From NCBI GenBank assembly GCA_947169975.1, contig CAMVRT010000015.1, positions 1-58,466 on the forward strand: DNA of 58,466 bases. Direction: 5' to 3'. Below the pieces are notes generated by a model. It ran no database searches and was not told the DNA's origin. It was given only the letters and a program-made list of their open reading frames with translations. The stretch is from an uncultured Oscillospiraceae bacterium. Lineage in GTDB: Bacteria; Bacillota; Clostridia; Oscillospirales; Oscillospiraceae. Below, in pieces: positions 1 to 58,466 of the stretch. Each line of letters opens with the position of its first letter. Position 1 is the first letter of the stretch. Both the position numbers and the translations under genes were made by a program.

Positions 1-19
1 GATTTGGGCACTCACTTAA

Positions 20-162
20 CCTTCCCCCCAGGGGGAAGGCTTGGGATGATCCAACCAACAGGGAGAAGGCATGGGATGATCCCCGCCGCGTTTCGGCGCA
101 GCGTCAAAGGCTTCCCCTTGAGGGGAAGCTGGCTGCCCGAAGGGCAGACTGATGAGGTGGAA
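20..162 (+). repeat. Family I palindromic repeats (one arm fragment, one full short form)
   Basis: A fragment at 24-46 carries only the first hairpin (CCTTCCCCCC with GGGGGAAGG). A full short form at about 106-158 has hairpin one (GCTTCCCC, TTGA, GGGGAAGC) and hairpin two (CTGCCC, loop GAA, GGGCAG), then the fixed tail TGATGAGG. No convincing gene lies between base 1 and 392; the rest is further repeat sequence and a terminator. Confidence 0.75.
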
Positions 163-227
163 TCACACGGCAACCACCGGAAAGGATTGCAAGGGCGGCC
201 CCTCATCCGCCCGCTGGTGCTGACCCC

Positions 228-312
228 TCATCCGGCGCTTCGGGGCTGCGACTCGCTTCGCTCGCATGCATAAGTTCGTGCAGCCAAATCGGAGATTTGG
301 GCACTCACTTAT
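228..312 (-). repeat. Composite repeat, GGATGAGG tail plus CCCAAATC module
   Basis: Read on the minus strand this runs from the AAGTGAGTGCCC border through a small hairpin (CCAAATC, short loop, GATTTGG), the ACGAACTTATGCATGCGAG segment, to the CCGGATGAGG tail. Near-identical composites occur at 4388-4512, 8708-8822, 16158-16277 and, again on the minus strand, 17932-18030. Confidence 0.75.
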
Positions 313-338
313 CTGCGAGGCTTTTTTGACAAGCTGAA

Positions 339-372
339 CGAACCCCCGGACAGGCGTCCGGGGGTTCGTTTT
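339..372 (-). terminator. Intrinsic terminator / hairpin after the NlpC/P60 gene
   Basis: Perfect 13-bp hairpin (arms 339-351 and 356-368, loop AGGC). It lies 21 bases beyond the stop codon of the leftward gene at 393. The run of T is on the plus-strand side, so it may work better rightward; use as terminator of the leftward operon is inferred from position. Confidence 0.6.
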
Positions 373-392
373 ATCATGCGTATCAATACCCG

Positions 393-1892
393 TCAGTCCA
401 CGATGCGGCGGGCACCCAGATAGTAGGTGCTGAAATAGCCGCTCAGCGCGGAGATCTTCACGCCGCCGTTGCTGGAGCAGTGAATGATCTGCCCGTTGCC
501 GATATAGATGGACGCGTGGGTCGCCACCGTGCCGGGGTCGGCATAGGCCGGATCGTAGAAGAACACCATGTCGCCGGGACGCAGCTCGCTGCGGCTCACC
601 GCGTGGCCGGAGGCGTACTGGCTGCTGGCCGTGCGGGGCAGGCTCACGCCGTTCACGCCGTACACATGCATCACAAAGCCGCTGCAGTCAAAGCCGTTGG
701 GACTGGACCCGCCGTACACGTACCGCACGCCCAGATACTTCTTCGCCGTGGCAACGATCTTATCACCGAAATCAGACGCGGGCGCAGGCTCCGGCTCGGG
801 TTCGGGCTCCGGCTCGGGTTCCGGTTCCGGTTCCGGCGTGGGCTCCGGCGCAGGTTCCGGCTCCGGCTCCGGTGCGGGAGCGGGCTCCGGCTCTGCGGGC
901 TTTGTCATCTCCGGCGCCAGGAAATCAGCGCCCATGTAGCCGTCTGTACCCTTGTATGTCACCACGTAATAGCCGTGGTCAAAACCGGTGATATCCACGT
1001 AGGTGCCCTTGGTCAGGGTCTGCAGCACGCTGCCGCCGCCGGGGAAGCTGCGCAGATTCAGCGTGTCGGAGAACACACGGCCGTAGGCGTGGAGCCCACC
1101 GGCGGAGGTCTTGACGTCCAGATAGTCGGCGGACATGTAGCCCACCGTGTCGCCGCTGCGGATCTTGCACCAGCCGCGCTCCGTGCCCATGACGGACACC
1201 ACCGTGCCGCGGCTGAGATTGGTCAGGATCGCCGCGTCCATGCTGCCCTCGCTGCGCACCCGGACGCCGCTCTCCGTCACCTCGCCCACGGCGCTCACCG
1301 TGTTGCTGCTGATGACCACGGGACCAACCGGCTCGGGCTCGGGCTCGGGTTCCGGTTCGGGCTCCGGCTCCGGCTCGGGTTCGGGTTCGGGTTCGGGAGC
1401 AGGTTCCGGTTCGGGCTCCGGTTCGGGTTCGGGTTCGGGTTCCGGCTCCGGGGTGGGCTCCGGCTCGGCGGCGGGCTCGGGATCCGCACTTTCCGCGGGC
1501 TCGGCGGGCTCGGCATCGTCAGGCTCGGCGCTCTCCGCGGGATCGGGGCGCACCATCAGCTGGGGACGCTTGATCTCCGAAAGGGTAAAATCCTCGGTTC
1601 CGGTCAGCGCTTCCGGCTGAATGATCAGGGTCGTTTCGTCGCTCTCATCCGCCGCATCCGGCAGGGCGGGGCGGCTGGCCAGCTTGGTGGGCATGGTGGG
1701 GACCGCGGTCTCCTCCGCGGCGGACACCTGCTCCGTCTGCTCCGCCGGATCCGCGGGAGCGGCCTTCTCCGTCTCCGCCGGGGCGGGGGTGTTGGGCTCC
1801 GCCGTGCCGTGCAGCGCGGCGCCGGTCACGCACAGCGCCAGCACCATCGCCGCGGCCAGCGCGGCAAACAGGATCTTTCGTAAGCTCTTCAT
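393..1892 (-). CDS. Secreted SH3b - NlpC/P60 cell-wall endopeptidase with Glu-Pro linkers
   Basis: 499-residue exported peptidoglycan hydrolase. A signal peptide (about residues 1-27) is followed by an acidic Pro/Glu-rich region, including a long EPEP stretch, two bacterial SH3 domains (about 200-262 and 266-328), a second EPEP linker, and a C-terminal NlpC/P60 domain (about 375-499). The catalytic Cys is in FDCSGF (C403) and the likely His is in ATHAS (H459). Family knowledge: such enzymes cut the D-Glu to diamino-acid bond in stem peptides, and the SH3b domains bind the wall. The ATG start has GGAG 8 bases upstream. It starts 10 bases after the stop of the small gene at 1903-2202, so the two form an operon. 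The Glu-Pro linkers are encoded by short tandem repeats that could change length. Confidence 0.9.
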
Positions 1893-1902
1893 AGGCGGCT
1901 CC

Positions 1903-2202
1903 TTACAGCTTGCCGGCCAGAGCGCGCTCCAGCCAGATCTGGCCCACGTCCATGGCGGCGTACAGGCTGTCCTTCTCGGATTTCTTCACCACGCGGTCCC
2001 GGCTCTTCAGCTCCGGGTCCGTCAGCTGGAGCTGCACGCTCACACGGGTGGCAACGTTCAGATCCTGCTCCTTTTTGGCGTCCAGGATCTGGAACATCAC
2101 GATGTATTTGTCGGCCATGGAGCCGTAGTAAATCAGATTGTCGATGCGGCGGAGAGGGTGGCCGCGGTAGACCAGACCTTCTGCCTTTTTCGTTTCTGCC
2201 AT
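1903..2202 (-). CDS. Conserved-looking hypothetical protein, 99 aa
   Basis: Small soluble protein starting [15 protein letters not shown] do not recognise the family. No signal peptide or membrane segment is visible; the sequence looks like a compact mixed alpha/beta fold (VSVQLQLTD). An in-frame upstream ATG at 2265 is possible, but the ATG at 2202 has a GGGAG site 8 bases upstream and lies downstream of a well-formed promoter (-10 at 2237-2242), which makes 2202 the right start. It is the promoter-proximal gene of an operon with the NlpC/P60 hydrolase 10 bases downstream, which hints at a cell-envelope or housekeeping link, but no function can be assigned. Confidence 0.7.
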
Positions 2203-2236
2203 ATGCTCAATCTCCCAGTTCAGATTTTGTAACCAA

Positions 2237-2265
2237 ATTGTAACACACCGACGGCGATTTGTCAA
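2237..2265 (-). promoter_or_regulatory. Sigma-A type promoter for the 1903-2202 / NlpC operon
   Basis: Minus-strand TTGACA (2260-2265), 17-base spacer, TACAAT (2237-2242), with an A/T-rich upstream stretch. Transcription would begin about 30 bases before the ATG at 2202. Confidence 0.8.
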
Positions 2266-2324
2266 TTATGTAAATATAAATAATGTGTGAACGGACGGGA
2301 CTGTGTCCGACGCTTTGCGACGGG

Positions 2325-2462
2325 GGGATAGGGAGGGGCGCATTGGGCGGGGATAGAACCCCGCCCCTACGATGAGGAAACGGTGCGGGGATATCGTAGG
2401 GGAGGGCCAGCTGACGCATAAGTTCGCGCAGCCAAATCGGAGATTTGGGCGCTCACTTATCT
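2325..2462. repeat. Intergenic repeats: GTAGGGGCGGG-type and CCAAATC module
   Basis: 2338-2403 holds inverted copies of a GC-rich motif (GGGCGGGG ... CCCCGCCCCTAC ... GTAGGGGAGGG) that recurs near 10282, 11582, 11812, 25470 and 57636. 2408-2462 is a CCAAATC-GATTTGG hairpin module with the GACGCATAAGTTCGCGCAG border. No gene is supported between 2266 and 2538. Confidence 0.6.
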
Positions 2463-2538
2463 GCGCCCTCCCGGCGAGATACGGATTGCCGCGGTGACGG
2501 TGGCGGCTTGCGAGGACGACCCTCATCCGTCACGGCGC

Positions 2539-2572
2539 AAAAAAACCGGGCCGCGGTTTTCCGCGACCCGGT
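2539..2572 (-). terminator. Intrinsic terminator after ireB
   Basis: Minus-strand hairpin CCGGGTCGCGG, loop AAAA, CCGCGGCCCGG, followed by a run of seven T. It lies 24 bases after the ireB stop codon. Confidence 0.9.
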
Positions 2573-2595
2573 TCAGTATGCCTTTCCGCCGGCGA

Positions 2596-2841
2596 TCACA
2601 CGTCCAGATAGTGCCGGACCAGCACCTGCAGCAGCTCGTCCCGGTCGATCTTACAGATCAGAGAGCGGGCGGAGTTGTGGTTCGTGATGTAGGTGGGATC
2701 CTCCGACAGTATGTAGCCGACGATCTGGTTGATGGGATTGTATCCCTTCTCCTGCAGCGCCGCGTACACCGAGGTCATCACATGGCGGATCTGCTCGTCC
2801 TTCTCCTCGGCGGCATTGTACTTCTTGGTAAACTCATCCAT
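2596..2841 (-). CDS. ireB: IreB-family regulatory phosphoprotein
   Basis: 81-residue small cytosolic protein matching the IreB (UPF0297/YrzL) family: the signature [19 protein letters not shown] and [16 protein letters not shown] are clear, and length fits the usual 80-90 residues. Family knowledge: in enterococci IreB is phosphorylated on threonines by the PASTA kinase IreK and dampens cephalosporin resistance and envelope stress output; in many Firmicutes its gene neighbours alaS and ruvX. Here it stands alone with its own promoter (-10 at 2874-2879) and terminator, while ruvX is 15 kb away. The ATG at 2841 is preferred over a GTG four codons upstream because AAGGTGG sits 8 bases before it. 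Confidence 0.92.
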
Positions 2842-2873
2842 GCCGGACACCACCTTTCCTGAATCTGTCCTTT

Positions 2874-2902
2874 AGTATACGACAATTCTTTCCCAATGTA
2901 AA
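2874..2902 (-). promoter_or_regulatory. Sigma-A promoter of ireB
   Basis: Minus-strand TTTACA (2897-2902), 17-base spacer, TATACT (2874-2879), about 33 bases upstream of the ireB ATG. Confidence 0.85.
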
Positions 2903-2982
2903 GAGGTAATTTTCACCGAATTGTAACCGGTTGTTACCGCGCCGTTGCCGTTGGCATGAGAGATGCGCCGTGCAGACGCGCG

Positions 2983-3019
2983 GCGCTCAAGCTGCCGACA
3001 AAGTGTCGACAGCTTGAAC
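2983..3019. repeat. Isolated imperfect palindrome in the ireB - 6S RNA gap
   Basis: TCAAGCTG CCGACA, loop, TGTCGA CAGCTTGA: a long stem with one mismatch and no T-run, so not a standard terminator. The stretch 2903-3150 has no supported gene; it also holds a CAAATTCAAG / CTTGAATTTG inverted pair at about 3022-3060 and GC-rich inverted segments. Confidence 0.5.
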
Positions 3020-3150
3020 GGCAAATTCAGAAACATTGAAAAATGTACTTGAATTTGCGTGGATTTCATGTGGAGGGGGACTCCCATCCCCCTTCACGAT
3101 CCCCATGCGTGCCGTTACCTCTCTGCATAATACCTTTGGCTGAAATATAA

Positions 3151-3402
3151 AGCGCCGTGCGTTCTGCACGGCGCTTTTTGGGGAAAGGGATACCGCTGCG
3201 GCGGCGGTGTGAGCCAAGTTATAACCTGCACCACTCTCAGCAGGTGGGTCGTCTCCAGCTTGCTTTACTGCTTCCAACTTCCGGCCGCGTACGGCAGCCG
3301 GGAGGCCTGCAAACCACATACTGATCCGACGTCCCGTATAACCAAATGTGAGGATAAAAAAGACCCATCACACACCGCGCAGGGAGAGCACCTCTGTGCT
3401 CT
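3151..3402 (-). ncRNA. ssrS: 6S RNA candidate (ssrS-like)
   Basis: A promoter-to-terminator unit without an ORF. The minus-strand -10 is TATACT at 3409-3414 (the -35 is only T-rich), and the unit ends in a GCGCCGTGC hairpin at 3151-3175 followed by TTTATATTT. By eye it folds like 6S RNA: a closing stem (GCGGTGTG with CACACCGC), a large central bubble whose 3' side carries a small hairpin (ACCTGC with GCAGGT), a stem GGGACGTC with GACGACCC (one A-A mismatch), and a tip hairpin (CCGGCTGC, loop, GCGGCCGG). Family knowledge: 6S RNA mimics an open promoter and binds sigma-A RNA polymerase. RNase P, tmRNA and SRP RNA signatures were looked for and not found. Ends are approximate; a short hairpin (AGAGCAC with GTGCTCT) leads the transcript. 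Confidence 0.65.
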
Positions 3403-3408
3403 GAGGGT

Positions 3409-3437
3409 AGTATAACACAGCAGCGCGAAAAAGAAAA
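3409..3437 (-). promoter_or_regulatory. Promoter of the 6S-like RNA
   Basis: Minus-strand TATACT at 3409-3414 with a weak T-rich -35 (TTTTCT, 3432-3437) at 17 bases. The start is predicted near 3402. Confidence 0.55.
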
Positions 3438-3507
3438 GAGGTTTTTGCGATTTCACACGAGGAATTTTCTGGCGGGTTACGGATTGGCGCGGGCGGCGGC
3501 TCGCGAG

Positions 3508-3655
3508 GACGGCCCCTCATCCGGCGCTTCGCGCCACCTTCCCCCCAGGGGGAAGGCTTGGGGGGATGCGGATTGCCGCGGGCGGCTTGGGCGGGGACGG
3601 ATAAGAGAGTGCCCAAATCTCCGATTTGGCTGCGCGAACTTATGCGTCAGTTGCC
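3508..3655. repeat. Family I short form (minus) and CCAAATC module
   Basis: 3512-3562 is a minus-strand short form: CCTTCCCCC hairpin, then GGCGC, loop GAA, GCGCC, then GGATGAGG. 3603-3652 holds the CCCAAATC-GATTTGG module with the GCGCGAACTTATGCGTCAG border. The gap 3440-3719 has no supported gene. Confidence 0.7.
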
Positions 3656-3719
3656 CCGCCCCTGCGGTGGCCTCGCAAGGACGGAAAAGGACGGGGAAAA
3701 GGGAAAAGGAGGAGCAGAC

Positions 3720-4166
3720 ATGACAACCGATTGGACCGCCGTGGAGCGGGACTACGTCCTCTGCGGCGTCACCTACGCCGCGCTGGCGGACAAGTACGGC
3801 GTCAGCCACGCCGCCGTGGCCCATCACGGGAGACGGATGGGCTGGGTGGCCAAGCGCCGCGCCCATCTGCGCGCCGGAGAGGAGACAACAGAGTCGGAGC
3901 GCGAGGCGGCGAACGGTGCGTCCACCGTGGACAGACCGCCGGACAGCCAGGCGAACCGTGCACCCGCCGTGGACAGCGCGGCGCTGCGGGGCAAGCTGCT
4001 GGCGCTGGCCGACAACTGGACCGATCAGCAGGCCGGACAGATCGAGGACGTGGGGGACTACCGCCGGGTGGTGCAGAGCGTGCTGGATCTGACCCGGGCC
4101 GAGGGCGACGACGCCGCGCCGGAGATCCGCGTGGTCATGGACGTGCCGGAGGGGTACGGGGAGTAA
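3720..4166 (+). CDS. Terminase-small-subunit-like HTH protein (orphan)
   Basis: 148-residue protein. The first 45 residues form a helix-turn-helix resembling the DNA-binding head of phage terminase small subunits and similar resolvase-type HTHs (YAALADKYGVSHAAVAHHG, then RRMGWVAKRR). The middle is low-complexity and charged, and the C-terminus is an acidic, possibly coiled segment (DNWTDQQAGQIEDVGDYRRVV). The start is the ATG at 3720, with AAAAGGAGGAG just upstream. No large terminase, portal or integrase gene is nearby; both flanks are repeats. It may be a leftover phage gene or a domesticated regulator. The product call is inference from the HTH pattern only. Confidence 0.6.
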   Translation: MTTDWTAVERDYVLCGVTYAALADKYGVSHAAVAHHGRRMGWVAKRRAHLRAGEETTESEREAANGASTVDRPPDSQANRAPAVDSAALRGKLLALADNWTDQQAGQIEDVGDYRRVVQSVLDLTRAEGDDAAPEIRVVMDVPEGYGE

Positions 4167-4192
4167 CGGGTGGACGGCAGGCACGCTGCCGC

Positions 4193-4385
4193 TGACCCCT
4201 CATCCGGCCGCTGGCGCTGACCCCGCATCCGCCTGGCATCCGCTCGGCACCTCTTGCCCACCGTCAGCCCATCCGCTTCTCGCTCCCTATGGTCGCCACA
4301 AGCGGGGGCCTTCCTCGAAATCAGCTCGCTTCATCCGCCGCTGGCGGCGCTTCGCTGATTTCCCCTCAAGGGGAAGGCTTGGGCA
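4193..4385 (-). repeat. Family I long form (modules inserted between hairpin one and the tail)
   Basis: On the minus strand: CCTTCCCCTTGAGGGGAA, module 1 (AAATCAGC pairing with GCTGATTT around CGCCGCC-AGC-GGCGG), the linker CGAGGAAGG, module 2 (GGCCC with GGGCT, inner CCGCTTG with GAAGCGG, loop GACCATAGGGAG), the linker GACGGTGGGCAAGAGG, and the GGCGGATG tail. Related long forms are at 18180-18325, 21222-21382 and 22735-23035. Confidence 0.7.
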
Positions 4386-4387
4386 GC

Positions 4388-4512
4388 AGCAGACCCGGAA
4401 GGCTTCTCCCTGGGGAGAAGGTTAAGTGAGTGCCCAAATCTGTGATTTGGCAGCACGAACTTATGCATGCGAGCGCAGCGAGTCGCAGGCGCGCAGCCGA
4501 CTGATGAGGGGG
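4388..4512 (+). repeat. Composite repeat (hairpin one + CCCAAATC module + tail)
   Basis: GGCTTCTCCCTGGGGAGAAGG, then TTAAGTGAGTG, the CCCAAATC-GATTTGG hairpin, ACGAACTTATGCATGCGAG, and the GCCGACTGATGAGG tail. It is almost base-for-base identical to 8708-8822 over about 90 bases. Confidence 0.8.
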
Positions 4513-4530
4513 AAACCGCCCCCAACGAAC

Positions 4531-4567
4531 AAAATCCCCCGGAGGATGTACACACATCCTCCGGGGG
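4531..4567 (-). terminator. Intrinsic terminator downstream of the DUF1292 gene
   Basis: Perfect 14-bp hairpin (CCCCCGGAGGATGT with its complement, loop ACAC or GTGT), followed on the minus strand by ATTTTGTT. It is about 180 bases past the DUF1292 stop, with a repeat in between. Confidence 0.75.
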
Positions 4568-4607
4568 CACAGCCGTTGTCGTTGTTCCAAAAGCATCGAA
4601 GATTTCG

Positions 4608-4750
4608 CCGCGGCGTTACGTAAGCGCCCAAATCTTTGATTTGGTTGCGCGAACTTATGCGTCAGCTGTGCGAGCGTCTCACGCAAGCGAGTGCGCGCAG
4701 TGGTCTGCAAGCCTTCTCCTCCGAAATCCGCAGATTTCGGACAAAATTAC
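4608..4750. repeat. Repeat abutting the 3' end of the DUF1292 gene
   Basis: Contains the CCCAAATC module (4628-4650), then GCGAGCGTCTCACG, AAGCGAGTGCGCGCAG, and a palindrome (TCCGAAATC with GATTTCGGA) that runs into AAATTAC, the reverse of the gene's stop codon. The same arrangement recurs at 12966-13053 at the end of serC. Confidence 0.7.
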
Positions 4751-5028
4751 TCTTCCTCTTCAAAAATCTGCTCCATGAACAGCTCGTAGACCTTGTTCAA
4801 TTCCTCGTCGCTGTCCGGGGTGGACAAAAACTCCTCGCCGTTCTCCGTTACCTGCTTCATGATCACCAGACCGTAGTCCTCGGCGCTCTCCTCCTCGCCG
4901 TCCTCGGCGGGGAAGAAGGCCATATAGGTCACGCCGTCCAGCTCCAGCGCGTCCACGTATTCCAGAACGATCTCGTTGCCGTCCTCATCGGTGACGGTGA
5001 TGAAATTGGGGCCGAAATCCTCGCTCAT
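4747..5028 (-). CDS. DUF1292 family protein
   Basis: 93-residue acidic protein: FITVTDEDGNEIVLEYVDAL, then DGVTYMAFFPAE, then ENGEEFLSTPDSDEELNKVY match the DUF1292 (YrzB-like) pattern. Function unknown; in Firmicutes such genes commonly sit near ireB and ruvX, both of which are elsewhere in this window. The ATG start has AAGGAGGA upstream. It is driven by a near-consensus promoter (-10 at 5071-5076). The last codons run into a dispersed repeat, so the repeat supplies the stop-codon context. Many acidic residues at the end (EQIFEEEE) may make the tail flexible. Confidence 0.88.
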   Translation of the reverse strand: MSEDFGPNFITVTDEDGNEIVLEYVDALELDGVTYMAFFPAEDGEEESAEDYGLVIMKQVTENGEEFLSTPDSDEELNKVYELFMEQIFEEEE

Positions 5029-5070
5029 AGGGGGTTCCTCCTTACACATAATAGGGTATGCATCTTGGCT

Positions 5071-5099
5071 ATTATACCCTGTTTCGCCGCGGATTGCAA
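5071..5099 (-). promoter_or_regulatory. Promoter of the DUF1292 gene
   Basis: Minus-strand TTGCAA (5094-5099), 17-base spacer, TATAAT (5071-5076). Confidence 0.85.
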
Positions 5100-5322
5100 C
5101 GGCCTCGCGGCTGCCTTTTTCGCCGAATCGCAACGAAAACGCAGGAAAACCGCGGCAAAACCGCCGATATTTGCCGCATCCCGGCAGAAAACGGCTTGAA
5201 ACAGCAGGTTTTGAGAGGTTGACAGACGTGGTACAATAGATTCGATACTGGTGAATTATGTAGTTTCGGATCCTATCCGCTCCGAAGCTGTAGCGATTCC
5301 ATAGAAAGGGAGGTATCGGACA

Positions 5323-8300
5323 TTGGCTGAAAGAAAACCCAATCGCCTGGAGCCGGCTCACGATCTGGACAAGTCCCCGGCAAAGTCTTCGCCCTTCAAG
5401 CCGGCGAAGGATCTGGCAGCGCCGCCCGCCCGGACCGGCGCAGCAAAGCGCGCCGCGACCCCGGCGAACAGCCGCCGCCTGACCCCGGCGAAGTCGCTTG
5501 CCGAGAGCCCGGCGAACAGCCGCGCCGCGACCCCGGCGAATACCCACGCCGCGACCCCGGCGAATACCCGCGCCGCGACCCCGGCGAATACCGGCGCCCA
5601 GAGCGCCGGACCCCGCAGGAAGAGAAGAAACCCCCTGGTCATCGTGCTGGGGATTTTCGGCAGGATCCTCTTTGCCCTCTTCACGCTGTGTCTTGTGGGC
5701 GCGCTGACCGCCTTCATCTTCGTCAACATCTTCCTGCGCTACGTGGACAATAACCTGCGCAACCACGTGGAGGTGGACGTTTCGGCCTACAACCCCTCGG
5801 TGTCCTCGGAGCTGTACTACTACGATCCCTCCGATCCCAACGCCGGAGCCGACGGCTGGGTCATGTACGACACGCTGTTCCTGAAGGCGGAGAACCGCAT
5901 CTGGGTCACGCTGGACGAGGTGCCGGAGGATCTGCGCAAGGCCTTCGTGGCGGTGGAGGACAAGCGGTTCTACGAGCACAACGGCTGGGACTGGAAGGGC
6001 ATCGGCCGCGCCGTGGTCACCACCCTGTCCGGCGGCGACGTGCAGGGCGGCTCCACCATCACCCAGCAGATGATCAAGAACGTCACCGGCGACGACCAGA
6101 ACACGGTCAAGCGCAAGGTGGTGGAGATCTACCGGGCCATCGCCTTTGAGAAGACCCATTCCAAGGACGAGGTGCTGGAAATCTACCTTAACTATATCTA
6201 TATGGGCGAGAGCTGCTACGGCGTCAAGACCGCCGCCAAGACGTACTTCGGCAAGGACGTCAGCGAGCTGGATCTGGCCGAGTGCGCGTCTCTGGCGGCC
6301 ATCACCAACAACCCCTCCATGTACGATCCCCTGATCAGCAGCTGGACGCGGGAGAACAACCGCGAGCGCCAGCTCTGGGTGCTGAAGAAGATGCTGGAGC
6401 AGGAGAAGATCACCGACGGCCAGTACAACGCCGCCCGGAACGAGGAGGTGGTGTTCTCCAACGGCTACAACATTCTGGGCGAATACGTGGGCTTTGCGCC
6501 GGCGGACGCGGGGGAGAAGCACATTGAGGTCACGCTGGATCAGGTGCCGTCGGATCTCAGGCACGCCATCGTCGCCGCGGAGAAGGACTATGATTACGAG
6601 AAGTACACCGACGAGGTGCTGCTGGACTATCTCAACGATGTAAAGCTGGGCCAGCGGTGCAGCGGCTTCGCGGCGGGCGCCAGGGCATACTTCGACAAGG
6701 ATGTGGACCAGCTGGACGCGGCCGAGTGCGCGGCTCTGGCGGTCATCGCCGGGGACACGTCCCGCTACGATCCCTTCATCAGCGACCAGACGCGGCAGAA
6801 CCTCCGTTCCCGCCAGCTGGAGGTGCTGGGGGAGATGTGGGAGCATGAGATGCTCTCCGAGGAGACCTACAGCGCCGCCTGCGAGGAAGAGGTGGTGTTC
6901 GCCAACGGCTACAACATCCGGGGCGAGCAGGTCAGCACCGAGTCCGAGGTCACCCGCGCCCACAACTCCTATTATACCGATCAGGTCATTGAGGACGTGA
7001 TCCGGGACCTGATGGACAAATACGGCTACGACCGCAAGACGGCGGAGAACAAGGTGTTCTCCGGCGTGAAGATCTACACCGCCCAGGACATCCGCATCCA
7101 GCACATCTGCGAGGAGGTGTTTGAGAACACGTCCTATCAGTACGTTCTGGGCGAGACCTACGGCGATCCCCTCCAGAGCGCCATCACGCTGATGGATCCC
7201 AAGACGGGCAAGGTGCTGGCCATGGTGGGCGGCACCGGCATCAAGGAGACGGACCGGGCCTGGAACTGGGCCACGGCGCCCCGGCAGTGCGGCTCGTCCA
7301 TCAAGCCCATCTCCACCTATGCCCCGGCTCTGGATGACGGCACCATCACCGCCGCCTCCACCATGGACGACTACCCGCTGCTGTTCAACGGCCAGCCCTA
7401 CCCCCGCAACGCCATGCGGGGCATGGGCGGCATGACCTCCTGCATGAACGCGCTGTACCGCTCGCTGAACATCGTGGCGGTGCGTGTGAACATGGCCTAC
7501 GGCACCACCCGCTCCTATAACTTCATGGTGGAGAAGCTGGGCTTCACCACCCTGGACGCGGACGTGGACGGCACCCAGGTGGGCAACATGGCCCTGGGCG
7601 GACTGAACCACGGCGTCACCACCGAGGAGATGTGCGCGGCCTACTGTCCCTTCGTCCACGACGGCTATTACACCCGTCCTTATACCTATTTGAAGGTGAC
7701 GGACGCCGACGGCAACGTGCTGCTGGAGAACAAGCCGGAGTACACCGTGGCCTTCAAGGACACCACGGTGTATATCATCCGCGAGACCCTCAAGCAGGTG
7801 GTGGCCCACGGCACCGGCTTTGAGGCCCGGTTCAGCCGGGACGACATCGCCCGATATGTGAACAGTCAGAACGGCAATCAGGGCTACGACGGCGTGTTCA
7901 GCGGCGTGGATATGGCCGGCAAGACCGGTACCACCAACGATGAGTTTGACCGCTACTTCGTGGGCTTCACCCCGGACTTCTGCGCCGCGGTGTGGACCGG
8001 CTATGCCAAGAACCAGACCATCCATGTCTCCACCAACCCCTCCAGCGTGCTGTGGCACGACGTCATGGTGCGCGTCTACGCCATGCTGGATGAGGAGGAG
8101 ACGGCGGATCCCGATACAGCGCGATACACCCGTTTCTTCCCCGGTGAGCCGGACGGCATGACCACCGTGACCGTCTGTGCCGACAGCGGCCTGCTGGCCA
8201 CGGACGCCTGCAAGCACGATCTGCGGGGCAGCCGCGTGATCCAGGTGCGTGTGGCGGCGGATACGGCGCCTACGGAGAAGTGCAACCTGCACAAGGAAGT

Positions 8301-8688
8301 GGAGTACTGCAAGGACGGCAAGCACATCGCCACGGAGTGGTGCCCGGCGGAGAGCGTGGAGCAGGTGTCCGTGCTGGATATCCCCCGGGAGCTCATCGAG
8401 GGCATGCGGCCCGACGATTACCATTACACGCTGCAGTACCTCTCCGGCGAGACCAACGAGGTGCCGGATATCTGCCCGGTCCACGACAAGGAGCCCGTAC
8501 CGGAGCCGGTGGAGCCGGATCCTCCCGAGCCGCCCGGCCCGGACGATCCCACGCCGCCCGACGATCCCACGCCGGTGCCGCCGGATGATCCCACGCCGGT
8601 GCCGCCGGATGATCCCACGCCGGTGGACCCGGTGAATCCGGAGGATCCCATCATCGACGATCCCGTGGACCCCGTGGTGGATGATTGA
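5323..8688 (+). CDS. Class A penicillin-binding protein (PBP1A-like) with duplicated GT51 half-domain
   Basis: 1121-residue bifunctional peptidoglycan synthase. Order: a basic cytosolic head with octapeptide repeats (RAATPANT), one membrane segment (about 105-138), a GT51 glycosyltransferase (about 194-386) with E212 in VAVEDKRFYEHNG and QGGSTITQQ at 241-249, then a second degenerate GT51-like copy (about 402-534), then the transpeptidase with S658 in GSSIKP, SLN at 714-716 and KTGTT at 867-871, and a Pro/Asp-rich C-terminal tail. The second copy repeats the flanks (VTLDEVPEDLRKA versus VTLDQVPSDLRHA) but lacks about 60 residues holding the catalytic Glu and QGGSTITQQ. So one GT51 is likely active and the other structural. 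The start is TTG with GGGAGG 9 bases upstream. It polymerises and cross-links glycan at the outer membrane face. Confidence 0.93.
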   Translation: MAERKPNRLEPAHDLDKSPAKSSPFKPAKDLAAPPARTGAAKRAATPANSRRLTPAKSLAESPANSRAATPANTHAATPANTRAATPANTGAQSAGPRRKRRNPLVIVLGIFGRILFALFTLCLVGALTAFIFVNIFLRYVDNNLRNHVEVDVSAYNPSVSSELYYYDPSDPNAGADGWVMYDTLFLKAENRIWVTLDEVPEDLRKAFVAVEDKRFYEHNGWDWKGIGRAVVTTLSGGDVQGGSTITQQMIKNVTGDDQNTVKRKVVEIYRAIAFEKTHSKDEVLEIYLNYIYMGESCYGVKTAAKTYFGKDVSELDLAECASLAAITNNPSMYDPLISSWTRENNRERQLWVLKKMLEQEKITDGQYNAARNEEVVFSNGYNILGEYVGFAPADAGEKHIEVTLDQVPSDLRHAIVAAEKDYDYEKYTDEVLLDYLNDVKLGQRCSGFAAGARAYFDKDVDQLDAAECAALAVIAGDTSRYDPFISDQTRQNLRSRQLEVLGEMWEHEMLSEETYSAACEEEVVFANGYNIRGEQVSTESEVTRAHNSYYTDQVIEDVIRDLMDKYGYDRKTAENKVFSGVKIYTAQDIRIQHICEEVFENTSYQYVLGETYGDPLQSAITLMDPKTGKVLAMVGGTGIKETDRAWNWATAPRQCGSSIKPISTYAPALDDGTITAASTMDDYPLLFNGQPYPRNAMRGMGGMTSCMNALYRSLNIVAVRVNMAYGTTRSYNFMVEKLGFTTLDADVDGTQVGNMALGGLNHGVTTEEMCAAYCPFVHDGYYTRPYTYLKVTDADGNVLLENKPEYTVAFKDTTVYIIRETLKQVVAHGTGFEARFSRDDIARYVNSQNGNQGYDGVFSGVDMAGKTGTTNDEFDRYFVGFTPDFCAAVWTGYAKNQTIHVSTNPSSVLWHDVMVRVYAMLDEEETADPDTARYTRFFPGEPDGMTTVTVCADSGLLATDACKHDLRGSRVIQVRVAADTAPTEKCNLHKEVEYCKDGKHIATEWCPAESVEQVSVLDIPRELIEGMRPDDYHYTLQYLSGETNEVPDICPVHDKEPVPEPVEPDPPEPPGPDDPTPPDDPTPVPPDDPTPVPPDDPTPVDPVNPEDPIIDDPVDPVVDD

Positions 8689-8707
8689 TAAAGCGCCACA
8701 CACCCCA

Positions 8708-8822
8708 AAGCCTTCTCCCTGGGGAGAAGGTTAAGTGAGTGCCCAAATCTGTGATTTGGCAGCACGAACTTATGCATGCGAGCGCAGCGAGTCGCAGGCG
8801 CGCAGCGCCGGATGAGGGGAAA
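8708..8822 (+). repeat. Composite repeat (hairpin one + CCCAAATC module + tail)
   Basis: Follows the PBP gene by 20 bases. It is nearly identical to 4388-4512; the tail is GCGCCGGATGAGG instead of GCCGACTGATGAGG. Confidence 0.8.
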
Positions 8823-8848
8823 ACAAGAACCGCACCCACAACAGACAA

Positions 8849-8882
8849 ACACCGCAGACGGATGCCCGTCTGCGGTGTTTCA
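8849..8882 (+). terminator. Intrinsic terminator downstream of the PBP gene
   Basis: Perfect hairpin ACACCGCAGACGG, loop ATGC, CCGTCTGCGGTGT, then TT. Confidence 0.75.
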
Positions 8883-8886
8883 AACT

Positions 8887-8915
8887 GTCAAAAAACGGCA
8901 ATGCCGTTTTTTGAC
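8887..8915. terminator. Second palindrome, GTCAAAAAACGGC type
   Basis: Perfect palindrome GTCAAAAAACGGC, loop AAT, GCCGTTTTTTGAC. A/T-flanked on both sides, so it could stop transcription either way. A longer version of the same design is at 36656-36702 and a half-copy (CTTTTTTGACAAGCTG) at 321-336. Confidence 0.6.
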
Positions 8916-9117
8916 AAAAGGCTTGCAGCCTACTGCGCGCACTCATTGTCCGCCAATGGCGGACAATTCGCACACTTCGTAGTCTGAGAGGTGTATTTTG
9001 CCACGTACTACGACTCGCTTCGCTCACTTATCCGTGCCCTCCCTTTGATTTGCCCGCCCGCTTCTCGCGCCCGTTTACGCCGATCCGTCTGTATGCCGCA
9101 TTTTGCGCCGAATTGCC

Positions 9118-9146
9118 TTGACGGGAGCCATATCATCCTGTATACT
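9118..9146 (+). promoter_or_regulatory. Promoter of the two-domain lipoprotein gene
   Basis: TTGACG (9118-9123), 17-base spacer, TATACT (9141-9146). The gap 8689-9219 otherwise holds repeats and terminators, including a fragment (8920-9010) related to the element at the serC end. Confidence 0.85.
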
Positions 9147-9219
9147 ATAGCACAGTAAAGCAATGATGTATTGCTGACAACAAAAGAACGCTGCTGTGAT
9201 GGAAAGGGAGGGACAGAAC

Positions 9220-10164
9220 ATGAAAAGATGGATCGCGATTCTCCTGACGCTGGTGCTGGCGATGAGCCTTGCGGCATGCGGCGGAGCATCCTCGAAACCG
9301 GAGGACAAAAAGCCGTCCCAGAGCGCCGACGCCGGCACACAGACCGGGCCGACCAAGCCGGCAGAGCCCGCGAAACCGGCAGAGCCGGACGAGCCCTCCG
9401 GCGGGGTCTATGTGCTGAAGGACTGCACGCTGGTGGACAACGATCAGATCACGGTCACCGTCACCGGTGTCGAAGAGAAGTCCGGTCAGATCAAGTTCGA
9501 GCTGTATCTGGAGAACAAGACCGAGCTGTCGCTGATGTATTCGCTGGACAGGGTGCTGGTAAACGGTTATCTCAACGATCCGTACTGGGCCAAGGTGGTT
9601 GCCGCCGGCAAGAAGGCCAATGACGCCTTCTCCTTTGACAAGAATACGCTGAACGGGGTCGGACTGCTCCCCATTGATGAGCTGCGCTTTACGCTGCGTG
9701 TCTATGACAGCGAGGACTGGGCCGCGGACAACCTGTTGGATGAAGAGTTCACGGTGTACCCCACGGGGAAGACGGCGGAGACCGTGACGCATCCGGACCG
9801 GGTGAAGACGGACGGGGAACAGGTGGTGGTTGACAACGACAAGGGCACGTTTGTCATTCTGTCCCATGATCCGTACGGATTCTGGGGCTACACGGTCAGG
9901 GTGTTCGTTGAAAACAAGACGGATAGCTTCGCCATGTTCAGCTGGGACGATGTCTCCGTCAACGGCCTGATGGTGGATCCGTACTGGGCCGTGGGCATTC
10001 CCGCCCATTCTGCCGCCTACACGGATATCTCCTTCTCCACCGCGGACTTTGAGGATAATGACATTGATAAGGTGGAGGAGATCGAGTTCAACCTGCGGAT
10101 GTACGACAGCGAAGACTGGTCCGCAGATGACTACGCGAACGAGACCTTCACCTACAAGCCGTAA
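9220..10164 (+). CDS. Predicted lipoprotein with two repeated beta-type domains
   Basis: 314 residues. A lipoprotein signal peptide (LVLAMSLAAC, lipobox LAAC) predicts diacylglyceryl attachment at the outer membrane face. A Pro/Glu/Lys linker follows, then two homologous domains of about 120 residues. Both contain a VNG...DPYWA segment and end in an LR-[VM]-YDSEDW-[AS]-AD block with F-T-V/Y, so the protein arose by internal duplication. I do not recognise the domain; a beta-sandwich like those of the DUF4352 type is a guess. The ATG at 9220 is chosen over one 8 codons upstream because GGGAGGG lies 6-8 bases before it. It has its own promoter and stands next to a second lipoprotein with the same promoter design. 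Confidence 0.85.
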   Translation: MKRWIAILLTLVLAMSLAACGGASSKPEDKKPSQSADAGTQTGPTKPAEPAKPAEPDEPSGGVYVLKDCTLVDNDQITVTVTGVEEKSGQIKFELYLENKTELSLMYSLDRVLVNGYLNDPYWAKVVAAGKKANDAFSFDKNTLNGVGLLPIDELRFTLRVYDSEDWAADNLLDEEFTVYPTGKTAETVTHPDRVKTDGEQVVVDNDKGTFVILSHDPYGFWGYTVRVFVENKTDSFAMFSWDDVSVNGLMVDPYWAVGIPAHSAAYTDISFSTADFEDNDIDKVEEIEFNLRMYDSEDWSADDYANETFTYKP

Positions 10165-10175
10165 CGCGCACCCCG

Positions 10176-10320
10176 CCCCTGTCATTGCGAGCCGCCGCAG
10201 GCCCGCGGCGCCCCAGGGGTATATGCCTTTGTTCCTGCTCCTCCGTCGCAGACAAAGGTTGGCACAATCCGTATCCCCATTCCACCGCAGGGCGGGACCT
10301 GTGTGCCCGCCGCCTGGGCC
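10176..10320 (+). repeat. Family II repeat (variant) and GGGCGGG-type repeat
   Basis: 10182-10275 begins TGTCATTGCGAGCC and ends GGCACAATCCG, with a longer interior than usual. 10282-10316 is a GC-rich motif (GCAGGGCGGG ... TGTGCCCGCC). Confidence 0.6.
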
Positions 10321-10356
10321 GATCCGCCGTTGACAGCGGATCAGCCAAACGATACC

Positions 10357-10385
10357 TTGACGAGGAACCGATATGACGGTATAAT
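10357..10385 (+). promoter_or_regulatory. Promoter of the YD-repeat lipoprotein gene
   Basis: TTGACG (10357-10362), 17-base spacer, TATAAT (10380-10385). It has the same -35 hexamer and spacing as the promoter at 9118. Confidence 0.88.
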
Positions 10386-10452
10386 ATGACGCAGTGAATC
10401 GTCAAGCCCCATCCACGCGATGCGATTCAAAAGAAAAAGGAGAAAGCAGAAA

Positions 10453-11406
10453 ATGAAGAAATGGCTGACGCTTCTTATCGCCCTCGTCCTGACGCTGGGC
10501 CTCACGGCCTGCGGCGGGGACTCCTCGTCCGACAGGGAGGACGACCCCAAACCGTCCCATCACACAAAGGACGGCGATCCGTCCCAAAGCCTGGGCGACT
10601 GGCGCATGACCGGGAAGACGGATTTCAACGCCGACGGCAGCATCAGCAGAAAGTTCAAATACGAGTACGACGCCAACGGCAACGAGATCAAGCGGACGTC
10701 CTTCGCCCCCGACGGCAGCATGTACTGGTGGAACGAATACGAGTACGACGCCCAGGGCAATCAGATCAAATGGACACAGTTCAAGCCTGACGGCAGCATC
10801 AACAACTGGACCGAAAACGAGTACGACGCCCGCGGCCATCAGCTGAAGTCGACGTCCTTTTCCTCCAGCGGCAAAAAGGGCAGTTGGGCCGAAAACGAGT
10901 ACGACGCCCACGGCAATCAGATCAAGTATACGTATTACAACGCCGACGGCAGCATCAACTACTGGGAGGAATCCGAGTACGACGCCAACGGCAATGCGAT
11001 CAAGCATATGTCCTATCACGCCGACGGCAGTATCGAGCAACGGTCCGAATACGAGTACGACGCCCAGGGCCACGTGATCAAGTGGACAAACTTCGAGCCC
11101 AACATCGGCGTCGATGACTGGACGGAATACGAGTACGACGCCAACGGCAACCGGATCGGGGAGAGGCGTTTCCACGCCGACGGCGGCCTCTACGGCATAG
11201 CCGAATACCAGTTCGACGCCGATGGCAACCAGATCGGTGAGACGTATTCCTATCCCGACGGCAGCATCGGCAGCCGGCACGAATACGAGTACGACGCCCA
11301 CGGCAACCAGATCAAGTGGACGGTTTTCAACCCCGACGGCAGCGTCAAATGGTGGACCGAATACGAGTACCAGTACTATCCAAACGCCCCCAAGCTGGAG
11401 GACTGA
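10453..11406 (+). CDS. Lipoprotein built of YD/RHS-like tandem repeats
   Basis: 317 residues. The signal peptide ends in LTLGLTACGG (lipobox LTAC). After a short Ser/Asp/Lys linker the rest is about eleven imperfect repeats of roughly 23 residues with the frame EYEYDANGN-[EQ]-IK-x-T-x-F-x-PDGS. The YDANGN core is that of YD/RHS repeats, which build beta-wrapped shells in RHS and teneurin proteins, but no RHS core, toxin tip or secretion domain is present. It is probably a surface-exposed beta-repeat lipoprotein of unknown ligand. The ATG at 10453 has AAAAAGGAGAAAG upstream. The DNA of the repeats is similar (GAGTACGACGCC recurs), so copy number could change by recombination. Confidence 0.88.
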   Translation: MKKWLTLLIALVLTLGLTACGGDSSSDREDDPKPSHHTKDGDPSQSLGDWRMTGKTDFNADGSISRKFKYEYDANGNEIKRTSFAPDGSMYWWNEYEYDAQGNQIKWTQFKPDGSINNWTENEYDARGHQLKSTSFSSSGKKGSWAENEYDAHGNQIKYTYYNADGSINYWEESEYDANGNAIKHMSYHADGSIEQRSEYEYDAQGHVIKWTNFEPNIGVDDWTEYEYDANGNRIGERRFHADGGLYGIAEYQFDADGNQIGETYSYPDGSIGSRHEYEYDAHGNQIKWTVFNPDGSVKWWTEYEYQYYPNAPKLED

Positions 11407-11511
11407 TCCCCGCGTTCCGCCCGACACGATCCGCCCCGCAGGGCGAAAACGGCCCCCCCCCGCATGATGCGTGAGAATTGACCCCGCTCTCCGTCCGACA
11501 CAATGCAACAA

Positions 11512-11556
11512 GGCGCTCCCGTCCGGCCAACCGCCGCCGCGGGAGCGCCCGTTTTT
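11512..11556 (+). terminator. Intrinsic terminator downstream of the YD-repeat lipoprotein
   Basis: GGCGCTCCCG pairing with CGGGAGCGCC across an 18-base GC-rich loop, followed by CGTTTTT. It is 106 bases past the stop codon. Confidence 0.7.
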
Positions 11557-11577
11557 ACACATCCCCGTCCCGCCGTT

Positions 11578-11830
11578 GCGTTGTAGGGCGGGGCCTGTGT
11601 GCCCCGCCACCGCCCCCAATCCACGTCCCGGTGTTCCTCCGTAGGGGCGGACGACTCAGCTGACGCATAGGTTCGCGCAGCCAGATCAGAGATTTGGGCG
11701 CTCTTGCATGGGGCGGATGAGGGGCCTCCCCCGCAGGGGCGTTTTGCGCAACCCGTGGCGGCACACGCAGGTGCCGCCCTACAACCACCCCGTCCCGTTC
11801 AACCCCGTAGGGGGCGGCCTCCCGGACGCC
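11578..11830. repeat. Mixed intergenic repeats
   Basis: 11580-11612 and 11809-11830 carry GTAGGG(G)GCGG-type motifs. 11656-11726 carries the GACGCATAGGTTCGCGCAG border, a degraded CCAGATC-GATTTGG hairpin, and a GGCGGATGAGG tail. 11735-11800 is further GC-rich inverted sequence. No gene is supported between 11407 and 11846. Confidence 0.55.
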
Positions 11831-11846
11831 CCGCTCCCCACACAAA

Positions 11847-11882
11847 CAAACAGGCCGCCTGCATTCGCAGGCGGCCTGTTTG
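11847..11882 (-). terminator. Intrinsic terminator after serA
   Basis: Perfect 16-bp hairpin (CAAACAGGCCGCCTGC with its complement, loop ATTC or GAAT), followed on the minus strand by TTTGTGTG. Confidence 0.85.
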
Positions 11883-11923
11883 CAATCATTTTCAACTGTT
11901 TGTGCTTTACACCTGCAAGGCCC

Positions 11924-12829
11924 TTACATGGCCTTGATGATGTCCACGATCTCGGCGCCGATGCGCTTCTGGGCCTCCACGGTGGCGGCGCCGATGTGGG
12001 GCGTGCAGCTGACCATGGGATGGCTGTAGAGAGCCACGTTGCTGGCGGGCTCGTCGGCGTAGACGTCCAGACCGGCGGCGCGGACCTTGCCGGACTCCAG
12101 AGCGGCCAGCAGGGCGGCCTCGTCCACGTTGGTGCCGCGGGAGGTGTTGATGATGACCACGCCGTCCTTCATCTTGGCGATGTTCTCAGCGCTGATGAGG
12201 GCGCCGCCGTCCACGGCGGGAGCGTGGACAGACACGAAATCGGCCTTGGCCAGCAGCTCATCCATCTCCACGTAGGGGATGCCCAGCTGCTCCTCGATGC
12301 CGGGGATGTGGAAGATATCGAAGGCGATGACGTTCATGCCGATGGCCTTGGCCATGACGCCCAGGTGCTGGCCGATGCGGCCGAAGCCCACGATGCCCAG
12401 AGTCTTGCCCTGGAGCTCGATGCCCTTGCCGTAAGCCTTCTTTTCCCACTTGCCCTCGCGCATGGTGTGGCCGGCGTGGGAGATGAAGCGGGCGCAGGAG
12501 AACATGTGGCCCATAGCCAGCTCGGCCACGGACTGGGAGGAAGCGCGGGGAGTGTTCTTCACGGTGATGCCGTGAGCCTCGGCGTACTTGACGTCGATGT
12601 TGTCCACGCCCACGCCGCCGCGGATGATCATCTTCAGCTTGCCGCCAACGGCCTCGTCGATGTGGTTGGCGCGGACCTTGGTCTTGGAGCGGACCACGGC
12701 CACGTCGAAATCGCGGAGGGCCTTGCCCAGCTGATCGGGCTCATAGAACTGCTCAACGACCTCGTGACCCATTTCGCGCAGCTGCGCCATGGCGGTCTTG
12801 TCCATACCGTCGGTAACCAGAATTCTCAT
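11924..12829 (-). CDS. serA: D-3-phosphoglycerate dehydrogenase (short form)
   Basis: 301-residue D-2-hydroxyacid dehydrogenase: RGGVGVDNID substrate-side motif, Rossmann motif GIVGFGRIGQHLG, catalytic R231 in NTSRGT and H278 in CTPHIGAAT. The C-terminal ACT/regulatory domain of long SerA is absent, so allosteric serine inhibition by that route is unlikely. It oxidises 3-phosphoglycerate to 3-phosphohydroxypyruvate, the first step of serine synthesis. The specific call rests on the serC gene directly upstream on the same strand; by sequence alone another 2-hydroxyacid substrate is possible. ATG 12829 has AAGGAGAGA upstream. A 221-base gap with a repeat and a hairpin separates it from serC. 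Confidence 0.9.
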   Translation of the reverse strand: MRILVTDGMDKTAMAQLREMGHEVVEQFYEPDQLGKALRDFDVAVVRSKTKVRANHIDEAVGGKLKMIIRGGVGVDNIDVKYAEAHGITVKNTPRASSQSVAELAMGHMFSCARFISHAGHTMREGKWEKKAYGKGIELQGKTLGIVGFGRIGQHLGVMAKAIGMNVIAFDIFHIPGIEEQLGIPYVEMDELLAKADFVSVHAPAVDGGALISAENIAKMKDGVVIINTSRGTNVDEAALLAALESGKVRAAGLDVYADEPASNVALYSHPMVSCTPHIGAATVEAQKRIGAEIVDIIKAM

Positions 12830-12918
12830 AGGAAATCTCTCCTTTACAAATATTGTTTTTGAATTCGGAAGAAAGGCATCGCAGATTTCGCGCCGTCCGG
12901 CGCGAAGATATCCGATCA

Positions 12919-12949
12919 TTTTTTCTGACGACATGTGCGTCAGAAAAAA
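12919..12949. terminator. Hairpin between serC and serA
   Basis: Perfect 12-bp inverted repeat TTTTTTCTGACG and CGTCAGAAAAAA around a 7-base loop. It could partly terminate serC transcripts or fold as an attenuating hairpin before serA. Confidence 0.6.
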
Positions 12950-12957
12950 TACATCTC

Positions 12958-13053
12958 AGGCTGCAAGTGTGCGAGCGTCTCACGGAAGCGAGTGCGCGCA
13001 GCAGACTGGCAAAGCCTTCTCGTCCAAAATCCGCAGATTTTGGACGAAAATTA
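12958..13053. repeat. Repeat abutting the 3' end of serC
   Basis: GCGAGCGTCTCACG, AAGCGAGTGCGCGCAG, GCCTTCTC and a palindrome (TCCAAAATC with GATTTTGGA) leading into AAATTAC, which includes the serC stop. It matches 4664-4750, but the palindrome arms differ in a paired way (TCCGAAATC/GATTTCGGA there). Confidence 0.72.
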
Positions 13054-14139
13054 CTTGTGCTTGGCCTCGAAGTCCTTGAGGAACTCCACCAGAGCCTGGG
13101 CGCCCTCGATGGGCATGGCGTTGTAGACGGAGGCGCGGAGGCCGCCCACGGACTTGTGGCCCTTCAGGTTGTCGAAGCCGGCCTCCTTGGAGGCGGCGAC
13201 CACGGCGGCGTCCAGATCCTTGTCGCCGGTGACGAAGGGGATGTTCATGAGGCTGCGGTCCTGAGGCACCACGGCGCCCTTGAACAGCTTGGAGCTGTCC
13301 AGGAAGTCATAGATGACCTTGGCCTTGGCGATGTTGCGCTTGTGCATCTCCTCCAGGCCGCCGATGCTCTTGAGGTACTTGAAGACCTTGCCGCAGCAGT
13401 AGATGGCCCAGCAGTTGGGGGTGTTGTACATGGAGCCGTTGTCGGCGTGGGTCTTGTACATCATGTAGATGGGGGTCTTGGGATCCAGATCGTCGCGGAT
13501 CAGGTCCTCGCGGATGATGACCACGGCCATGCCGGCGGGGCCCACGTTCTTCTGCACGCCGGCCCAGATCAGGCCGTAGTCAGAGACGTTGCAGGGCTTG
13601 CTGAGGAACATGGAGGACTGGTCGGACACCAGGATGTGGCCCTTGGTGTTGGGCAGGGTGTTCCAGGTGACGCCGTTGATGGTCTCGTTCTCGCAGATGT
13701 AGACGTAGTCGGTATCCTCGGGGATGTCCAGATCGGAGCAGTCGGGGATGTAGGAGAAGTTCTTATCCTTGGAGGAGGCGGCCACGATGACCTCGCCGTA
13801 CTTCTTGGCCTCGGCGATAGCCTTCTTGGACCAGGCGCCGGTCTCGATGTAGACGGCCTTGCCGTTCTTCATGAGGTTCATGGCCACCATGGCGAACTGC
13901 AGGGTGCCGCCGCCCTGGATGAACAGGACCTTGTAGTTGTCGGGGATGCCCATCAGCTCGCGCAGATCGGCCTCGGCCTCGTCCACGATCTGCTGAAAGA
14001 CCTTGGAGCGGTGGCTCATCTCCATGACGCACATGCCGCTGCCGCGGTAGTTCATCATCTCGTCCCGGATCTCCTCCAGAACGGGCTCGGGCATCATGGC
14101 GGGGCCTGCGGAGAAGTTGAATGTACGACCGTATTTCAT
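13051..14139 (-). CDS. serC: Phosphoserine aminotransferase
   Basis: 362 residues, the normal SerC length. A PLP-dependent class V aminotransferase: N-terminal FNFSAGPAMMPEPVL, then QGGGTLQFAM, and the PLP-binding Lys K197 in GVQKNVGPAG. It makes O-phosphoserine from 3-phosphohydroxypyruvate and glutamate. The true start is the ATG at 14139 with AGGAGGAAATC upstream; a longer in-frame ORF reaching 14487 crosses the promoter and repeats and is not real. With serA downstream it gives two of three serine-pathway steps; a serB gene was not seen in this window. Confidence 0.96.
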   Translation of the reverse strand: MKYGRTFNFSAGPAMMPEPVLEEIRDEMMNYRGSGMCVMEMSHRSKVFQQIVDEAEADLRELMGIPDNYKVLFIQGGGTLQFAMVAMNLMKNGKAVYIETGAWSKKAIAEAKKYGEVIVAASSKDKNFSYIPDCSDLDIPEDTDYVYICENETINGVTWNTLPNTKGHILVSDQSSMFLSKPCNVSDYGLIWAGVQKNVGPAGMAVVIIREDLIRDDLDPKTPIYMMYKTHADNGSMYNTPNCWAIYCCGKVFKYLKSIGGLEEMHKRNIAKAKVIYDFLDSSKLFKGAVVPQDRSLMNIPFVTGDKDLDAAVVAASKEAGFDNLKGHKSVGGLRASVYNAMPIEGAQALVEFLKDFEAKHK

Positions 14140-14215
14140 CTTGATTTCCTCCTGTAATTCCTGTTGTGTCGTATTGGCGGGCAGCGTTTGTTCCGTCTGT
14201 GCCCGTGCGTTCTCT

Positions 14216-14244
14216 ATTATACGCCAAATGTTTTCCATAATCAA
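14216..14244 (-). promoter_or_regulatory. Promoter of serC-serA
   Basis: Minus-strand TTGATT (14239-14244), 17-base spacer, TATAAT (14216-14221). The leader of about 70 bases shows no T-box. Confidence 0.85.
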
Positions 14245-14304
14245 CCGCAAAAAGTGAAAAGGGGAGAAGAAAAAAGCAAAATGAGGGAGAGGAAAACAGG
14301 GGAG

Positions 14305-14606
14305 AGGAAAGGAAAAGCCTTCTCCCCGGGGGGAAATCAGCGAAGCGCCGCACCCCAAGCCTTCTCCCCGGGGGGAAATCAGCGAAGCGCCGCACCCCAA
14401 GCCTTCTCCCTGGGGAGAAGGTGCCCCAGTGCGCACACTGGGGCGGATGAGGGGGGCCAAGCCTTCTCCCTGGGGAGAAGGTGGCACGGCGAAGCCGTGA
14501 CGGATGAGGGGTCATTGCGAGCCGCGCAGCGGCGCGGCAATCCGCATTCCGCCGCCCCCGTCCCGTCATTGCGAGCCGCGCAGCGGCGCGGCAATCCGTG
14601 ATCCCG
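14305..14606 (+). repeat. Tandem cluster of six family I and II elements
   Basis: In order: two truncated family I copies (CCTTCTCCCCGGGGGGAAATCAGCG...), at 14313 and 14360; two full short forms, at 14401 (second hairpin GCCCCAGTG, CGCA, CACTGGGGC) and 14460 (CACGGC, GAA, GCCGTG); then two family II copies at 14512 and 14567 (TCATTGCGAG, CCGCGC, AGCG, GCGCGG, CAATCCG). It fills the gap between divergent serC and the CLC gene. Confidence 0.85.
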
Positions 14607-14624
14607 CCCACGCCCCGCCCCCGA

Positions 14625-14653
14625 TTGACACCGTCCTGTAAATGTGGTAGGAT
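14625..14653 (+). promoter_or_regulatory. Promoter of the CLC gene
   Basis: TTGACA (14625-14630), 17-base spacer, TAGGAT (14648-14653). The short leader (about 35 bases) leaves no room for a fluoride riboswitch. Confidence 0.8.
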
Positions 14654-14693
14654 ACGCCCGGACAAAACGACGGACATCGACAGGGGAGACGCC

Positions 14694-15950
14694 ATGAAGA
14701 CAACCATCCTCCAAAAGTGCAAAACCATGCTGACCTATTGCGGCACGCTGGCCAAGTGGATGCTGGTAGGCGCGCTGATCGGCAGCGTGGGCGGCGTCAT
14801 CGGCTCGCTGTTCCACATGGGCGTGGACTTCGCCACGGAGCTGCGCCTGGCCAACCCCTGGGTGCTGTATCTGATGCCGGCGGGCGGCCTCCTGATCGTG
14901 GCGCTCTACAAGCTGACGAAGACCGAGGGCAAGGGCACCAACGCCATCATCGAGTCCGTCCACTTCGGCAAAAACGTGCCGGCGATCCTGGTGCCGGTGA
15001 TCTTCCTGTCCACGGTGATCACCCATCTGGTGGGCGGCAGTGCCGGCCGCGAGGGCGCGGCGCTGCAGATCGGCGGCGGCATCGGCCACGAGGCCGGCAA
15101 GCTGCTGCGGATGGGGGAGAAGGAGCTGCCCCTGGCCACGCTGTGCGGCATGGCGGGTGTGTTCTCCGCCCTGTTCGGCACGCCGCTGACGGCCACGGTG
15201 TTCGCGCTGGAGGTCATCTCCGTGGGTGTGCTGTACTACGCGGGGCTGGTGCCCTGCATCACGGCGGCCATGATGGGCTATGTGGTGTCCCGTCTCATGG
15301 GCGTGCCGCCCACCCGGTTTCGGGGTGTGCCCATCCCGCGTCTCGATCCCGTCACCATGCTGCGCGTCACGGCGCTGGCGGCGCTGGCGGCGGTGGTGAG
15401 CATCCTCTTCGTCCGTGCCCTGCACCTGACGGAGAAGGGAGCGGACCGGTATCTCAAAAGCCCGTGGCTGCGGATCATAGCGGGCAGCGCGGTGCTGATC
15501 GTCCTGTCGCTGCTCACCGGCGGGGACTACAACGGCGCCGGCATGGACGTGATCCGTCAGGCCATGGCCGGTGACGCCGACGCGCTGGCGTGGGTGTGGA
15601 AGATCCTGTTCACGGCCGTCACCATCGGCGTAGGGTTCAAGGGCGGCGAGGTGGTGCCGTCGTTCTTCGTGGGGGCCACCTTCGGCTGCGTGGCGGGTGG
15701 ACTCATCGGCCTGTCGCCGGGCTTCGGCGCGGCGCTGGGCCTCATCGCGGTGTTCTGCGGCGCGGTGAACTGTCCGCTGGCCTCCATCGCCTTGAGCATG
15801 GAGCTGTTCGGCGGCAAGGGGCTTCTCTACTTCGCCATGACCTGCGCCGTCAGCTATGCCCTGTCCGGCTACTGCGGTCTCTACAGCAGCCAGACAATTC
15901 TCTACTCCAAGCTCCGGGCCGAGTACATCAACATGCGGACCAAGGAGTAA
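14694..15950 (+). CDS. CLC-family chloride/fluoride channel or antiporter
   Basis: 418-residue membrane protein with about ten hydrophobic segments. CLC hallmarks: GGSAGREGAALQIGGG (the GxxGREGP-like anion loop), the central FKGGEVVPSFFVGATFG, and the C-terminal NCPLASIALSMELFG. No CBS domains. The FKGGEV-type centre and GREGA loop resemble the clade that includes CLC-F fluoride/proton exporters, but the ion cannot be settled by eye. The ATG at 14694 has GGGGAGACGCC upstream; earlier in-frame codons lie in the promoter and repeats. Expressed as a single gene and followed by a repeat and a terminator. Confidence 0.88.
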   Translation: MKTTILQKCKTMLTYCGTLAKWMLVGALIGSVGGVIGSLFHMGVDFATELRLANPWVLYLMPAGGLLIVALYKLTKTEGKGTNAIIESVHFGKNVPAILVPVIFLSTVITHLVGGSAGREGAALQIGGGIGHEAGKLLRMGEKELPLATLCGMAGVFSALFGTPLTATVFALEVISVGVLYYAGLVPCITAAMMGYVVSRLMGVPPTRFRGVPIPRLDPVTMLRVTALAALAAVVSILFVRALHLTEKGADRYLKSPWLRIIAGSAVLIVLSLLTGGDYNGAGMDVIRQAMAGDADALAWVWKILFTAVTIGVGFKGGEVVPSFFVGATFGCVAGGLIGLSPGFGAALGLIAVFCGAVNCPLASIALSMELFGGKGLLYFAMTCAVSYALSGYCGLYSSQTILYSKLRAEYINMRTKE

Positions 15951-15952
15951 GG

Positions 15953-15998
15953 GCTTCCCCCTGGGGGGAAGCTGTCGGCGAAGCCGACTGACGAGGGG
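15953..15998 (+). repeat. Family I short form
   Basis: GGCTTCCCCCTGGGGGGAAGC, then GTCGGC, loop GAA, GCCGAC and a TGACGAGG tail (the usual TGATGAGG with one change). It begins 3 bases after the CLC stop codon. Confidence 0.8.
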
Positions 15999-16025
15999 AA
16001 AAGAGCAAGGGCTTCATTCCAAATA

Positions 16026-16058
16026 AAAAGGCCGGTGGGCGTCGCCCACCGGCCTTTT
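16026..16058. terminator. Bidirectional intrinsic terminator
   Basis: AAAAGGCCGGTGGGC, loop GTC, GCCCACCGGCCTTTT, perfect 15-bp arms with A/T ends. Serves the CLC gene and, on the other strand, the flavoprotein gene. Confidence 0.85.
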
Positions 16059-16067
16059 CTCTTTTCA

Positions 16068-16277
16068 AGCCTTCCCCTTGAGGGGAAGGTGGCGCGAAGC
16101 GCCGGATGAGGTGTCATTGCGAGCCGCCGCCGGCGGGGCCGCGGCGATACGCCTCCCAAAAGCCTTCCCCCTTGGGGGAAGGTTAAGTGAGTGCCCAAAT
16201 CTGTGATTTGGCTGCACGAACTTATGCATGCGAGCGCAGCGAGTCGCAGGCGCGAAGCCGTGACGGATGAGGGGCCT
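16068..16277 (+). repeat. Three consecutive repeats (family I, family II, composite)
   Basis: 16070-16111 short form (GGCGC, GAA, GCGCC, GGATGAGG). 16112-16152 degenerate family II (TCATTGCGAG ... GCGGCGATACG). 16158-16277 composite with hairpin one, the CCCAAATC module and the GCCGTGACGGATGAGG tail, ending just before the flavoprotein stop. Confidence 0.78.
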
Positions 16278-17476
16278 TATTCGCCCAGCATGCCCGCCAG
16301 CCGTCCGCTGCTCCACGCCCATTGGAGGTTGAAGCCGCCGCAGTCGCCATCCACGTCCAGCACCTCGCCGCAGGCGTAGAGCCCCGGCACCAGCCGGCTC
16401 TCCAGTGTGTCCGGATCAAACTCGTCGGTACGCAGGCCGCCTGCCGTCACCTGGGCCTGATCGAAGCCGCAGGTGCCGAGAACGGGCAGGGCAAACCGGT
16501 GCGCAGTGGTGGCAATGCACCGGATATCGTCGTCTGTCAAGCATTCCAGCGGCTGGGCTGTAAAGCCGGATGCCTTGACGACCACCTGTCCCAGCCGGGG
16601 GTGGAGGAGGCCGGTGAAAAGCTCCCGCGCCTCGTGTCCGGCGAGCAGATTCCGCCGCCGGGAAAGCTCCCGGACGGTGCGCTCCTCATCCCATTCCGGC
16701 AGCAGATCCAGCACGCAGGTCAGCCTCTCGCCAACCGTGGCCGCCGCCCTTGAAACGTCGAACACCGCCGGGCCGCTGACGCCGTACTCGGTGAACAGCA
16801 CCTCGCCGGTGCGCTGCGCCAGCACCTCGCCGCTCCGGCAAACCGACACCGCCGCCTCCGCCTTCACGCCCTTCAGGGCGCGGGGATAGGTGGGATCGGT
16901 GCGCAGCTGCACGATGGCGGGGTACAGGGCTGTGCGGTGGTGGCCCAGCGCCTTGGCCAGCCGGTAGCCGTCCATCACGCCGCCCACCTTGGCGCCTGCC
17001 GCGCCGCCTGCTGCCAATATCACCGCATCGGCGGTGTAAACCCCTTCTTCTGTCGTAACTGTAAAGGCGTGATCCTTCACACGGATGCCTGTCACGGGCG
17101 CGCCCGTCACCACGGTCACGCCCCGCTTTTCCAAAGCGAACCGCAGCACGTCCACCACGCTGGAGGCCATGTTGGAGAAGGGGTAGAGCCGCCCGCTGTC
17201 CTCGGTCACGGTCAGCAGGCCCAGCTCGCCGAACCAGCGGAGCGTGTCCTCCACGCCGAAGCGGCGCAGCACGTCCGACACCAGAGCGCTGTCGCCGTGG
17301 TAGTGTTCCTCGGCGGCATGGGTGTTGGATAGGTTGCACCGTCCGTTGCCGGTGGACAGGAGCTTGCGGCCCACCCGGGCCTGTCGCTCCAGCACCGTGA
17401 CCTGATGGCCGTTGTCCGCCGCGGTGATGGCGGCGGCCATGCCGCCGGCCCCGCCGCCGATGACGATGACGTTCAT
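16277..17476 (-). CDS. HI0933/BaiN-family FAD-dependent oxidoreductase
   Basis: 399-residue flavoprotein of the HI0933 (YhiN/BaiN) family. The N-terminal dinucleotide motif is VIGGGAGGMAAAITAADNG, followed by a typical RKLLSTGNGRCNLSN block and a C-terminal GLYACGEVLDVDGDCGGFN FAD-binding motif. The exact reaction is unknown for most members; some reduce bile-acid intermediates, others have been linked to RNA/ribosome biology. The ATG overlaps the ruvX stop by 4 bases (ATGA), so it is translationally coupled to ruvX, and GGAGGGAACAAC precedes it. Confidence 0.92.
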   Translation of the reverse strand: MNVIVIGGGAGGMAAAITAADNGHQVTVLERQARVGRKLLSTGNGRCNLSNTHAAEEHYHGDSALVSDVLRRFGVEDTLRWFGELGLLTVTEDSGRLYPFSNMASSVVDVLRFALEKRGVTVVTGAPVTGIRVKDHAFTVTTEEGVYTADAVILAAGGAAGAKVGGVMDGYRLAKALGHHRTALYPAIVQLRTDPTYPRALKGVKAEAAVSVCRSGEVLAQRTGEVLFTEYGVSGPAVFDVSRAAATVGERLTCVLDLLPEWDEERTVRELSRRRNLLAGHEARELFTGLLHPRLGQVVVKASGFTAQPLECLTDDDIRCIATTAHRFALPVLGTCGFDQAQVTAGGLRTDEFDPDTLESRLVPGLYACGEVLDVDGDCGGFNLQWAWSSGRLAGMLGE

Positions 17477-17898
17477 GTTGTTCCCTCCAGCTTCCGCCGT
17501 GTGAGGTAGCCCTCCAGCATGAGGCTGGCGGCCACGGCGTCCACGATCTTCTTCCTTTTTTTGGCGTTCTTGCCGTTTTCAAAGAGAATGTTGTGTGCCT
17601 CTACGGTGCTGCGCCGCTCGTCCCAGAGGGTCACGGGCAGGGAGGTGGCCTCCCGGAGCGTTTCCGCCAGGGCGGCGCACTTCTCGGCCCGGGGACCCAG
17701 GGTGCCGTCCATGTTCTTGGGGTAGCCCAGCACCAGCTCGGTGACGCCGTGCTCGGCGATGAGGCGGCAGATCTCGTTGATGACCGCGTCCTCCTTCCGG
17801 CTGTGGATGACGGTGGTGAACCCGGCCAGCGTGCCGGTGAAATCGGATATGGCGATGCCGGTGTGGGCGTCGCCGTAGTCGATGGCCATGATTTTCAT
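17473..17898 (-). CDS. ruvX: RuvX/YqgF family Holliday junction resolvase-like nuclease
   Basis: 141 residues, normal for RuvX. RNase H-like fold motifs: MAIDYGDAHTGIAISD with the first acidic residue, LVLGYPKNMDG, LWDERRSTVEA with the central acidic pair, and KIVDAVAASLMLEGYL with the last Asp. Family knowledge: putative resolvase and 16S rRNA 5'-end processing nuclease. The ATG has AAAGGAGGTCCCC upstream. It is first in a two-gene unit with the flavoprotein. In many Firmicutes it lies beside ireB and DUF1292 genes, which here are separated. No clear promoter was seen immediately upstream. Confidence 0.94.
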   Translation of the reverse strand: MKIMAIDYGDAHTGIAISDFTGTLAGFTTVIHSRKEDAVINEICRLIAEHGVTELVLGYPKNMDGTLGPRAEKCAALAETLREATSLPVTLWDERRSTVEAHNILFENGKNAKKRKKIVDAVAASLMLEGYLTRRKLEGTT

Positions 17899-17929
17899 AT
17901 GGGGACCTCCTTTATATAAGGTAAGGGGA

Positions 17930-18325
17930 GTGACCCCTCATCAGTCGCTTCGCGCCTGCGACTCGCTGCGCTCGCATGCATAAGTTCGTGCTGCCAAATC
18001 ACAGATTTGGGCACTCACTTAACCTTCCCCCCGGGGGGAAGCCGTTATTAGCCTTCCCCTTGAGGGGAAATCAGCGACACGCCGCCTCGTCGACAGAAAC
18101 TTCACATCCCTCGCCGCGGTGTGCGACACCACGGCTCGTCCGTTTCGTTCTGTCTCCTCTCCCCACCGCAAACACTTCGTTGGTTTGCGGCGGGGACCCC
18201 CATTAGAAAGAAGCGAGATGATTTCGAGGATGGCCCCCGCCTGTCGCGACCGACGGGAGCGAGAGGCGGCTGGGCCGACGGTGGGCAAGAGGTGCCGAGC
18301 GTAAGCGAGGCGGATGAGGTGTCAG
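17930..18325. repeat. Composite (minus) plus long-form family I (plus)
   Basis: 17932-18045 is the minus-strand composite (CTCATCAGTCGC ... CCCAAATC module ... CCTTCCCCCC). 18048-18325 has hairpin one (CCTTCCCCTTGAGGGGAA), a partial module 1, then module 2 (GGCCC with GGGCC; CCGCCTG with GAGGCGG; loop GACCGACGGGAG), GACGGTGGGCAAGAGG, and GGCGGATGAGG. No gene is supported between 17899 and 18616. Confidence 0.72.
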
Positions 18326-18437
18326 AGATTCCCTGTCAAAACTTCATCCACCTCCCACTATACACGCAAACTCTCCCCTTGGCAACAAAAAAGGGGAGAA
18401 GGGGGCAGAAAAAACGAAAAAAACCCGCAAAAAGTTG

Positions 18438-18466
18438 TTGACCCGGGGCGGAAAGTATGCTATACT
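18438..18466 (+). promoter_or_regulatory. Promoter of the rpmG-secE-nusG operon
   Basis: TTGACC (18438-18443), 17-base spacer, TATACT (18461-18466). The leader of about 140 bases to rpmG contains no recognised motif. Confidence 0.85.
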
Positions 18467-18616
18467 CGTCATTACCTGTGAGTGGGTGCTTTCTTTTTGC
18501 GCGCATTTTCGCTTCATGCGCGAGGAGAGGGAGGCCTGCCGATCAGGGAGGCAATCGGTATTTCGGGGCCGATCCGCCGACCCCAGATACCTAATCTAAT
18601 AAGGAGGTGCCGTTAC

Positions 18617-18766
18617 ATGCGCGTGAAAATCACCCTCCGCTGCAACGAGTGCAAGCAGAGGAACTACAACACGATGAAGAACAAGAAGAATACCCCGGAC
18701 AAGCTGACCATGAACAAGTATTGCCCCTTCTGCAAGAAGCACACGGTTCACACCGAGACCAAGTGA
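18617..18766 (+). CDS. rpmG: 50S ribosomal protein L33
   Basis: 49 residues with the zinc-ribbon pattern [11 protein letters not shown] ... [11 protein letters not shown] (two CxxC pairs), so the zinc-binding (C+) form of L33. The length is right for L33. The ATG at 18617 has AAGGAGGTG upstream; longer in-frame readings from 18482 cross the leader. Followed 15 bases later by secE. Confidence 0.97.
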
Positions 18767-18781
18767 TCGGAGGAGAGAACG

Positions 18782-19069
18782 ATGGCTGACGAGAAGAAGG
18801 AAGTTAAGAAGGTCGAGAAGAAGGCCCGCAGGGACTATTTCAAGTGGTTCCGCGAGATGAAGAGCGAGCTGAAGAAGGTCGTGTGGCCTGACGGCAAGAC
18901 CACGCTGAAGAACACGTTGACGGTTCTGGCGGTGTCTCTGGTCATCGGCGCCGTGATCTGGATCTTTGACTGGGTGGCGCTCACTGCTGTGAATTTCCTG
19001 ATCGGTCTGTTCAAGCAGGATACCGCCGCGGCGGCCGCCGCTGTGAGCAGCCTGACGGGCTGGTTCTGA
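18782..19069 (+). CDS. secE: Preprotein translocase subunit SecE
   Basis: 95 residues. A Lys/Glu-rich head, the amphipathic SecE signature YFKWFREMKSELKKVVWP, then one membrane helix (TVLAVSLVIGAVIWIFDWV). It clamps SecY in the SecYEG channel. Ala-rich C-terminal extension. The ATG has GGAGGAGAACG upstream. Conserved rpmG-secE-nusG order. Confidence 0.96.
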   Translation: MADEKKEVKKVEKKARRDYFKWFREMKSELKKVVWPDGKTTLKNTLTVLAVSLVIGAVIWIFDWVALTAVNFLIGLFKQDTAAAAAAVSSLTGWF

Positions 19070-19079
19070 GGCAGAGCAG

Positions 19080-19607
19080 ATGGCTGATAACGCAAAGTGG
19101 TACGTGATCCACACCTACTCCGGCTACGAGAACGCTGTGAAGACTGCCATTGAAAAGGCAGTGGACAACCGCAATCTCCATGACATGGTGCTCCAGATGG
19201 AGATCCCCATGGAGACCGTCCACGAGGTCAACGAGGCGGGCGTTGCCAAGGATGTGGAGCGCAAGGTGTTCCCCGGTTACGTGCTGATCAAGATGGTGCT
19301 GACCGACGATACCTGGCATCTGATCCGCAACATCCGCGGCGTCACCGGATTTGTGGGCACGGCCAACAAGGCCATCCCCCTCACCGAGGAGGAAGTGCTG
19401 GCTCTGGGCGTGGAGCGCCGCGAGATCGTGGTCCGCTACCAGGTGGGCGACCGCGTGCGCATCACCGACGGCCCGCTGTCCACCTTCACCGGCACGGTGG
19501 AGGAGATCGAGCCGGAGAAGAACAAGGTCCGCGTGGTGGTGTCCATGTTCGGACGCGAGACCCCCGTGGAACTGGAGCTCGACCAGGTCGAGGTCTCGGA
19601 AAAATAA
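19080..19607 (+). CDS. nusG: Transcription elongation/termination factor NusG
   Basis: 175 residues. NGN domain ([15 protein letters not shown], then [18 protein letters not shown]) and C-terminal KOW domain ([19 protein letters not shown]). Binds RNA polymerase and modulates pausing and Rho/ribosome coupling. It starts 10 bases after secE, with GAGGCAGAGCAG as a modest ribosome site. Confidence 0.97.
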
Positions 19608-19608
19608 A

Positions 19609-19722
19609 GACGGCGAAGCCGTCGGTCCGGAGAGAAGCGAATCCGGCGCAAGTGGGAGAGACGCGCAAGGCGTCTCGCCAAGGGCGTGCGGCGCCAACAG
19701 GCCGTGCGCTACCACATTTGAA
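19609..19722 (+). promoter_or_regulatory. Structured nusG-rplK leader, possible L11/L1-operon control region
   Basis: Several nested hairpins: GACGGC, GAA, GCCGTC (19609-19623); GAGACGC, GCAA, GGCGTCTC (19657-19677); and an outer GTGG ... CCAC pair spanning about 19650-19716. A GTGGGAG ... ACCAC arrangement before rplK is common in Firmicutes and is thought to relate to ribosomal-protein autoregulation. Assignment by resemblance only. Confidence 0.4.
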
Positions 19723-19739
19723 GAAGGAGGTGCCTACAC

Positions 19740-20165
19740 ATGGCACAGAAAGTTGTTGGTTACGTGAAGCTGCAGATTCCTGCAGGCAAAGCAACTCCCG
19801 CACCCCCCGTTGGCCCCGCTCTGGGCCAGCACGGCGTGAACATCGCCGCTTTCACCAAGGAATTCAACGAGCGCACCAAGAATGACATGGGCCTCATCAT
19901 CCCCGTTGTCATCACCGTGTATTCCGACCGTTCCTTCACCTTTATCACCAAGACTCCTCCCGCGGCTGTCCTCATCAAGAAGGAGTGCAACATTGAGTCC
20001 GGCTCCGGCGTCCCCAACAAGACGAAGGTAGCCACCATCTCCAAGGCCTCCATCCAGAAGATCGCCGAGCTGAAGATGCGTGATCTGAACGCCGCCTCTC
20101 TGGAGGCTGCCATGAGCATGATCGCCGGTACCGCCCGCTCCATGGGCGTCGTGGTCGGCGAGTAA
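19740..20165 (+). CDS. rplK: 50S ribosomal protein L11
   Basis: 141 residues, typical. Pro-rich N-terminus ([24 protein letters not shown]) and the C-terminal rRNA-binding segment ending [10 protein letters not shown]. Part of the GTPase-associated centre. The ATG has AAGGAGGTGCC upstream. Confidence 0.98.
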
Positions 20166-20179
20166 GGAGGGTTTTTGAG

Positions 20180-20872
20180 ATGTTTAGAGGTAAGAAATAT
20201 AAAGAGATCGCCAAGCAGATCGACCGCGCCGCCCTGTATGATCCCAAAGAGGGTCTGGATCTGATCTGCAAGACCGCCAGCGCCAAGTTCGACGAGACCG
20301 TGGAGCTGCACGTGAAGCTGGGCGTTGACTCCCGTCACGCCGACCAGCAGGTTCGCGGCGCCATCGTCCTGCCCAACGGCACCGGCAAGACCGCCCGCGT
20401 CCTGGTGTTCGCCAAGGGCGACAAGGCTGACGCTGCCCGTGAGGCCGGCGCCGACTACGTGGGCGATATGGACATGGTGGAGAAGATCCAGAAGGAAAAC
20501 TGGTTTGATTTCGACGTGGTCGTCGCCAGCCCCGACATGATGGGCGTGGTGGGCCGCCTCGGTAAGCTGCTGGGCCCCAAGGGCTTGATGCCCTCTCCCA
20601 AGGCCGGCACCGTGACCCCCGACGTGGCCAAGGCCGTGAAGGAAGTCAAGGCCGGTAAGGTGGAGTACCGTCTGGACAAGACCAACATCATCCACTGCCC
20701 CATCGGCAAGGTGTCCTTCGGCGCTGACAAGCTGTATGAGAACTACACCGCTCTCATGGGCGCCATCATCAAGGCCAAGCCCGCCGCTGCCAAGGGCCAG
20801 TATATCCGCTCCTGCGTGGCCGCCAGCACCATGGGCCCCGGCGTGAAGATGAACGCCGCCAAGCAGCTCTGA
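20180..20872 (+). CDS. rplA: 50S ribosomal protein L1
   Basis: 230 residues. L1 signatures: the conserved [15 protein letters not shown] block, [20 protein letters not shown], and the [19 protein letters not shown] block. Binds 23S rRNA at the L1 stalk and in many bacteria represses its own operon. It starts 14 bases after rplK, with AAGGAGGG upstream. No promoter separates it from rplK. Confidence 0.98.
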
Positions 20873-20874
20873 TT

Positions 20875-21210
20875 CTGATCCGCAACACGAAGGGAAACCG
20901 GCCGATCTTTCCGGCCGTCTTCGCGCCATGCATCACGAAAATGCTCGGAAATACACAAAGTATTCCCTGCGCTTTTCGTTTCGCCTGACACAAAGCCGCC
21001 TCGGAAATCTCCGGCCTCTCCCGTCCGTATTCCGGATCTCCGCACCCGCGAAAGCAGGTCATGCACTTGCCCTTCTTTCTTGGGTGCCGATGGCTCCGCA
21101 ACACGAAGGGAGACCGGCCGATCTTTCCGGCCTCTCCCGTCCGTGATCCGGATCTGCGCACCCGCGAAAGCAGGTCATGCACTTGTCCTTCTTTCTTGGG
21201 TGCCGATGGG
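20875..21210 (+). repeat. Direct repeats of about 116 bases after rplA
   Basis: Two segments recur. GCAACACGAAGGGA[AG]ACCGG occurs near 20882 and 21098. A longer stretch from CTCTCCCGTCCGT through CGCACCCGCGAAAGCAGG to TCTTGGGTGCCGATGG is near-identical at about 21015-21091 and 21131-21208, offset 116 bases. Between them lies AAATACACAAAGTATTCC, which also occurs at 47970. No ORF with coding character; no obvious terminator for rplA was found here. Confidence 0.75.
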
Positions 21211-21221
21211 GATGCTCCTCT

Positions 21222-21425
21222 CCAAGCCTTCCCCTTGAGGGGAAACCGCCGAAGTGCCGCCTGTGGCGGATGCAGCGAGGCGGTTTCGAGGAAGTGTCCC
21301 GGTTTTCACGACCAACGGGAGTGAAAACCGGCTGACACGACGGTGGGCAAGAGGTGGCACGGCGAAGCCGTGACGGATGAGGTGTCATTGCGAGCCGGTG
21401 ACCGACGTCACCGGCGCGGCAATCC
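21222..21425 (+). repeat. Family I long form followed by family II
   Basis: The clearest long form. Hairpin one at 21226-21245; module 1 outer stem AAACCGCC (21243-21250) with GGCGGTTT (21279-21286) around CCGCC-TGT-GGCGG; module 2 outer GTGTC (21294-21298) with GACAC (21334-21338), inner CCGGTTTTCAC (21299-21309) with GTGAAAACCGG (21321-21331); terminal hairpin CACGGC, GAA, GCCGTG; tail GGATGAGG. Family II follows at 21384: TCATTGCGAG, CCGGTGAC with GTCACCGG, GGCAATCCG. Confidence 0.82.
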
Positions 21426-21468
21426 GCATCCCCCAAAAACCCCAACGCAAAAAATGTATATTCAAGGC

Positions 21469-21497
21469 TTGACAAACGCCAACGCCTTGCGTATAAT
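21469..21497 (+). promoter_or_regulatory. Promoter of rplJ-rplL
   Basis: Consensus TTGACA (21469-21474), 17-base spacer, consensus TATAAT (21492-21497). One of the two perfect double matches to the sigma-A consensus I saw here, fitting a highly expressed ribosomal operon. Confidence 0.92.
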
Positions 21498-21504
21498 CAC
21501 ATCG

Positions 21505-21622
21505 TTGCGTTCCAAAGACAGCAGGTGGCCCCGAGGCCGTAAGTCCTGCCGAGGATGGCAAATCGTTTTGATTGCTTTTGACCGTCCTCTGTGTCTTTTG
21601 ACCGGAGGACGGTTTCCTTTTT
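21505..21622 (+). promoter_or_regulatory. Ribosomal protein L10 leader with attenuator
   Basis: The conserved L10-leader blocks TTCCAAAGACAGCAGGTG and TAAGTCCTGCCGAGG are present (CAGCAGG pairing with CCTGC), followed by a terminator hairpin ACCGTCCTC (21581-21589) with GAGGACGGT (21605-21613) and TTCCTTTTT. Family knowledge: L10(L12)4 binds this leader when in excess and lowers rplJL expression in Firmicutes; the terminator indicates control by premature termination. Confidence 0.93.
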
Positions 21623-21662
21623 AGAACGCACCGACCAATTCTCATGGAGGTGAAACACAAGA

Positions 21663-22187
21663 ATGCCCAACGCAAAGGTACTGTCTGAAAAGCAGGCGAT
21701 CGTGGCTGCTCTGACCGAGAAGGTCCAGAACGCCGCTGCCGGCGTCATCGTTGACTACAAGGGCATCACCGTGGCAGAGGATACCGCTCTGCGCGCTGAG
21801 TGCCGTGAAAACAACGTGGAGTACGCCGTCATCAAGAACACCCTGCTGCGCTTCGCGTTCAACAACTGCGGTCTGGACGCTCTGGACGATCAGCTCAACG
21901 GCACCACATCTCTGGCTGTCTGTGCTGACGATCCCGTGGCTCCCGCCCGTGTGATTGCTGGTTACGCGGACAAGCTGAAAGGCAAGTTCGAGATCAAGGG
22001 CGGCTTCATGGAGGGCAAGGTCGTCTCTCTGGAGACCATCCAGGCTCTGGCCGCCATTCCCGCACTGCCCGTCCTGCAGGCCCAGGTTCTGGGAACCATG
22101 CTGGCTCCCATCTCCGCTCTGGCCTGCGTCCTGAAGCAGATCGCCGAGAAGAACGGCGCTCCTGCCGAGGAAGCCGCCGCCGAGTAA
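21663..22187 (+). CDS. rplJ: 50S ribosomal protein L10
   Basis: 174 residues. L10 pattern: an AL-T-EKVQNAAAGVIVDYKGITV N-terminus, then NTLLRFA, GTTSLAVCADDPVAPARVI, and a C-terminal L12-binding helix rich in Ala/Glu. Anchors L7/L12 dimers to the ribosome. The ATG follows ATGGAGGTGAAA. Controlled by the leader at 21505-21622. Confidence 0.97.
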   Translation: MPNAKVLSEKQAIVAALTEKVQNAAAGVIVDYKGITVAEDTALRAECRENNVEYAVIKNTLLRFAFNNCGLDALDDQLNGTTSLAVCADDPVAPARVIAGYADKLKGKFEIKGGFMEGKVVSLETIQALAAIPALPVLQAQVLGTMLAPISALACVLKQIAEKNGAPAEEAAAE

Positions 22188-22240
22188 GCGGCAACAAATC
22201 CCCCACAAAACACTATTCTACAAATTAGGAGGAAATTACA

Positions 22241-22612
22241 ATGTCTGAGAAGATCAATGCTCTGATTGAGGAAGTTAAGGCTCTCACCGTTCTGGAGCTG
22301 AGCGAGCTGGTTCACGCTCTGGAGGAGACCTTCGGTGTGTCCGCCGCCGCCATGGCCGCTCCCGCTGCCGGCGCTGCTGCTCCCGCTGCCGAGGAGAAGA
22401 CCGAGTTTGACGTGGTTCTGGCCGGCTTCGACGCTGCTCAGAAGATCAAGGTCATCAAGGTCGTCCGCGAGGTCATGGGTCTGGGTCTGGCCGAGGCCAA
22501 GGCTGCTGTCGAGGGCGCTCCCACCACCATGAAGGAAGGCCTGTCCAAGGAAGAGGCCGAGGAGCTGAAGAAGAAGGTCGAAGAGGTCGGCGGCAAGGTC
22601 GAGCTCAAGTAA
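22241..22612 (+). CDS. rplL: 50S ribosomal protein L7/L12
   Basis: 123 residues. N-terminal dimer domain ([20 protein letters not shown]), Ala/Pro hinge ([14 protein letters not shown]), and C-terminal factor-binding domain ([20 protein letters not shown], then [20 protein letters not shown]). Recruits translation GTPases. AGGAGGAAATTAC precedes the ATG. Followed directly by a strong terminator: rpoB, the usual next gene in Firmicutes, is not present. Confidence 0.98.
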
Positions 22613-22634
22613 GTTTCACCAAAACCATGAAAGA

Positions 22635-22668
22635 ACAGACGCAGGCAACCGCCCGCGTCTGTTTTTTT
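22635..22668 (+). terminator. Intrinsic terminator after rplL
   Basis: ACAGACGC with GCGTCTGT across a 12-base loop, then a run of seven T. Confidence 0.9.
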
Positions 22669-22681
22669 GCGCTCTGTCACC

Positions 22682-23045
22682 CTGTCATTGCGAGCCGCGA
22701 AGCGGCGCGGCAATCCGTATGCCCGCGTCTCCTGTCATTGCGGGGAAATCAGCGAAGCGCCGCCAGCGCCAGCGACGCCCCGCGAGGGACGAGCGGATGG
22801 CGGAGCAAGTGCCCTTGGGGTATGGCGGATGAAGCGAGCTGATTTCGAGGAATTCGGCGAAACGCCGCCTGTGGCGGATACAGTGAGCCGAATTCGAGGA
22901 AGGCCCCCGCTTGTCGCGACCGATGGGAGCGAGAAGCGGCTGGGCCGACGGTGAGCAAGAGTGTCCCGGTTTTCACGACCAACGGGAGCGAAAACCGGCT
23001 GACACGACGGTGGGCAAAGCGCAGCCGCCCGCGGCAATCCGCAGC
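22682..23045 (+). repeat. Complex nest of family I and II modules
   Basis: 22684-22716 family II (CCGC, GAA, GCGG inside). 22742-22858 a module 1 (AAATCAGC with GCTGATTT) with other sequence inserted in its loop. 22857-22898 a second module 1 (GAATTCGGC with GCCGAATTC). 22902-22946 module 2 type A (GGCCC with GGGCC; CCGCTTG with GAAGCGG). 22961-23007 module 2 type B (GTGTC with GACAC; CCGGTTTTC with GAAAACCGG). It ends CCGCGGCAATCCG. No gene between 22669 and 23133. Confidence 0.75.
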
Positions 23046-23062
23046 ACACCGGCAAACCAACA

Positions 23063-23100
23063 TCACGCCGCCCCGCCGAAGCTTCGGCAGGGCGGCGTGA
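23063..23100 (-). terminator. Terminator-like hairpin after the HTH gene
   Basis: Near-perfect 19-bp inverted repeat (TCACGCCGCCC ... GGGCGGCGTGA, centred on AAGCTT) located 33 bases past the HTH stop codon. The minus-strand T-tract is weak. Confidence 0.6.
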
Positions 23101-23133
23101 CGTTTATAGAGACAGAGGAGGGAGGATGTCCGG

Positions 23134-23355
23134 TTATTCCGCTGGTTCGTCCGGCGCGTACTCCAGGATGTCGCCGGGCTGGCAGTGCAGCGCCTCGCAG
23201 ATGGCGATGAGGGTGGAGAAACGGATGGCGCTGATGTGTCCGTTCTTCAGCTTCGACAGGTTCACGTTGGCCACGCCCACCCGCTGGCTCAGCTCGTTGA
23301 GGCTCATCTTCCGGTCCGCCATGACCCGGTCGAGCCGCAGAATGATCTTTCCCAT
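23134..23355 (-). CDS. Small Cro/C1-type HTH regulator (YozG-like)
   Basis: 73 residues consisting of a single HTH_XRE domain: RLDRVMADRKMSLNELSQRV, GVANVNLSKLKNG, FSTLIAICEALHCQPGDIL. This compact type is usually encoded right after a DUF2975 membrane protein, exactly as here (10 bases downstream). It likely represses its own operon; two palindromes at the operon promoter are candidate operators (23967-23983 and 24042-24057). The start ATG has GCAGGCGCC upstream, a weak site, so coupling to the upstream gene is plausible. Confidence 0.9.
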   Translation of the reverse strand: MGKIILRLDRVMADRKMSLNELSQRVGVANVNLSKLKNGHISAIRFSTLIAICEALHCQPGDILEYAPDEPAE

Positions 23356-23365
23356 GGCGCCTGCC

Positions 23366-23941
23366 TCACAGCGTCTCGTCCACTTCCCGCTGCAGCGCCG
23401 CGCCGTGGCGGAAGACCCGCACCAGGAACAGCACGATCAGGGCGACGGCCAGCGGGAAGGAGGGGAGGACCATACGGCTGACGGCTTCCGCCAGATAGAG
23501 GGAGCCCGGCTGCATCCGCAGGATCTGGATGAGATCGGGCAGGCCGTAGGCGATCTGTACCAGGACGGAGAAGACCAGCAGGACCCAGGCAAAGACGTTC
23601 ATGCGGCGGATCACGCCGTCCTCAAAGGGGGAGTCGCAGCGGCGGAACCCGGCGGCGGCCCACATGAGGAAACCGTAGACGATGAGGGAGCCCGCCAGCT
23701 GCCCGATGCCGATGATCTGGCTCAGTCGGGCGCCGTCGTCCGCGGGGATCACGGTCACCTCCTCTAGCACCACGTCTGCGGACTCAATCAGGACGGCGCT
23801 CTCCTGCGCCTGACGGCTGTATTCCGACAGGGCCTGGAGGCCGGAGATCAGCGAGATGACCGCTGAGATGATCAGCAGCACGGTGACGATCTGCCCGATC
23901 AGGCCGAGACGGTTGACTTTTGACTTGACGCTTGTGTTCAT
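23366..23941 (-). CDS. DUF2975 family membrane protein
   Basis: 191 residues with four predicted membrane segments (GQIVTVLLIISAVISLISGL; IIGIGQLAGSLIVYGFLMWA; MNVFAWVLLVFSVLVQIAYG; LPSFPLAVALIVLFLVRVF) and an extracytoplasmic loop after the first. Matches the DUF2975 pattern; function unknown. Encoded with a YozG-like HTH regulator, a common pair in Firmicutes that may act as membrane-linked regulation. The ATG at 23941 is preferred (AGAAGGG 6-7 bases upstream) to one six codons earlier, whose ribosome site would fall in the operator. Confidence 0.85.
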   Translation of the reverse strand: MNTSVKSKVNRLGLIGQIVTVLLIISAVISLISGLQALSEYSRQAQESAVLIESADVVLEEVTVIPADDGARLSQIIGIGQLAGSLIVYGFLMWAAAGFRRCDSPFEDGVIRRMNVFAWVLLVFSVLVQIAYGLPDLIQILRMQPGSLYLAEAVSRMVLPSFPLAVALIVLFLVRVFRHGAALQREVDETL

Positions 23942-23966
23942 ACGTGACCCTTCTTTCATAAATTAA

Positions 23967-23983
23967 TTAACGACTGTCGTTAA
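23967..23983. promoter_or_regulatory. Operator-like palindrome downstream of the transcription start
   Basis: Perfect palindrome TTAACGAC, T, GTCGTTAA between the promoter and the DUF2975 start. Binding there would block elongation or initiation. Likely target of the HTH protein encoded in the operon (inference). Confidence 0.65.
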
Positions 23984-23994
23984 CTTCTGACCGT

Positions 23995-24023
23995 AGAATA
24001 CAACAACCTATTGCGTTTGTCAA
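23995..24023 (-). promoter_or_regulatory. Promoter of the DUF2975-HTH operon
   Basis: Minus-strand TTGACA (24018-24023), 17-base spacer, TATTCT (23995-24000). Confidence 0.85.
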
Positions 24024-24030
24024 CAACATT

Positions 24031-24057
24031 TTAACGAAAAACGTAAAATATTTTACG
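24031..24057. promoter_or_regulatory. Upstream operator-like palindromes
   Basis: CGTAAAAT joined to ATTTTACG (24042-24057) is a perfect 16-base palindrome; TTAACG at 24031 with CGT at 24042 adds a half site. TTAACG is shared with the downstream operator, suggesting two binding sites bracketing the promoter. Confidence 0.5.
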
Positions 24058-24086
24058 GAGATGGAAAACGACACAGTGAAGCGCAA

Positions 24087-24118
24087 AAATAGACCCGCCT
24101 TGGCAGGCGGGTCTATTT
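24087..24118 (-). terminator. Intrinsic terminator after the cupin gene
   Basis: AAATAGACCCGCC with GGCGGGTCTATTT and a T-rich end on the minus strand; starts 15 bases past the stop. Confidence 0.85.
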
Positions 24119-24133
24119 GTATCGGTTTGATGC

Positions 24134-24463
24134 TTATACGTTGGGGATCACGCAGAACATCACCAGATCCTCGTCGCCGGTGTTGCGCACGCCGTGGCTG
24201 TGTCCCGGCGGGCAGTACTGCACGGTGCCGGGGCAGACGGGGATCTCCGCGCCGTCGTCGGTGACCACGCCGGTGCCGGAGAGGAAGTACATCACCTCGT
24301 AGTTCCCCTCGTGGGTGTGGACCCCGATGGAGGAGCCGGGAGGCAGGGTGCCGTGCATGATCTTGCCCTGGGGGTCCTCCATGAGCCGGGCGTGGGCCTC
24401 GCCCTCGCCGCCCTTGAAGTGTGGCTTGATCTGCACGGGGATGTCTTTGTAGTCAAGGGTCAT
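24134..24463 (-). CDS. Cupin-domain protein
   Basis: 109 residues, one cupin_2 barrel. Metal-site motif 1 is IGVHTHEGNYEVMYFLSG (two His, Glu) and motif 2 is CPPGHSHGVRN. Small single-domain cupins of this kind bind a metal and a small ligand; the substrate is unknown. The ATG has AGGAGGTAATCCC upstream. Monocistronic with its own terminator. Could be a sugar- or phenolic-ligand isomerase-like enzyme or a sensor. Confidence 0.88.
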   Translation of the reverse strand: MTLDYKDIPVQIKPHFKGGEGEAHARLMEDPQGKIMHGTLPPGSSIGVHTHEGNYEVMYFLSGTGVVTDDGAEIPVCPGTVQYCPPGHSHGVRNTGDEDLVMFCVIPNV

Positions 24464-24535
24464 GGGATTACCTCCTGTGTTGGTGTGGGGCTATGGCGGG
24501 GGATGACAGGGCTGATCATCGGCGCAGCGGCGGAT

Positions 24536-25387
24536 CTATTTGGCTGCATACTCTTGAAACACCTTTGCCGTTCGGTACAGATAGACCAGCTGAACGACGC
24601 CCACCACAAGGACTCCGATGGAAGCGATGAGCAGGAGAACAGTCGAGAAGAACGGAATAAATGTCAATATGCTGCCTACCATGGCAAGGGCGCAGCCAAG
24701 AAACCACTTCCACAGCACGAGCCATTTTTCAGACAACGTGCTGCTCACACCAGTAAGGACAGCGGCATGCGCATGAAACTCGTTATATGTACCGATCATG
24801 CCGATGATTGGCGCAGGAAGAGCAATGAACAAAGCCCAGATGATTTGTCCGTCCGTTATTTTGTCGCTGAAAATTTCGAGAAACTGCGCGGCTGCAACAA
24901 TCAAAGCGCAAATTCCGGCCGTACGGTAGCGGTACTCCACAGAGGAAAGCTTGAGAAGAATCACGCCGCAGACGATGGAGCAGGCAGTTGTCAGGATCAG
25001 CCCTGCCGGATAGAAAAGAGGAGTAATACGGAATACATATTGATTTTTCAACAGCTCCGCAAAAGTCGAAGCCATGTCCAGCCAGAACAGGATCCAAAGC
25101 CACTTACCCAAAATCTGCGCGCGGCTTTTGAGGGCGGCTTTTTTCCTCTCCGCGGCATCCCGCCTTTTTTTTCTGTACACGGGCTGCTGATCACGGCTCT
25201 GCAGCATGCTGCAGCTTCCGCTGAATCCGCATGTGGCACAAGTCTCATGCCCTTTGCCTCTGCAGCACTTTGCCAGCTCACAGTCTCCGCCGTACAGCCA
25301 GCCGGGCCCTGCTTTGCATCCGGAGCAGTTCAACTGCTCCTGCCATGAACATTCATCGCAGACCTTACCGCAAAATGTTTCAGCCAC
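24536..25387 (-). CDS. DUF3795-like Cys-rich membrane protein
   Basis: 283 residues. The first 65 residues contain eleven or more Cys in a DUF3795-like arrangement (CGKVCDECSW, NCSGCK, CELAKCCRGK, TCATCGFSGSC), probably a zinc or Fe-S cluster binding head. Then a basic linker (YRKKRRDAAERKKAALKSRA) and about six membrane segments from residue 93 on. I do not know a characterised homologue with this fusion. The start is GTG with GGAG 9 bases upstream. Its base composition is visibly more A/T-rich, with codons such as ATA, AAT and TTT, than the flanking genes, suggesting acquisition by transfer. Confidence 0.75.
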   Translation of the reverse strand: MAETFCGKVCDECSWQEQLNCSGCKAGPGWLYGGDCELAKCCRGKGHETCATCGFSGSCSMLQSRDQQPVYRKKRRDAAERKKAALKSRAQILGKWLWILFWLDMASTFAELLKNQYVFRITPLFYPAGLILTTACSIVCGVILLKLSSVEYRYRTAGICALIVAAAQFLEIFSDKITDGQIIWALFIALPAPIIGMIGTYNEFHAHAAVLTGVSSTLSEKWLVLWKWFLGCALAMVGSILTFIPFFSTVLLLIASIGVLVVGVVQLVYLYRTAKVFQEYAAK

Positions 25388-25501
25388 GGGATCACACTCC
25401 TCTCATAGAAGCATACATAACAGAAGGACGGAGCCACGCCCCTGCACAGATCATCGTGAGAGAAACGGTGTAGGGGAGGGCCTCTGTGCCCTCCCGACAC
25501 A

Positions 25502-26872
25502 TCAGTTCAAAAAGTCCTTCAGCTTCTTGCTGCGGGAGGGATGGCGGAGCTTGCGCAGGGCCTTGGCCTCGATCTGGCGGATGCGCTCACGGGTGACGTT
25601 GAACTCCTTGCCCACCTCCTCCAGCGTGCGGGTGCGGCCGTCCTCGATGCCGAAGCGCAGCTTCAGCACCTTCTCCTCCCGGGGGGTGAGGGTGCTCAGC
25701 ACATCCACCAGCTGCTCCTTCAGCAGGGTGAAGCTGGCGGCCTCGCTGGGCTCGCTGGCGCCCTCGTCGGGGATGAAGTCGCCCAGATGGCTGTCCTCCT
25801 CCTCGCCGATGGGGGTCTCCAGAGACACGGGCTCCTGGGCGATCTTCAGGATCTCCCGTACCTTGTCCACGGGCATGTTCATCTCCTCGCTGATCTCCTC
25901 GGCGCTGGGATCGTGGCCCAGCTCCTGGAGCAGCTGACGGCTGACGCGGATCACCTTGTTGATGGTCTCCACCATATGGACGGGGATGCGGATGGTGCGT
26001 GCCTGATCGGCGATGGCCCGGGTGATGGCCTGGCGGATCCACCAGGTGGCGTAGGTGGAGAACTTGTAGCCCTTGGTGTAGTCGAACTTCTCCACGGCCT
26101 TAATGAGGCCCAGATTGCCCTCCTGAATGAGGTCCAGGAACAGCATGCCCCGGCCCACATAGCGCTTGGCGATGGACACCACCAGACGGAGGTTGGCCTC
26201 GGCCAGCTTCTGCTTGGCCTTCTCGCCGTCGTTGACCTGCTTTTTCAGCTCTGCCTGCTCCGCCTCCGGGATGGTCTCGCCGTCCTCCTCGGCCTCGGCC
26301 AGACGGGCCCGTGCCTCGTTGCCGGCGGACATGGCGGTGGCCAGCGCCACCTCCTCGTCGGCGGTCAGCAGGTTCACCTTGCCGATCTCCTTGAGGTACA
26401 TGCGCACGGGATCGTCGGTGTTGAAGCTGTCCACCAGCGTGTTGGGATCCACCAGCTCCTCTTCCTCGATCTCGGCGATCTCCTCCATGGGAGGCTCCGC
26501 GTCGTCGGGCAGACCGGCCAGCAGCTCGTCGCTGCTCTGCTCGATCTCCAGCATCTCCAGCGACTCGTACACCTGCTGGATCTGGTCGTCGGTGAGCTCC
26601 AGCTCGTCCATCAGATCCTCCAGCTCGGTGACGTGGATCTTGCCCTTCTTCTTGGCCCGGATGAAGAGCTCCTTCATCTTCTCATGGCGTCCCAGCAGCT
26701 CGGCGGCGGGCAGGGTGGCGATGGTCTTGTCGTCCAGCTTGCCGCCCTTGTTCTTCTTGGCCTCGCCCTTCTTCTCCTCGGGCTTCCCGGCGGCCTCGGC
26801 GTTCTCGGTGAGGAGCTGATCGGCCATCTGCTCCAGCTGCTGGGGCGTCATGTTTTCCATGTTTTCAGTCAT
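25502..26872 (-). CDS. rpoD: Primary RNA polymerase sigma factor (sigma-A/RpoD)
   Basis: 456 residues. Region 1.1-like acidic/Lys head, region 1.2 ([18 protein letters not shown]), region 2 ([37 protein letters not shown]), region 3, and region 4 with the -35-reading HTH ([19 protein letters not shown]). Directs RNA polymerase to the TTGACA/TATAAT promoters seen throughout the window. Its ATG overlaps the dnaG stop by 8 bases, giving the classical dnaG-rpoD coupling. Confidence 0.98.
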
Positions 26873-28646
26873 TGCGCTTTCCTCCGTATCCCTTTTTTTG
26901 TTTGAATGTATGGACGGCGGCGGCCAGGGGATCTTCTCCGCTTCCGTCGCGTTTTTCCTTTTCCTGCCGGATCACCGCGGCGTAGTCCCGCAGCGCCTGT
27001 GCGCCGTTGGCGGCGGATTCCGGCTTCTGGGCAATGGCGGTGAGGTGATTCATCTCCTGCGCCGTCAGGTCCCCGGTGAGCCGCGCCACAGAGGGGGTGT
27101 AGCCGTCCTCCATGTCCTGCCGCAGCCGCTCATAGATGCGGCGGAGCAGGGGGGAGGAGAAGTCCTCCGGCTCCACAGCCGCGCCGTCCCGGAACAGGCC
27201 CGGATCCTGCAGCAGCAGCCGGATCACGCCCTCCTCGGCCATGGCGCTGCGGAGATTCTCGTACCGCAGTCCCCGCTCCTGTGGCTGCAGGCTTACCGCC
27301 GGGTTCAGCTCCCGCCGCTCCCGCTGCTTCTTCTCGGCAAAGGCCCGGCGGCGGATGGCCCGCTTCACCTCCAGACCCAGCGCCTCGGCGGTGAGCCCGG
27401 CGGCCTGTGCTGCCCGTGCGGTGTAGATCTCCCGCTCCACGGCGTTGTGGAGCTTGGCCAGCTCCCCGCTGATCTCCTCGGCGTAGGCTACCTTCTGCTC
27501 GTCCATGCGCAGGTCGTACTTGCCGGCCACCCGGGCCAGGGTGAAGTCCATGCCGCCCTCGCTGCCGTTCAGGAGGTTTTCAAAGGCCTCCGCTCCGAAG
27601 TTCTTGATGAAGTCGTCGGCGTCCTGCTTCTTGGGAACGCCTGATTCCATGCGGTTTGGCAAGTGAAGTACCTTTACAGTGAACTCCGTGTTGTTCAGCA
27701 ACTCCAGCGCCCGCTGCGTGGCCTGCTGCCCGGCGGTATCGTTGTCGAAGCACAAGACCAGCTCGTGGGTGTAGCGGCTCAAAAGCCGCAGGTGCTCCTG
27801 GGTCAGGGCGGTGCCCATGGTGGCCACGGCGTTGTCGAAACCCGCCTGATGCAGGGTGACCACGTCCAGGTTGCCCTCGCAGAGGATCAGGTTGGGCCGC
27901 TTGGTTTTCCGTGCCAGATTGATGGCGTAGATGATCCGCCGCTTGGAGAACACCATGGTCTCCGGGGTGTTGAGGTATTTGGGCTCGGACTTGTCCAGCA
28001 CGCGGCTGGTGAAGCCGATGACGTCGCCGCGGACGTCGATGACGGGCAGCATGAGGCGGTTGCGGAACTTGTCGTAGATCCGCCCGCTCTGGTTCTGCAC
28101 GGCGAGGCCGGCGCTGATCAGCTCCGTTTTGGTGTAGCCCCGGCCGGTCATCTCCCGCAGCAGGGTGTCCCAGCTGTCGGGTGCGGCGCCCATGCCGAAG
28201 CGCACGGCGGTAGCCTTCCGAATCTGCCGCTTGTCCAGGTAGGCCCGGACGGCGGCGCCTTCCTCCCGCTGGAGGAGGTCATAGTAGAACCGGGCCGCCT
28301 CCCGGTTCAGCGCCAGGATCCGCTTGCGCAGCTGCCCGGAATTGTCCCGGTCATCCTCCGGCACGTCCATGCCCGCCCGCTTGGCCAGAAACCGCACGGC
28401 GTCGGGGTAGGAGAGGTTCTCGATGTCCATGATGAAGTTGATGACGCCGCCGCCCTTGTGGCAGCCGAAGCAGTGGTAGAACTGCTTGTCCGGCAGCACG
28501 TGGAAGGAGGGGGTCTTCTCGTTGTGGAAGGGACAGCAGCCCCAGTAGCTGCCGGCCTTCTGCTGCAGATTGACGTAGCCGCCCACCACGTCCACGATGT
28601 CGCTGCGTGCGATAAGCTCGTCCAGAAAGTGCTGGGGAAACGCCAT
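26865..28646 (-). CDS. dnaG: DNA primase
   Basis: 593 residues, normal for DnaG. Zinc-finger domain C38, H41, C59, C62; RNA polymerase/Toprim core with the catalytic Glu in [11 protein letters not shown] and the metal pair in CFDNDTAG; C-terminal helicase-binding domain. Synthesises RNA primers at the fork. The true start is the ATG at 28646 (GGAGGTCTTGCC upstream); an in-frame reading from 28727 crosses the promoter. First gene of the macromolecular-synthesis pair dnaG-rpoD; rpsU is not adjacent. Confidence 0.97.
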
Positions 28647-28685
28647 GGCAAGACCTCCTCTCCGTCCCGATTTTCGTCCTATACT

Positions 28686-28691
28686 ATTATA
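28686..28691 (-). promoter_or_regulatory. Likely -10 of dnaG-rpoD
   Basis: Minus-strand TATAAT 40 bases upstream of the dnaG ATG; the -35 region is A-rich and poor, preceded by A/T tracts (28713-28741). Confidence 0.6.
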
Positions 28692-28785
28692 CGGAATTTT
28701 TCGCCGATTTCCTTTTTTTTTGAGCAAAAATTTTTAAAAATTTATGGCCCGGAGGACAAATAGTCCCAAACCCACCGGATTCGTG

Positions 28786-28814
28786 TTGCATCGACAGGGC
28801 GGAAGGTGTAATAT
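28786..28814 (+). promoter_or_regulatory. Promoter of the transglutaminase/Ig-like protein gene
   Basis: TTGCAT (28786-28791), 17-base spacer, TAATAT (28809-28814). Confidence 0.7.
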
Positions 28815-28862
28815 AAGTATGGAATAAAACGCGCATCTTCAGGCGCGGGGAAGGAGTACATC

Positions 28863-31670
28863 ATGAAGAGGATCAAGAGCATGCTGGCGCTGCTGCTGGC
28901 GGCGCTGATGACGCTGACGCTGCTGCCTGTGACGGCGGCGGCGGAGAGCGCGGCACGGACGGAGGAGCAGGCGGGGCATTTCGCCTACGTCAACCCCTTC
29001 TACCGCCGCACCCACACCGACGCGGAGCTGGCGGCGGATCTGGCGGCGCGGCAGGCAGGCGCTCAACCAACCCGCGCCGCCACGCCCCACTATACATCCT
29101 TCGCCTCGGCGGCGGGCTACGTCCGCAGCCAGATGGTGGCCCGGAAGGAGAGCTTTACCCTCTCCGTGCCCGACACCATGCTCTCGCCCACCAATGAGGA
29201 TCTGACGGACGCACTGGTGGAGGAGGCCATGGCCCACGCCGCCGGCGGCGATCCCCGTGCCGGCGACTCTCTGCGCTGGCAGATCGGCTACTGCTACTGT
29301 ACCAAGGTGGATCGGGAGACGGGTAAGAACACCCTGCACTACACGGCCATGTACTACACCACCATCTCCCAGGAGAACGCCCTGACCAGCGAGGTGAACA
29401 GCGCCCTCGCCGCGCTGAAGCTCTCCGGCAAGACGGAGAAGCAGAAGGTCCGGGCCATCTACGACTACATCTGCGACCGGGTCAACTACGACTACGAGCA
29501 CGTGGAGGACAGCAGCTACCTGCTGCAGTACACGGCCTACGCCGCCATGCACAACCGCACCGCCGTGTGCCAGGGCTATGCCGTGCTGTTCTACCGCATG
29601 TGCATGGAGGCGGGCCTTGACGCCCGCGTGGTCACCAGCTATGACCACGCATGGAACATCGTGCGCCTGGGCAGCGTGTACTACAACGTGGACGCCACCT
29701 GGGACGGCCAGGACGACGCCACCACCCACGACTGGTACCTCAAGGGCATGCGTGATTTCCCGGATCACTACCGGGAGCATCCCTATGACCAGGAGCCCTT
29801 TGAGAAGGCCTATCCCATGGTCCGGGACCCCGATCTGAACGTGGCCAACTTCATGACCGCCTTTCCCGGCGTGGACGGCGCCGATGTGTCCGCCAAAGCC
29901 GACGGCAAGGCCAAGCTGCTGATCTTCGGCACCATTGACGACGGCTACAGCATGGAGCTTCTGCGCTATCTGGCCTACTATGACCTGAGCAGGCTGAACG
30001 TGGTATATGCCGACAGCGGAGCCAACAGCCGCGATGAGGTATCGGGCTTTACGGAGGAGGTCTGCTGCGCTCCCGGCGTGAGCGCATGCTGGAATCAGGA
30101 TTCCGTCTGTGCCAATGCCATGTGGCAGGCGCTGGACCAATGCGGCGACCGCAACGAATCCGTCTATGCGCCCGTCATTGTCTACCTGGACGCGGGCAAC
30201 AGGATCCAGCATTATACCGTCGGGCCCATCACCCACTACACGCTGATCAACGGGATCCAGACCTATCTGGGCGTCACCATGAACTCCGGCGCCCCCTACA
30301 TCATCCGGCAGCCCAAGGCCGGCGTCCGCGATGTGGGTGACAGCTTTACGCTGTATGCCGTGGGCCGCGGCGCAGGTGTGATTCATTATCAGTGGTACTC
30401 TCGTCCCTCCGCCTCCGCCCCCTGGCAGGCCTATACCGGCGCCGGCGCCACGGACGGTCATATCAATGTGAAGGTCACCGCTGCGTCCATGGATGGCTGT
30501 CAGTACCGCTGCCGGGTCTACAATGAATACGGCTACACCTACAGCGATGTGGCCACGCTGGAGGTGTACCGTGCCCCGGCCTTCACCACCCAGCCTCACA
30601 ACATCACCGCCCCGGTGGGCGAGACCGCCAAGTTCAAGGTGGAGGCCACCGGCGTGGAGCTGTCCTACCAGTGGCAGTACAAAACCGCCACCGGCACCAA
30701 GTGGAACAACTGCACCATGAAGGGCTTTGACGGTCCGGCTCTGTATGTGCCCGTCACCGCCGCCCGGAACGGCTATCAGTACCGCTGTGTCATCAAGGAC
30801 GTCCGGGGCGTTCAGGCGATCTCCGCCGCCGGCACTCTGAAGGTGAAAACGGTGATCACGTCCCAGCCTGCGGATGTGTATGCCCCGGTGGGCGACACCG
30901 CCAAATTCACTGTCAAGGCCACCGGCGCGGGTCTCACCTACCAGTGGCAGTACATCATGCCCAAGGGCACCACGTGGAATAAGTGCACCACCATGGGCCA
31001 CAATACCCGCACCCTGTCCATCCCCGTGGACACCAACCACAACGGCTACCGCTACCGCTGCAAGATCACCGACGCAAACGGCAAGGTCACCTATACCAAT
31101 GCCGCCACGTTGACGGTGAAGACGGTCATCACGTCCCAGCCCGCGGACTGGACCGCCCCTCTGGGCTGGTCCGCCCGGTTCACCGTCAAGGCCACCGGCT
31201 ATCGTCTCACGTATCAGTGGCAGTACAAGACGGCTGACGGCGCCAACTGGGTGAACTCCACCATGGCCGGCAGCGACACCAACTCCATCGGCGTGATCTC
31301 CACCGCCGCCCGGAACGGCCAGCAGTACCGCTGCGTCATCACCGACGGCAACGGCAACAAGACGTATTCCGCCGCTGCCACGCTGCGTGTGGGCATCCGG
31401 ATCACCGCCCTGCCCAAGGACGTCACCGCCGCGGCAGGGGAGACGGTCACCTTCTCCGTCACCGCCGACGGTCTCGACCTGACCTATCAGTGGCAGTACA
31501 AGGCCGCAGACAGCGACAAGTGGGTCAACTCCGGCATGACCGGCAGCCAGACCGACACCCTGACCGTCAAGGCCACCGCCGCCCGGAACGGCCAGCAGTA
31601 CCGCTGTGTCATCACCGGCGCGGGCGGCGTGGATACCGTCGCCGGTCCCGCCACGCTGACGGTGAAGTAA
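28863..31670 (+). CDS. Secreted transglutaminase-like protease/cross-linker with Ig-like repeats
   Basis: 935 residues. Signal peptide (about 1-27), then a transglutaminase-like core with a full catalytic triad: C236 (AVCQGYA), H262 (YDHAWN) and D277 (YYNVDATWDG). From about residue 478 follow five Ig-like modules of about 90 residues, each with a YQW(Q)Y strand and a YRC strand whose Cys and Trp look like an Ig core. No LPXTG or other anchor is visible at the C-terminus, so it is released or held by the repeats. Family knowledge: TGc domains in bacteria are often peptidases or peptidoglycan/protein-modifying enzymes. ATG 28863 with GAAGGAGTACATC. The modules match those of the downstream gene. 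Confidence 0.88.
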   Translation: MKRIKSMLALLLAALMTLTLLPVTAAAESAARTEEQAGHFAYVNPFYRRTHTDAELAADLAARQAGAQPTRAATPHYTSFASAAGYVRSQMVARKESFTLSVPDTMLSPTNEDLTDALVEEAMAHAAGGDPRAGDSLRWQIGYCYCTKVDRETGKNTLHYTAMYYTTISQENALTSEVNSALAALKLSGKTEKQKVRAIYDYICDRVNYDYEHVEDSSYLLQYTAYAAMHNRTAVCQGYAVLFYRMCMEAGLDARVVTSYDHAWNIVRLGSVYYNVDATWDGQDDATTHDWYLKGMRDFPDHYREHPYDQEPFEKAYPMVRDPDLNVANFMTAFPGVDGADVSAKADGKAKLLIFGTIDDGYSMELLRYLAYYDLSRLNVVYADSGANSRDEVSGFTEEVCCAPGVSACWNQDSVCANAMWQALDQCGDRNESVYAPVIVYLDAGNRIQHYTVGPITHYTLINGIQTYLGVTMNSGAPYIIRQPKAGVRDVGDSFTLYAVGRGAGVIHYQWYSRPSASAPWQAYTGAGATDGHINVKVTAASMDGCQYRCRVYNEYGYTYSDVATLEVYRAPAFTTQPHNITAPVGETAKFKVEATGVELSYQWQYKTATGTKWNNCTMKGFDGPALYVPVTAARNGYQYRCVIKDVRGVQAISAAGTLKVKTVITSQPADVYAPVGDTAKFTVKATGAGLTYQWQYIMPKGTTWNKCTTMGHNTRTLSIPVDTNHNGYRYRCKITDANGKVTYTNAATLTVKTVITSQPADWTAPLGWSARFTVKATGYRLTYQWQYKTADGANWVNSTMAGSDTNSIGVISTAARNGQQYRCVITDGNGNKTYSAAATLRVGIRITALPKDVTAAAGETVTFSVTADGLDLTYQWQYKAADSDKWVNSGMTGSQTDTLTVKATAARNGQQYRCVITGAGGVDTVAGPATLTVK

Positions 31671-31700
31671 GGCGCCGCGATCCGTACCCCGCAACAACCC

Positions 31701-31741
31701 CCAAGCCCCCGGAGTGATTCTCCGGGGGCTTGGTCTGTTTT
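31701..31741 (+). terminator. Intrinsic terminator
   Basis: CCAAGCCCCCGGAG, loop TGATT, CTCCGGGGGCTTGG, then TCTGTTTT. Confidence 0.9.
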
Positions 31742-31788
31742 CCGGCGATGGACAGGGGAGGGGAGTTGACGAAATCCCCGCCATTGCC

Positions 31789-31817
31789 TTGACAGATTTG
31801 CCAAACTGTAGTAAATT
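31789..31817 (+). promoter_or_regulatory. Promoter of the LRR/Ig-like surface protein gene
   Basis: TTGACA (31789-31794), 17-base spacer, TAAATT (31812-31817). Confidence 0.75.
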
Positions 31818-31884
31818 TATCTTGATAAAGTGTGCGGCGCCGCGGAGAGACGCGGCGGCCGCATGATAAAAAGGAGGGACCCCT

Positions 31885-34800
31885 ATGAAAAAACGTATCC
31901 TGCCCCTGCTTTTGTCCCTGATCCTGTGTCTGTCTTTCCTGCCCGCGGCCTATGCCGCCCCGGCAGCGGAGGATGACCGGACCGCCCGTCCGGAACCCGC
32001 GGCGACGGCGGAGGCACCCGCCCCGGATCAGCCGGAGGCGCTGACTCCCCCGGCCGAGCTGCCCGCCGCCAGCGTCATCGACTCCGGCAGCTGCGGCAGC
32101 AGCGTCGTGTGGAAGCTGTACGACGACGGCAAGCTGCTGATCACCGGCAGCGGCAACATGTCGAACTATGCCGCCGTCGGCGCCCCCTGGTACAGCAGAC
32201 GCGCCTCCATCACCGCGTTGGAGGTGGGCAGCGGCGTCACCGGCATTGGCGACTACGCCTTCAACAATATGACGTCTCTGAAAAAGGTGACGCTGGCTGA
32301 CAGCATCACCAGCATCGGCGCCTACGCCTTCGCCCACTGCAAGGGCGTTACCCATATACCGATGCCCGGGAATCTGACCACCATCGGCGATTCCGCCTTC
32401 TATGACTGCACCTCTCTGGAGAGCATGGTGCTGCCCAAGACCGTGACCGCCGTGGAAAACGACGCCTTCTTCGGCGACAGGGCCCTGACGGACCTGTTCT
32501 TTACCGGCGACGCGCCCACCTTCGGCACCAGGGTCCTCTATAATGACTCCGTCACCGTCTACTATCCCACCGCCAACACCACGTGGACCGCAGCTGTCCG
32601 CGCCGAGACCTACAGCGCCGACAGCATCCAATGGGCTGCCATCAAGACCGGCAGCGTGGGCAGGATCGAGCTTGCCGGCGGCGTCAAGCCCGTCACCGGC
32701 GCCATACCCGACGCCAGCGGTATCTATCTGGCGGACGTCAACTGCGGCGTGGAGCTGGTCAGCGCCGAGTGGCGCAACGGCCGGTCCACCACCGCCGCCC
32801 AGGTCTTCCGGGGCGGCGAGTATCCCTACCTGTTCGTCACCGTCCGCGCCTTTGACGGCTGCACCATCTCCAGCGCCAGCTACGTCGTGCACCCGCAATT
32901 CGGCAGCTACAACAGCGGCTACAGCTCTATCTACTCCGGCAAGACCGGCACCTTCTACTGCAGCCTGAACCGCTTGGACAGCACGCTGGATTATACGGTG
33001 GATCTCAGCGCCAACGGCACCGCCACCGTGACCGACGCCGATCTGGCCAGAGCCATTCTCAACGATCTGGGCAAGTCCGCCTCGTCCGCCCAGACCACCG
33101 GCACCGTTACCGCCTATGACTTCAACGGCGACGGCAACACCGATCTGACCGTGGACAACAAGAGCTCCGGCAGCGCCTACAAGCTGGTGCTCACCCAGCA
33201 GACGGGCCTGCTGATGATGCTGGCCGGCGGCTACAACGAAACGTTGACCATCCAGAACAGCGAGAGCAATCAGCTTGCCGCCATCGGGAACGGCATGCCC
33301 TTCTACCAGAAGCTGATCATCCTGCCCAAGTGCGCCACGCTGACGCTGAAGGGCAACGGCGGCCGCTTCATGGACGGCTCCACCACCCTGAAGATCACCC
33401 TGCGCGCCAACGGCGACATCCCCTCGTGGACCCTCGAAGAGTACGGCCTCACCGATTTTACCTCCGCCGGCTTCCGCAGCGGCTATCTGCCCCTGCGCCT
33501 GGCCGCCACCAGCGGCGGCGCCGACCCCATGGAGCTGACCGAGCTTTACAACGCCACCTTCAACAAGGACACCACCCTCTACATGATGTGGGGCAAGTCC
33601 GTGAAGCTGACCCTCAACGCCAACGGCGGCCAGTTCATCCTGCCGGGCAGCAACGGGGTCATCGAGGCAGGCACGGAGATGTCCGTTCAGGTCCCTGCCG
33701 GATTCAAGCTCATGGCTGGCGGCATAGGCCAGTCCGTCGTCCGCAGCGGCTACACCGTCAAGACCTTGTCCACCGACAAGGCCGGCGCCAAGCCGGCGGC
33801 CATTGATGAAAACGGTTATCTCACCATGCCCGCCGCCGACACCACCTACTACGTGCAGTGGGAGCGGCCCGACGAGCCGGTGATCCTGAAGTCCAGCGGG
33901 AGCTGGTACACCTCCGCCGTCACCGGTGAGAATGAGCTGGCCGTGGGCGAGACGCTGGATCTCTACTGCTTCGCCGCCGGCAAGGGCATCACCTACCAGT
34001 GGCAGTACAACTCCGACGGCAGCGAGAACTGGCACAACAGCACCATGACCGGCGCCAAGACCACCCGGATGAGCGTGCCTGTCACCGCCGCCCGTGACGG
34101 CTATCAGTACCGCTGCAAGGTCACCGACAGCAGCGGAAACACCGTGCTGTCCGACGTGGTGACGCTGCACTGCTGCATCGACTTCTACGGTCCCGTGCCC
34201 GACGTCTACGGCGCCGTGGGCGACACAGCCGTCTTCACCGTCCCCGTCAGCGGCGCTGCCTCCTATCAGTGGCAGTACAGCCCCGACGGCAATAACTGGT
34301 ACGACAGCACCATGACCGGCGCCAAGACGGCCACCCTCAGCGTGCCGGTCACCGCCGCCCGTGATTACTATAAGTACCGCTGCCAGGTCACCTTCGTCGA
34401 CGGCAGCAGCGACGTCTCCTATCCCGGCCGGCTTATCGTCACCGACAAGTTCATCGACAAGGTGGATCTGGACCTGAGCTTCCTCCACGACGGCATCACC
34501 TCGGAGGATGTCTTTTTCCACCTGATGGAGAACTTCGTGGGCAGCTGCTGCATGGCCTCCGGTCCCGAGAGCCTCATCAGGATCCCTGCGGGCATGGAGG
34601 CCTATGTGGATCATATGAGTCCGGAGGAGCTCATCCATGAGATGGGCCGTTCCTTTGGCAGCCTGTGTCTGGTTCCCGGCGAGTATATCATGATCATCGG
34701 TCTGGCAGGCACCGACGAAGAGGTGGAAAACCCCTATGAATTCATGAGCGATCCCGGTCAGGAAACGGCCACCGAGTCCGCCCCCGGTCTGGATGAGCTG

Positions 34801-36372
34801 CTGCGTCAGAGCAGCGAGGCCAGGCGCGGCACAAGGATGGCATACGATCCCCACGACTTCTACCAGTTCCGTTGGGACAAGATGAAAGTCACCGTCAACG
34901 GCAAGGCCATGCAGGAGGGCACCGACTGGATCCGCTACAGCTCTTACGGCGAAGATTATCTGGTGCTGGTCTACCGCTTTACCGTCAAGGATGAGACAGC
35001 CCGTATCGTGGCCGATCCGCAGAATGCGGCCGGCTCCGTGGGCGAGAGCGTCACCTTCGCCGTGGAGGCCGCCGGCACGGCCGTGGCCTATCAGTGGCAG
35101 TACTGCGCCGCCGGCAGCACCACGTGGCACAACTCCTCCGCGGAAGGCGCCAACACGCCCATGCTGAAGGTGGACGTCACCGCCGCCCGCAACGGTCAGC
35201 AGTACCGCTGCGTCATCAGCGACTACAAGGGCAATACGGCCACCTCCAAGGCCGCCGCGCTGACCGTCAGCGACAAGCCGGTGATCCAGACCCAGCCCAA
35301 GAGCGTCACCGCCGGCGTGGGCACCGACGTCACCTTCACCGTGTCCGCCGCGGGCCGCATGCCGTGGGTCCTGAGTTATCAGTGGCAGTACCGCACCTCC
35401 TCCACCGGCACGTGGAAGGATTCCGGCGCCACCGGCTGCCATACCCCCACGCTGCACATCCAGGCCACCGCTGCCCGCAACGGTTACCAGTACCGCTGCA
35501 AGGTCACCGATTTCCAGAAGGAGGTCACCGTCACCTCCTCCGCCGCTACGCTGACGGTCGCCGCCAAGCCCGCCGTCACCACCCAGCCCCATGACATCAG
35601 CGCCCCCATCGGCGACACCGCCGTCTTCAAGGTGGCGGCCTCCGGCACGGGCCTTACCTACCAGTGGCAGTACTATACCGGCAGCAAGTGGATCAACTCC
35701 GGCCTCACCGGCAACAAGACGGCCAGCCTCAGCGTGCCCGTCACCGTTGCCCGCAACGGCCAGAAGTACCGCTGCGTCGTCACCGACAGCAAGGGCGTCT
35801 CGACCACCAGCTCCACCGCCGTGCTGAAGGTGAAGACCAAGATCACCGCCCAGCCCAAGACGGTCACCGCCCCCATCGGCGACACCGCCAAGTTCACCGT
35901 CACCGCCACCGGCGTGGGCCTCACGTATCAGTGGCAGTACTACACCGGCAGCAAGTGGGTGAACTCCGGCCTCACCGGCAATAAGACCGCCAGCTTGAGC
36001 GTGCCCGTCACCGCCGCCCGGAACGGTCAGAAGTACCGCTGCGTCATCACCGACGCCAATGGCGTCACCACCACCAGTTCCTCCGGCGTGCTGAAGGTAA
36101 AGACGGTGATCACCGCCCAGCCCAAGAGCGTCACCGCCACGGCCGGCAGCACCGCCAAGTTCACCGTCACCGCCACCGGCGCGGGGCTCACGTACCAGTG
36201 GCAGTACTACACCGGCAGCAAGTGGGTGGATTCCGGCCTCACCGGCAACAAGACGGCCACGCTGAGCGTGGGCGCCACCACCGCCCGGAACGGCCAGAAG
36301 TACCGCTGCGTCATCACCGACGCCAACGGCGCCATGGTCACCAGCTCCACCGCCACCCTGACGGTGAAGTGA
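31885..36372 (+). CDS. Large secreted BspA-like LRR protein with seven Ig-like repeats
   Basis: 1495 residues. Signal peptide (about 1-25, ending AAYA), acidic/Pro linker, LRR_5/BspA-like repeats at about 90-230 (the SITSIGAYAFAHCKGVTHI frame), a Ca-loop-like DFNGDGNTDLTV, a InlB/Flg_new-like segment (LTLNANGGQF ... YYVQW), then seven Ig-like modules with YQWQY and YRC, two before and five after a unique stretch at about 850-1040. The last modules have an 89-residue (267-base) period and are almost identical in DNA, so they amplified recently. No sorting signal is visible. Likely an adhesin or matrix-binding surface protein; the ligand is unknown. ATG after AAAAAGGAGGGACCCC. Separate promoter and terminator from the upstream gene. 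Confidence 0.88.
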   Translation: MKKRILPLLLSLILCLSFLPAAYAAPAAEDDRTARPEPAATAEAPAPDQPEALTPPAELPAASVIDSGSCGSSVVWKLYDDGKLLITGSGNMSNYAAVGAPWYSRRASITALEVGSGVTGIGDYAFNNMTSLKKVTLADSITSIGAYAFAHCKGVTHIPMPGNLTTIGDSAFYDCTSLESMVLPKTVTAVENDAFFGDRALTDLFFTGDAPTFGTRVLYNDSVTVYYPTANTTWTAAVRAETYSADSIQWAAIKTGSVGRIELAGGVKPVTGAIPDASGIYLADVNCGVELVSAEWRNGRSTTAAQVFRGGEYPYLFVTVRAFDGCTISSASYVVHPQFGSYNSGYSSIYSGKTGTFYCSLNRLDSTLDYTVDLSANGTATVTDADLARAILNDLGKSASSAQTTGTVTAYDFNGDGNTDLTVDNKSSGSAYKLVLTQQTGLLMMLAGGYNETLTIQNSESNQLAAIGNGMPFYQKLIILPKCATLTLKGNGGRFMDGSTTLKITLRANGDIPSWTLEEYGLTDFTSAGFRSGYLPLRLAATSGGADPMELTELYNATFNKDTTLYMMWGKSVKLTLNANGGQFILPGSNGVIEAGTEMSVQVPAGFKLMAGGIGQSVVRSGYTVKTLSTDKAGAKPAAIDENGYLTMPAADTTYYVQWERPDEPVILKSSGSWYTSAVTGENELAVGETLDLYCFAAGKGITYQWQYNSDGSENWHNSTMTGAKTTRMSVPVTAARDGYQYRCKVTDSSGNTVLSDVVTLHCCIDFYGPVPDVYGAVGDTAVFTVPVSGAASYQWQYSPDGNNWYDSTMTGAKTATLSVPVTAARDYYKYRCQVTFVDGSSDVSYPGRLIVTDKFIDKVDLDLSFLHDGITSEDVFFHLMENFVGSCCMASGPESLIRIPAGMEAYVDHMSPEELIHEMGRSFGSLCLVPGEYIMIIGLAGTDEEVENPYEFMSDPGQETATESAPGLDELLRQSSEARRGTRMAYDPHDFYQFRWDKMKVTVNGKAMQEGTDWIRYSSYGEDYLVLVYRFTVKDETARIVADPQNAAGSVGESVTFAVEAAGTAVAYQWQYCAAGSTTWHNSSAEGANTPMLKVDVTAARNGQQYRCVISDYKGNTATSKAAALTVSDKPVIQTQPKSVTAGVGTDVTFTVSAAGRMPWVLSYQWQYRTSSTGTWKDSGATGCHTPTLHIQATAARNGYQYRCKVTDFQKEVTVTSSAATLTVAAKPAVTTQPHDISAPIGDTAVFKVAASGTGLTYQWQYYTGSKWINSGLTGNKTASLSVPVTVARNGQKYRCVVTDSKGVSTTSSTAVLKVKTKITAQPKTVTAPIGDTAKFTVTATGVGLTYQWQYYTGSKWVNSGLTGNKTASLSVPVTAARNGQKYRCVITDANGVTTTSSSGVLKVKTVITAQPKSVTATAGSTAKFTVTATGAGLTYQWQYYTGSKWVDSGLTGNKTATLSVGATTARNGQKYRCVITDANGAMVTSSTATLTVK

Positions 36373-36409
36373 GGCGCCGCTCCGCTCCCATCATCCACAG
36401 GAATCCTTC

Positions 36410-36480
36410 GCGTTGCCAAATCAGAGATTTGGACGCTCAGTTTTTGCGAGGCCCCAACTGGGCCGCGACAATCGATAATC
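36410..36480 (+). repeat. Degenerate CCAAATC module and family II remnant
   Basis: CCAAATC with GATTTGG at 36416-36433, then TTGCGAGGCCCCAACTGGGCCGCGACAATCG (quoted in parts: TTGCGAGG, CCCCAACTGGGCC, GCGACAATCG), a mutated family II. Confidence 0.55.
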
Positions 36481-36495
36481 CCCGCAACAAACAAA

Positions 36496-36528
36496 GAGCC
36501 CCCGGAGGTCATCCCTCCGGGGGCTGCA
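36496..36528 (+). terminator. Hairpin after the large surface protein gene
   Basis: AGCCCCCGGAGG with CCTCCGGGGGCT. No strong T-run. A second copy of the same hairpin is at 36703-36728. Confidence 0.6.
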
Positions 36529-36529
36529 G

Positions 36530-36735
36530 ACTGTCAAAACAGTCCGTAAAGCGTTGGTTCTCGGAAAGGAAGATAGTCTGAAAGAAACCCATCAGGGGTG
36601 TCTTTCAGCTATTGAATCACCGTTTTCCGAACTTTTTTGAAAGTTCGGAAAACGCCTCAGCTTGTCAAAAAAGCGGCTTTGCCGCTTTTTTGACAAGCTG
36701 AGCCCCCGGAGGTCATCCCTCCGGGGGCGTTATCC
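36530..36735. repeat. Dense array of distinct perfect palindromes
   Basis: In 200 bases: GACTGT with ACAGTC (36533-36548); CTGAAAGA with TCTTTCAG (36579-36610); CGTTTTCCGAACTTT, loop TTTG, AAAGTTCGGAAAACG (36621-36654); a palindrome with 22-bp arms and a TTT loop (36656-36702, core AAAAAAGCGGC); and GCCCCCGGAGG with CCTCCGGGGGC (36702-36728). Each has a different stem. The 36656 element shares its design with 8887-8915. No gene lies between 36373 and 36748. Confidence 0.8.
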
Positions 36736-36748
36736 TGTTTGCGGTGCG

Positions 36749-38143
36749 TTATTTCTGCTCCAACGCCACCAGCTTCTCGCCGGCGCGGTAGATGTCGCCT
36801 GCGCCCACGGTCAGCACCAGATCGCCGGGCCGGGCGATACCGGAGAGCGTCTCCGTCACCTGATCCAGGGTGGAGCAGTAGATGGCACCGGGGATCTCGC
36901 GCGCCAGATCCCGGGAGGAGATGCCGATGTCGTTGGTCTCCCGTGCGGCGTAGATCTCCGCCAGCACGGTGACGTCCGGCAGCTTCAGCTCCTCCACGAA
37001 CTCGTCGAACAGGGCCTTGGTCCGGGAATAGGTGTGGGGCTGGAAGGCACAGATGATCCGCTTATAAGGCCGCTGCCGCGCCATAGTCAGCAGGGCGTGA
37101 AGCTCGTCGGGGTGGTGGGCATAGTCGTCGTACACATCGGCGCCGTGATAGGTGCCCTTGCGCTCGAACCGCCGCCCCGCGCCCTGAAAGACCCGCAGGC
37201 CGTCCTCCACGGCCTTGCCCTCGATGCCCAGCACGTAGGCCGAGCAGGCGGCGGCCAGGGCGTTGGCAATGTTGTGCTTGCCGCCCACCTGCAGCTCCAC
37301 GTGGGCGTAGCGCTTGCCGTGGATCAGAACGTCAAAGACGGGCAGTCCGTCGAAAAAGGCCACGTTGTCTGCATAGCAGTCGGCGGTGCGGTCGAAGAGG
37401 CTGAACCACAGGATCCGCCCGTTGTACTCCGCCAGCGTCTCCCGGGCGCCGGGATCGTCCCGGTTGGCCACCACGCAGCCGGTAGGCGGCACCAGTCCGG
37501 CGAAGGTGCGGAAGGAGCGCTCGATGGCCTTGAGGTCCTCGAAGTAGTCCAGATGGTCGGCGGCCACGTTGAGGATCACCGCCACGGTGGGGAAGAAGTT
37601 GAGGAAGGAGTCCCGGTACTCGCAGCTCTCCAGAATGATGGTCTCTCCCTTGCCCACCCGGTATCCGGCGTGGTGCAGCAGGGGCAGGGTGCCGCCGATC
37701 ATCACGGTGGGATCGGCGCCGGCGGCCATGAAGATGTGGGTAGCCATGGAGGTGGTGGTGGTCTTGCCGTGTGTGCCGGCAATGCACAGGGCGTTGCGGT
37801 ACTCCCGCATGATGGCGCCCCAGGCCTGTGCCCGCTCATAGACGGGGATGCCCCGGGTAATGGCCCCGGCGATCTCCGGGTTGTCGTTGGGTATGGCGGC
37901 GGTGCGCACCACCACGTCGCACTGCCCCAGATTCTCGGCGCTGTGTCCCACAGCCACGGGAATGCCCAGAGAGCGCAGATGCAGCACCGTGGCGCCCTCG
38001 CTCATATCGGAGCCCTGCACAATGAGGCCCATGCCGTGGAGCACCTCCGCCAGCGGGCACATGGACACGCCGCCGATGCCCGCCAAATGGACGCGGACGC
38101 CGGGACGCATGAATACTGAAAAATCAACGGCCGGATGAAGCAT
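36749..38143 (-). CDS. murC: UDP-N-acetylmuramate--L-alanine ligase
   Basis: 464 residues. N-terminal UDP-binding motif HLAGIGGVSMCPLAEVL, the Mur ligase ATP motif CIAGTHGKTTTTSM, and the C-terminal ligase domain with DDYAHHPDEL. Adds L-Ala to UDP-MurNAc, the first stem-peptide step in the cytosol. ATG at 38143 with GAGAGGAGAACGG. Monocistronic, divergent from the cca gene. Confidence 0.97.
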   Translation of the reverse strand: MLHPAVDFSVFMRPGVRVHLAGIGGVSMCPLAEVLHGMGLIVQGSDMSEGATVLHLRSLGIPVAVGHSAENLGQCDVVVRTAAIPNDNPEIAGAITRGIPVYERAQAWGAIMREYRNALCIAGTHGKTTTTSMATHIFMAAGADPTVMIGGTLPLLHHAGYRVGKGETIILESCEYRDSFLNFFPTVAVILNVAADHLDYFEDLKAIERSFRTFAGLVPPTGCVVANRDDPGARETLAEYNGRILWFSLFDRTADCYADNVAFFDGLPVFDVLIHGKRYAHVELQVGGKHNIANALAAACSAYVLGIEGKAVEDGLRVFQGAGRRFERKGTYHGADVYDDYAHHPDELHALLTMARQRPYKRIICAFQPHTYSRTKALFDEFVEELKLPDVTVLAEIYAARETNDIGISSRDLAREIPGAIYCSTLDQVTETLSGIARPGDLVLTVGAGDIYRAGEKLVALEQK

Positions 38144-38177
38144 ACCGTTCTCCTCTCAAATCGCGGCGAATACCGCG

Positions 38178-38206
38178 TTGCATTTTATCGTACCCTACAT
38201 TATAAT
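38178..38206 (+). promoter_or_regulatory. Promoter of the CCA-adding enzyme gene
   Basis: TTGCAT (38178-38183), 17-base spacer, TATAAT (38201-38206). Confidence 0.85.
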
Positions 38207-38268
38207 ACGAATATACCGTGAGCGCAACCGCTTTCTTTGTCGAATGGAAAAAAGGGGGAGAAAACCGT

Positions 38269-39582
38269 ATGCTGCCGGATACCGTTTTGACCGTCCTGCG
38301 CCGTTTGAACGGTGCGGGCTTTGCCGCTTATGCCGTGGGCGGCTGCGTGCGGGACACGCTGCTGGGCAAGACCCCCGTCGACTGGGACCTCACCACCGCC
38401 GCCCGGCCGGAGCAGGTCATGGCCCTGTTCCCCGGCCACAGCATCCCCACGGGCCTGCAGCACGGCACCGTCACGGTGCGGAGCCACGGGCAGTCCTTCG
38501 AGGTCACCACCTTCCGCGCCGACGGCGTCTATTCCGACCACCGCCACCCGGACGAGGTGACCTTTTCCACAGAGCTGTCCGAGGACTTACAGCGCCGGGA
38601 TTTCACCGTCAACGCCATGGCCATGGACGCGGCGGGGGAAATCACCGACCTGTTCGGCGGCCGTGGGGATCTCCGGAACGGCGTCATCCGCGCCGTGGGC
38701 GATCCGGACCGCCGCTTCGGGGAGGACGCCCTGCGCATCCTCCGTGGCCTGCGTTTTGCCGCCGTGCTGGGCTTTGCGGTGGAGGAGAACACCGCCGCCG
38801 CCATCCGCGCCAAGGCTCACACCCTCCAAAATATCGCCGCGGAGCGGATCACCGCGGAGATGACGAAGCTCCTCTGCGGCCCGGACGCCTGCCGGGTGCT
38901 GCTGGACTTCCCGGACGTTATCGGCGTGTTTCTGCCGGAGGTGTTGCCGGCGGTGGGCTTCGATCAGCGCAACGTCCACCATATCTACGACGTGTGGGGC
39001 CACACCGCCCACGCCGTGGGCGCAGCCGTTTCTGACCCCGTCGTCCGCTGGACCATGCTGTTTCACGACCTTGGCAAGCCAAATTGCTTTACAGTGGATG
39101 AGACGGGCACGGGCCATTTCTACGGCCACGGCAAGGTAAGTCTCGCCATCGCCCGGGAGGCCATGAGCCGCCTGAAGTTCAGCAATGAGCACCGGGACGC
39201 CATCGCCGCGCTGGTGGACTGGCACGACCGTGTGATCCCGGTGACGCCGAAAGCCATGCGCCGCTGCCTCAATGCACTGGGGCAGGAGGGCACGGCGCGT
39301 CTCATTGCCGTGAAGCGGGCCGACAATCTGGCCCAGTCCCCAGCTTACCGGGACCGGCAGAAGCAGCTGGACGAGGCGGAGGAGATCGTGGCGGAGCTGC
39401 TGGCCCGGGACGCCTGCTTCTCCCTGAAGCAGCTGGCGGTGAACGGCGCCGACATGATGGCCCTGGGGCTCCACGGCCCCGCTGTGGGACGGATGCTCCG
39501 AGCGCTTCTGGAGCAGGTGCTGTCCGAGCAGCTCCCCAACGACCGGGACGCGCTGCTCCAATGGGCAAAGGAAAACCGGTAA
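38269..39582 (+). CDS. cca: CCA-adding tRNA nucleotidyltransferase with HD domain
   Basis: 437 residues, class II nucleotidyltransferase. GGCVRDTLLGKTPVDWD with metal ligands D38 and D40, the RRDFTVNAMA motif, the flexible-loop/template region ALRILRGLRFAA, and a C-terminal HD-type segment (FHDLGKPNC, then WHDR). Builds or repairs the 3'-CCA of tRNA; the HD domain gives phosphohydrolase activity in relatives. The ATG at 38269 has AAAGGGGGAGAAAACC upstream; a GTG 17 codons earlier lies too near the promoter. Confidence 0.93.
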   Translation: MLPDTVLTVLRRLNGAGFAAYAVGGCVRDTLLGKTPVDWDLTTAARPEQVMALFPGHSIPTGLQHGTVTVRSHGQSFEVTTFRADGVYSDHRHPDEVTFSTELSEDLQRRDFTVNAMAMDAAGEITDLFGGRGDLRNGVIRAVGDPDRRFGEDALRILRGLRFAAVLGFAVEENTAAAIRAKAHTLQNIAAERITAEMTKLLCGPDACRVLLDFPDVIGVFLPEVLPAVGFDQRNVHHIYDVWGHTAHAVGAAVSDPVVRWTMLFHDLGKPNCFTVDETGTGHFYGHGKVSLAIAREAMSRLKFSNEHRDAIAALVDWHDRVIPVTPKAMRRCLNALGQEGTARLIAVKRADNLAQSPAYRDRQKQLDEAEEIVAELLARDACFSLKQLAVNGADMMALGLHGPAVGRMLRALLEQVLSEQLPNDRDALLQWAKENR

Positions 39583-39587
39583 ATAAC

Positions 39588-39622
39588 AACCGCTGTAAGG
39601 GGAATCTCCCTTACAGCGGTTA
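39588..39622 (+). terminator. Intrinsic terminator after cca
   Basis: Perfect 14-bp hairpin AACCGCTGTAAGGG, loop, CCCTTACAGCGGTT, six bases past the stop. Confidence 0.85.
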
Positions 39623-39629
39623 CTTCTAT

Positions 39630-39682
39630 TTGGCTTCCTCCGGGGGGAAGCTGTCGGCGAAGCCGACTGATGAGGGGGGAAT
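39630..39682 (+). repeat. Family I short form
   Basis: GGCTTCCTCCGGGGGGAAGC, GTCGGC, loop GAA, GCCGAC, TGATGAGG. Confidence 0.8.
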
Positions 39683-39701
39683 GCGGATGAGGGGGAATCC
39701 G

Positions 39702-40574
39702 TTATTTCTTCCGTTTCTTCGGCCAGTCCACTTCCATCAGCAGCAGACTCAACAGCATGATGGCGGCGCCTATGTAGCCCAGGGGCCGCAGCCGCTCCCC
39801 GGCGATGAAGGCCACGATGGCGGAGAACACCGGCTCCAGGGTGAAGATGAGCCCCACGTGGGAGGCGGTGGTGTACTGCTGCTGCACGCTCTGCACCACG
39901 AAGGCGATGCCGGAGCATACGATGCCCAGGAACAGGGCCGCGCCCCAGGTGAAGGGGGTGGAGGGCAGACGGAACGGCTCCATGAGCAGGGACAGGGCCA
40001 GGGTGATGACGCCCACCACGCCCAGCTGGCACACGCCCAGCGCCAGCGGGTCCACCTCCGGCCGGCGCACGGCCTCCTCGGTGATCAGCAGATCGATGGC
40101 GTAGCACAGGGCCACCCCAAGGCACAGGAGGTCGCCCAGCCGGGGACGGAAGGACTCGTTGAGGGTCAGCAGGGCGAGGCCGAGGGTGCAAAGGGCCATG
40201 GCAAGGAGCAGCTTCCGCCTGAGCCGCGTGCCCCGGAAGAGGAAGTCCAGCAGCGGCGTGAACACCACCGGCAGGGCGCAGATGAACCCGGCGTTGGAGA
40301 GGGAGGTGCGTGTGATGCCGTAGCCGTAGAACACGTAGGTCCCGGCCAGCGCCAGTCCCACGAAGAGGCTGTACTGCAGCGTGGCGCGGCTGATGCACCG
40401 CAGGTGGGGGAAAAACACCGCCGCGAGCAGGGCGAAGGCGGTGAGAAAGCGGAAGGCGTTGAGCCCCATGGGCGTCATGCCCGTCTCCAGACACCGGTCG
40501 GTGAGGTAGTAGGACATGCCCCAGCAGGCGGTGATGAGCACCAGCAGCAGATCGGCCCTTTTCTGTTTTGTCAC
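39702..40574 (-). CDS. EamA/DMT-family transporter
   Basis: 290 residues with ten predicted membrane helices in two EamA halves, ending in a basic tail (VDWPKKRKK). The N-terminal half starts LLLVLITACWGMSYYLTD, the usual drug/metabolite transporter entry helix with a conserved Trp-Gly. Likely exports a small metabolite; substrate unknown. GTG start at 40574 with GGTGGGGAG close upstream. Single gene flanked by repeats. Confidence 0.9.
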   Translation of the reverse strand: MTKQKRADLLLVLITACWGMSYYLTDRCLETGMTPMGLNAFRFLTAFALLAAVFFPHLRCISRATLQYSLFVGLALAGTYVFYGYGITRTSLSNAGFICALPVVFTPLLDFLFRGTRLRRKLLLAMALCTLGLALLTLNESFRPRLGDLLCLGVALCYAIDLLITEEAVRRPEVDPLALGVCQLGVVGVITLALSLLMEPFRLPSTPFTWGAALFLGIVCSGIAFVVQSVQQQYTTASHVGLIFTLEPVFSAIVAFIAGERLRPLGYIGAAIMLLSLLLMEVDWPKKRKK

Positions 40575-40651
40575 GGCTCCCCACCGCCTTTCGTGTCACA
40601 TAATATCACATCTTATCACGAAAGACGGAAAAAGGGAAGTACCGTATTGAA

Positions 40652-40710
40652 TAAAGCCTTCCCCTTGAGGGGAAGGTGTCTGCCCGAAGGGCAGACGGAT
40701 GAGGTGTCAG
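40652..40710 (+). repeat. Family I short form
   Basis: AGCCTTCCCCTTGAGGGGAAGG, GTCTGCCC, loop GAA, GGGCAGAC, GGATGAGG, then TGTCA. Confidence 0.82.
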
Positions 40711-40726
40711 CGGGGGCAAACGGGCC

Positions 40727-41791
40727 TCACTTCCAGATCTTCACGTACCCGGCGTCGTGGAGCTGCTTGATGACCAGCGCGGCCATGGGCATGAGCACCA
40801 TGCCGGCCACGCCCACGGTGCGAAAGCCCACGTACATAGCGCCCAGCGCCACCAGCGGCGGCACGCCGGAGCGTGCGCCCACCAGCTTGGGCTCCAGGAT
40901 GGCCCGCACCAGATAGATCACGGCGTACAGGGCGACCAGCGCGATGCCCCGGGGCACGTTGCCCACCAGAAACAGGAGCGCGGCCCACGGCACCAGCACG
41001 GTGCCTGTGCCGAACACGGGCAGGGCGTCGATGAGGGCGATGAGGAAGCTCAAAAGCACGGCGTAGGGCTGGCGCAGCAGGGTGAAGCCGATGAGCAGCT
41101 GGCAGAAGGTGATCACCAGCAGGATGGCCTGTGCCCGGAGCCAGTGTCCCATGGCGGCAAACAGATTCTCCCGCAGACCCCGCACCCAGCGCCGCTGGGC
41201 GTCGGTCATCTGCCGCCGGGCAAAGTCGGCGATGGCGGGATAGCTGGCCAGCGTGAAGAACACGGCCAGGGCGGTGGTGGCGATGAACAGCACCGCCGCC
41301 GGCAGTCCGGCCGCCAGAGAGCCCAGCCACCGCAGTGCCCCGGCGGAGAGATTCAGCGCCGTGTCGGAGAGCTTCTGGGGCAGCTGCCGCACCAGCTCCT
41401 CCGCGTCCTGCCGCATGGACGGGGGGCAGGCCTTGCAGAAGTCCTCCAGCCGCGTCAGCACCGAGTCCGCCAGCTGCGGCAGCCGGGTGAGGTATAAGGG
41501 CAGCCGCTCCAGGGCATCCTCCGCCTGCCGGATCAGGAACCCCACGGCGTACACGGTCAGGGCGGTGAGTCCGCCTACCAGCGCCAGGGTAAATACTGCC
41601 GCCAGAAAGCTCCGCTTTAAGTGCATTTTCCGCTGCACCTGCTCCACGGCGTTCTCCGACAGGGCCGCCAGTCCCAGCGCCAGCAGGAAGGGCAGCAGCC
41701 ACGTCAGCAGATACTTTACCGCCGCCCAGATCACCGCAGCAATGGCGGCCAGCCAGGCAAATTGAACGAGAAATCGCTTTTGCCGCTCCAA
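40727..41791 (-). CDS. AI-2E/YtvI-like permease
   Basis: 354-residue membrane protein with about eight helices, of the AI-2E transporter family (includes Bacillus YtvI, a sporulation membrane protein). Typical features: two N-terminal helices, a long amphipathic middle (LPQLADSVLTRLEDFC), and the C-terminal LIDALPVFGTGTVLVPWA and ARSGVPPLVALGAMYVGF blocks. TTG at 41791 is preferred because GGGAGGTG sits 7 bases before it; an ATG 11 codons upstream has no ribosome site and abuts a divergent promoter. Role unknown; sporulation is a possibility, not shown. Confidence 0.85.
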   Translation of the reverse strand: MERQKRFLVQFAWLAAIAAVIWAAVKYLLTWLLPFLLALGLAALSENAVEQVQRKMHLKRSFLAAVFTLALVGGLTALTVYAVGFLIRQAEDALERLPLYLTRLPQLADSVLTRLEDFCKACPPSMRQDAEELVRQLPQKLSDTALNLSAGALRWLGSLAAGLPAAVLFIATTALAVFFTLASYPAIADFARRQMTDAQRRWVRGLRENLFAAMGHWLRAQAILLVITFCQLLIGFTLLRQPYAVLLSFLIALIDALPVFGTGTVLVPWAALLFLVGNVPRGIALVALYAVIYLVRAILEPKLVGARSGVPPLVALGAMYVGFRTVGVAGMVLMPMAALVIKQLHDAGYVKIWK

Positions 41792-41817
41792 AAATTGGCA
41801 CCTCCCGAAAAAAAGAC

Positions 41818-41846
41818 TTGTCAAGAGCTCCTGCCCGTGTTACTAT
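41818..41846 (+). promoter_or_regulatory. Promoter of the ACT-domain gene
   Basis: TTGTCA (41818-41823), 17-base spacer, TACTAT (41841-41846). Confidence 0.7.
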
Positions 41847-41899
41847 GTTGCGGTCGAAATGCGTGGATTTGTTCTTCTCACGCGGACACGGAGGAAGAT

Positions 41900-42334
41900 A
41901 TGAAACAGAAATACTACATCGTGCTGGCAGACGCCCTGCCGGAGGTGTTTGTCAAGGTGGCGGAGGCCAAGCGTATGCTGCACCTGGGCGAGGTGAAGAC
42001 CATCGGCGAGGCGGCGTCGGCGGTGGGCATCAGCCGCAGCGCGTTTTACAAGTACAAGGACGCGGTGCATCCCTTCCAGAACATGAAGGCCGGCCAGATC
42101 CTGACCTTCTACGCCCTGCTGAAGGACATCCCCGGTGTGTTGAGCGAGTACCTGTCTATTTTTGCCAATTCCGGCGCAAATATACTGACCATCAACCAGG
42201 GCATCCCCACCAACGGCTGTGCCGGCGTGACCATCAGCGCCGAGACCGGCGACATGGAGGAGACGGTGGACGACATGATCACCCGGATCTCCGCCGCCCC
42301 CGGCGTGCTGAAGTTCGAGATCCTGGCGGGCTAA
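41900..42334 (+). CDS. ACT-domain protein of the PheB/UPF0735 family
   Basis: 144 residues, the usual length. N-terminal HTH-like segment (GEAASAVGISRSAFYKYKD) and C-terminal ACT domain (GVLSEYLSIFANSGANILTI, then GVTISAETGDMEETVDDMI). Named PheB in Bacillus, where its neighbour makes prephenate dehydratase; ACT domains bind amino acids, so a regulator of amino-acid metabolism is likely. ATG has GGAGGAAGAT upstream. Monocistronic. Confidence 0.92.
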   Translation: MKQKYYIVLADALPEVFVKVAEAKRMLHLGEVKTIGEAASAVGISRSAFYKYKDAVHPFQNMKAGQILTFYALLKDIPGVLSEYLSIFANSGANILTINQGIPTNGCAGVTISAETGDMEETVDDMITRISAAPGVLKFEILAG

Positions 42335-42406
42335 GGGGGATATGGAAAGCATATCCATCCCGGGCCGTACCTATGCGCGCAAGAGAAAAAGCCTTCCCCC
42401 AACACA

Positions 42407-42440
42407 AAAGCGCACCTGTCGAGCCGGACAGGTGCGCTTT
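42407..42440. terminator. Bidirectional terminator between pheB-like gene and queH
   Basis: Perfect 14-bp arms AAAGCGCACCTGTC and GACAGGTGCGCTTT around GAGCCG; lies between two convergent genes. Confidence 0.85.
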
Positions 42441-42454
42441 CCATATGTCTTTTT

Positions 42455-43027
42455 TCACCGGATGATCTTCAGCGGCTGGGCCATGTCCCGCGCGATCTGC
42501 TTTGCATATCGCTCTTCCTCGCTGAACACGCAGCCGCAGTACTTCTGCATGTAGAAGCCCAGCTCCCGGGCCTCGGCTTGACCGGCCCGGAACCCCGGCC
42601 GGAAATCCCGGTAGAGGAACGTTACGCCGTACCGCTCGCCCATGGCGCGTCCCACCTCGGCGATGAGCTCGTGGCGCTGATAGGGACTCACCAGCAGCGT
42701 GGTAGTGAAGCTGTCGAACCCGTGCCCGGCGGCGTATTTCGCCGTCTCCTCCAGCCGCAGCTCATAGCAGGTGCCGCAGCGGTCGTCCAGATGATCGCAC
42801 ACGGCGCGGCAGAACTCCTTGAGGCCGTAGTCCTCCTTCATGATCAGCTCCATGCCGATGGCGGGGGCGTAGGCCATCAGGGTGTCGCGCCGGGCCTTGT
42901 ACTCCTGATAAGGATGGATGTTGGGGTTGTACCAGAAGCTCACCGGCTCGATGCCCTCGCTGCGCAGCTGGTGGATGCAGGACACGGAGCAGGGGGCGCA
43001 GCAGGTGTGCATCAATGTTTTTTCCAT
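42455..43027 (-). CDS. queH: Epoxyqueuosine reductase QueH
   Basis: 190 residues, DUF208/QueH family. Key Cys: LMHTCCAPCSV (C9, C10), RCGTCYELR, and MQKYCGCVFSEEERY. Family knowledge: reduces epoxyqueuosine to queuosine in tRNA anticodons using an Fe-S cluster and a nearby metal. The ATG at 43027 has AAGGAGTGGAAGCTG upstream. It overlaps the end of the FrhB-type gene by 16 bases, so translation is coupled; the upstream Fe-S protein might donate electrons (inference). No other queuosine gene is in the window, which suggests salvage of an upstream precursor or genes elsewhere. Confidence 0.93.
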   Translation of the reverse strand: MEKTLMHTCCAPCSVSCIHQLRSEGIEPVSFWYNPNIHPYQEYKARRDTLMAYAPAIGMELIMKEDYGLKEFCRAVCDHLDDRCGTCYELRLEETAKYAAGHGFDSFTTTLLVSPYQRHELIAEVGRAMGERYGVTFLYRDFRPGFRAGQAEARELGFYMQKYCGCVFSEEERYAKQIARDMAQPLKIIR

Positions 43028-44184
43028 GGCAGCTTCCACTCCTTGTTCCTGATTTTCTCCAGCATCTCCGCCGCGCTGCGTCCCCGGTAGGCCATGGGGG
43101 CCAGGAAGCGGTTGCGCACCTGCTGGAAGGGCTGCCGGGCAAAGGCCTCGAAAAAGTCTCTCCGCTGGGCGGGAGCCTCCACCGGCGCGCGGAGCGCCTC
43201 GCAGGCGGCCACGGCCTCGTCCACCGTCAGCCGCTCCTTCTTCACCTCCAGCACGTCCAGGGTGCGGGCGCCCTTGGCGGTGTTCACCAGCAGCAGCGAC
43301 ACGCCCCTGCGCGCCTCCGCGGGATCGACGCCGTCGCCCCGGTAGGTGCCCAGCGTCAGATCGCCGGGCCGGTCGGTGGTGGTGTAGGGGCAGGTGTGGC
43401 AGGACGGCCGCAGGAACAGCGCCCTGCGCAGACCGCGGCCCAGCTCGCTCTTGCCGTATGGCGCGTCGTAGACAGAGCCGTCGGCAAAGGTGACGCGGAA
43501 CCGGGGCTCCTTCTCGCCGCCCAGCTTGTCGCAGAAGCACACATCCACCGGCTGGGCGCGCTTCACGTAGGCCATGGAGCGTACCAGCTGCTCCCACACG
43601 CCGGGGGAGGATACGCCCCGGCAGGCCACGTCCGCCGTCAGCAGATTGCCCGGGTATTCCCCCAGATATCTGTAAAGCCCATCTACTTGACAAGGCGTAC
43701 CGCAGAAGAGGACGCGCCGTCCCTGATCCAGATAGTGCCGCACCCGGAGATAGGTGTCGTCCAGCTCGCTTTCCACGGGCTTGGCGCCCAGCAGGGGGGA
43801 TAGCTCCTGCCGGCTCCGGGCGGCCATGTGCCGCACCCGCAGCTGCTGATCCACGCCGGCGCCGAAGACAACGCCGCCCTGCTCCAGCACGTACTCGGCC
43901 AGCAGGGTAAAAACGCCGCCGGCGCTGGAGCGCATGCGCTCGCTTTCGTTAAGGTTCCACGCCAGAAAGGCGGCGGGAGGGCTGCGCCGCTCGTGCTGCT
44001 TGAGCACGGGGCATACGTGGGTGCAGTGGCCGCATTGGACGCATGCGTCGGTGACGGTGGGGTAGAGGAACCCCTCCCGGCCCGGCAGCATGTGGATGGC
44101 GCCCTTGGGACAGCCGCTCTGACAGGCGCCGCAGCCGGTGCAGCGCTCCTTCGGCGCCAGCTGGGGCAGCTCGAATCCGGACAT
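43012..44184 (-). CDS. FrhB-type coenzyme F420/ferredoxin oxidoreductase-like Fe-S flavoprotein
   Basis: 390 residues. Two [4Fe-4S] ferredoxin motifs near the N-terminus (CTGCGACQSGCPKG and CVQCGHCTHVCPV), then FrhB/FdhB N- and C-terminal domains (SSAGGVFTLLAEY, VLFCGTPCQVDGL, RPSCHTCPYTTTDRPGD). Related proteins oxidise reduced F420 or other flavin/ferredoxin carriers; in gut Clostridia many sit in polysaccharide or redox clusters with unknown partners. ATG 44184 follows AAGGAGGCGAGGGATC; two earlier in-frame ATGs cover the promoter. Coupled to queH. Confidence 0.9.
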   Translation of the reverse strand: MSGFELPQLAPKERCTGCGACQSGCPKGAIHMLPGREGFLYPTVTDACVQCGHCTHVCPVLKQHERRSPPAAFLAWNLNESERMRSSAGGVFTLLAEYVLEQGGVVFGAGVDQQLRVRHMAARSRQELSPLLGAKPVESELDDTYLRVRHYLDQGRRVLFCGTPCQVDGLYRYLGEYPGNLLTADVACRGVSSPGVWEQLVRSMAYVKRAQPVDVCFCDKLGGEKEPRFRVTFADGSVYDAPYGKSELGRGLRRALFLRPSCHTCPYTTTDRPGDLTLGTYRGDGVDPAEARRGVSLLLVNTAKGARTLDVLEVKKERLTVDEAVAACEALRAPVEAPAQRRDFFEAFARQPFQQVRNRFLAPMAYRGRSAAEMLEKIRNKEWKLPWKKH

Positions 44185-44218
44185 GATCCCTCGCCTCCTT
44201 CGCATTTCATGATAGCCT

Positions 44219-44247
44219 ATCATATCACACCGCCGGGCAAAAAACAA
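44219..44247 (-). promoter_or_regulatory. Promoter of the FrhB-queH pair
   Basis: Minus-strand TTGTTT (44242-44247), 17-base spacer, TATGAT (44219-44224). Confidence 0.65.
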
Positions 44248-44261
44248 GGCCGGGCATCCTG

Positions 44262-44325
44262 TCATTGCCAGGAGCGTTGCATCCTGTCATTGCGAGGGCG
44301 CATCGCGCCCGTGGCAATCCGTAAT
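44262..44325 (+). repeat. Family II repeats
   Basis: A fragment TGTCATTGCCAGGAGCGTTGC followed by a full copy at 44286: TCATTGCGAG, GGCGC, ATC, GCGCC, TGGCAATCCG. Confidence 0.75.
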
Positions 44326-44331
44326 CCCACG

Positions 44332-44366
44332 AAAAAGCACCCGTACCGCCGGAGCGGTACGGGTGC
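44332..44366 (-). terminator. Intrinsic terminator after the glycosyltransferase
   Basis: Perfect 13-bp hairpin GCACCCGTACCGC, loop, GCGGTACGGGTGC, then TTTTT on the minus strand. Confidence 0.92.
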
Positions 44367-44382
44367 AGCCATTTTGCAGCAG

Positions 44383-45645
44383 TTAGAACGGGAGCGCCTC
44401 TTCATCGCTGCGCTTTTTCAGCTTCTCGGCGGAGACGGTGTGCTCGATGGGCTTCCACTCCACCTTCTTGAACAGGACGGTGAGGGCGATGGGCATGTAG
44501 GTGAACATGAACAGGGGGAAGGTGAAGACGTAGAAGATCTTTTTCCACGTGGTGGTGCGGATGATCTTCCACTCGGTGGCGACGGTGATGGCGCCCACGG
44601 CGAACATGGTCAGGTAGACGTCGAAGAGCATCTCGGTAAAGGACTGGACGGCGATCCACAGGTTTTCGCCCACGATGGCGCCGTAGACAGCCAGTACGGT
44701 GTTGGAGACCAGGCCGATGACAGAGAGGATGAAGGCGGGCATCAGGTTCATGGTCACGTCGAAGCAGGACCAGCTGCCCCGGAAGATGCCCTTGGCCAGC
44801 TGAGGCATGTAGCGGCCGAAGACCTGGAGGCCGCCCTTGCACCAGCGCTCCCGCTGGCGCCAGGACTGGCGAAAGCTGGTGGGCTGCTCGTCGTAGAGCA
44901 CGGCGTCGGGGGCCATGGCGATCTTCCTGCGGTTCACGATCTGGTGGATGGAGAACTCGATGTCCTCCACCAGCATGTGGAAGGGCCAGCCACCCAGCTC
45001 GTCCACGATCTTCTGGCTGAACAGGAAGCCGGTGCCGCTGACGGCGCAGCTGGAGCGGAGCTTGTAGCGGGCGTGGTTGAGGTAGCGGCTTTCGCGGATG
45101 TACCAGAGGGCATAGCCGGCGCTGACCCAGTTGTCGCCGTAGTTCTTGGAGTTGCGGAAGCTGGTGATGATGTCGTGTCCGTCGGAGAAGGTGACGTTCA
45201 TCTTCTCCACATAGTCGGGGGAGAGGATGTTGTCAGCGTCGAAGACCATGTAGGCGTCGAAGCCCTCGGGATAGTCCTCCCGGATGTGGCCGATGAGGGC
45301 GTCCAGGGCGTAGCCCTTGCCGATCTCCTTGTTGTTGAACCGCTCGTACACGGTGGCGCCGTGGCTGCGTGCGATGTCGGCGGTGTTGTCGGTGCAGTTG
45401 TCGGCCAGCACGAAGGTGTGGAGCAGGGAGGCGTCATAGGTCTGGGCCTTGATGGAGTCCAGCAGGTCGCCCAGCACGTTCTTTTCATTGCGGGCGCACA
45501 CCAGAATGGCGTAGCGGTGTGGCTTGGTCTCCTTGTGCCTGCGGTCCTTGATGAACCACACGACGGGGATATAGACGAACTGATATGTATAGCAAACGAA
45601 AAATACGATTCCGATGATCCAGTTGATCAGGCGGAGAGCTTCCAT
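44383..45645 (-). CDS. Membrane family-2 glycosyltransferase
   Basis: 420 residues. One N-terminal membrane segment, a GT2 catalytic domain (AILVCARNEKNVLGDLL; VFDADN as the metal/UDP motif; VEDIEF acceptor acid; QRERWCKG), then about three C-terminal helices. The QxxRW and transmembrane layout resembles processive synthases (cellulose, hyaluronan, poly-GlcNAc types). It probably makes or exports a beta-linked polymer or a glycolipid; no partner genes are adjacent. ATG 45645 after AAAGGAGTCCCCGCT, with a good promoter (-10 at 45714). Confidence 0.92.
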   Translation of the reverse strand: MEALRLINWIIGIVFFVCYTYQFVYIPVVWFIKDRRHKETKPHRYAILVCARNEKNVLGDLLDSIKAQTYDASLLHTFVLADNCTDNTADIARSHGATVYERFNNKEIGKGYALDALIGHIREDYPEGFDAYMVFDADNILSPDYVEKMNVTFSDGHDIITSFRNSKNYGDNWVSAGYALWYIRESRYLNHARYKLRSSCAVSGTGFLFSQKIVDELGGWPFHMLVEDIEFSIHQIVNRRKIAMAPDAVLYDEQPTSFRQSWRQRERWCKGGLQVFGRYMPQLAKGIFRGSWSCFDVTMNLMPAFILSVIGLVSNTVLAVYGAIVGENLWIAVQSFTEMLFDVYLTMFAVGAITVATEWKIIRTTTWKKIFYVFTFPLFMFTYMPIALTVLFKKVEWKPIEHTVSAEKLKKRSDEEALPF

Positions 45646-45713
45646 AGCGGGGACTCCTTTCTGTGGTGCAGAGCGCAATACATCCCGGCCGGCGGCCGGA
45701 CACATACAGAGGA

Positions 45714-45742
45714 AGTATAGCGGATTTTGGGCAAAAAAGCAA
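45714..45742 (-). promoter_or_regulatory. Promoter of the glycosyltransferase gene
   Basis: Minus-strand TTGCTT (45737-45742), 17-base spacer, TATACT (45714-45719). Confidence 0.8.
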
Positions 45743-45793
45743 GGTGTATTTTCGTGAAAATGACGAAATGATGATTCTCTGCTCCGTTTGGCC

Positions 45794-46759
45794 TCACTCG
45801 TACATCCCCAGCACGTCCCGGCACCAGTGGGCGAACTGCCGGCGCACGTCCTCCGGGGCGGTGAGCTCCGCCTCCGTGCCCAGCTGGAACAGCCAGCCGA
45901 AGAAGGTGGGCCCCACCTCCACGGCTGCGGTGAGGGCGAAGCCGTCGCCGTCGGCGCGGATGTGTGCGCCGGTGCCGAACCGGTCGGTGACCACATTGGT
46001 CAGGTGCCGGGCAAAGTGCAGGGTCACCGTCCTCGTCTCGCCGTTGTACATGTCGAACACGGTTTTCACGTACTCGCCCAGATCGAAGCCCTCCGGCAGG
46101 GGGGAGCGGGGCGTATCGGTGACGGTGAGGCCGTCCATCCGGTCCACCCGGTAGTGGCGGTAGTCGCCCAGCGCGCTGTCGTAGGCCACCAGATAGTAGT
46201 GCCGGTCCACGCACAGTGCCACGGGGTCGGCGGTGTAGAGCCCGCCTTCCCGCCGGTACACCTTTTCGCCGCCCGCCGTCCAGTCGAAGTAGCGGAAGGT
46301 CACCTGCCGGTTTTCGTTGATGGCGGCGTTGATGCCGTCCACGGTGTAGTAGAGCCTCTCGTTGTCGGTGCGCACCCGGTTCATCACGTACACCTGCCGC
46401 CGCAGGGCCCTTGCCTGGGGTCGGCTGGCCAGCTTTTCCAGCTTACCGATGAGCTCCATGCTCTTGTTCGCCGTCAGAAAGGGGGAGGCCTGCACCACGT
46501 CGATGAGCATCTTCAGCTCCGGCAGCTGGAAGTCCCGCTGCCCCAGATAGTAGCCGAAGTGCTTTCCCTTGACGGACACGATGTCCATGCCATAGAGCCG
46601 CAGCTGCTCCACGTCGTCGTAGATGCTCTTGCGGTCGGCGCTGATGCCGCAGCGCGCCAGATGGGCCAGGATCTCCTGGAGGGTGACGGGATGCTCCTCG
46701 TCGCTCTGCTCCGTGAGAAATTGGGCCAGATACAGGATCCGCAGCTTCTTTCGCGTCAT
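45794..46759 (-). CDS. WYL-domain transcriptional regulator
   Basis: 321 residues. N-terminal winged HTH (TLQEILAHLARCGISADRKSIYDDVEQL), a WYL domain at about 140-215 (INENRQVTFRYFDW, YYLVAYD, YRVDRMDGL), and a C-terminal WCX extension. WYL proteins sense a ligand, often nucleotide or ssDNA, and regulate stress or defence genes. No defence locus is adjacent. ATG with AAGGAGGACGGCGCC. Confidence 0.92.
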   Translation of the reverse strand: MTRKKLRILYLAQFLTEQSDEEHPVTLQEILAHLARCGISADRKSIYDDVEQLRLYGMDIVSVKGKHFGYYLGQRDFQLPELKMLIDVVQASPFLTANKSMELIGKLEKLASRPQARALRRQVYVMNRVRTDNERLYYTVDGINAAINENRQVTFRYFDWTAGGEKVYRREGGLYTADPVALCVDRHYYLVAYDSALGDYRHYRVDRMDGLTVTDTPRSPLPEGFDLGEYVKTVFDMYNGETRTVTLHFARHLTNVVTDRFGTGAHIRADGDGFALTAAVEVGPTFFGWLFQLGTEAELTAPEDVRRQFAHWCRDVLGMYE

Positions 46760-46792
46760 GGCGCCGTCCTCCTTCGCGTTTTTTCAAAGGGA

Positions 46793-46895
46793 TTGTCATT
46801 GCGAGGCGGGCAAAGCCCGCCGCGGCAATCCGTTCTCCTCGCGGGGAGTAACGGATTCCCACGGCCGGTTTGCGAACCGGCCTCGGAATGACAGC
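46793..46895. repeat. Inverted pair of family II copies
   Basis: Left copy: TGTCATTGCGAGG, GCGGGC, AAA, GCCCGC, GGCAATCCG. Right copy inverted: CGGATTCCC, GCCGGTT, TGCG, AACCGGC, CCTCGGAATGACA. The pair has MITE-like outer ends (TGTCATT / AATGACA). In the right copy the closing stem is ATTCC with GGAAT in place of ATTGC with GCAAT, a paired change. Confidence 0.8.
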
Positions 46896-46907
46896 TCGTT
46901 TGCCCCC

Positions 46908-46913
46908 ATTATA
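46908..46913 (-). promoter_or_regulatory. Possible -10 of the WYL regulator gene
   Basis: Minus-strand TATAAT upstream of the repeat pair; the matching -35 (TGTTCA, 46931-46936) is weak. If real, the repeat pair is transcribed in the leader. Confidence 0.4.
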
Positions 46914-46972
46914 CCAGAGATCTGTCCGCCTGAACAGATAAAAAATTAACATTTCCGCCTTGCCCGAAAACG

Positions 46973-47001
46973 TTGACGATGGGGCGGGATTATTGTATAA
47001 T
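46973..47001 (+). promoter_or_regulatory. Promoter of the methyltransferase gene
   Basis: TTGACG (46973-46978), 17-base spacer, TATAAT (46996-47001). Confidence 0.85.
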
Positions 47002-47034
47002 AAGATGATTTATTGTGTGGAGGTATTTGCTCTG

Positions 47035-47898
47035 ATGTGGATTGCGGACGGTTGGAAGGATTACGAACTGCTGGACTGCGGCGGCGGCGAGAAGCTGGAG
47101 CGGTGGGACCGGCAGATCCTGGTGCGCCCGGACCCCCAGGCCATCTGGGCCACGGATCACGCCCACCCCGGCTGGCGCACTGCCGACGCGCGGTACAGCC
47201 GCTCGTCCACCGGCGGCGGCCACTGGGACCGGAAGAAGGTGCCGGAGAGCTGGCCGATCCATTATAAAGAGCTGACCTTTCAGGTCAAGCCCATGAACTT
47301 CAAGCACACCGGTCTGTTCCCGGAGCAGGCGGTGAACTGGGACTTTGCCATGGAGGCCATCCGGCGGGCGGACCGCCCCGTCCGGGTGCTGAATCTGTTT
47401 GCCTATACCGGCGGCGCCACGGTGGCCTGCGCCAGGGCCGGCGCCAGCGTGTGCCACGTGGACGCGGCCAAGGGCATGGTGGCCTGGGCCAGGGAGAACG
47501 CCAGATGCTCCGGACTGGAGGAGGCCCCTATCCGCTGGATCGTGGACGACTGCGCCAAGTTCGTGGAGCGTGAGATCCGCCGGGGCAAGACCTACGACGC
47601 CATCATCATGGACCCGCCCAGCTACGGCCGGGGTCCCGGCGGCGAGGTATGGAAGCTGGAGGAGAACCTCTATCCCTTCGTGGCCCTGTGCGCCAGAGTC
47701 CTCAGCGACAAGCCCCTGTTCGTGATTTTGAACTCCTACACCACGGGCCTTGCCCCGTCGGTGCTGGGTTATATCCTCCATCAGCTCATCGGCCGTCAGC
47801 GCGGCGGCAAGGTGACGTGGGACGAGCTGGGCCTGCCCTGCACCGAGTCGGGCATGGCGCTGCCCTGCGGCGCCACGGGCCGCTGGATGGCGGAGTAA
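47035..47898 (+). CDS. Class I SAM-dependent rRNA-type methyltransferase (RlmI/RlmK-like)
   Basis: 287 residues. SAM-binding motif LNLFAYTGGATVACARAGA, the acidic CHVDAAKGMV, and the catalytic DPPSYGRGPGGEVW. The DPPSYGRG motif resembles m5C or m2G RNA methyltransferases. Lacks an N-terminal PUA domain. The ATG at 47035 has GTGGAGG 10 bases upstream, a slightly long spacing; an ATG at 47005 has no ribosome site. Exact target not determined. Confidence 0.9.
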   Translation: MWIADGWKDYELLDCGGGEKLERWDRQILVRPDPQAIWATDHAHPGWRTADARYSRSSTGGGHWDRKKVPESWPIHYKELTFQVKPMNFKHTGLFPEQAVNWDFAMEAIRRADRPVRVLNLFAYTGGATVACARAGASVCHVDAAKGMVAWARENARCSGLEEAPIRWIVDDCAKFVEREIRRGKTYDAIIMDPPSYGRGPGGEVWKLEENLYPFVALCARVLSDKPLFVILNSYTTGLAPSVLGYILHQLIGRQRGGKVTWDELGLPCTESGMALPCGATGRWMAE

Positions 47899-47899
47899 A

Positions 47900-48060
47900 G
47901 GAAACGCTGAACAAATCGCCGCACACGTCTTGACGGCATGTTTCCCGCCTGACTTTGCCTCAAAAACTTGAAATACACAAAGTATTCCTGCATTTTTTCG
48001 GCTTCGTCAGCCGAAAAACCTGCTCGCCAATCCGCGCACTTCGATTGATTCATCGTTTAC
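47900..48060. repeat. Intergenic element with ACACAAAGTATTCC
   Basis: AAATACACAAAGTATTCC (about 47970), shared with 20950. A palindrome TTTTTTCGGCT, loop, AGCCGAAAAA at 47993-48018. Nothing else recognised. Confidence 0.5.
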
Positions 48061-48075
48061 TAAAGGAGAAGCGCC

Positions 48076-48738
48076 ATGTATGAACTGATGCGCACCGTGC
48101 CGGGCCGCACCCTCCGGTATCTGATGCTTGCCCGGCGCTACGCGGTGATGATGATCCCCGGCATGCTGGTGATGCTGGCGGTGTACCTGTGTCTGTACCG
48201 CCCCCGGATGGAGCGGCTGGATCGCCGCGACCTCATCAGCGACGGCCGGCGTGAGCTGGTGCTGGCCCTGTTTCTCATGTACTGCGGCGGCATGGCCACC
48301 TTGACCCTGCTGCCCCTGGAGTATGCCAAGGTGCTGAAGATCCTGCGCCAGGGCCTGCCCGACGTGCCCTTTTTCCACGTGGGCAAGGTCAGCGTGACGC
48401 CGCTGGCCAAGATGTTCAACGACGGCTTCACGTTTCTGGCCAATATCGTCATGTTCATGCCCTTCGGCTTCTGCCCGGCTCTGCTGTGGCGCAACAGCCG
48501 GTGGTACAGGGCGCTGGGCGTGTCGCTGCTGATCACGGAGAACATCGAGTGCTGGCAGCTGTTTATCGGCCGCACCTTCGATGTGGACGACCTTATTCTG
48601 AATACGCTGGGCGCCATGCTGGGCTGGGCTCTGTGGGCGGCGCTGAAGCGACCCCGGCTCTGGTGCCGGGAACGGGAGCCGGTGGAGAATATCATCGCCG
48701 CCGTTGTCTCCGGAGAGAGGATAGAAAAACATGGGTAA
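48076..48738 (+). CDS. VanZ-family membrane protein (first copy)
   Basis: 220 residues, about five helices. VanZ signature in the C-terminal half: FLANIVMFMPFGFCPALLW, then ENIECWQLFIGRTFDVDDLILNTLGAMLG. VanZ relatives give low-level teicoplanin resistance in enterococci, but most are of unknown function. Overlaps the next gene by 8 bases, so the two are coupled. First gene of a run leading into the ECF module. ATG after AAAGGAGAAGCGCC. Confidence 0.9.
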   Translation: MYELMRTVPGRTLRYLMLARRYAVMMIPGMLVMLAVYLCLYRPRMERLDRRDLISDGRRELVLALFLMYCGGMATLTLLPLEYAKVLKILRQGLPDVPFFHVGKVSVTPLAKMFNDGFTFLANIVMFMPFGFCPALLWRNSRWYRALGVSLLITENIECWQLFIGRTFDVDDLILNTLGAMLGWALWAALKRPRLWCREREPVENIIAAVVSGERIEKHG

Positions 48739-49291
48739 AAAAGCTTATATTCTGCGCAACCTCCGGGCCATGGCCCCCGGCGCCGTGCTGGCGCTGGTGC
48801 TGTATGCCGTGGCGCTGCCCCTGCGCCGGGCGCGTCTGAAGCGTCTGGGCCTGGTCAGCGAGCCGTGGCGCGAGGTGGTGCTGGCGCTGTTCTGGGCCTA
48901 CTGCGGCGCCATGGCCATGGTGCTGCTGCTGCCCTCGGACTTCGATCTGCTGACCGTGCTGCGCCAGGGATATCCGGGCCCGTTTTTCCGGCAGGGCGTG
49001 GTGAACATGGAGTTCTTCCGCACCTTCAAATTCAGCAAGCTGGTGCTGATCGCCAACGTGGCGCTGTTCCTGCCCCTGGGCTTCTGCCCGGCGCTGCTGT
49101 GGCGCAATCGCAGCTGGTGGGGGGCGGTGATCATGGCCGCGGCGGTGCCCATTCTGGTGGAGAACTGGCAGGTGCTCATCGGCCGCTACTTTGATGTGGA
49201 CGATCTGATGCTCAACGCCCTGGGCGTGCTGCTGGGCCGCTTCCTGTGGCATTTCTTCGGCAAACCGCGGCTTCACTGTGAGGAAGAATAA
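48731..49291 (+). CDS. VanZ-family membrane protein (second copy)
   Basis: 186 residues, paralogue of the preceding gene: REVVLALFWAYCGAMAM matches RELVLALFLMYCGGMAT, and FCPALLWRN, ENWQVLIGR and FDVDDLMLN are shared. It is shorter at both ends. It ends exactly one base before the ecfA1 ATG. A tandem duplication within the operon is clear; the reason for two copies is unknown. Confidence 0.92.
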   Translation: MGKKAYILRNLRAMAPGAVLALVLYAVALPLRRARLKRLGLVSEPWREVVLALFWAYCGAMAMVLLLPSDFDLLTVLRQGYPGPFFRQGVVNMEFFRTFKFSKLVLIANVALFLPLGFCPALLWRNRSWWGAVIMAAAVPILVENWQVLIGRYFDVDDLMLNALGVLLGRFLWHFFGKPRLHCEEE

Positions 49292-50137
49292 ATGATCGAG
49301 ACGAAACAACTGATCTTCACCTACCCGGCGGAGGAGGGGCGCGAGCCGTCTCCCGCCCTGCGGGGGGTGGATCTGCAGATCGAAAAGGGCAGCTTCGTGG
49401 TGGTGCTGGGGCACAACGGCTCCGGCAAATCCACCCTGGCCAAGCACTTCAACGCAGTGCTGCTGCCCAGCGGCGGCGCCGTGTATGTGGACGGCATGGA
49501 CACCCGCGACGAGCTGGTGACGCTGGAGATCCGCCGCCGTGTGGGCATGGTGTTCCAGAACCCGGACAACCAGATCGTGGCCAACGTGGTGGAGGAGGAC
49601 GTGGCCTTCGCCCCGGAGAATCTGGGCGTACCCACGGCGGAGATCCGCCGCCGTGTGGACGACGCTTTGGCTGCCGTGGGCATGGGGGAGTTCCCCACCC
49701 ATGCGCCCCACCTTCTCTCCGGCGGCCAGAAGCAGCGCATCGCCATTGCCGGCGTCATCGCCATGGAGCCGGAGACCATCGTGCTGGACGAGGCCACCGC
49801 CATGCTGGATCCCGTGGGCCGGCGGGACGTGCTGGCCGCGGTCCATAAGCTGAATCAGGAGCGGGGCATCACCGTGGTGCTGATCACCCACCACATGGCC
49901 GAGGCGGTGGACGCCGATCGGGTGGTGGTGATGAACCGGGGCGAGATCGTCATGGACGGCGCGCCTGCCGAGATCTTCAGCCGCGTGGAGGAGCTCCACG
50001 CTCTGGGCCTTTGCTCGCCGGACACGGTGGAGCTGCTCTACGGCCTGAACCGGGGCGGCATGGACCTGCCCCTCACCGCAATTTCCGTGGAAGACTGCGC
50101 CGACGCCATCGCCGTGGCGTTGGGGAAAATGGAGTAA
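49292..50137 (+). CDS. ecfA1: ECF transporter ATPase EcfA1
   Basis: 281 residues, ABC ATPase of energy-coupling factor transporters. Walker A GHNGSGKST (K46), Q-loop NPDNQIVA, signature LSGGQKQR, Walker B ETIVLDEATAMLD, switch His in LITHH. Energises vitamin or metal uptake through different S components. Directly abuts the second VanZ gene. Confidence 0.96.
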   Translation: MIETKQLIFTYPAEEGREPSPALRGVDLQIEKGSFVVVLGHNGSGKSTLAKHFNAVLLPSGGAVYVDGMDTRDELVTLEIRRRVGMVFQNPDNQIVANVVEEDVAFAPENLGVPTAEIRRRVDDALAAVGMGEFPTHAPHLLSGGQKQRIAIAGVIAMEPETIVLDEATAMLDPVGRRDVLAAVHKLNQERGITVVLITHHMAEAVDADRVVVMNRGEIVMDGAPAEIFSRVEELHALGLCSPDTVELLYGLNRGGMDLPLTAISVEDCADAIAVALGKME

Positions 50138-50144
50138 TACATCA

Positions 50145-51011
50145 TTGGAACCGATCATTCGCGTCGATCATCTGACGCATACGTATAGCGCGGGCACGCC
50201 CTTTGAGCGCAGCGCCGTGGCGGATATGAGCCTTTCGGTGCTGCCCGGGGAGTTTCTGGGCATCATCGGCCACACCGGCTCGGGGAAATCCACCCTGATC
50301 CAGCACCTCAACGGCCTTTTAAAGCCCACCTCCGGCCATATCTGGCTGAACGGACAGGACATCTGGGCTAAGCCCAAGGAGATCCGCAAGGTGCGCTTCC
50401 GGGTGGGTCTGGTGTTCCAGTACCCGGAGTACCAGCTCTTTGAGGAGACGGCTTATAAAGACATCGCCTTCGGCCCGAAGAACATGGGGCTGGACGAGCA
50501 GGAGATCGACCGCCGCGTCCGTGACGCCGCCGCCTTCGTGGGACTGGAGAGCGCGCTGCTGGAGCGCTCGCCCTTCGAGCTGTCCGGCGGCCAGAAGCGC
50601 CGGGTGGCCATCGCCGGCGTTATTGCCATGGAGCCGGAGGTGCTGATATTGGACGAGCCCACGGCGGGCCTCGATCCCGCCGGCCGGGATATGATATTGA
50701 GCCAGATCCGGGCCTATCACCAGGCCCGGGGCACCACCGTGGTGCTGGTGAGCCACAGCATGGAGGAGATCGCCCGCAACGTGGATCGCATCGTGGTGCT
50801 CCACAGCGCCCGTGTTTACATGGAGGGCACCCCGGCGGAGGTCTTTGCCCACGCCGACGAGCTGGAGTCCGTGGGTCTTGACGTGCCCCAGGTCACCAAG
50901 GTGGCCGCTGCGCTGCGCGCTCGTGGCGTGGCGGTGGACGGCGCGACCTACACCGTGGAGGCGCTGGAGCGTCAGCTCCTGGCGCTGAAAGGGGGGAGCG
51001 GGCCTTGCTGA
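50145..51011 (+). CDS. ecfA2: ECF transporter ATPase EcfA2
   Basis: 288 residues. Walker A GHTGSGKST, Q-loop YPEYQLF, signature LSGGQKRR, Walker B VLILDEPTAGLD, switch His in VSHS. The C-terminal FAHADELESVGLDVPQ region is EcfA2-like. TTG start at 50145, 7 bases after ecfA1. Pairs with EcfA1 on EcfT. Confidence 0.96.
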   Translation: MEPIIRVDHLTHTYSAGTPFERSAVADMSLSVLPGEFLGIIGHTGSGKSTLIQHLNGLLKPTSGHIWLNGQDIWAKPKEIRKVRFRVGLVFQYPEYQLFEETAYKDIAFGPKNMGLDEQEIDRRVRDAAAFVGLESALLERSPFELSGGQKRRVAIAGVIAMEPEVLILDEPTAGLDPAGRDMILSQIRAYHQARGTTVVLVSHSMEEIARNVDRIVVLHSARVYMEGTPAEVFAHADELESVGLDVPQVTKVAAALRARGVAVDGATYTVEALERQLLALKGGSGPC

Positions 51012-51811
51012 AGGACATCACGCTGGGCCAGTATTTCCCCGGCGACACCCCCATCCACCGTCTGGATCCCCGCACCAAGCTGCTGTGCCTGATCCTGTTC
51101 ATCGTGGCGCTGTTCTGCGCCCGGTGGCTGGTGACCTACGGCCTTGTGGCGGCGGCGCTCATCGCCTGCATCGTCATCTCCGGCGTCAGCTTCCGCGCGC
51201 TGACCAAGGGCCTCAAAACCGTGTATATCATCGTGGCCTTCACGGCGGTGATGAACCTCTTTTTCACCCCCGGCACGCCCATCGCCGACGTGGCGATCCT
51301 GCGCCACGCCACCTGGGAGGGCGCCAGGACGGCGTGCTTCATGATGGCCCGCATCGTCATGCTCATCATGGGCTCGTTCCTGCTGACCTACACCACCAGC
51401 CCCATCGCCCTGACCAATGCGCTGGACAAGCTGCTCGGTCCCCTGAAGAAGCTGCATTTCCCCGTCCACGAGCTGACGCTGATGATGTCGCTGGCTCTGC
51501 GGTTCATTCCCACGCTCATTGAGGAGACGGACAAGATCATGTCGGCCCAGAAGGCCCGGGGCGCCGACTTTGAAAGCGGCAATATCCTGCGCCGTGCCAA
51601 GGCGCTGGTGCCCATTCTGGTGCCCCTGTTCGTCAGCGCCTTCCGCCGTGCCGACGAGCTGGCCACGGCCATGGAGAGCCGCTGCTATCACGGCGGCGAA
51701 GGCCGCACCGCCCTCCACGTCCTGCGCTACCGCACGGCGGACTATATCGCCCTGGCTTTGTTCGTGCTGCTGACGGCGGCGGTCATCGTCCTGCGGCGGT
51801 TTGGACTGTAA
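51005..51811 (+). CDS. ecfT: ECF transporter transmembrane scaffold EcfT
   Basis: 268 residues, about five helices. N-terminal GQYFPGDTPIHRLDPRTKL, then the cytosolic coupling helices with SAQKARGADFESG and AMESRCYHGG (one ARG/one SRC; the second motif usually reads ARGY-like). Links the ATPases to S components, none of which is encoded here, so the module is group II and shared. TTG start overlapping ecfA2 by 7 bases. Confidence 0.94.
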   Translation: MLKDITLGQYFPGDTPIHRLDPRTKLLCLILFIVALFCARWLVTYGLVAAALIACIVISGVSFRALTKGLKTVYIIVAFTAVMNLFFTPGTPIADVAILRHATWEGARTACFMMARIVMLIMGSFLLTYTTSPIALTNALDKLLGPLKKLHFPVHELTLMMSLALRFIPTLIEETDKIMSAQKARGADFESGNILRRAKALVPILVPLFVSAFRRADELATAMESRCYHGGEGRTALHVLRYRTADYIALALFVLLTAAVIVLRRFGL

Positions 51812-51817
51812 AACGGA

Positions 51818-51942
51818 TGCCCCCTCATCCGTCACGGCTTCGCCGTGCCACCTTCCCCCAGAGGGGGAAGGCTTAGTGGCGCATCGCAAAAGGCTTCCCC
51901 CTGGGGGGAAGCTGTCGGCGCAGCCGACTGATGAGGGGGAAA
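51818..51942. repeat. Two family I short forms inside the ecfT-truA gap
   Basis: Minus-strand copy 51822-51873 (CACGGC, GAA, GCCGTG; CTCATCC) and plus-strand copy 51892-51938 (GGCTTCCCCCTGGGGGGAAGC; GTCGGC, GCA, GCCGAC; TGATGAGG). They split an otherwise tight operon and may end up in its mRNA. Confidence 0.82.
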
Positions 51943-51977
51943 GCGGATTTTGGACGCAACCGAAGGAGGCGTTGCCC

Positions 51978-52733
51978 TTGCGCAACATCGCGCTCATTTT
52001 GATGTATAACGGCACCGCCTATCACGGCTGGCAGGTGCAGAAAAGCGAGATCACCGTGGCCGAGACGCTGGAGCGGGGCCTGACCATGGTCTGCGGCGAG
52101 CCCATCCGGGTGGTGGGCTGCGGGCGCACGGACGCCGGCGTCCACGCCGAGCATTATGTGGCCAATTTCCGCACGACCTCCCGCATCCCGGTGGACCGCA
52201 TCCCCTTCGCCGTCAACACTCACATCCCCGAGGACATCGCCGTGAAGGCGGCCTGCGAGGTGGACGACGATTTCAACGCCATCGGCTCCTGTCTCCGGAA
52301 GGAGTACACCTACCGCATCTACAATTCCCGTTTCAAGAACCCCTTTTACGTGGACCGCGCGTGGTTCTACCCCAAGCGTCTGGACGAGGCGGTGATGGAC
52401 CGGGCCGCCCGGATGTTCGAGGGCACCCACGATTTTGCCGCCGTGCGCAGCGTGGGCACCAACGTCCGCAGCACGGTGCGCACCATCTACTACTGCCATG
52501 TCACACGCAGCGGCGATCTGCTGGAGCTGAAGGTCTGCGCCAACGGCTTTCTGTATAATATGGTACGTGCCATCACCGGCACGGTGCTGTACGCGGCGGA
52601 GGGCAAGCTGGCGCCGGAGGACATCCCGGTGATATTGGACAGCGGCAACCGCACCCTGGCCGGTCCCACGGCTCCGCCGGGCGGCCTGTATCTCACACAC
52701 GTATGGTATGAGGATGAACGACTGAATGGATAA
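51978..52733 (+). CDS. truA: tRNA pseudouridine(38-40) synthase
   Basis: 251 residues. YNGTAYHGWQVQ N-terminus and the catalytic Asp D52 in GCGRTDAGVHAEHYVANF; C-terminal NMVRAITGTVLYAAEGKL. Modifies U38-U40 of the tRNA anticodon arm. The TTG start has AAGGAGGCGTTGCCC upstream. The ecfA1-ecfA2-ecfT-truA order is classical for Firmicutes (usually after rplQ). Overlaps the next gene by 8 bases. Confidence 0.96.
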   Translation: MRNIALILMYNGTAYHGWQVQKSEITVAETLERGLTMVCGEPIRVVGCGRTDAGVHAEHYVANFRTTSRIPVDRIPFAVNTHIPEDIAVKAACEVDDDFNAIGSCLRKEYTYRIYNSRFKNPFYVDRAWFYPKRLDEAVMDRAARMFEGTHDFAAVRSVGTNVRSTVRTIYYCHVTRSGDLLELKVCANGFLYNMVRAITGTVLYAAEGKLAPEDIPVILDSGNRTLAGPTAPPGGLYLTHVWYEDERLNG

Positions 52734-53913
52734 GATGGAATTTACTCCGGGCAATCCCCAGGAGGAGGCGCCCAAGCGCGTCGAGAAGAAACCCAACAAA
52801 AAGCTGCGCATCGCGCTGATCGTGCTGGCGGTGCTGGTGATCGTGGGCGTGCTGACCGCCGTGCTGTGGGACGCCAACACCTTTGACGGCCTCCGCCGCC
52901 GATTTCTCTACGCCCGGGCGGAGAAGGACGAGAACGGCTGCGCCATGCTGTATGACTACAGCGGCGACCGTGCCGCCCGGTATGCCGGCCTGGGCGGCAG
53001 TCTGCTCATCGCCTCGCCCAGCCAGATCCGCCTCATCGGCGATCAGGGCACGGTGGAGTTTGAGGAGAGCGTCCGGTTCCAGAGCTGCGTCATCGCCCAG
53101 CGCGGCGAGCTGGCCGCCGTGTGCGATGTGGGCGGCAGCGACGTCTATCTCATCAACAGCGCCGGTCTGGTGCGCCGCATGGAGGCGGACGGCCAGCTCA
53201 TCTCCGCCACCCTCAATGAAAAGGGCTATCTGGCACTGACCGTCAACGACACCGGCTACAAGGCCTCGGTGAAGGTGTACGATGACAGCGGCAAGCCGGT
53301 CTTTGATTTCCACAGTGCCGACCGGTTTATCATGTCGGCTGCCGTCTCCCGGGACTGCCGCTACGTCACGGCGGTGACGCTGGGCGAGTCGGACGGCGCC
53401 TTTGCCAACCGCCTGGTGACCTACCGGCTCAACAGCACCAAGCCGGTGAACAAGGTGGATGTCAGCGGCGGCGTGGTGTTTGACGTGGGCCCGGTGGGCA
53501 AACGGATGTGCGCCGTGGCGGAGGACGCTCTGTATCTTCTCTCCGCCTCCGGCGAGGTGGAGCACACCTGGCGCTACGGAAACGATACGCTGCGCCGCTG
53601 CGATCTGTGCGGCGACGGGTATGCGACCGTTCTGCTGGGGCATTATAAGACCGGCACAAAGTGCCGTCTGGTCACGGTGAAGGAGGACGGCACGGTTCTG
53701 GGCCAGCGGGAGCTGGACGGCGACGTGGTGAATCTCTCCGCCTCCGGCCGCTACGTGGCGGTGCTGTTTACCGACCATATGACGATCTACGATAAGACCC
53801 TGAAGGAGCTTGCCACGCTGACGGAGGTCAGCACGGTGCGTCAGGTCATGGTCCGCAGCGACGGCTCCGCCGTGCTGGCCGGCCTGACCTCCGCCAGTTT
53901 GTACCTGCCATAA
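52726..53913 (+). CDS. DUF5711-like membrane-anchored beta-propeller protein
   Basis: 395 residues. A charged cytosolic head, one membrane anchor (IALIVLAVLVIVGVLTAVLW, about 29-48), then an extracytoplasmic domain with repeated blade-like motifs (YDYSGDRAARY, VAVCDVGGSDVYLINSAG, KVYDDSGKPVFDF, TVKEDGTVLGQREL). Looks like DUF5711. Function unknown; propellers often scaffold envelope complexes. The gene overlaps truA and is followed by cvpA, a frequent trio in Clostridia. Confidence 0.85.
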   Translation: MDKMEFTPGNPQEEAPKRVEKKPNKKLRIALIVLAVLVIVGVLTAVLWDANTFDGLRRRFLYARAEKDENGCAMLYDYSGDRAARYAGLGGSLLIASPSQIRLIGDQGTVEFEESVRFQSCVIAQRGELAAVCDVGGSDVYLINSAGLVRRMEADGQLISATLNEKGYLALTVNDTGYKASVKVYDDSGKPVFDFHSADRFIMSAAVSRDCRYVTAVTLGESDGAFANRLVTYRLNSTKPVNKVDVSGGVVFDVGPVGKRMCAVAEDALYLLSASGEVEHTWRYGNDTLRRCDLCGDGYATVLLGHYKTGTKCRLVTVKEDGTVLGQRELDGDVVNLSASGRYVAVLFTDHMTIYDKTLKELATLTEVSTVRQVMVRSDGSAVLAGLTSASLYLP

Positions 53914-53950
53914 CCGCATCAGCCACCCATAGAGAGAAAGGAGAGTTCCC

Positions 53951-54613
53951 ATGTCCATTCTTGCCGACGTCATTATCGTTGCCGTAATCCTGCTGGCCCT
54001 CATCATCGGCGCCAAGTCCGGCCTGCTGCAGTCCCTTGCCGGCGTCATCGTGCTGGTCTGCTCCGCCATCGGCGCGTCCTTTGCGGCCAGATTCCTGGCC
54101 GATCCTCTGGCACAGCAGCTGCAGCCCATGCTGTCGGAGGGCCTCACCGAAAAGCTGGGCCAGACGGGCCAATCCGCCGCCACCACCGTGGCCGATGCCC
54201 GGCAAATGCTGGAGAAGTTCGGCTTCAGCGGCGAGTCGCTGGAAAATCTTGCCAAGGAGATCGTTCGCCGCGTGGGCGAGACCGGCCAGACCATGGCGGA
54301 CACCGTGGTGGGCACCGTGACCCACTCCATCGCCTTTGCGGTGGTGTTCGTGGTGGTATTCATCCTGCTGCTGGTGGTGCTGTCCCTGCTGATCAAGCCC
54401 CTGGAGCTGGCCACCAGGCTGCCCGGTCTCCACGGCCTCAACACCCTGGGCGGCGGCGTGCTGGGCTTTGTCGAGGGCGTGCTGCTGGTGTTCGCGGCGG
54501 TCTGGGTGCTGCGCCGGCTCCAGCTGGTCATCACGCCCCAGCTGGTGGAGGAATCCAACCTGCTGAAGTTCTTTGTGGAAAACAGTCCCCTGAGTCTGCT
54601 GACGGGTCTGTAA
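53951..54613 (+). CDS. CvpA-family membrane protein
   Basis: 220 residues with four helices: two at the N-terminus (VIIVAVILLALIIGAKSGLL, then AGVIVLVCSAIGASFAARF), and two later around a long loop (IAFAVVFVVVFILLLVVLSL; GGGVLGFVEGVLLVFAAVWV). CvpA relatives affect colicin V production, purine-gene regulation and envelope homeostasis. ATG after GAAAGGAGAG. Confidence 0.88.
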   Translation: MSILADVIIVAVILLALIIGAKSGLLQSLAGVIVLVCSAIGASFAARFLADPLAQQLQPMLSEGLTEKLGQTGQSAATTVADARQMLEKFGFSGESLENLAKEIVRRVGETGQTMADTVVGTVTHSIAFAVVFVVVFILLLVVLSLLIKPLELATRLPGLHGLNTLGGGVLGFVEGVLLVFAAVWVLRRLQLVITPQLVEESNLLKFFVENSPLSLLTGL

Positions 54614-54624
54614 GATATATAAAA

Positions 54625-54682
54625 AGCTTTCTCCTTGAGGAGAAGGCGTCACGGCCGCAAGGCCGTGACGGATGAGGTGGCA
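54625..54682 (+). repeat. Family I short form
   Basis: GCTTTCTCCTTGAGGAGAAGG, then GTCACGGCC, loop GCAA, GGCCGTGAC, GGATGAGG. Confidence 0.82.
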
Positions 54683-54739
54683 AATCACCCCAAACAAACC
54701 GTCATACCCCATTTATCCCACGTATTCTGGAGGAAAACC

Positions 54740-57058
<2,319 letters not shown>

Positions 57059-57068
57059 GGTGAACGCT

Positions 57069-57278
57069 ATGCTGTTTCGCAAGAAGATGGAGCCCCGCTG
57101 CGCGTATTGCGCCAAGGGTCGCACGTTGGACGATGAGCAGGTGATCTGCCTGAAGAAGGGCATCGTGGCGCCGGAGGATCACTGCCCCGCGTTTCGCTAC
57201 GATCCCCTCCGCCGCGTGCCGCCCCGCCCGGTGAAGCTCTCCGCCGACAAGCTCACCAAAGAGGACTTCGAGGTATAA
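57069..57278 (+). CDS. Small Cys-containing hypothetical protein
   Basis: 69 residues. CAYCAKG and, further on, VICLKKG and HCPAFRYDP give four Cys spaced like a small zinc ribbon (CxxC ... C ... C). Basic/Pro-rich C-terminus. I recognise it as a type found in Oscillospiraceae but not as a named family. The ATG at 57069 with GAGGTGAACGCT is preferred; the clpE stop is 10 bases upstream, so it is probably co-transcribed with the Clp gene. Confidence 0.75.
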   Translation: MLFRKKMEPRCAYCAKGRTLDDEQVICLKKGIVAPEDHCPAFRYDPLRRVPPRPVKLSADKLTKEDFEV

Positions 57279-57311
57279 TATGCCTCACGCGTCATCTGTT
57301 ATATAATAATG

Positions 57312-57343
57312 TAAGCGCGGTGTGTCACGGCATGCCGCGCTTA
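57312..57343 (+). terminator. Terminator-like hairpin after the clpE unit
   Basis: TAAGCGCGG with CCGCGCTTA across a 14-base loop, followed by TTCCAT; T-run weak. Confidence 0.6.
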
Positions 57344-57351
57344 TTCCATAT

Positions 57352-57740
57352 AAAGCCTTCTCCTTGAGGAGAAGGTGTCCCAGTGCGCACACAGCTGACG
57401 CATGAGTTCGCGCTGCCAAATCGAAGATTTGGGCGCTCTCGCATGGGGTGGATGAGGTGTCATTGCGAGGCCCCAACGGGGCCGCGGCGATCCGCCATCC
57501 CCGCCTGTCATTGCGCGGGCTGCGCCGCAGGCGGCGCGGCACCCCAAGGGCACTTGCCCTGGCAGCCGCTCGTTCCTCGCGGGCCAGGGCTGGCGCAATC
57601 CGTTTCTTCCGTCTCCCCGTCGATGCGCATTCACCGTAGGGGCGGGCTCCGGTCCGCCCGTCGCCGGTGCAGTCCGCGCTTTTCGTCTCCCTGTCATTGC
57701 GCGGGCTGCGCAGCAGAGCGCGGCAATCCGCGTATCCATA
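57352..57740 (+). repeat. Repeat block upstream of the rRNA operon
   Basis: 57354-57376 hairpin one (CCTTCTCCTTGAGGAGAAGG); 57397-57440 CCAAATC module with GCTGACGCATGAGTTCGCG border; 57451-57460 GGTGGATGAGG; 57462-57498 family II (GGCCCC, AAC, GGGGCC); 57504-57602 and 57692-57730 further family II variants; 57636-57662 GTAGGGGCGGG motif. No gene here. Confidence 0.7.
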
Positions 57741-57834
57741 TAATATAGTACACCCCTTCCTCCATCCACAGACGCGATATAATCACCGCTTATGACAGCG
57801 ATAAAAAATTAAGCAAAAAGAGGGGAGAAAGGTG

Positions 57835-57863
57835 TTGACAAACGGTGTCGAAGATGGTATTCT
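57835..57863 (+). promoter_or_regulatory. rRNA promoter P1
   Basis: TTGACA (57835-57840), 17-base spacer, TATTCT (57858-57863). Confidence 0.88.
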
Positions 57864-57930
57864 AACGAAGCTGTCGCCGAGAGGCGAGAGCGGCACGGAA
57901 AAGAAAAATCAGGAATTTGAAAAATAGTTC

Positions 57931-57959
57931 TTGACAAAGCTATGAAGTGCTGCTAAAAT
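57931..57959 (+). promoter_or_regulatory. rRNA promoter P2
   Basis: TTGACA (57931-57936), 17-base spacer, TAAAAT (57954-57959). Two tandem promoters 96 bases apart are typical of rRNA operons. The leader from about 57966 to 58164 contains small hairpins (GCTAT, GGAA, ATAGC; CGGTG, GAAA, CACCG) that may serve RNase III or antitermination; no clear boxA was identified. Confidence 0.88.
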
Positions 57960-58164
57960 AGCAATGTTCCGCCGCTAAGGGCGGTCGGGAGTGTACCTTG
58001 TAAATTAAACAATGAACGAACAAAGCACCAGACGTGCACGAAAGTGCAAAAGCGGAAGCTTCGGGGTTCAGTCAATTACCCGGAGCGGACGCAAAGAGTT
58101 TTATGAAGCTATGGAAATAGCTCGATAAACGATTAGCTCGGTGGAAACACCGTGTTGATACGAT

Positions 58165-58466
<302 letters not shown>

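Follow-up and report, generated by a model that had tools for sequence, protein, structure and literature searches.

A mobile two-hairpin element with paired stem changes in palindromic repeats and tRNA copies of Clostridia

BOX elements of Streptococcus pneumoniae, in the available part of their description (PMC3049150), are small, non-coding and modular, vary in the number of tandem modules and insert into other repeats, and the element reported here resembles them in all these points. They have also a stable RNA-like fold and were judged parasitic there, a likeness noted for the present element as well. The element differs from BOX, as far as that part of the source goes, in having two modules with rewritten stems, palindrome insertion free of duplication, tRNA copies, and a presence in many families of Clostridia. 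REP/BIME sequences with RAYT (PMC3733652, available portion) are, like the element, palindromes with complementary stem changes, and single-strand recognition is a further, putative likeness; some REPs sit inside small palindromes, according to the same portion. Compared with what is described there, the core of the element is larger, has two hairpins, and is without the GTAG or CGTC tag: the hairpin foot in alignment A3 reads GG-GAAA and GAGGAA. YPAL (RU-2) of Yersinia, in the accessible text of PMC2229807, is non-autonomous as well, and its targets span or adjoin dyad symmetry; it makes target duplications of 3–26 bp, whereas the element makes none at two sites. The element fits best as a parasitic modular hairpin whose behaviour is closest to BOX and REP sequences.

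The window, i.e., the whole stretch of 58,466 nt analysed, is contig C15 of a 2.16-Mb genome from the same genus as Vescimonas fastidiosa; one element copy in genome G300 has identical coordinates in record NZ_AP023416. A preliminary description of the window had reported four long forms of a palindromic element with fixed linkers and differing stems, and all four were found at those coordinates, with linkers and stems reading as described. Each long form consists of a short palindromic repeat that is interrupted by a core with two hairpins (Table 1). Module M1 has a 9-bp stem around the core GAAGCG-CCGCC-nnn-GGCGG-nn-AAGCGA and is followed by GAGGAAG; in 137 unique instances its stem is paired at 85–100% at positions 1–9 and at 24% at position 10. 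Module M2 has a 5-bp outer stem, a bulge of 2–3 nt, an inner stem and an apex, followed by the tail ACGGTG. The distance from the base of stem 1 to ACGGTG is 104–107 nt in 92 of 95 distinct bodies, counted with a search pattern that admitted roughly 88–126 nt. Across copies, the parts that vary least are the core of M1, the linker GAGGAAG and the tail ACGGTG. The 16-nt linker gave eight window matches at up to three mismatches, with 1.1 expected. Model R1 found 17 M2 modules at E ≤ 1 in the window's own genome, which were grouped by the analyst into 14 elements. The tandem order M1-M1-M2-M2 occurs also in loci of genomes G212 and G318.

Table 1. Coordinates of the element, its parts, its copies and neighbouring palindromic repeats in the window
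Feature	Position	Strand	Basis or remark
Left part of host repeat REP1 (CCTTCCCC-TTGA-GGGGA)	21227..21243	+	Continuous with 21352-21382 in G311 empty site (L296)
Inserted element, 108 bp (junction ambiguous by one A)	21244..21351	+	Missing from G311 at rplA-rplJ
Module M1	21242..21287	+	Alignment A3, pair counts, stem length
M1 stem 1; core	21242-21250 with 21279-21287; 21251-21278	+	
Linker GAGGAA	21288..21293	+	Alignment A3
Module M2	21294..21338	+	Alignments A1 and A3
M2 outer stem, inner stem; apex GACCAACGGGA	Outer stem 21294-21298 with 21334-21338; apex 21310-21320	+	
Tail GACGGTGGGCAAG	21339..21351	+	Linker/tail search, G311 empty site, A3
Right part of host repeat REP1	21352..21382	+	G311 empty site
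Second copy in REP1, 221 bp, M1 apical loop longer	18069..18289	+	Empty site in G324 (L379)
Third copy, in REP1	4253..4360	-	
Fourth copy, tandem M1-M1-M2-M2 in REP2 (CATTGCGGGG..GCGGCAATCCG, other palindromic repeat)	22747..23017	+	Ends approximate
Two truncated M1 pieces in tandem behind REP1-like starts	14315..14398	+	Repeat family D17
REP1, uninterrupted	106-160, 14458-14511, 16067-16106, 40653-40706, 51889-51943		
Palindromic family GCATAAGTTCG..CCAAATC..GATTTGGGC..CACTTAACC	224-311, 2384-2472, 3593-3645, 4414-4466, 8723-8775, 16175-16227, 17947-18046		

The main host of the element is REP1, a short double hairpin composed of CCTTCCCC-n-GGGGAAGG, a second hairpin and GGATGAGG. In the rplA-rplJ gap, genome G311 has an intact REP1 where that of the window is split by 108 bp, and G303 lacks the element and carries a REP1-like repeat without interruption; no such repeat was found within the 420 bases read at the other 18 fetched loci. 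The outer pieces previously taken as parts of the element, CCTTCCCC-TTGA-GGGGA and AGGTGGCACGGCGAAGCCGTGACGGATGAGG, are accordingly halves of a separate short repeat, and GGATGAGG, counted before with the element, belongs to the host repeat. At the site of the second copy, REP1 is intact in G324, G311 has other sequence, and G317, G236 and G318 have no repeat. Both empty sites read GAGGGGA^AGGTG, no target duplication beyond one shared A was found at these two empty/filled sites, and the outermost base of M1 stem 1 is common to element and target. The element is thus mobile, with the empty/filled comparison coming from two sites only.

Thirteen of the 14 own-genome elements were inspected, with host palindromes, like the tRNA breakpoints below, judged partly by eye: 12 lie in clear palindromic repeats, and for the remaining one, L005, a weak match of 6 bp was seen by eye. 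Seven hosts are REP1, one is half REP1 and half REP2, two are REP2, and two are other inverted repeats of about 15 bp (L062) and about 8 bp (L132). In 24 of 92 elements, the flanks are complementary over a run of 8 bp or more, where about 7.6 such elements are expected. The second hairpin of REP1 also varies with its pairing kept, as judged by eye, and a further palindromic family (GCATAAGTTCG type, Table 1) is nested with REP1. Another palindrome, the arms of which vary (GTAGGGGCG..CGCCCCTAC types), occurs many times in intergenic DNA at the G036 loci L113–L123. At locus L284, the element and about 40 nt lie between copies of a 24-nt direct repeat (TTAAGCGTTGCGGCCGCAGCAGTG); the window sites have no duplication.

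The claim that the stems change in matched pairs holds above shuffled and slid controls in three alignments, the third of which was fitted to its own model. For M2 in the own genome (15 copies, 12 distinct), the covariation score is 0.355, compared with 0.164 for shuffled and at most 0.104 for slid alignments. Alignment A3 took 62 of 63 non-redundant copies, chosen through the M1 core and tail and not through stem pairing; both sides change in 24 of its 33 pairs, the score of 0.412 compares with 0.126 for shuffled and no more than 0.088 for slid alignments, and 95.3% of cells are paired against 79.6% when shuffled. In A4, with 36 divergent copies and fitted to its own model, both sides change in 30 of 33 pairs and the score is 0.579 against 0.152. 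Among 87 distinct pairs of M1 stem-1 arms, 48 are fully paired, with 42 different 5' arms, and 88.8% of arm cells are paired compared with 61.6% in shuffled arms (maximum of 66.0% over 1000 shuffles). The omitted copy, L009:593-704 on contig C8 of the own genome, has mismatched stem-1 arms and is apparently a chimera. Origin of the differing arms from a few unrelated families is contradicted because near-identical copies differ by paired substitutions, namely GTGTC/GACAC to GTATC/GACAT (L010), TCGC/GCGA to CCGC/GCGG (L009:647) and CCGCTT/AAGCGG to CCGCCT/AGGCGG.

The GACC-nnn-GGGAG loop, described as fixed, is not universal, as relatives have, e.g., GGCCCAACGGGCC at this place, and it is lineage-specific; the GACC/GGGA apex is replaced by Watson-Crick letters in relatives, e.g., GGCCC/GGGCC. 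One letter of the linker goes with one letter of the tail, with 36 A-G, 18 C-A, 6 A-A, 1 C-G and 1 G-G among the 62 copies (p 1.7e-9, with the G-G row left out and relatedness uncorrected).

Many divergent copies in other Clostridia interrupt a second copy of a tRNA. With copy types assigned from a pattern, only 2 of 53 copies of type I, the window's own kind, lie within 400 nt of a tRNA, one of them on the tRNA strand. The same distance holds for 13 of 65 other exact-core copies, 14 of 23 class-wide copies and 20 of 29 copies of one further family, all on the tRNA strand, and for 129 of 5700 (2.3%) random positions in the exact-core loci. Two more copies of the further family are 440–445 nt from a tRNA, again on its strand. 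Five copies being common to the class-wide and further-family sets, the distinct non-type-I copies near tRNAs number 42, and all 42 are on the tRNA strand, although they are not independent because many are related. The adjacent tRNAs include those for Ala, Asn, Leu, Lys, Met, Pro, Ser, Thr, Trp, and Val. Flanks of 29 of the 42 copies, chosen by the analyst, were compared with the nearest tRNA and matched it in sense on the left in 9, in antisense on the left in 16, in sense on the right in 18, and in antisense on the right in 1; about 0.03 or fewer are expected for each class. Breakpoints lie after position 21–23 in tRNA-Leu (five copies), after 37–38 in tRNA-Pro (L365 and L367; the match in L405 stops at 19), near 38–39 in tRNA-Asn (L395) and at 46/49 in tRNA-Val; 3' parts start at 38–39 in tRNA-Met and 54–57 in tRNA-Trp. 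The flanks of L358 and L364 had no clear tRNA sequence at the threshold used. By eye, the interrupted tRNA copies are damaged, partial or partly inverted. Loci L255 and L265 have tandem arrays of the element with the 3' end of tRNA-Ala, and arrays of tRNA-Ser-like copies, all of them interrupted by the element. The integrase-like neighbour of L131 brought tyrosine-recombinase integration at tRNA ends into consideration.

Group I introns in bacterial tRNAs occupy an anticodon-loop position, which matches some of the tRNA-Pro and tRNA-Asn copies. In contrast to these introns, the element is much shorter, occurs also in D-arms and T-arms, and has a damaged host tRNA copy with an intact tRNA adjoining.

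A gene was called within 1.5 kb on both sides of 118 of 172 M1 instances by a crude ORF scorer made for the analysis: 40 instances are co-oriented with both neighbours, 36 are opposed to both, 32 lie between convergent and 10 between divergent genes. In annotated DNA of V. fastidiosa, the corresponding numbers for 13 copies, as read by the analyst, are 4, 4, 3 and 2. A cis-regulatory RNA was dropped as a candidate, since the orientation to genes is random. On V. fastidiosa pMM35_01, 12 of 13 copies are on one strand; a replication-strand rule was also dropped, since, among five copies on contig C1 of that genome, three run against the nearest coding majority and two lie near switch points. The L10 leader (Rfam RF00557, 56.3 bits) lies directly downstream of the element at window positions 21494-21627.

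A linked enzyme was rejected, as no protein family adjoins elements in more than three loci. Y1_Tnp is present in 8 of 20 genomes only and absent from the element-rich G187 (7 copies) and G317 (8 copies), and no M1 match flanking the transposase gene was found at 12 of the 13 Y1 loci (all but L327), which does not agree with a REP/RAYT system. RVT_1 was detected in 5 of 24 genomes only (four over cut-off), and not in G036, G300, G317 or G323. IS110 was detected in 10 of 24 genomes only (five over cut-off), and its recombinase is missing from G000, G036, G187 and G317, so an IS110 bridge-RNA element was rejected. G317 thus has eight element copies and none of the three enzyme families. A MITE of a DDE transposase was rejected as well: the ends are not inverted repeats, and the two empty sites lack a duplication beyond the shared A. 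A Y1/RAYT-like gene of 250 aa at L323:1471-2223 (G000:C6) has REP1 about 190 nt downstream and no M1, and is a candidate mover of REP1.

G-U pairs form 39 of 1946 standard pairs in A3 (2.0%) and 15 of 1001 in A4 (1.5%), compared with 126 of 1861 (6.8%) in ARAGORN drawings of 85 distinct tRNAs from the fetched loci, and such scarcity is unusual for RNA helices. It suggests that the constrained fold may be that of single-stranded DNA, or that the arms are corrected by template switching, rather than that of RNA. G-U outnumbers A-C, with 39 against 19 in A3 (p 0.012, from cells that are not independent) and 15 against 9 in A4; this points to a fold formed by one particular strand, and an RNA reading explains it too. 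The preliminary description had read the paired changes as selection on a folded molecule. The covariation agrees with this, and the mobility, the nesting and the near-random orientation to genes modify the picture.

An RNA-level mobile element, whose folded RNA joins loops of other RNAs (tRNAs, hairpin transcripts) with the chimera copied back to DNA, would account for the strand of the 42 copies, the interrupted loops of tRNA arms, and the conserved fold and unpaired letters; the distribution of RVT_1 and the low G-U content argue against it, and it is rather unlikely. Alternatively, replication-stalling palindromes could be copied and mended through template switching without any recognition, so that the arms stay complementary. 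The almost purely Watson-Crick stems and the absence of a linked enzyme beside the elements are in favour of this, and the sense and antisense tRNA fragments around the element resemble products of template switching. However, across 62 diverse copies the unpaired letters of M1, linker and tail hardly vary or do not vary at all (M1 core and tail being partly fixed by the search patterns), and stem and total lengths are steady, which makes it improbable.

The element more probably is a REP/BOX-like non-autonomous modular element, of which a strand of about 105 nt with two hairpins moves, folded and single-stranded, into other hairpins (probability roughly 0.55). This reading draws on the fold kept by paired changes, the two precise empty sites, the palindromic hosts, the tandem modules and the sense-strand tRNA copies, all of which were observed. 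The steady length, the complementary flanks, the near-random gene orientation with few copies between divergent genes, and the low G-U content also favour it. Against it stand the inconsistent distribution of the three enzyme families, the lack of a consistent replication-strand rule, the small number of empty/filled sites, the mismatched arms of the chimera, the weak host match at L005, the type-I copies, which have no tRNA link, and the excess of G-U over A-C. To our knowledge, no module letters are related to BOX, and the likeness is one of behaviour. The folded single strand, most likely DNA, would be recognized through the unpaired core letters by a putative enzyme acting in trans and would join into other hairpins, at loops or arms that are exposed in single-stranded form, with the stem letters free to change while the arms still pair. 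Insertions into tRNAs could be sense-only because transcription would expose the non-template strand. Only tentatively, and with doubt, can the element be proposed as a separate mobile class, in which a strand of about 105 nt, folded into two hairpins, enters loops and arms of other folded strands, namely tRNA arms, REP hairpins and further palindromes, in several Clostridia families without the three tested enzyme families, and keeps a recognizable fold while its stems are rewritten. The element, with exact empty sites and a single fold that is kept by 42 different stem-1 arms, all fully paired, is an unusually clean natural record of a mobile hairpin, and it links mobile hairpins to tRNA loops. 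If insertion of hairpin into hairpin is true, the spread of small palindromic repeats without an obvious transposase becomes testable, and intergenic DNA of bacteria can show strong covariation without a functional RNA behind it.

The view that no named family is known for the element is supported, as nothing reached an Rfam gathering score at the element copies when the window was searched at gathering and 16 loci at E ≤ 1 or 0.5; near elements, there were only chance-level matches below cut-off, e.g., ncS011 with 22.6 of 48 bits in L113. No description of this element was found in the open PubMed Central literature, the scope of the search, with subscription papers outside it. In the family, 13 of 300 genomes gave a match to model R1, and in the genus 22 of 32 did; model R2 matched 19 of 391 genomes of the class, with 14 genera and 11 families among the matches listed. 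A non-coding RNA with a function alongside tRNA operons, spread through duplication, would explain the strong covariation and the tRNA-strand copies, some of which lie between 5S rRNA or tRNA genes and their terminators. It is quite improbable, as copies in the lineage of the window are randomly oriented to protein genes, presence and absence differ between close species, and 287 family genomes and 372 class genomes have no match. No match was found in E. coli records. The exact M1 core occurs in at least 116 stretches, and its carriers among the matches listed include Oscillibacter, Dysosmobacter, Ruminococcus flavefaciens, Faecalibacterium, and Lachnospiraceae records. Plasmid matches come from one Vescimonas record (13 places), and phage matches from seven unannotated faecal 'Bacteriophage sp.' records. 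Tandem repeats of about 267–273 bp lie inside large reading frames at window positions 30555-36376.
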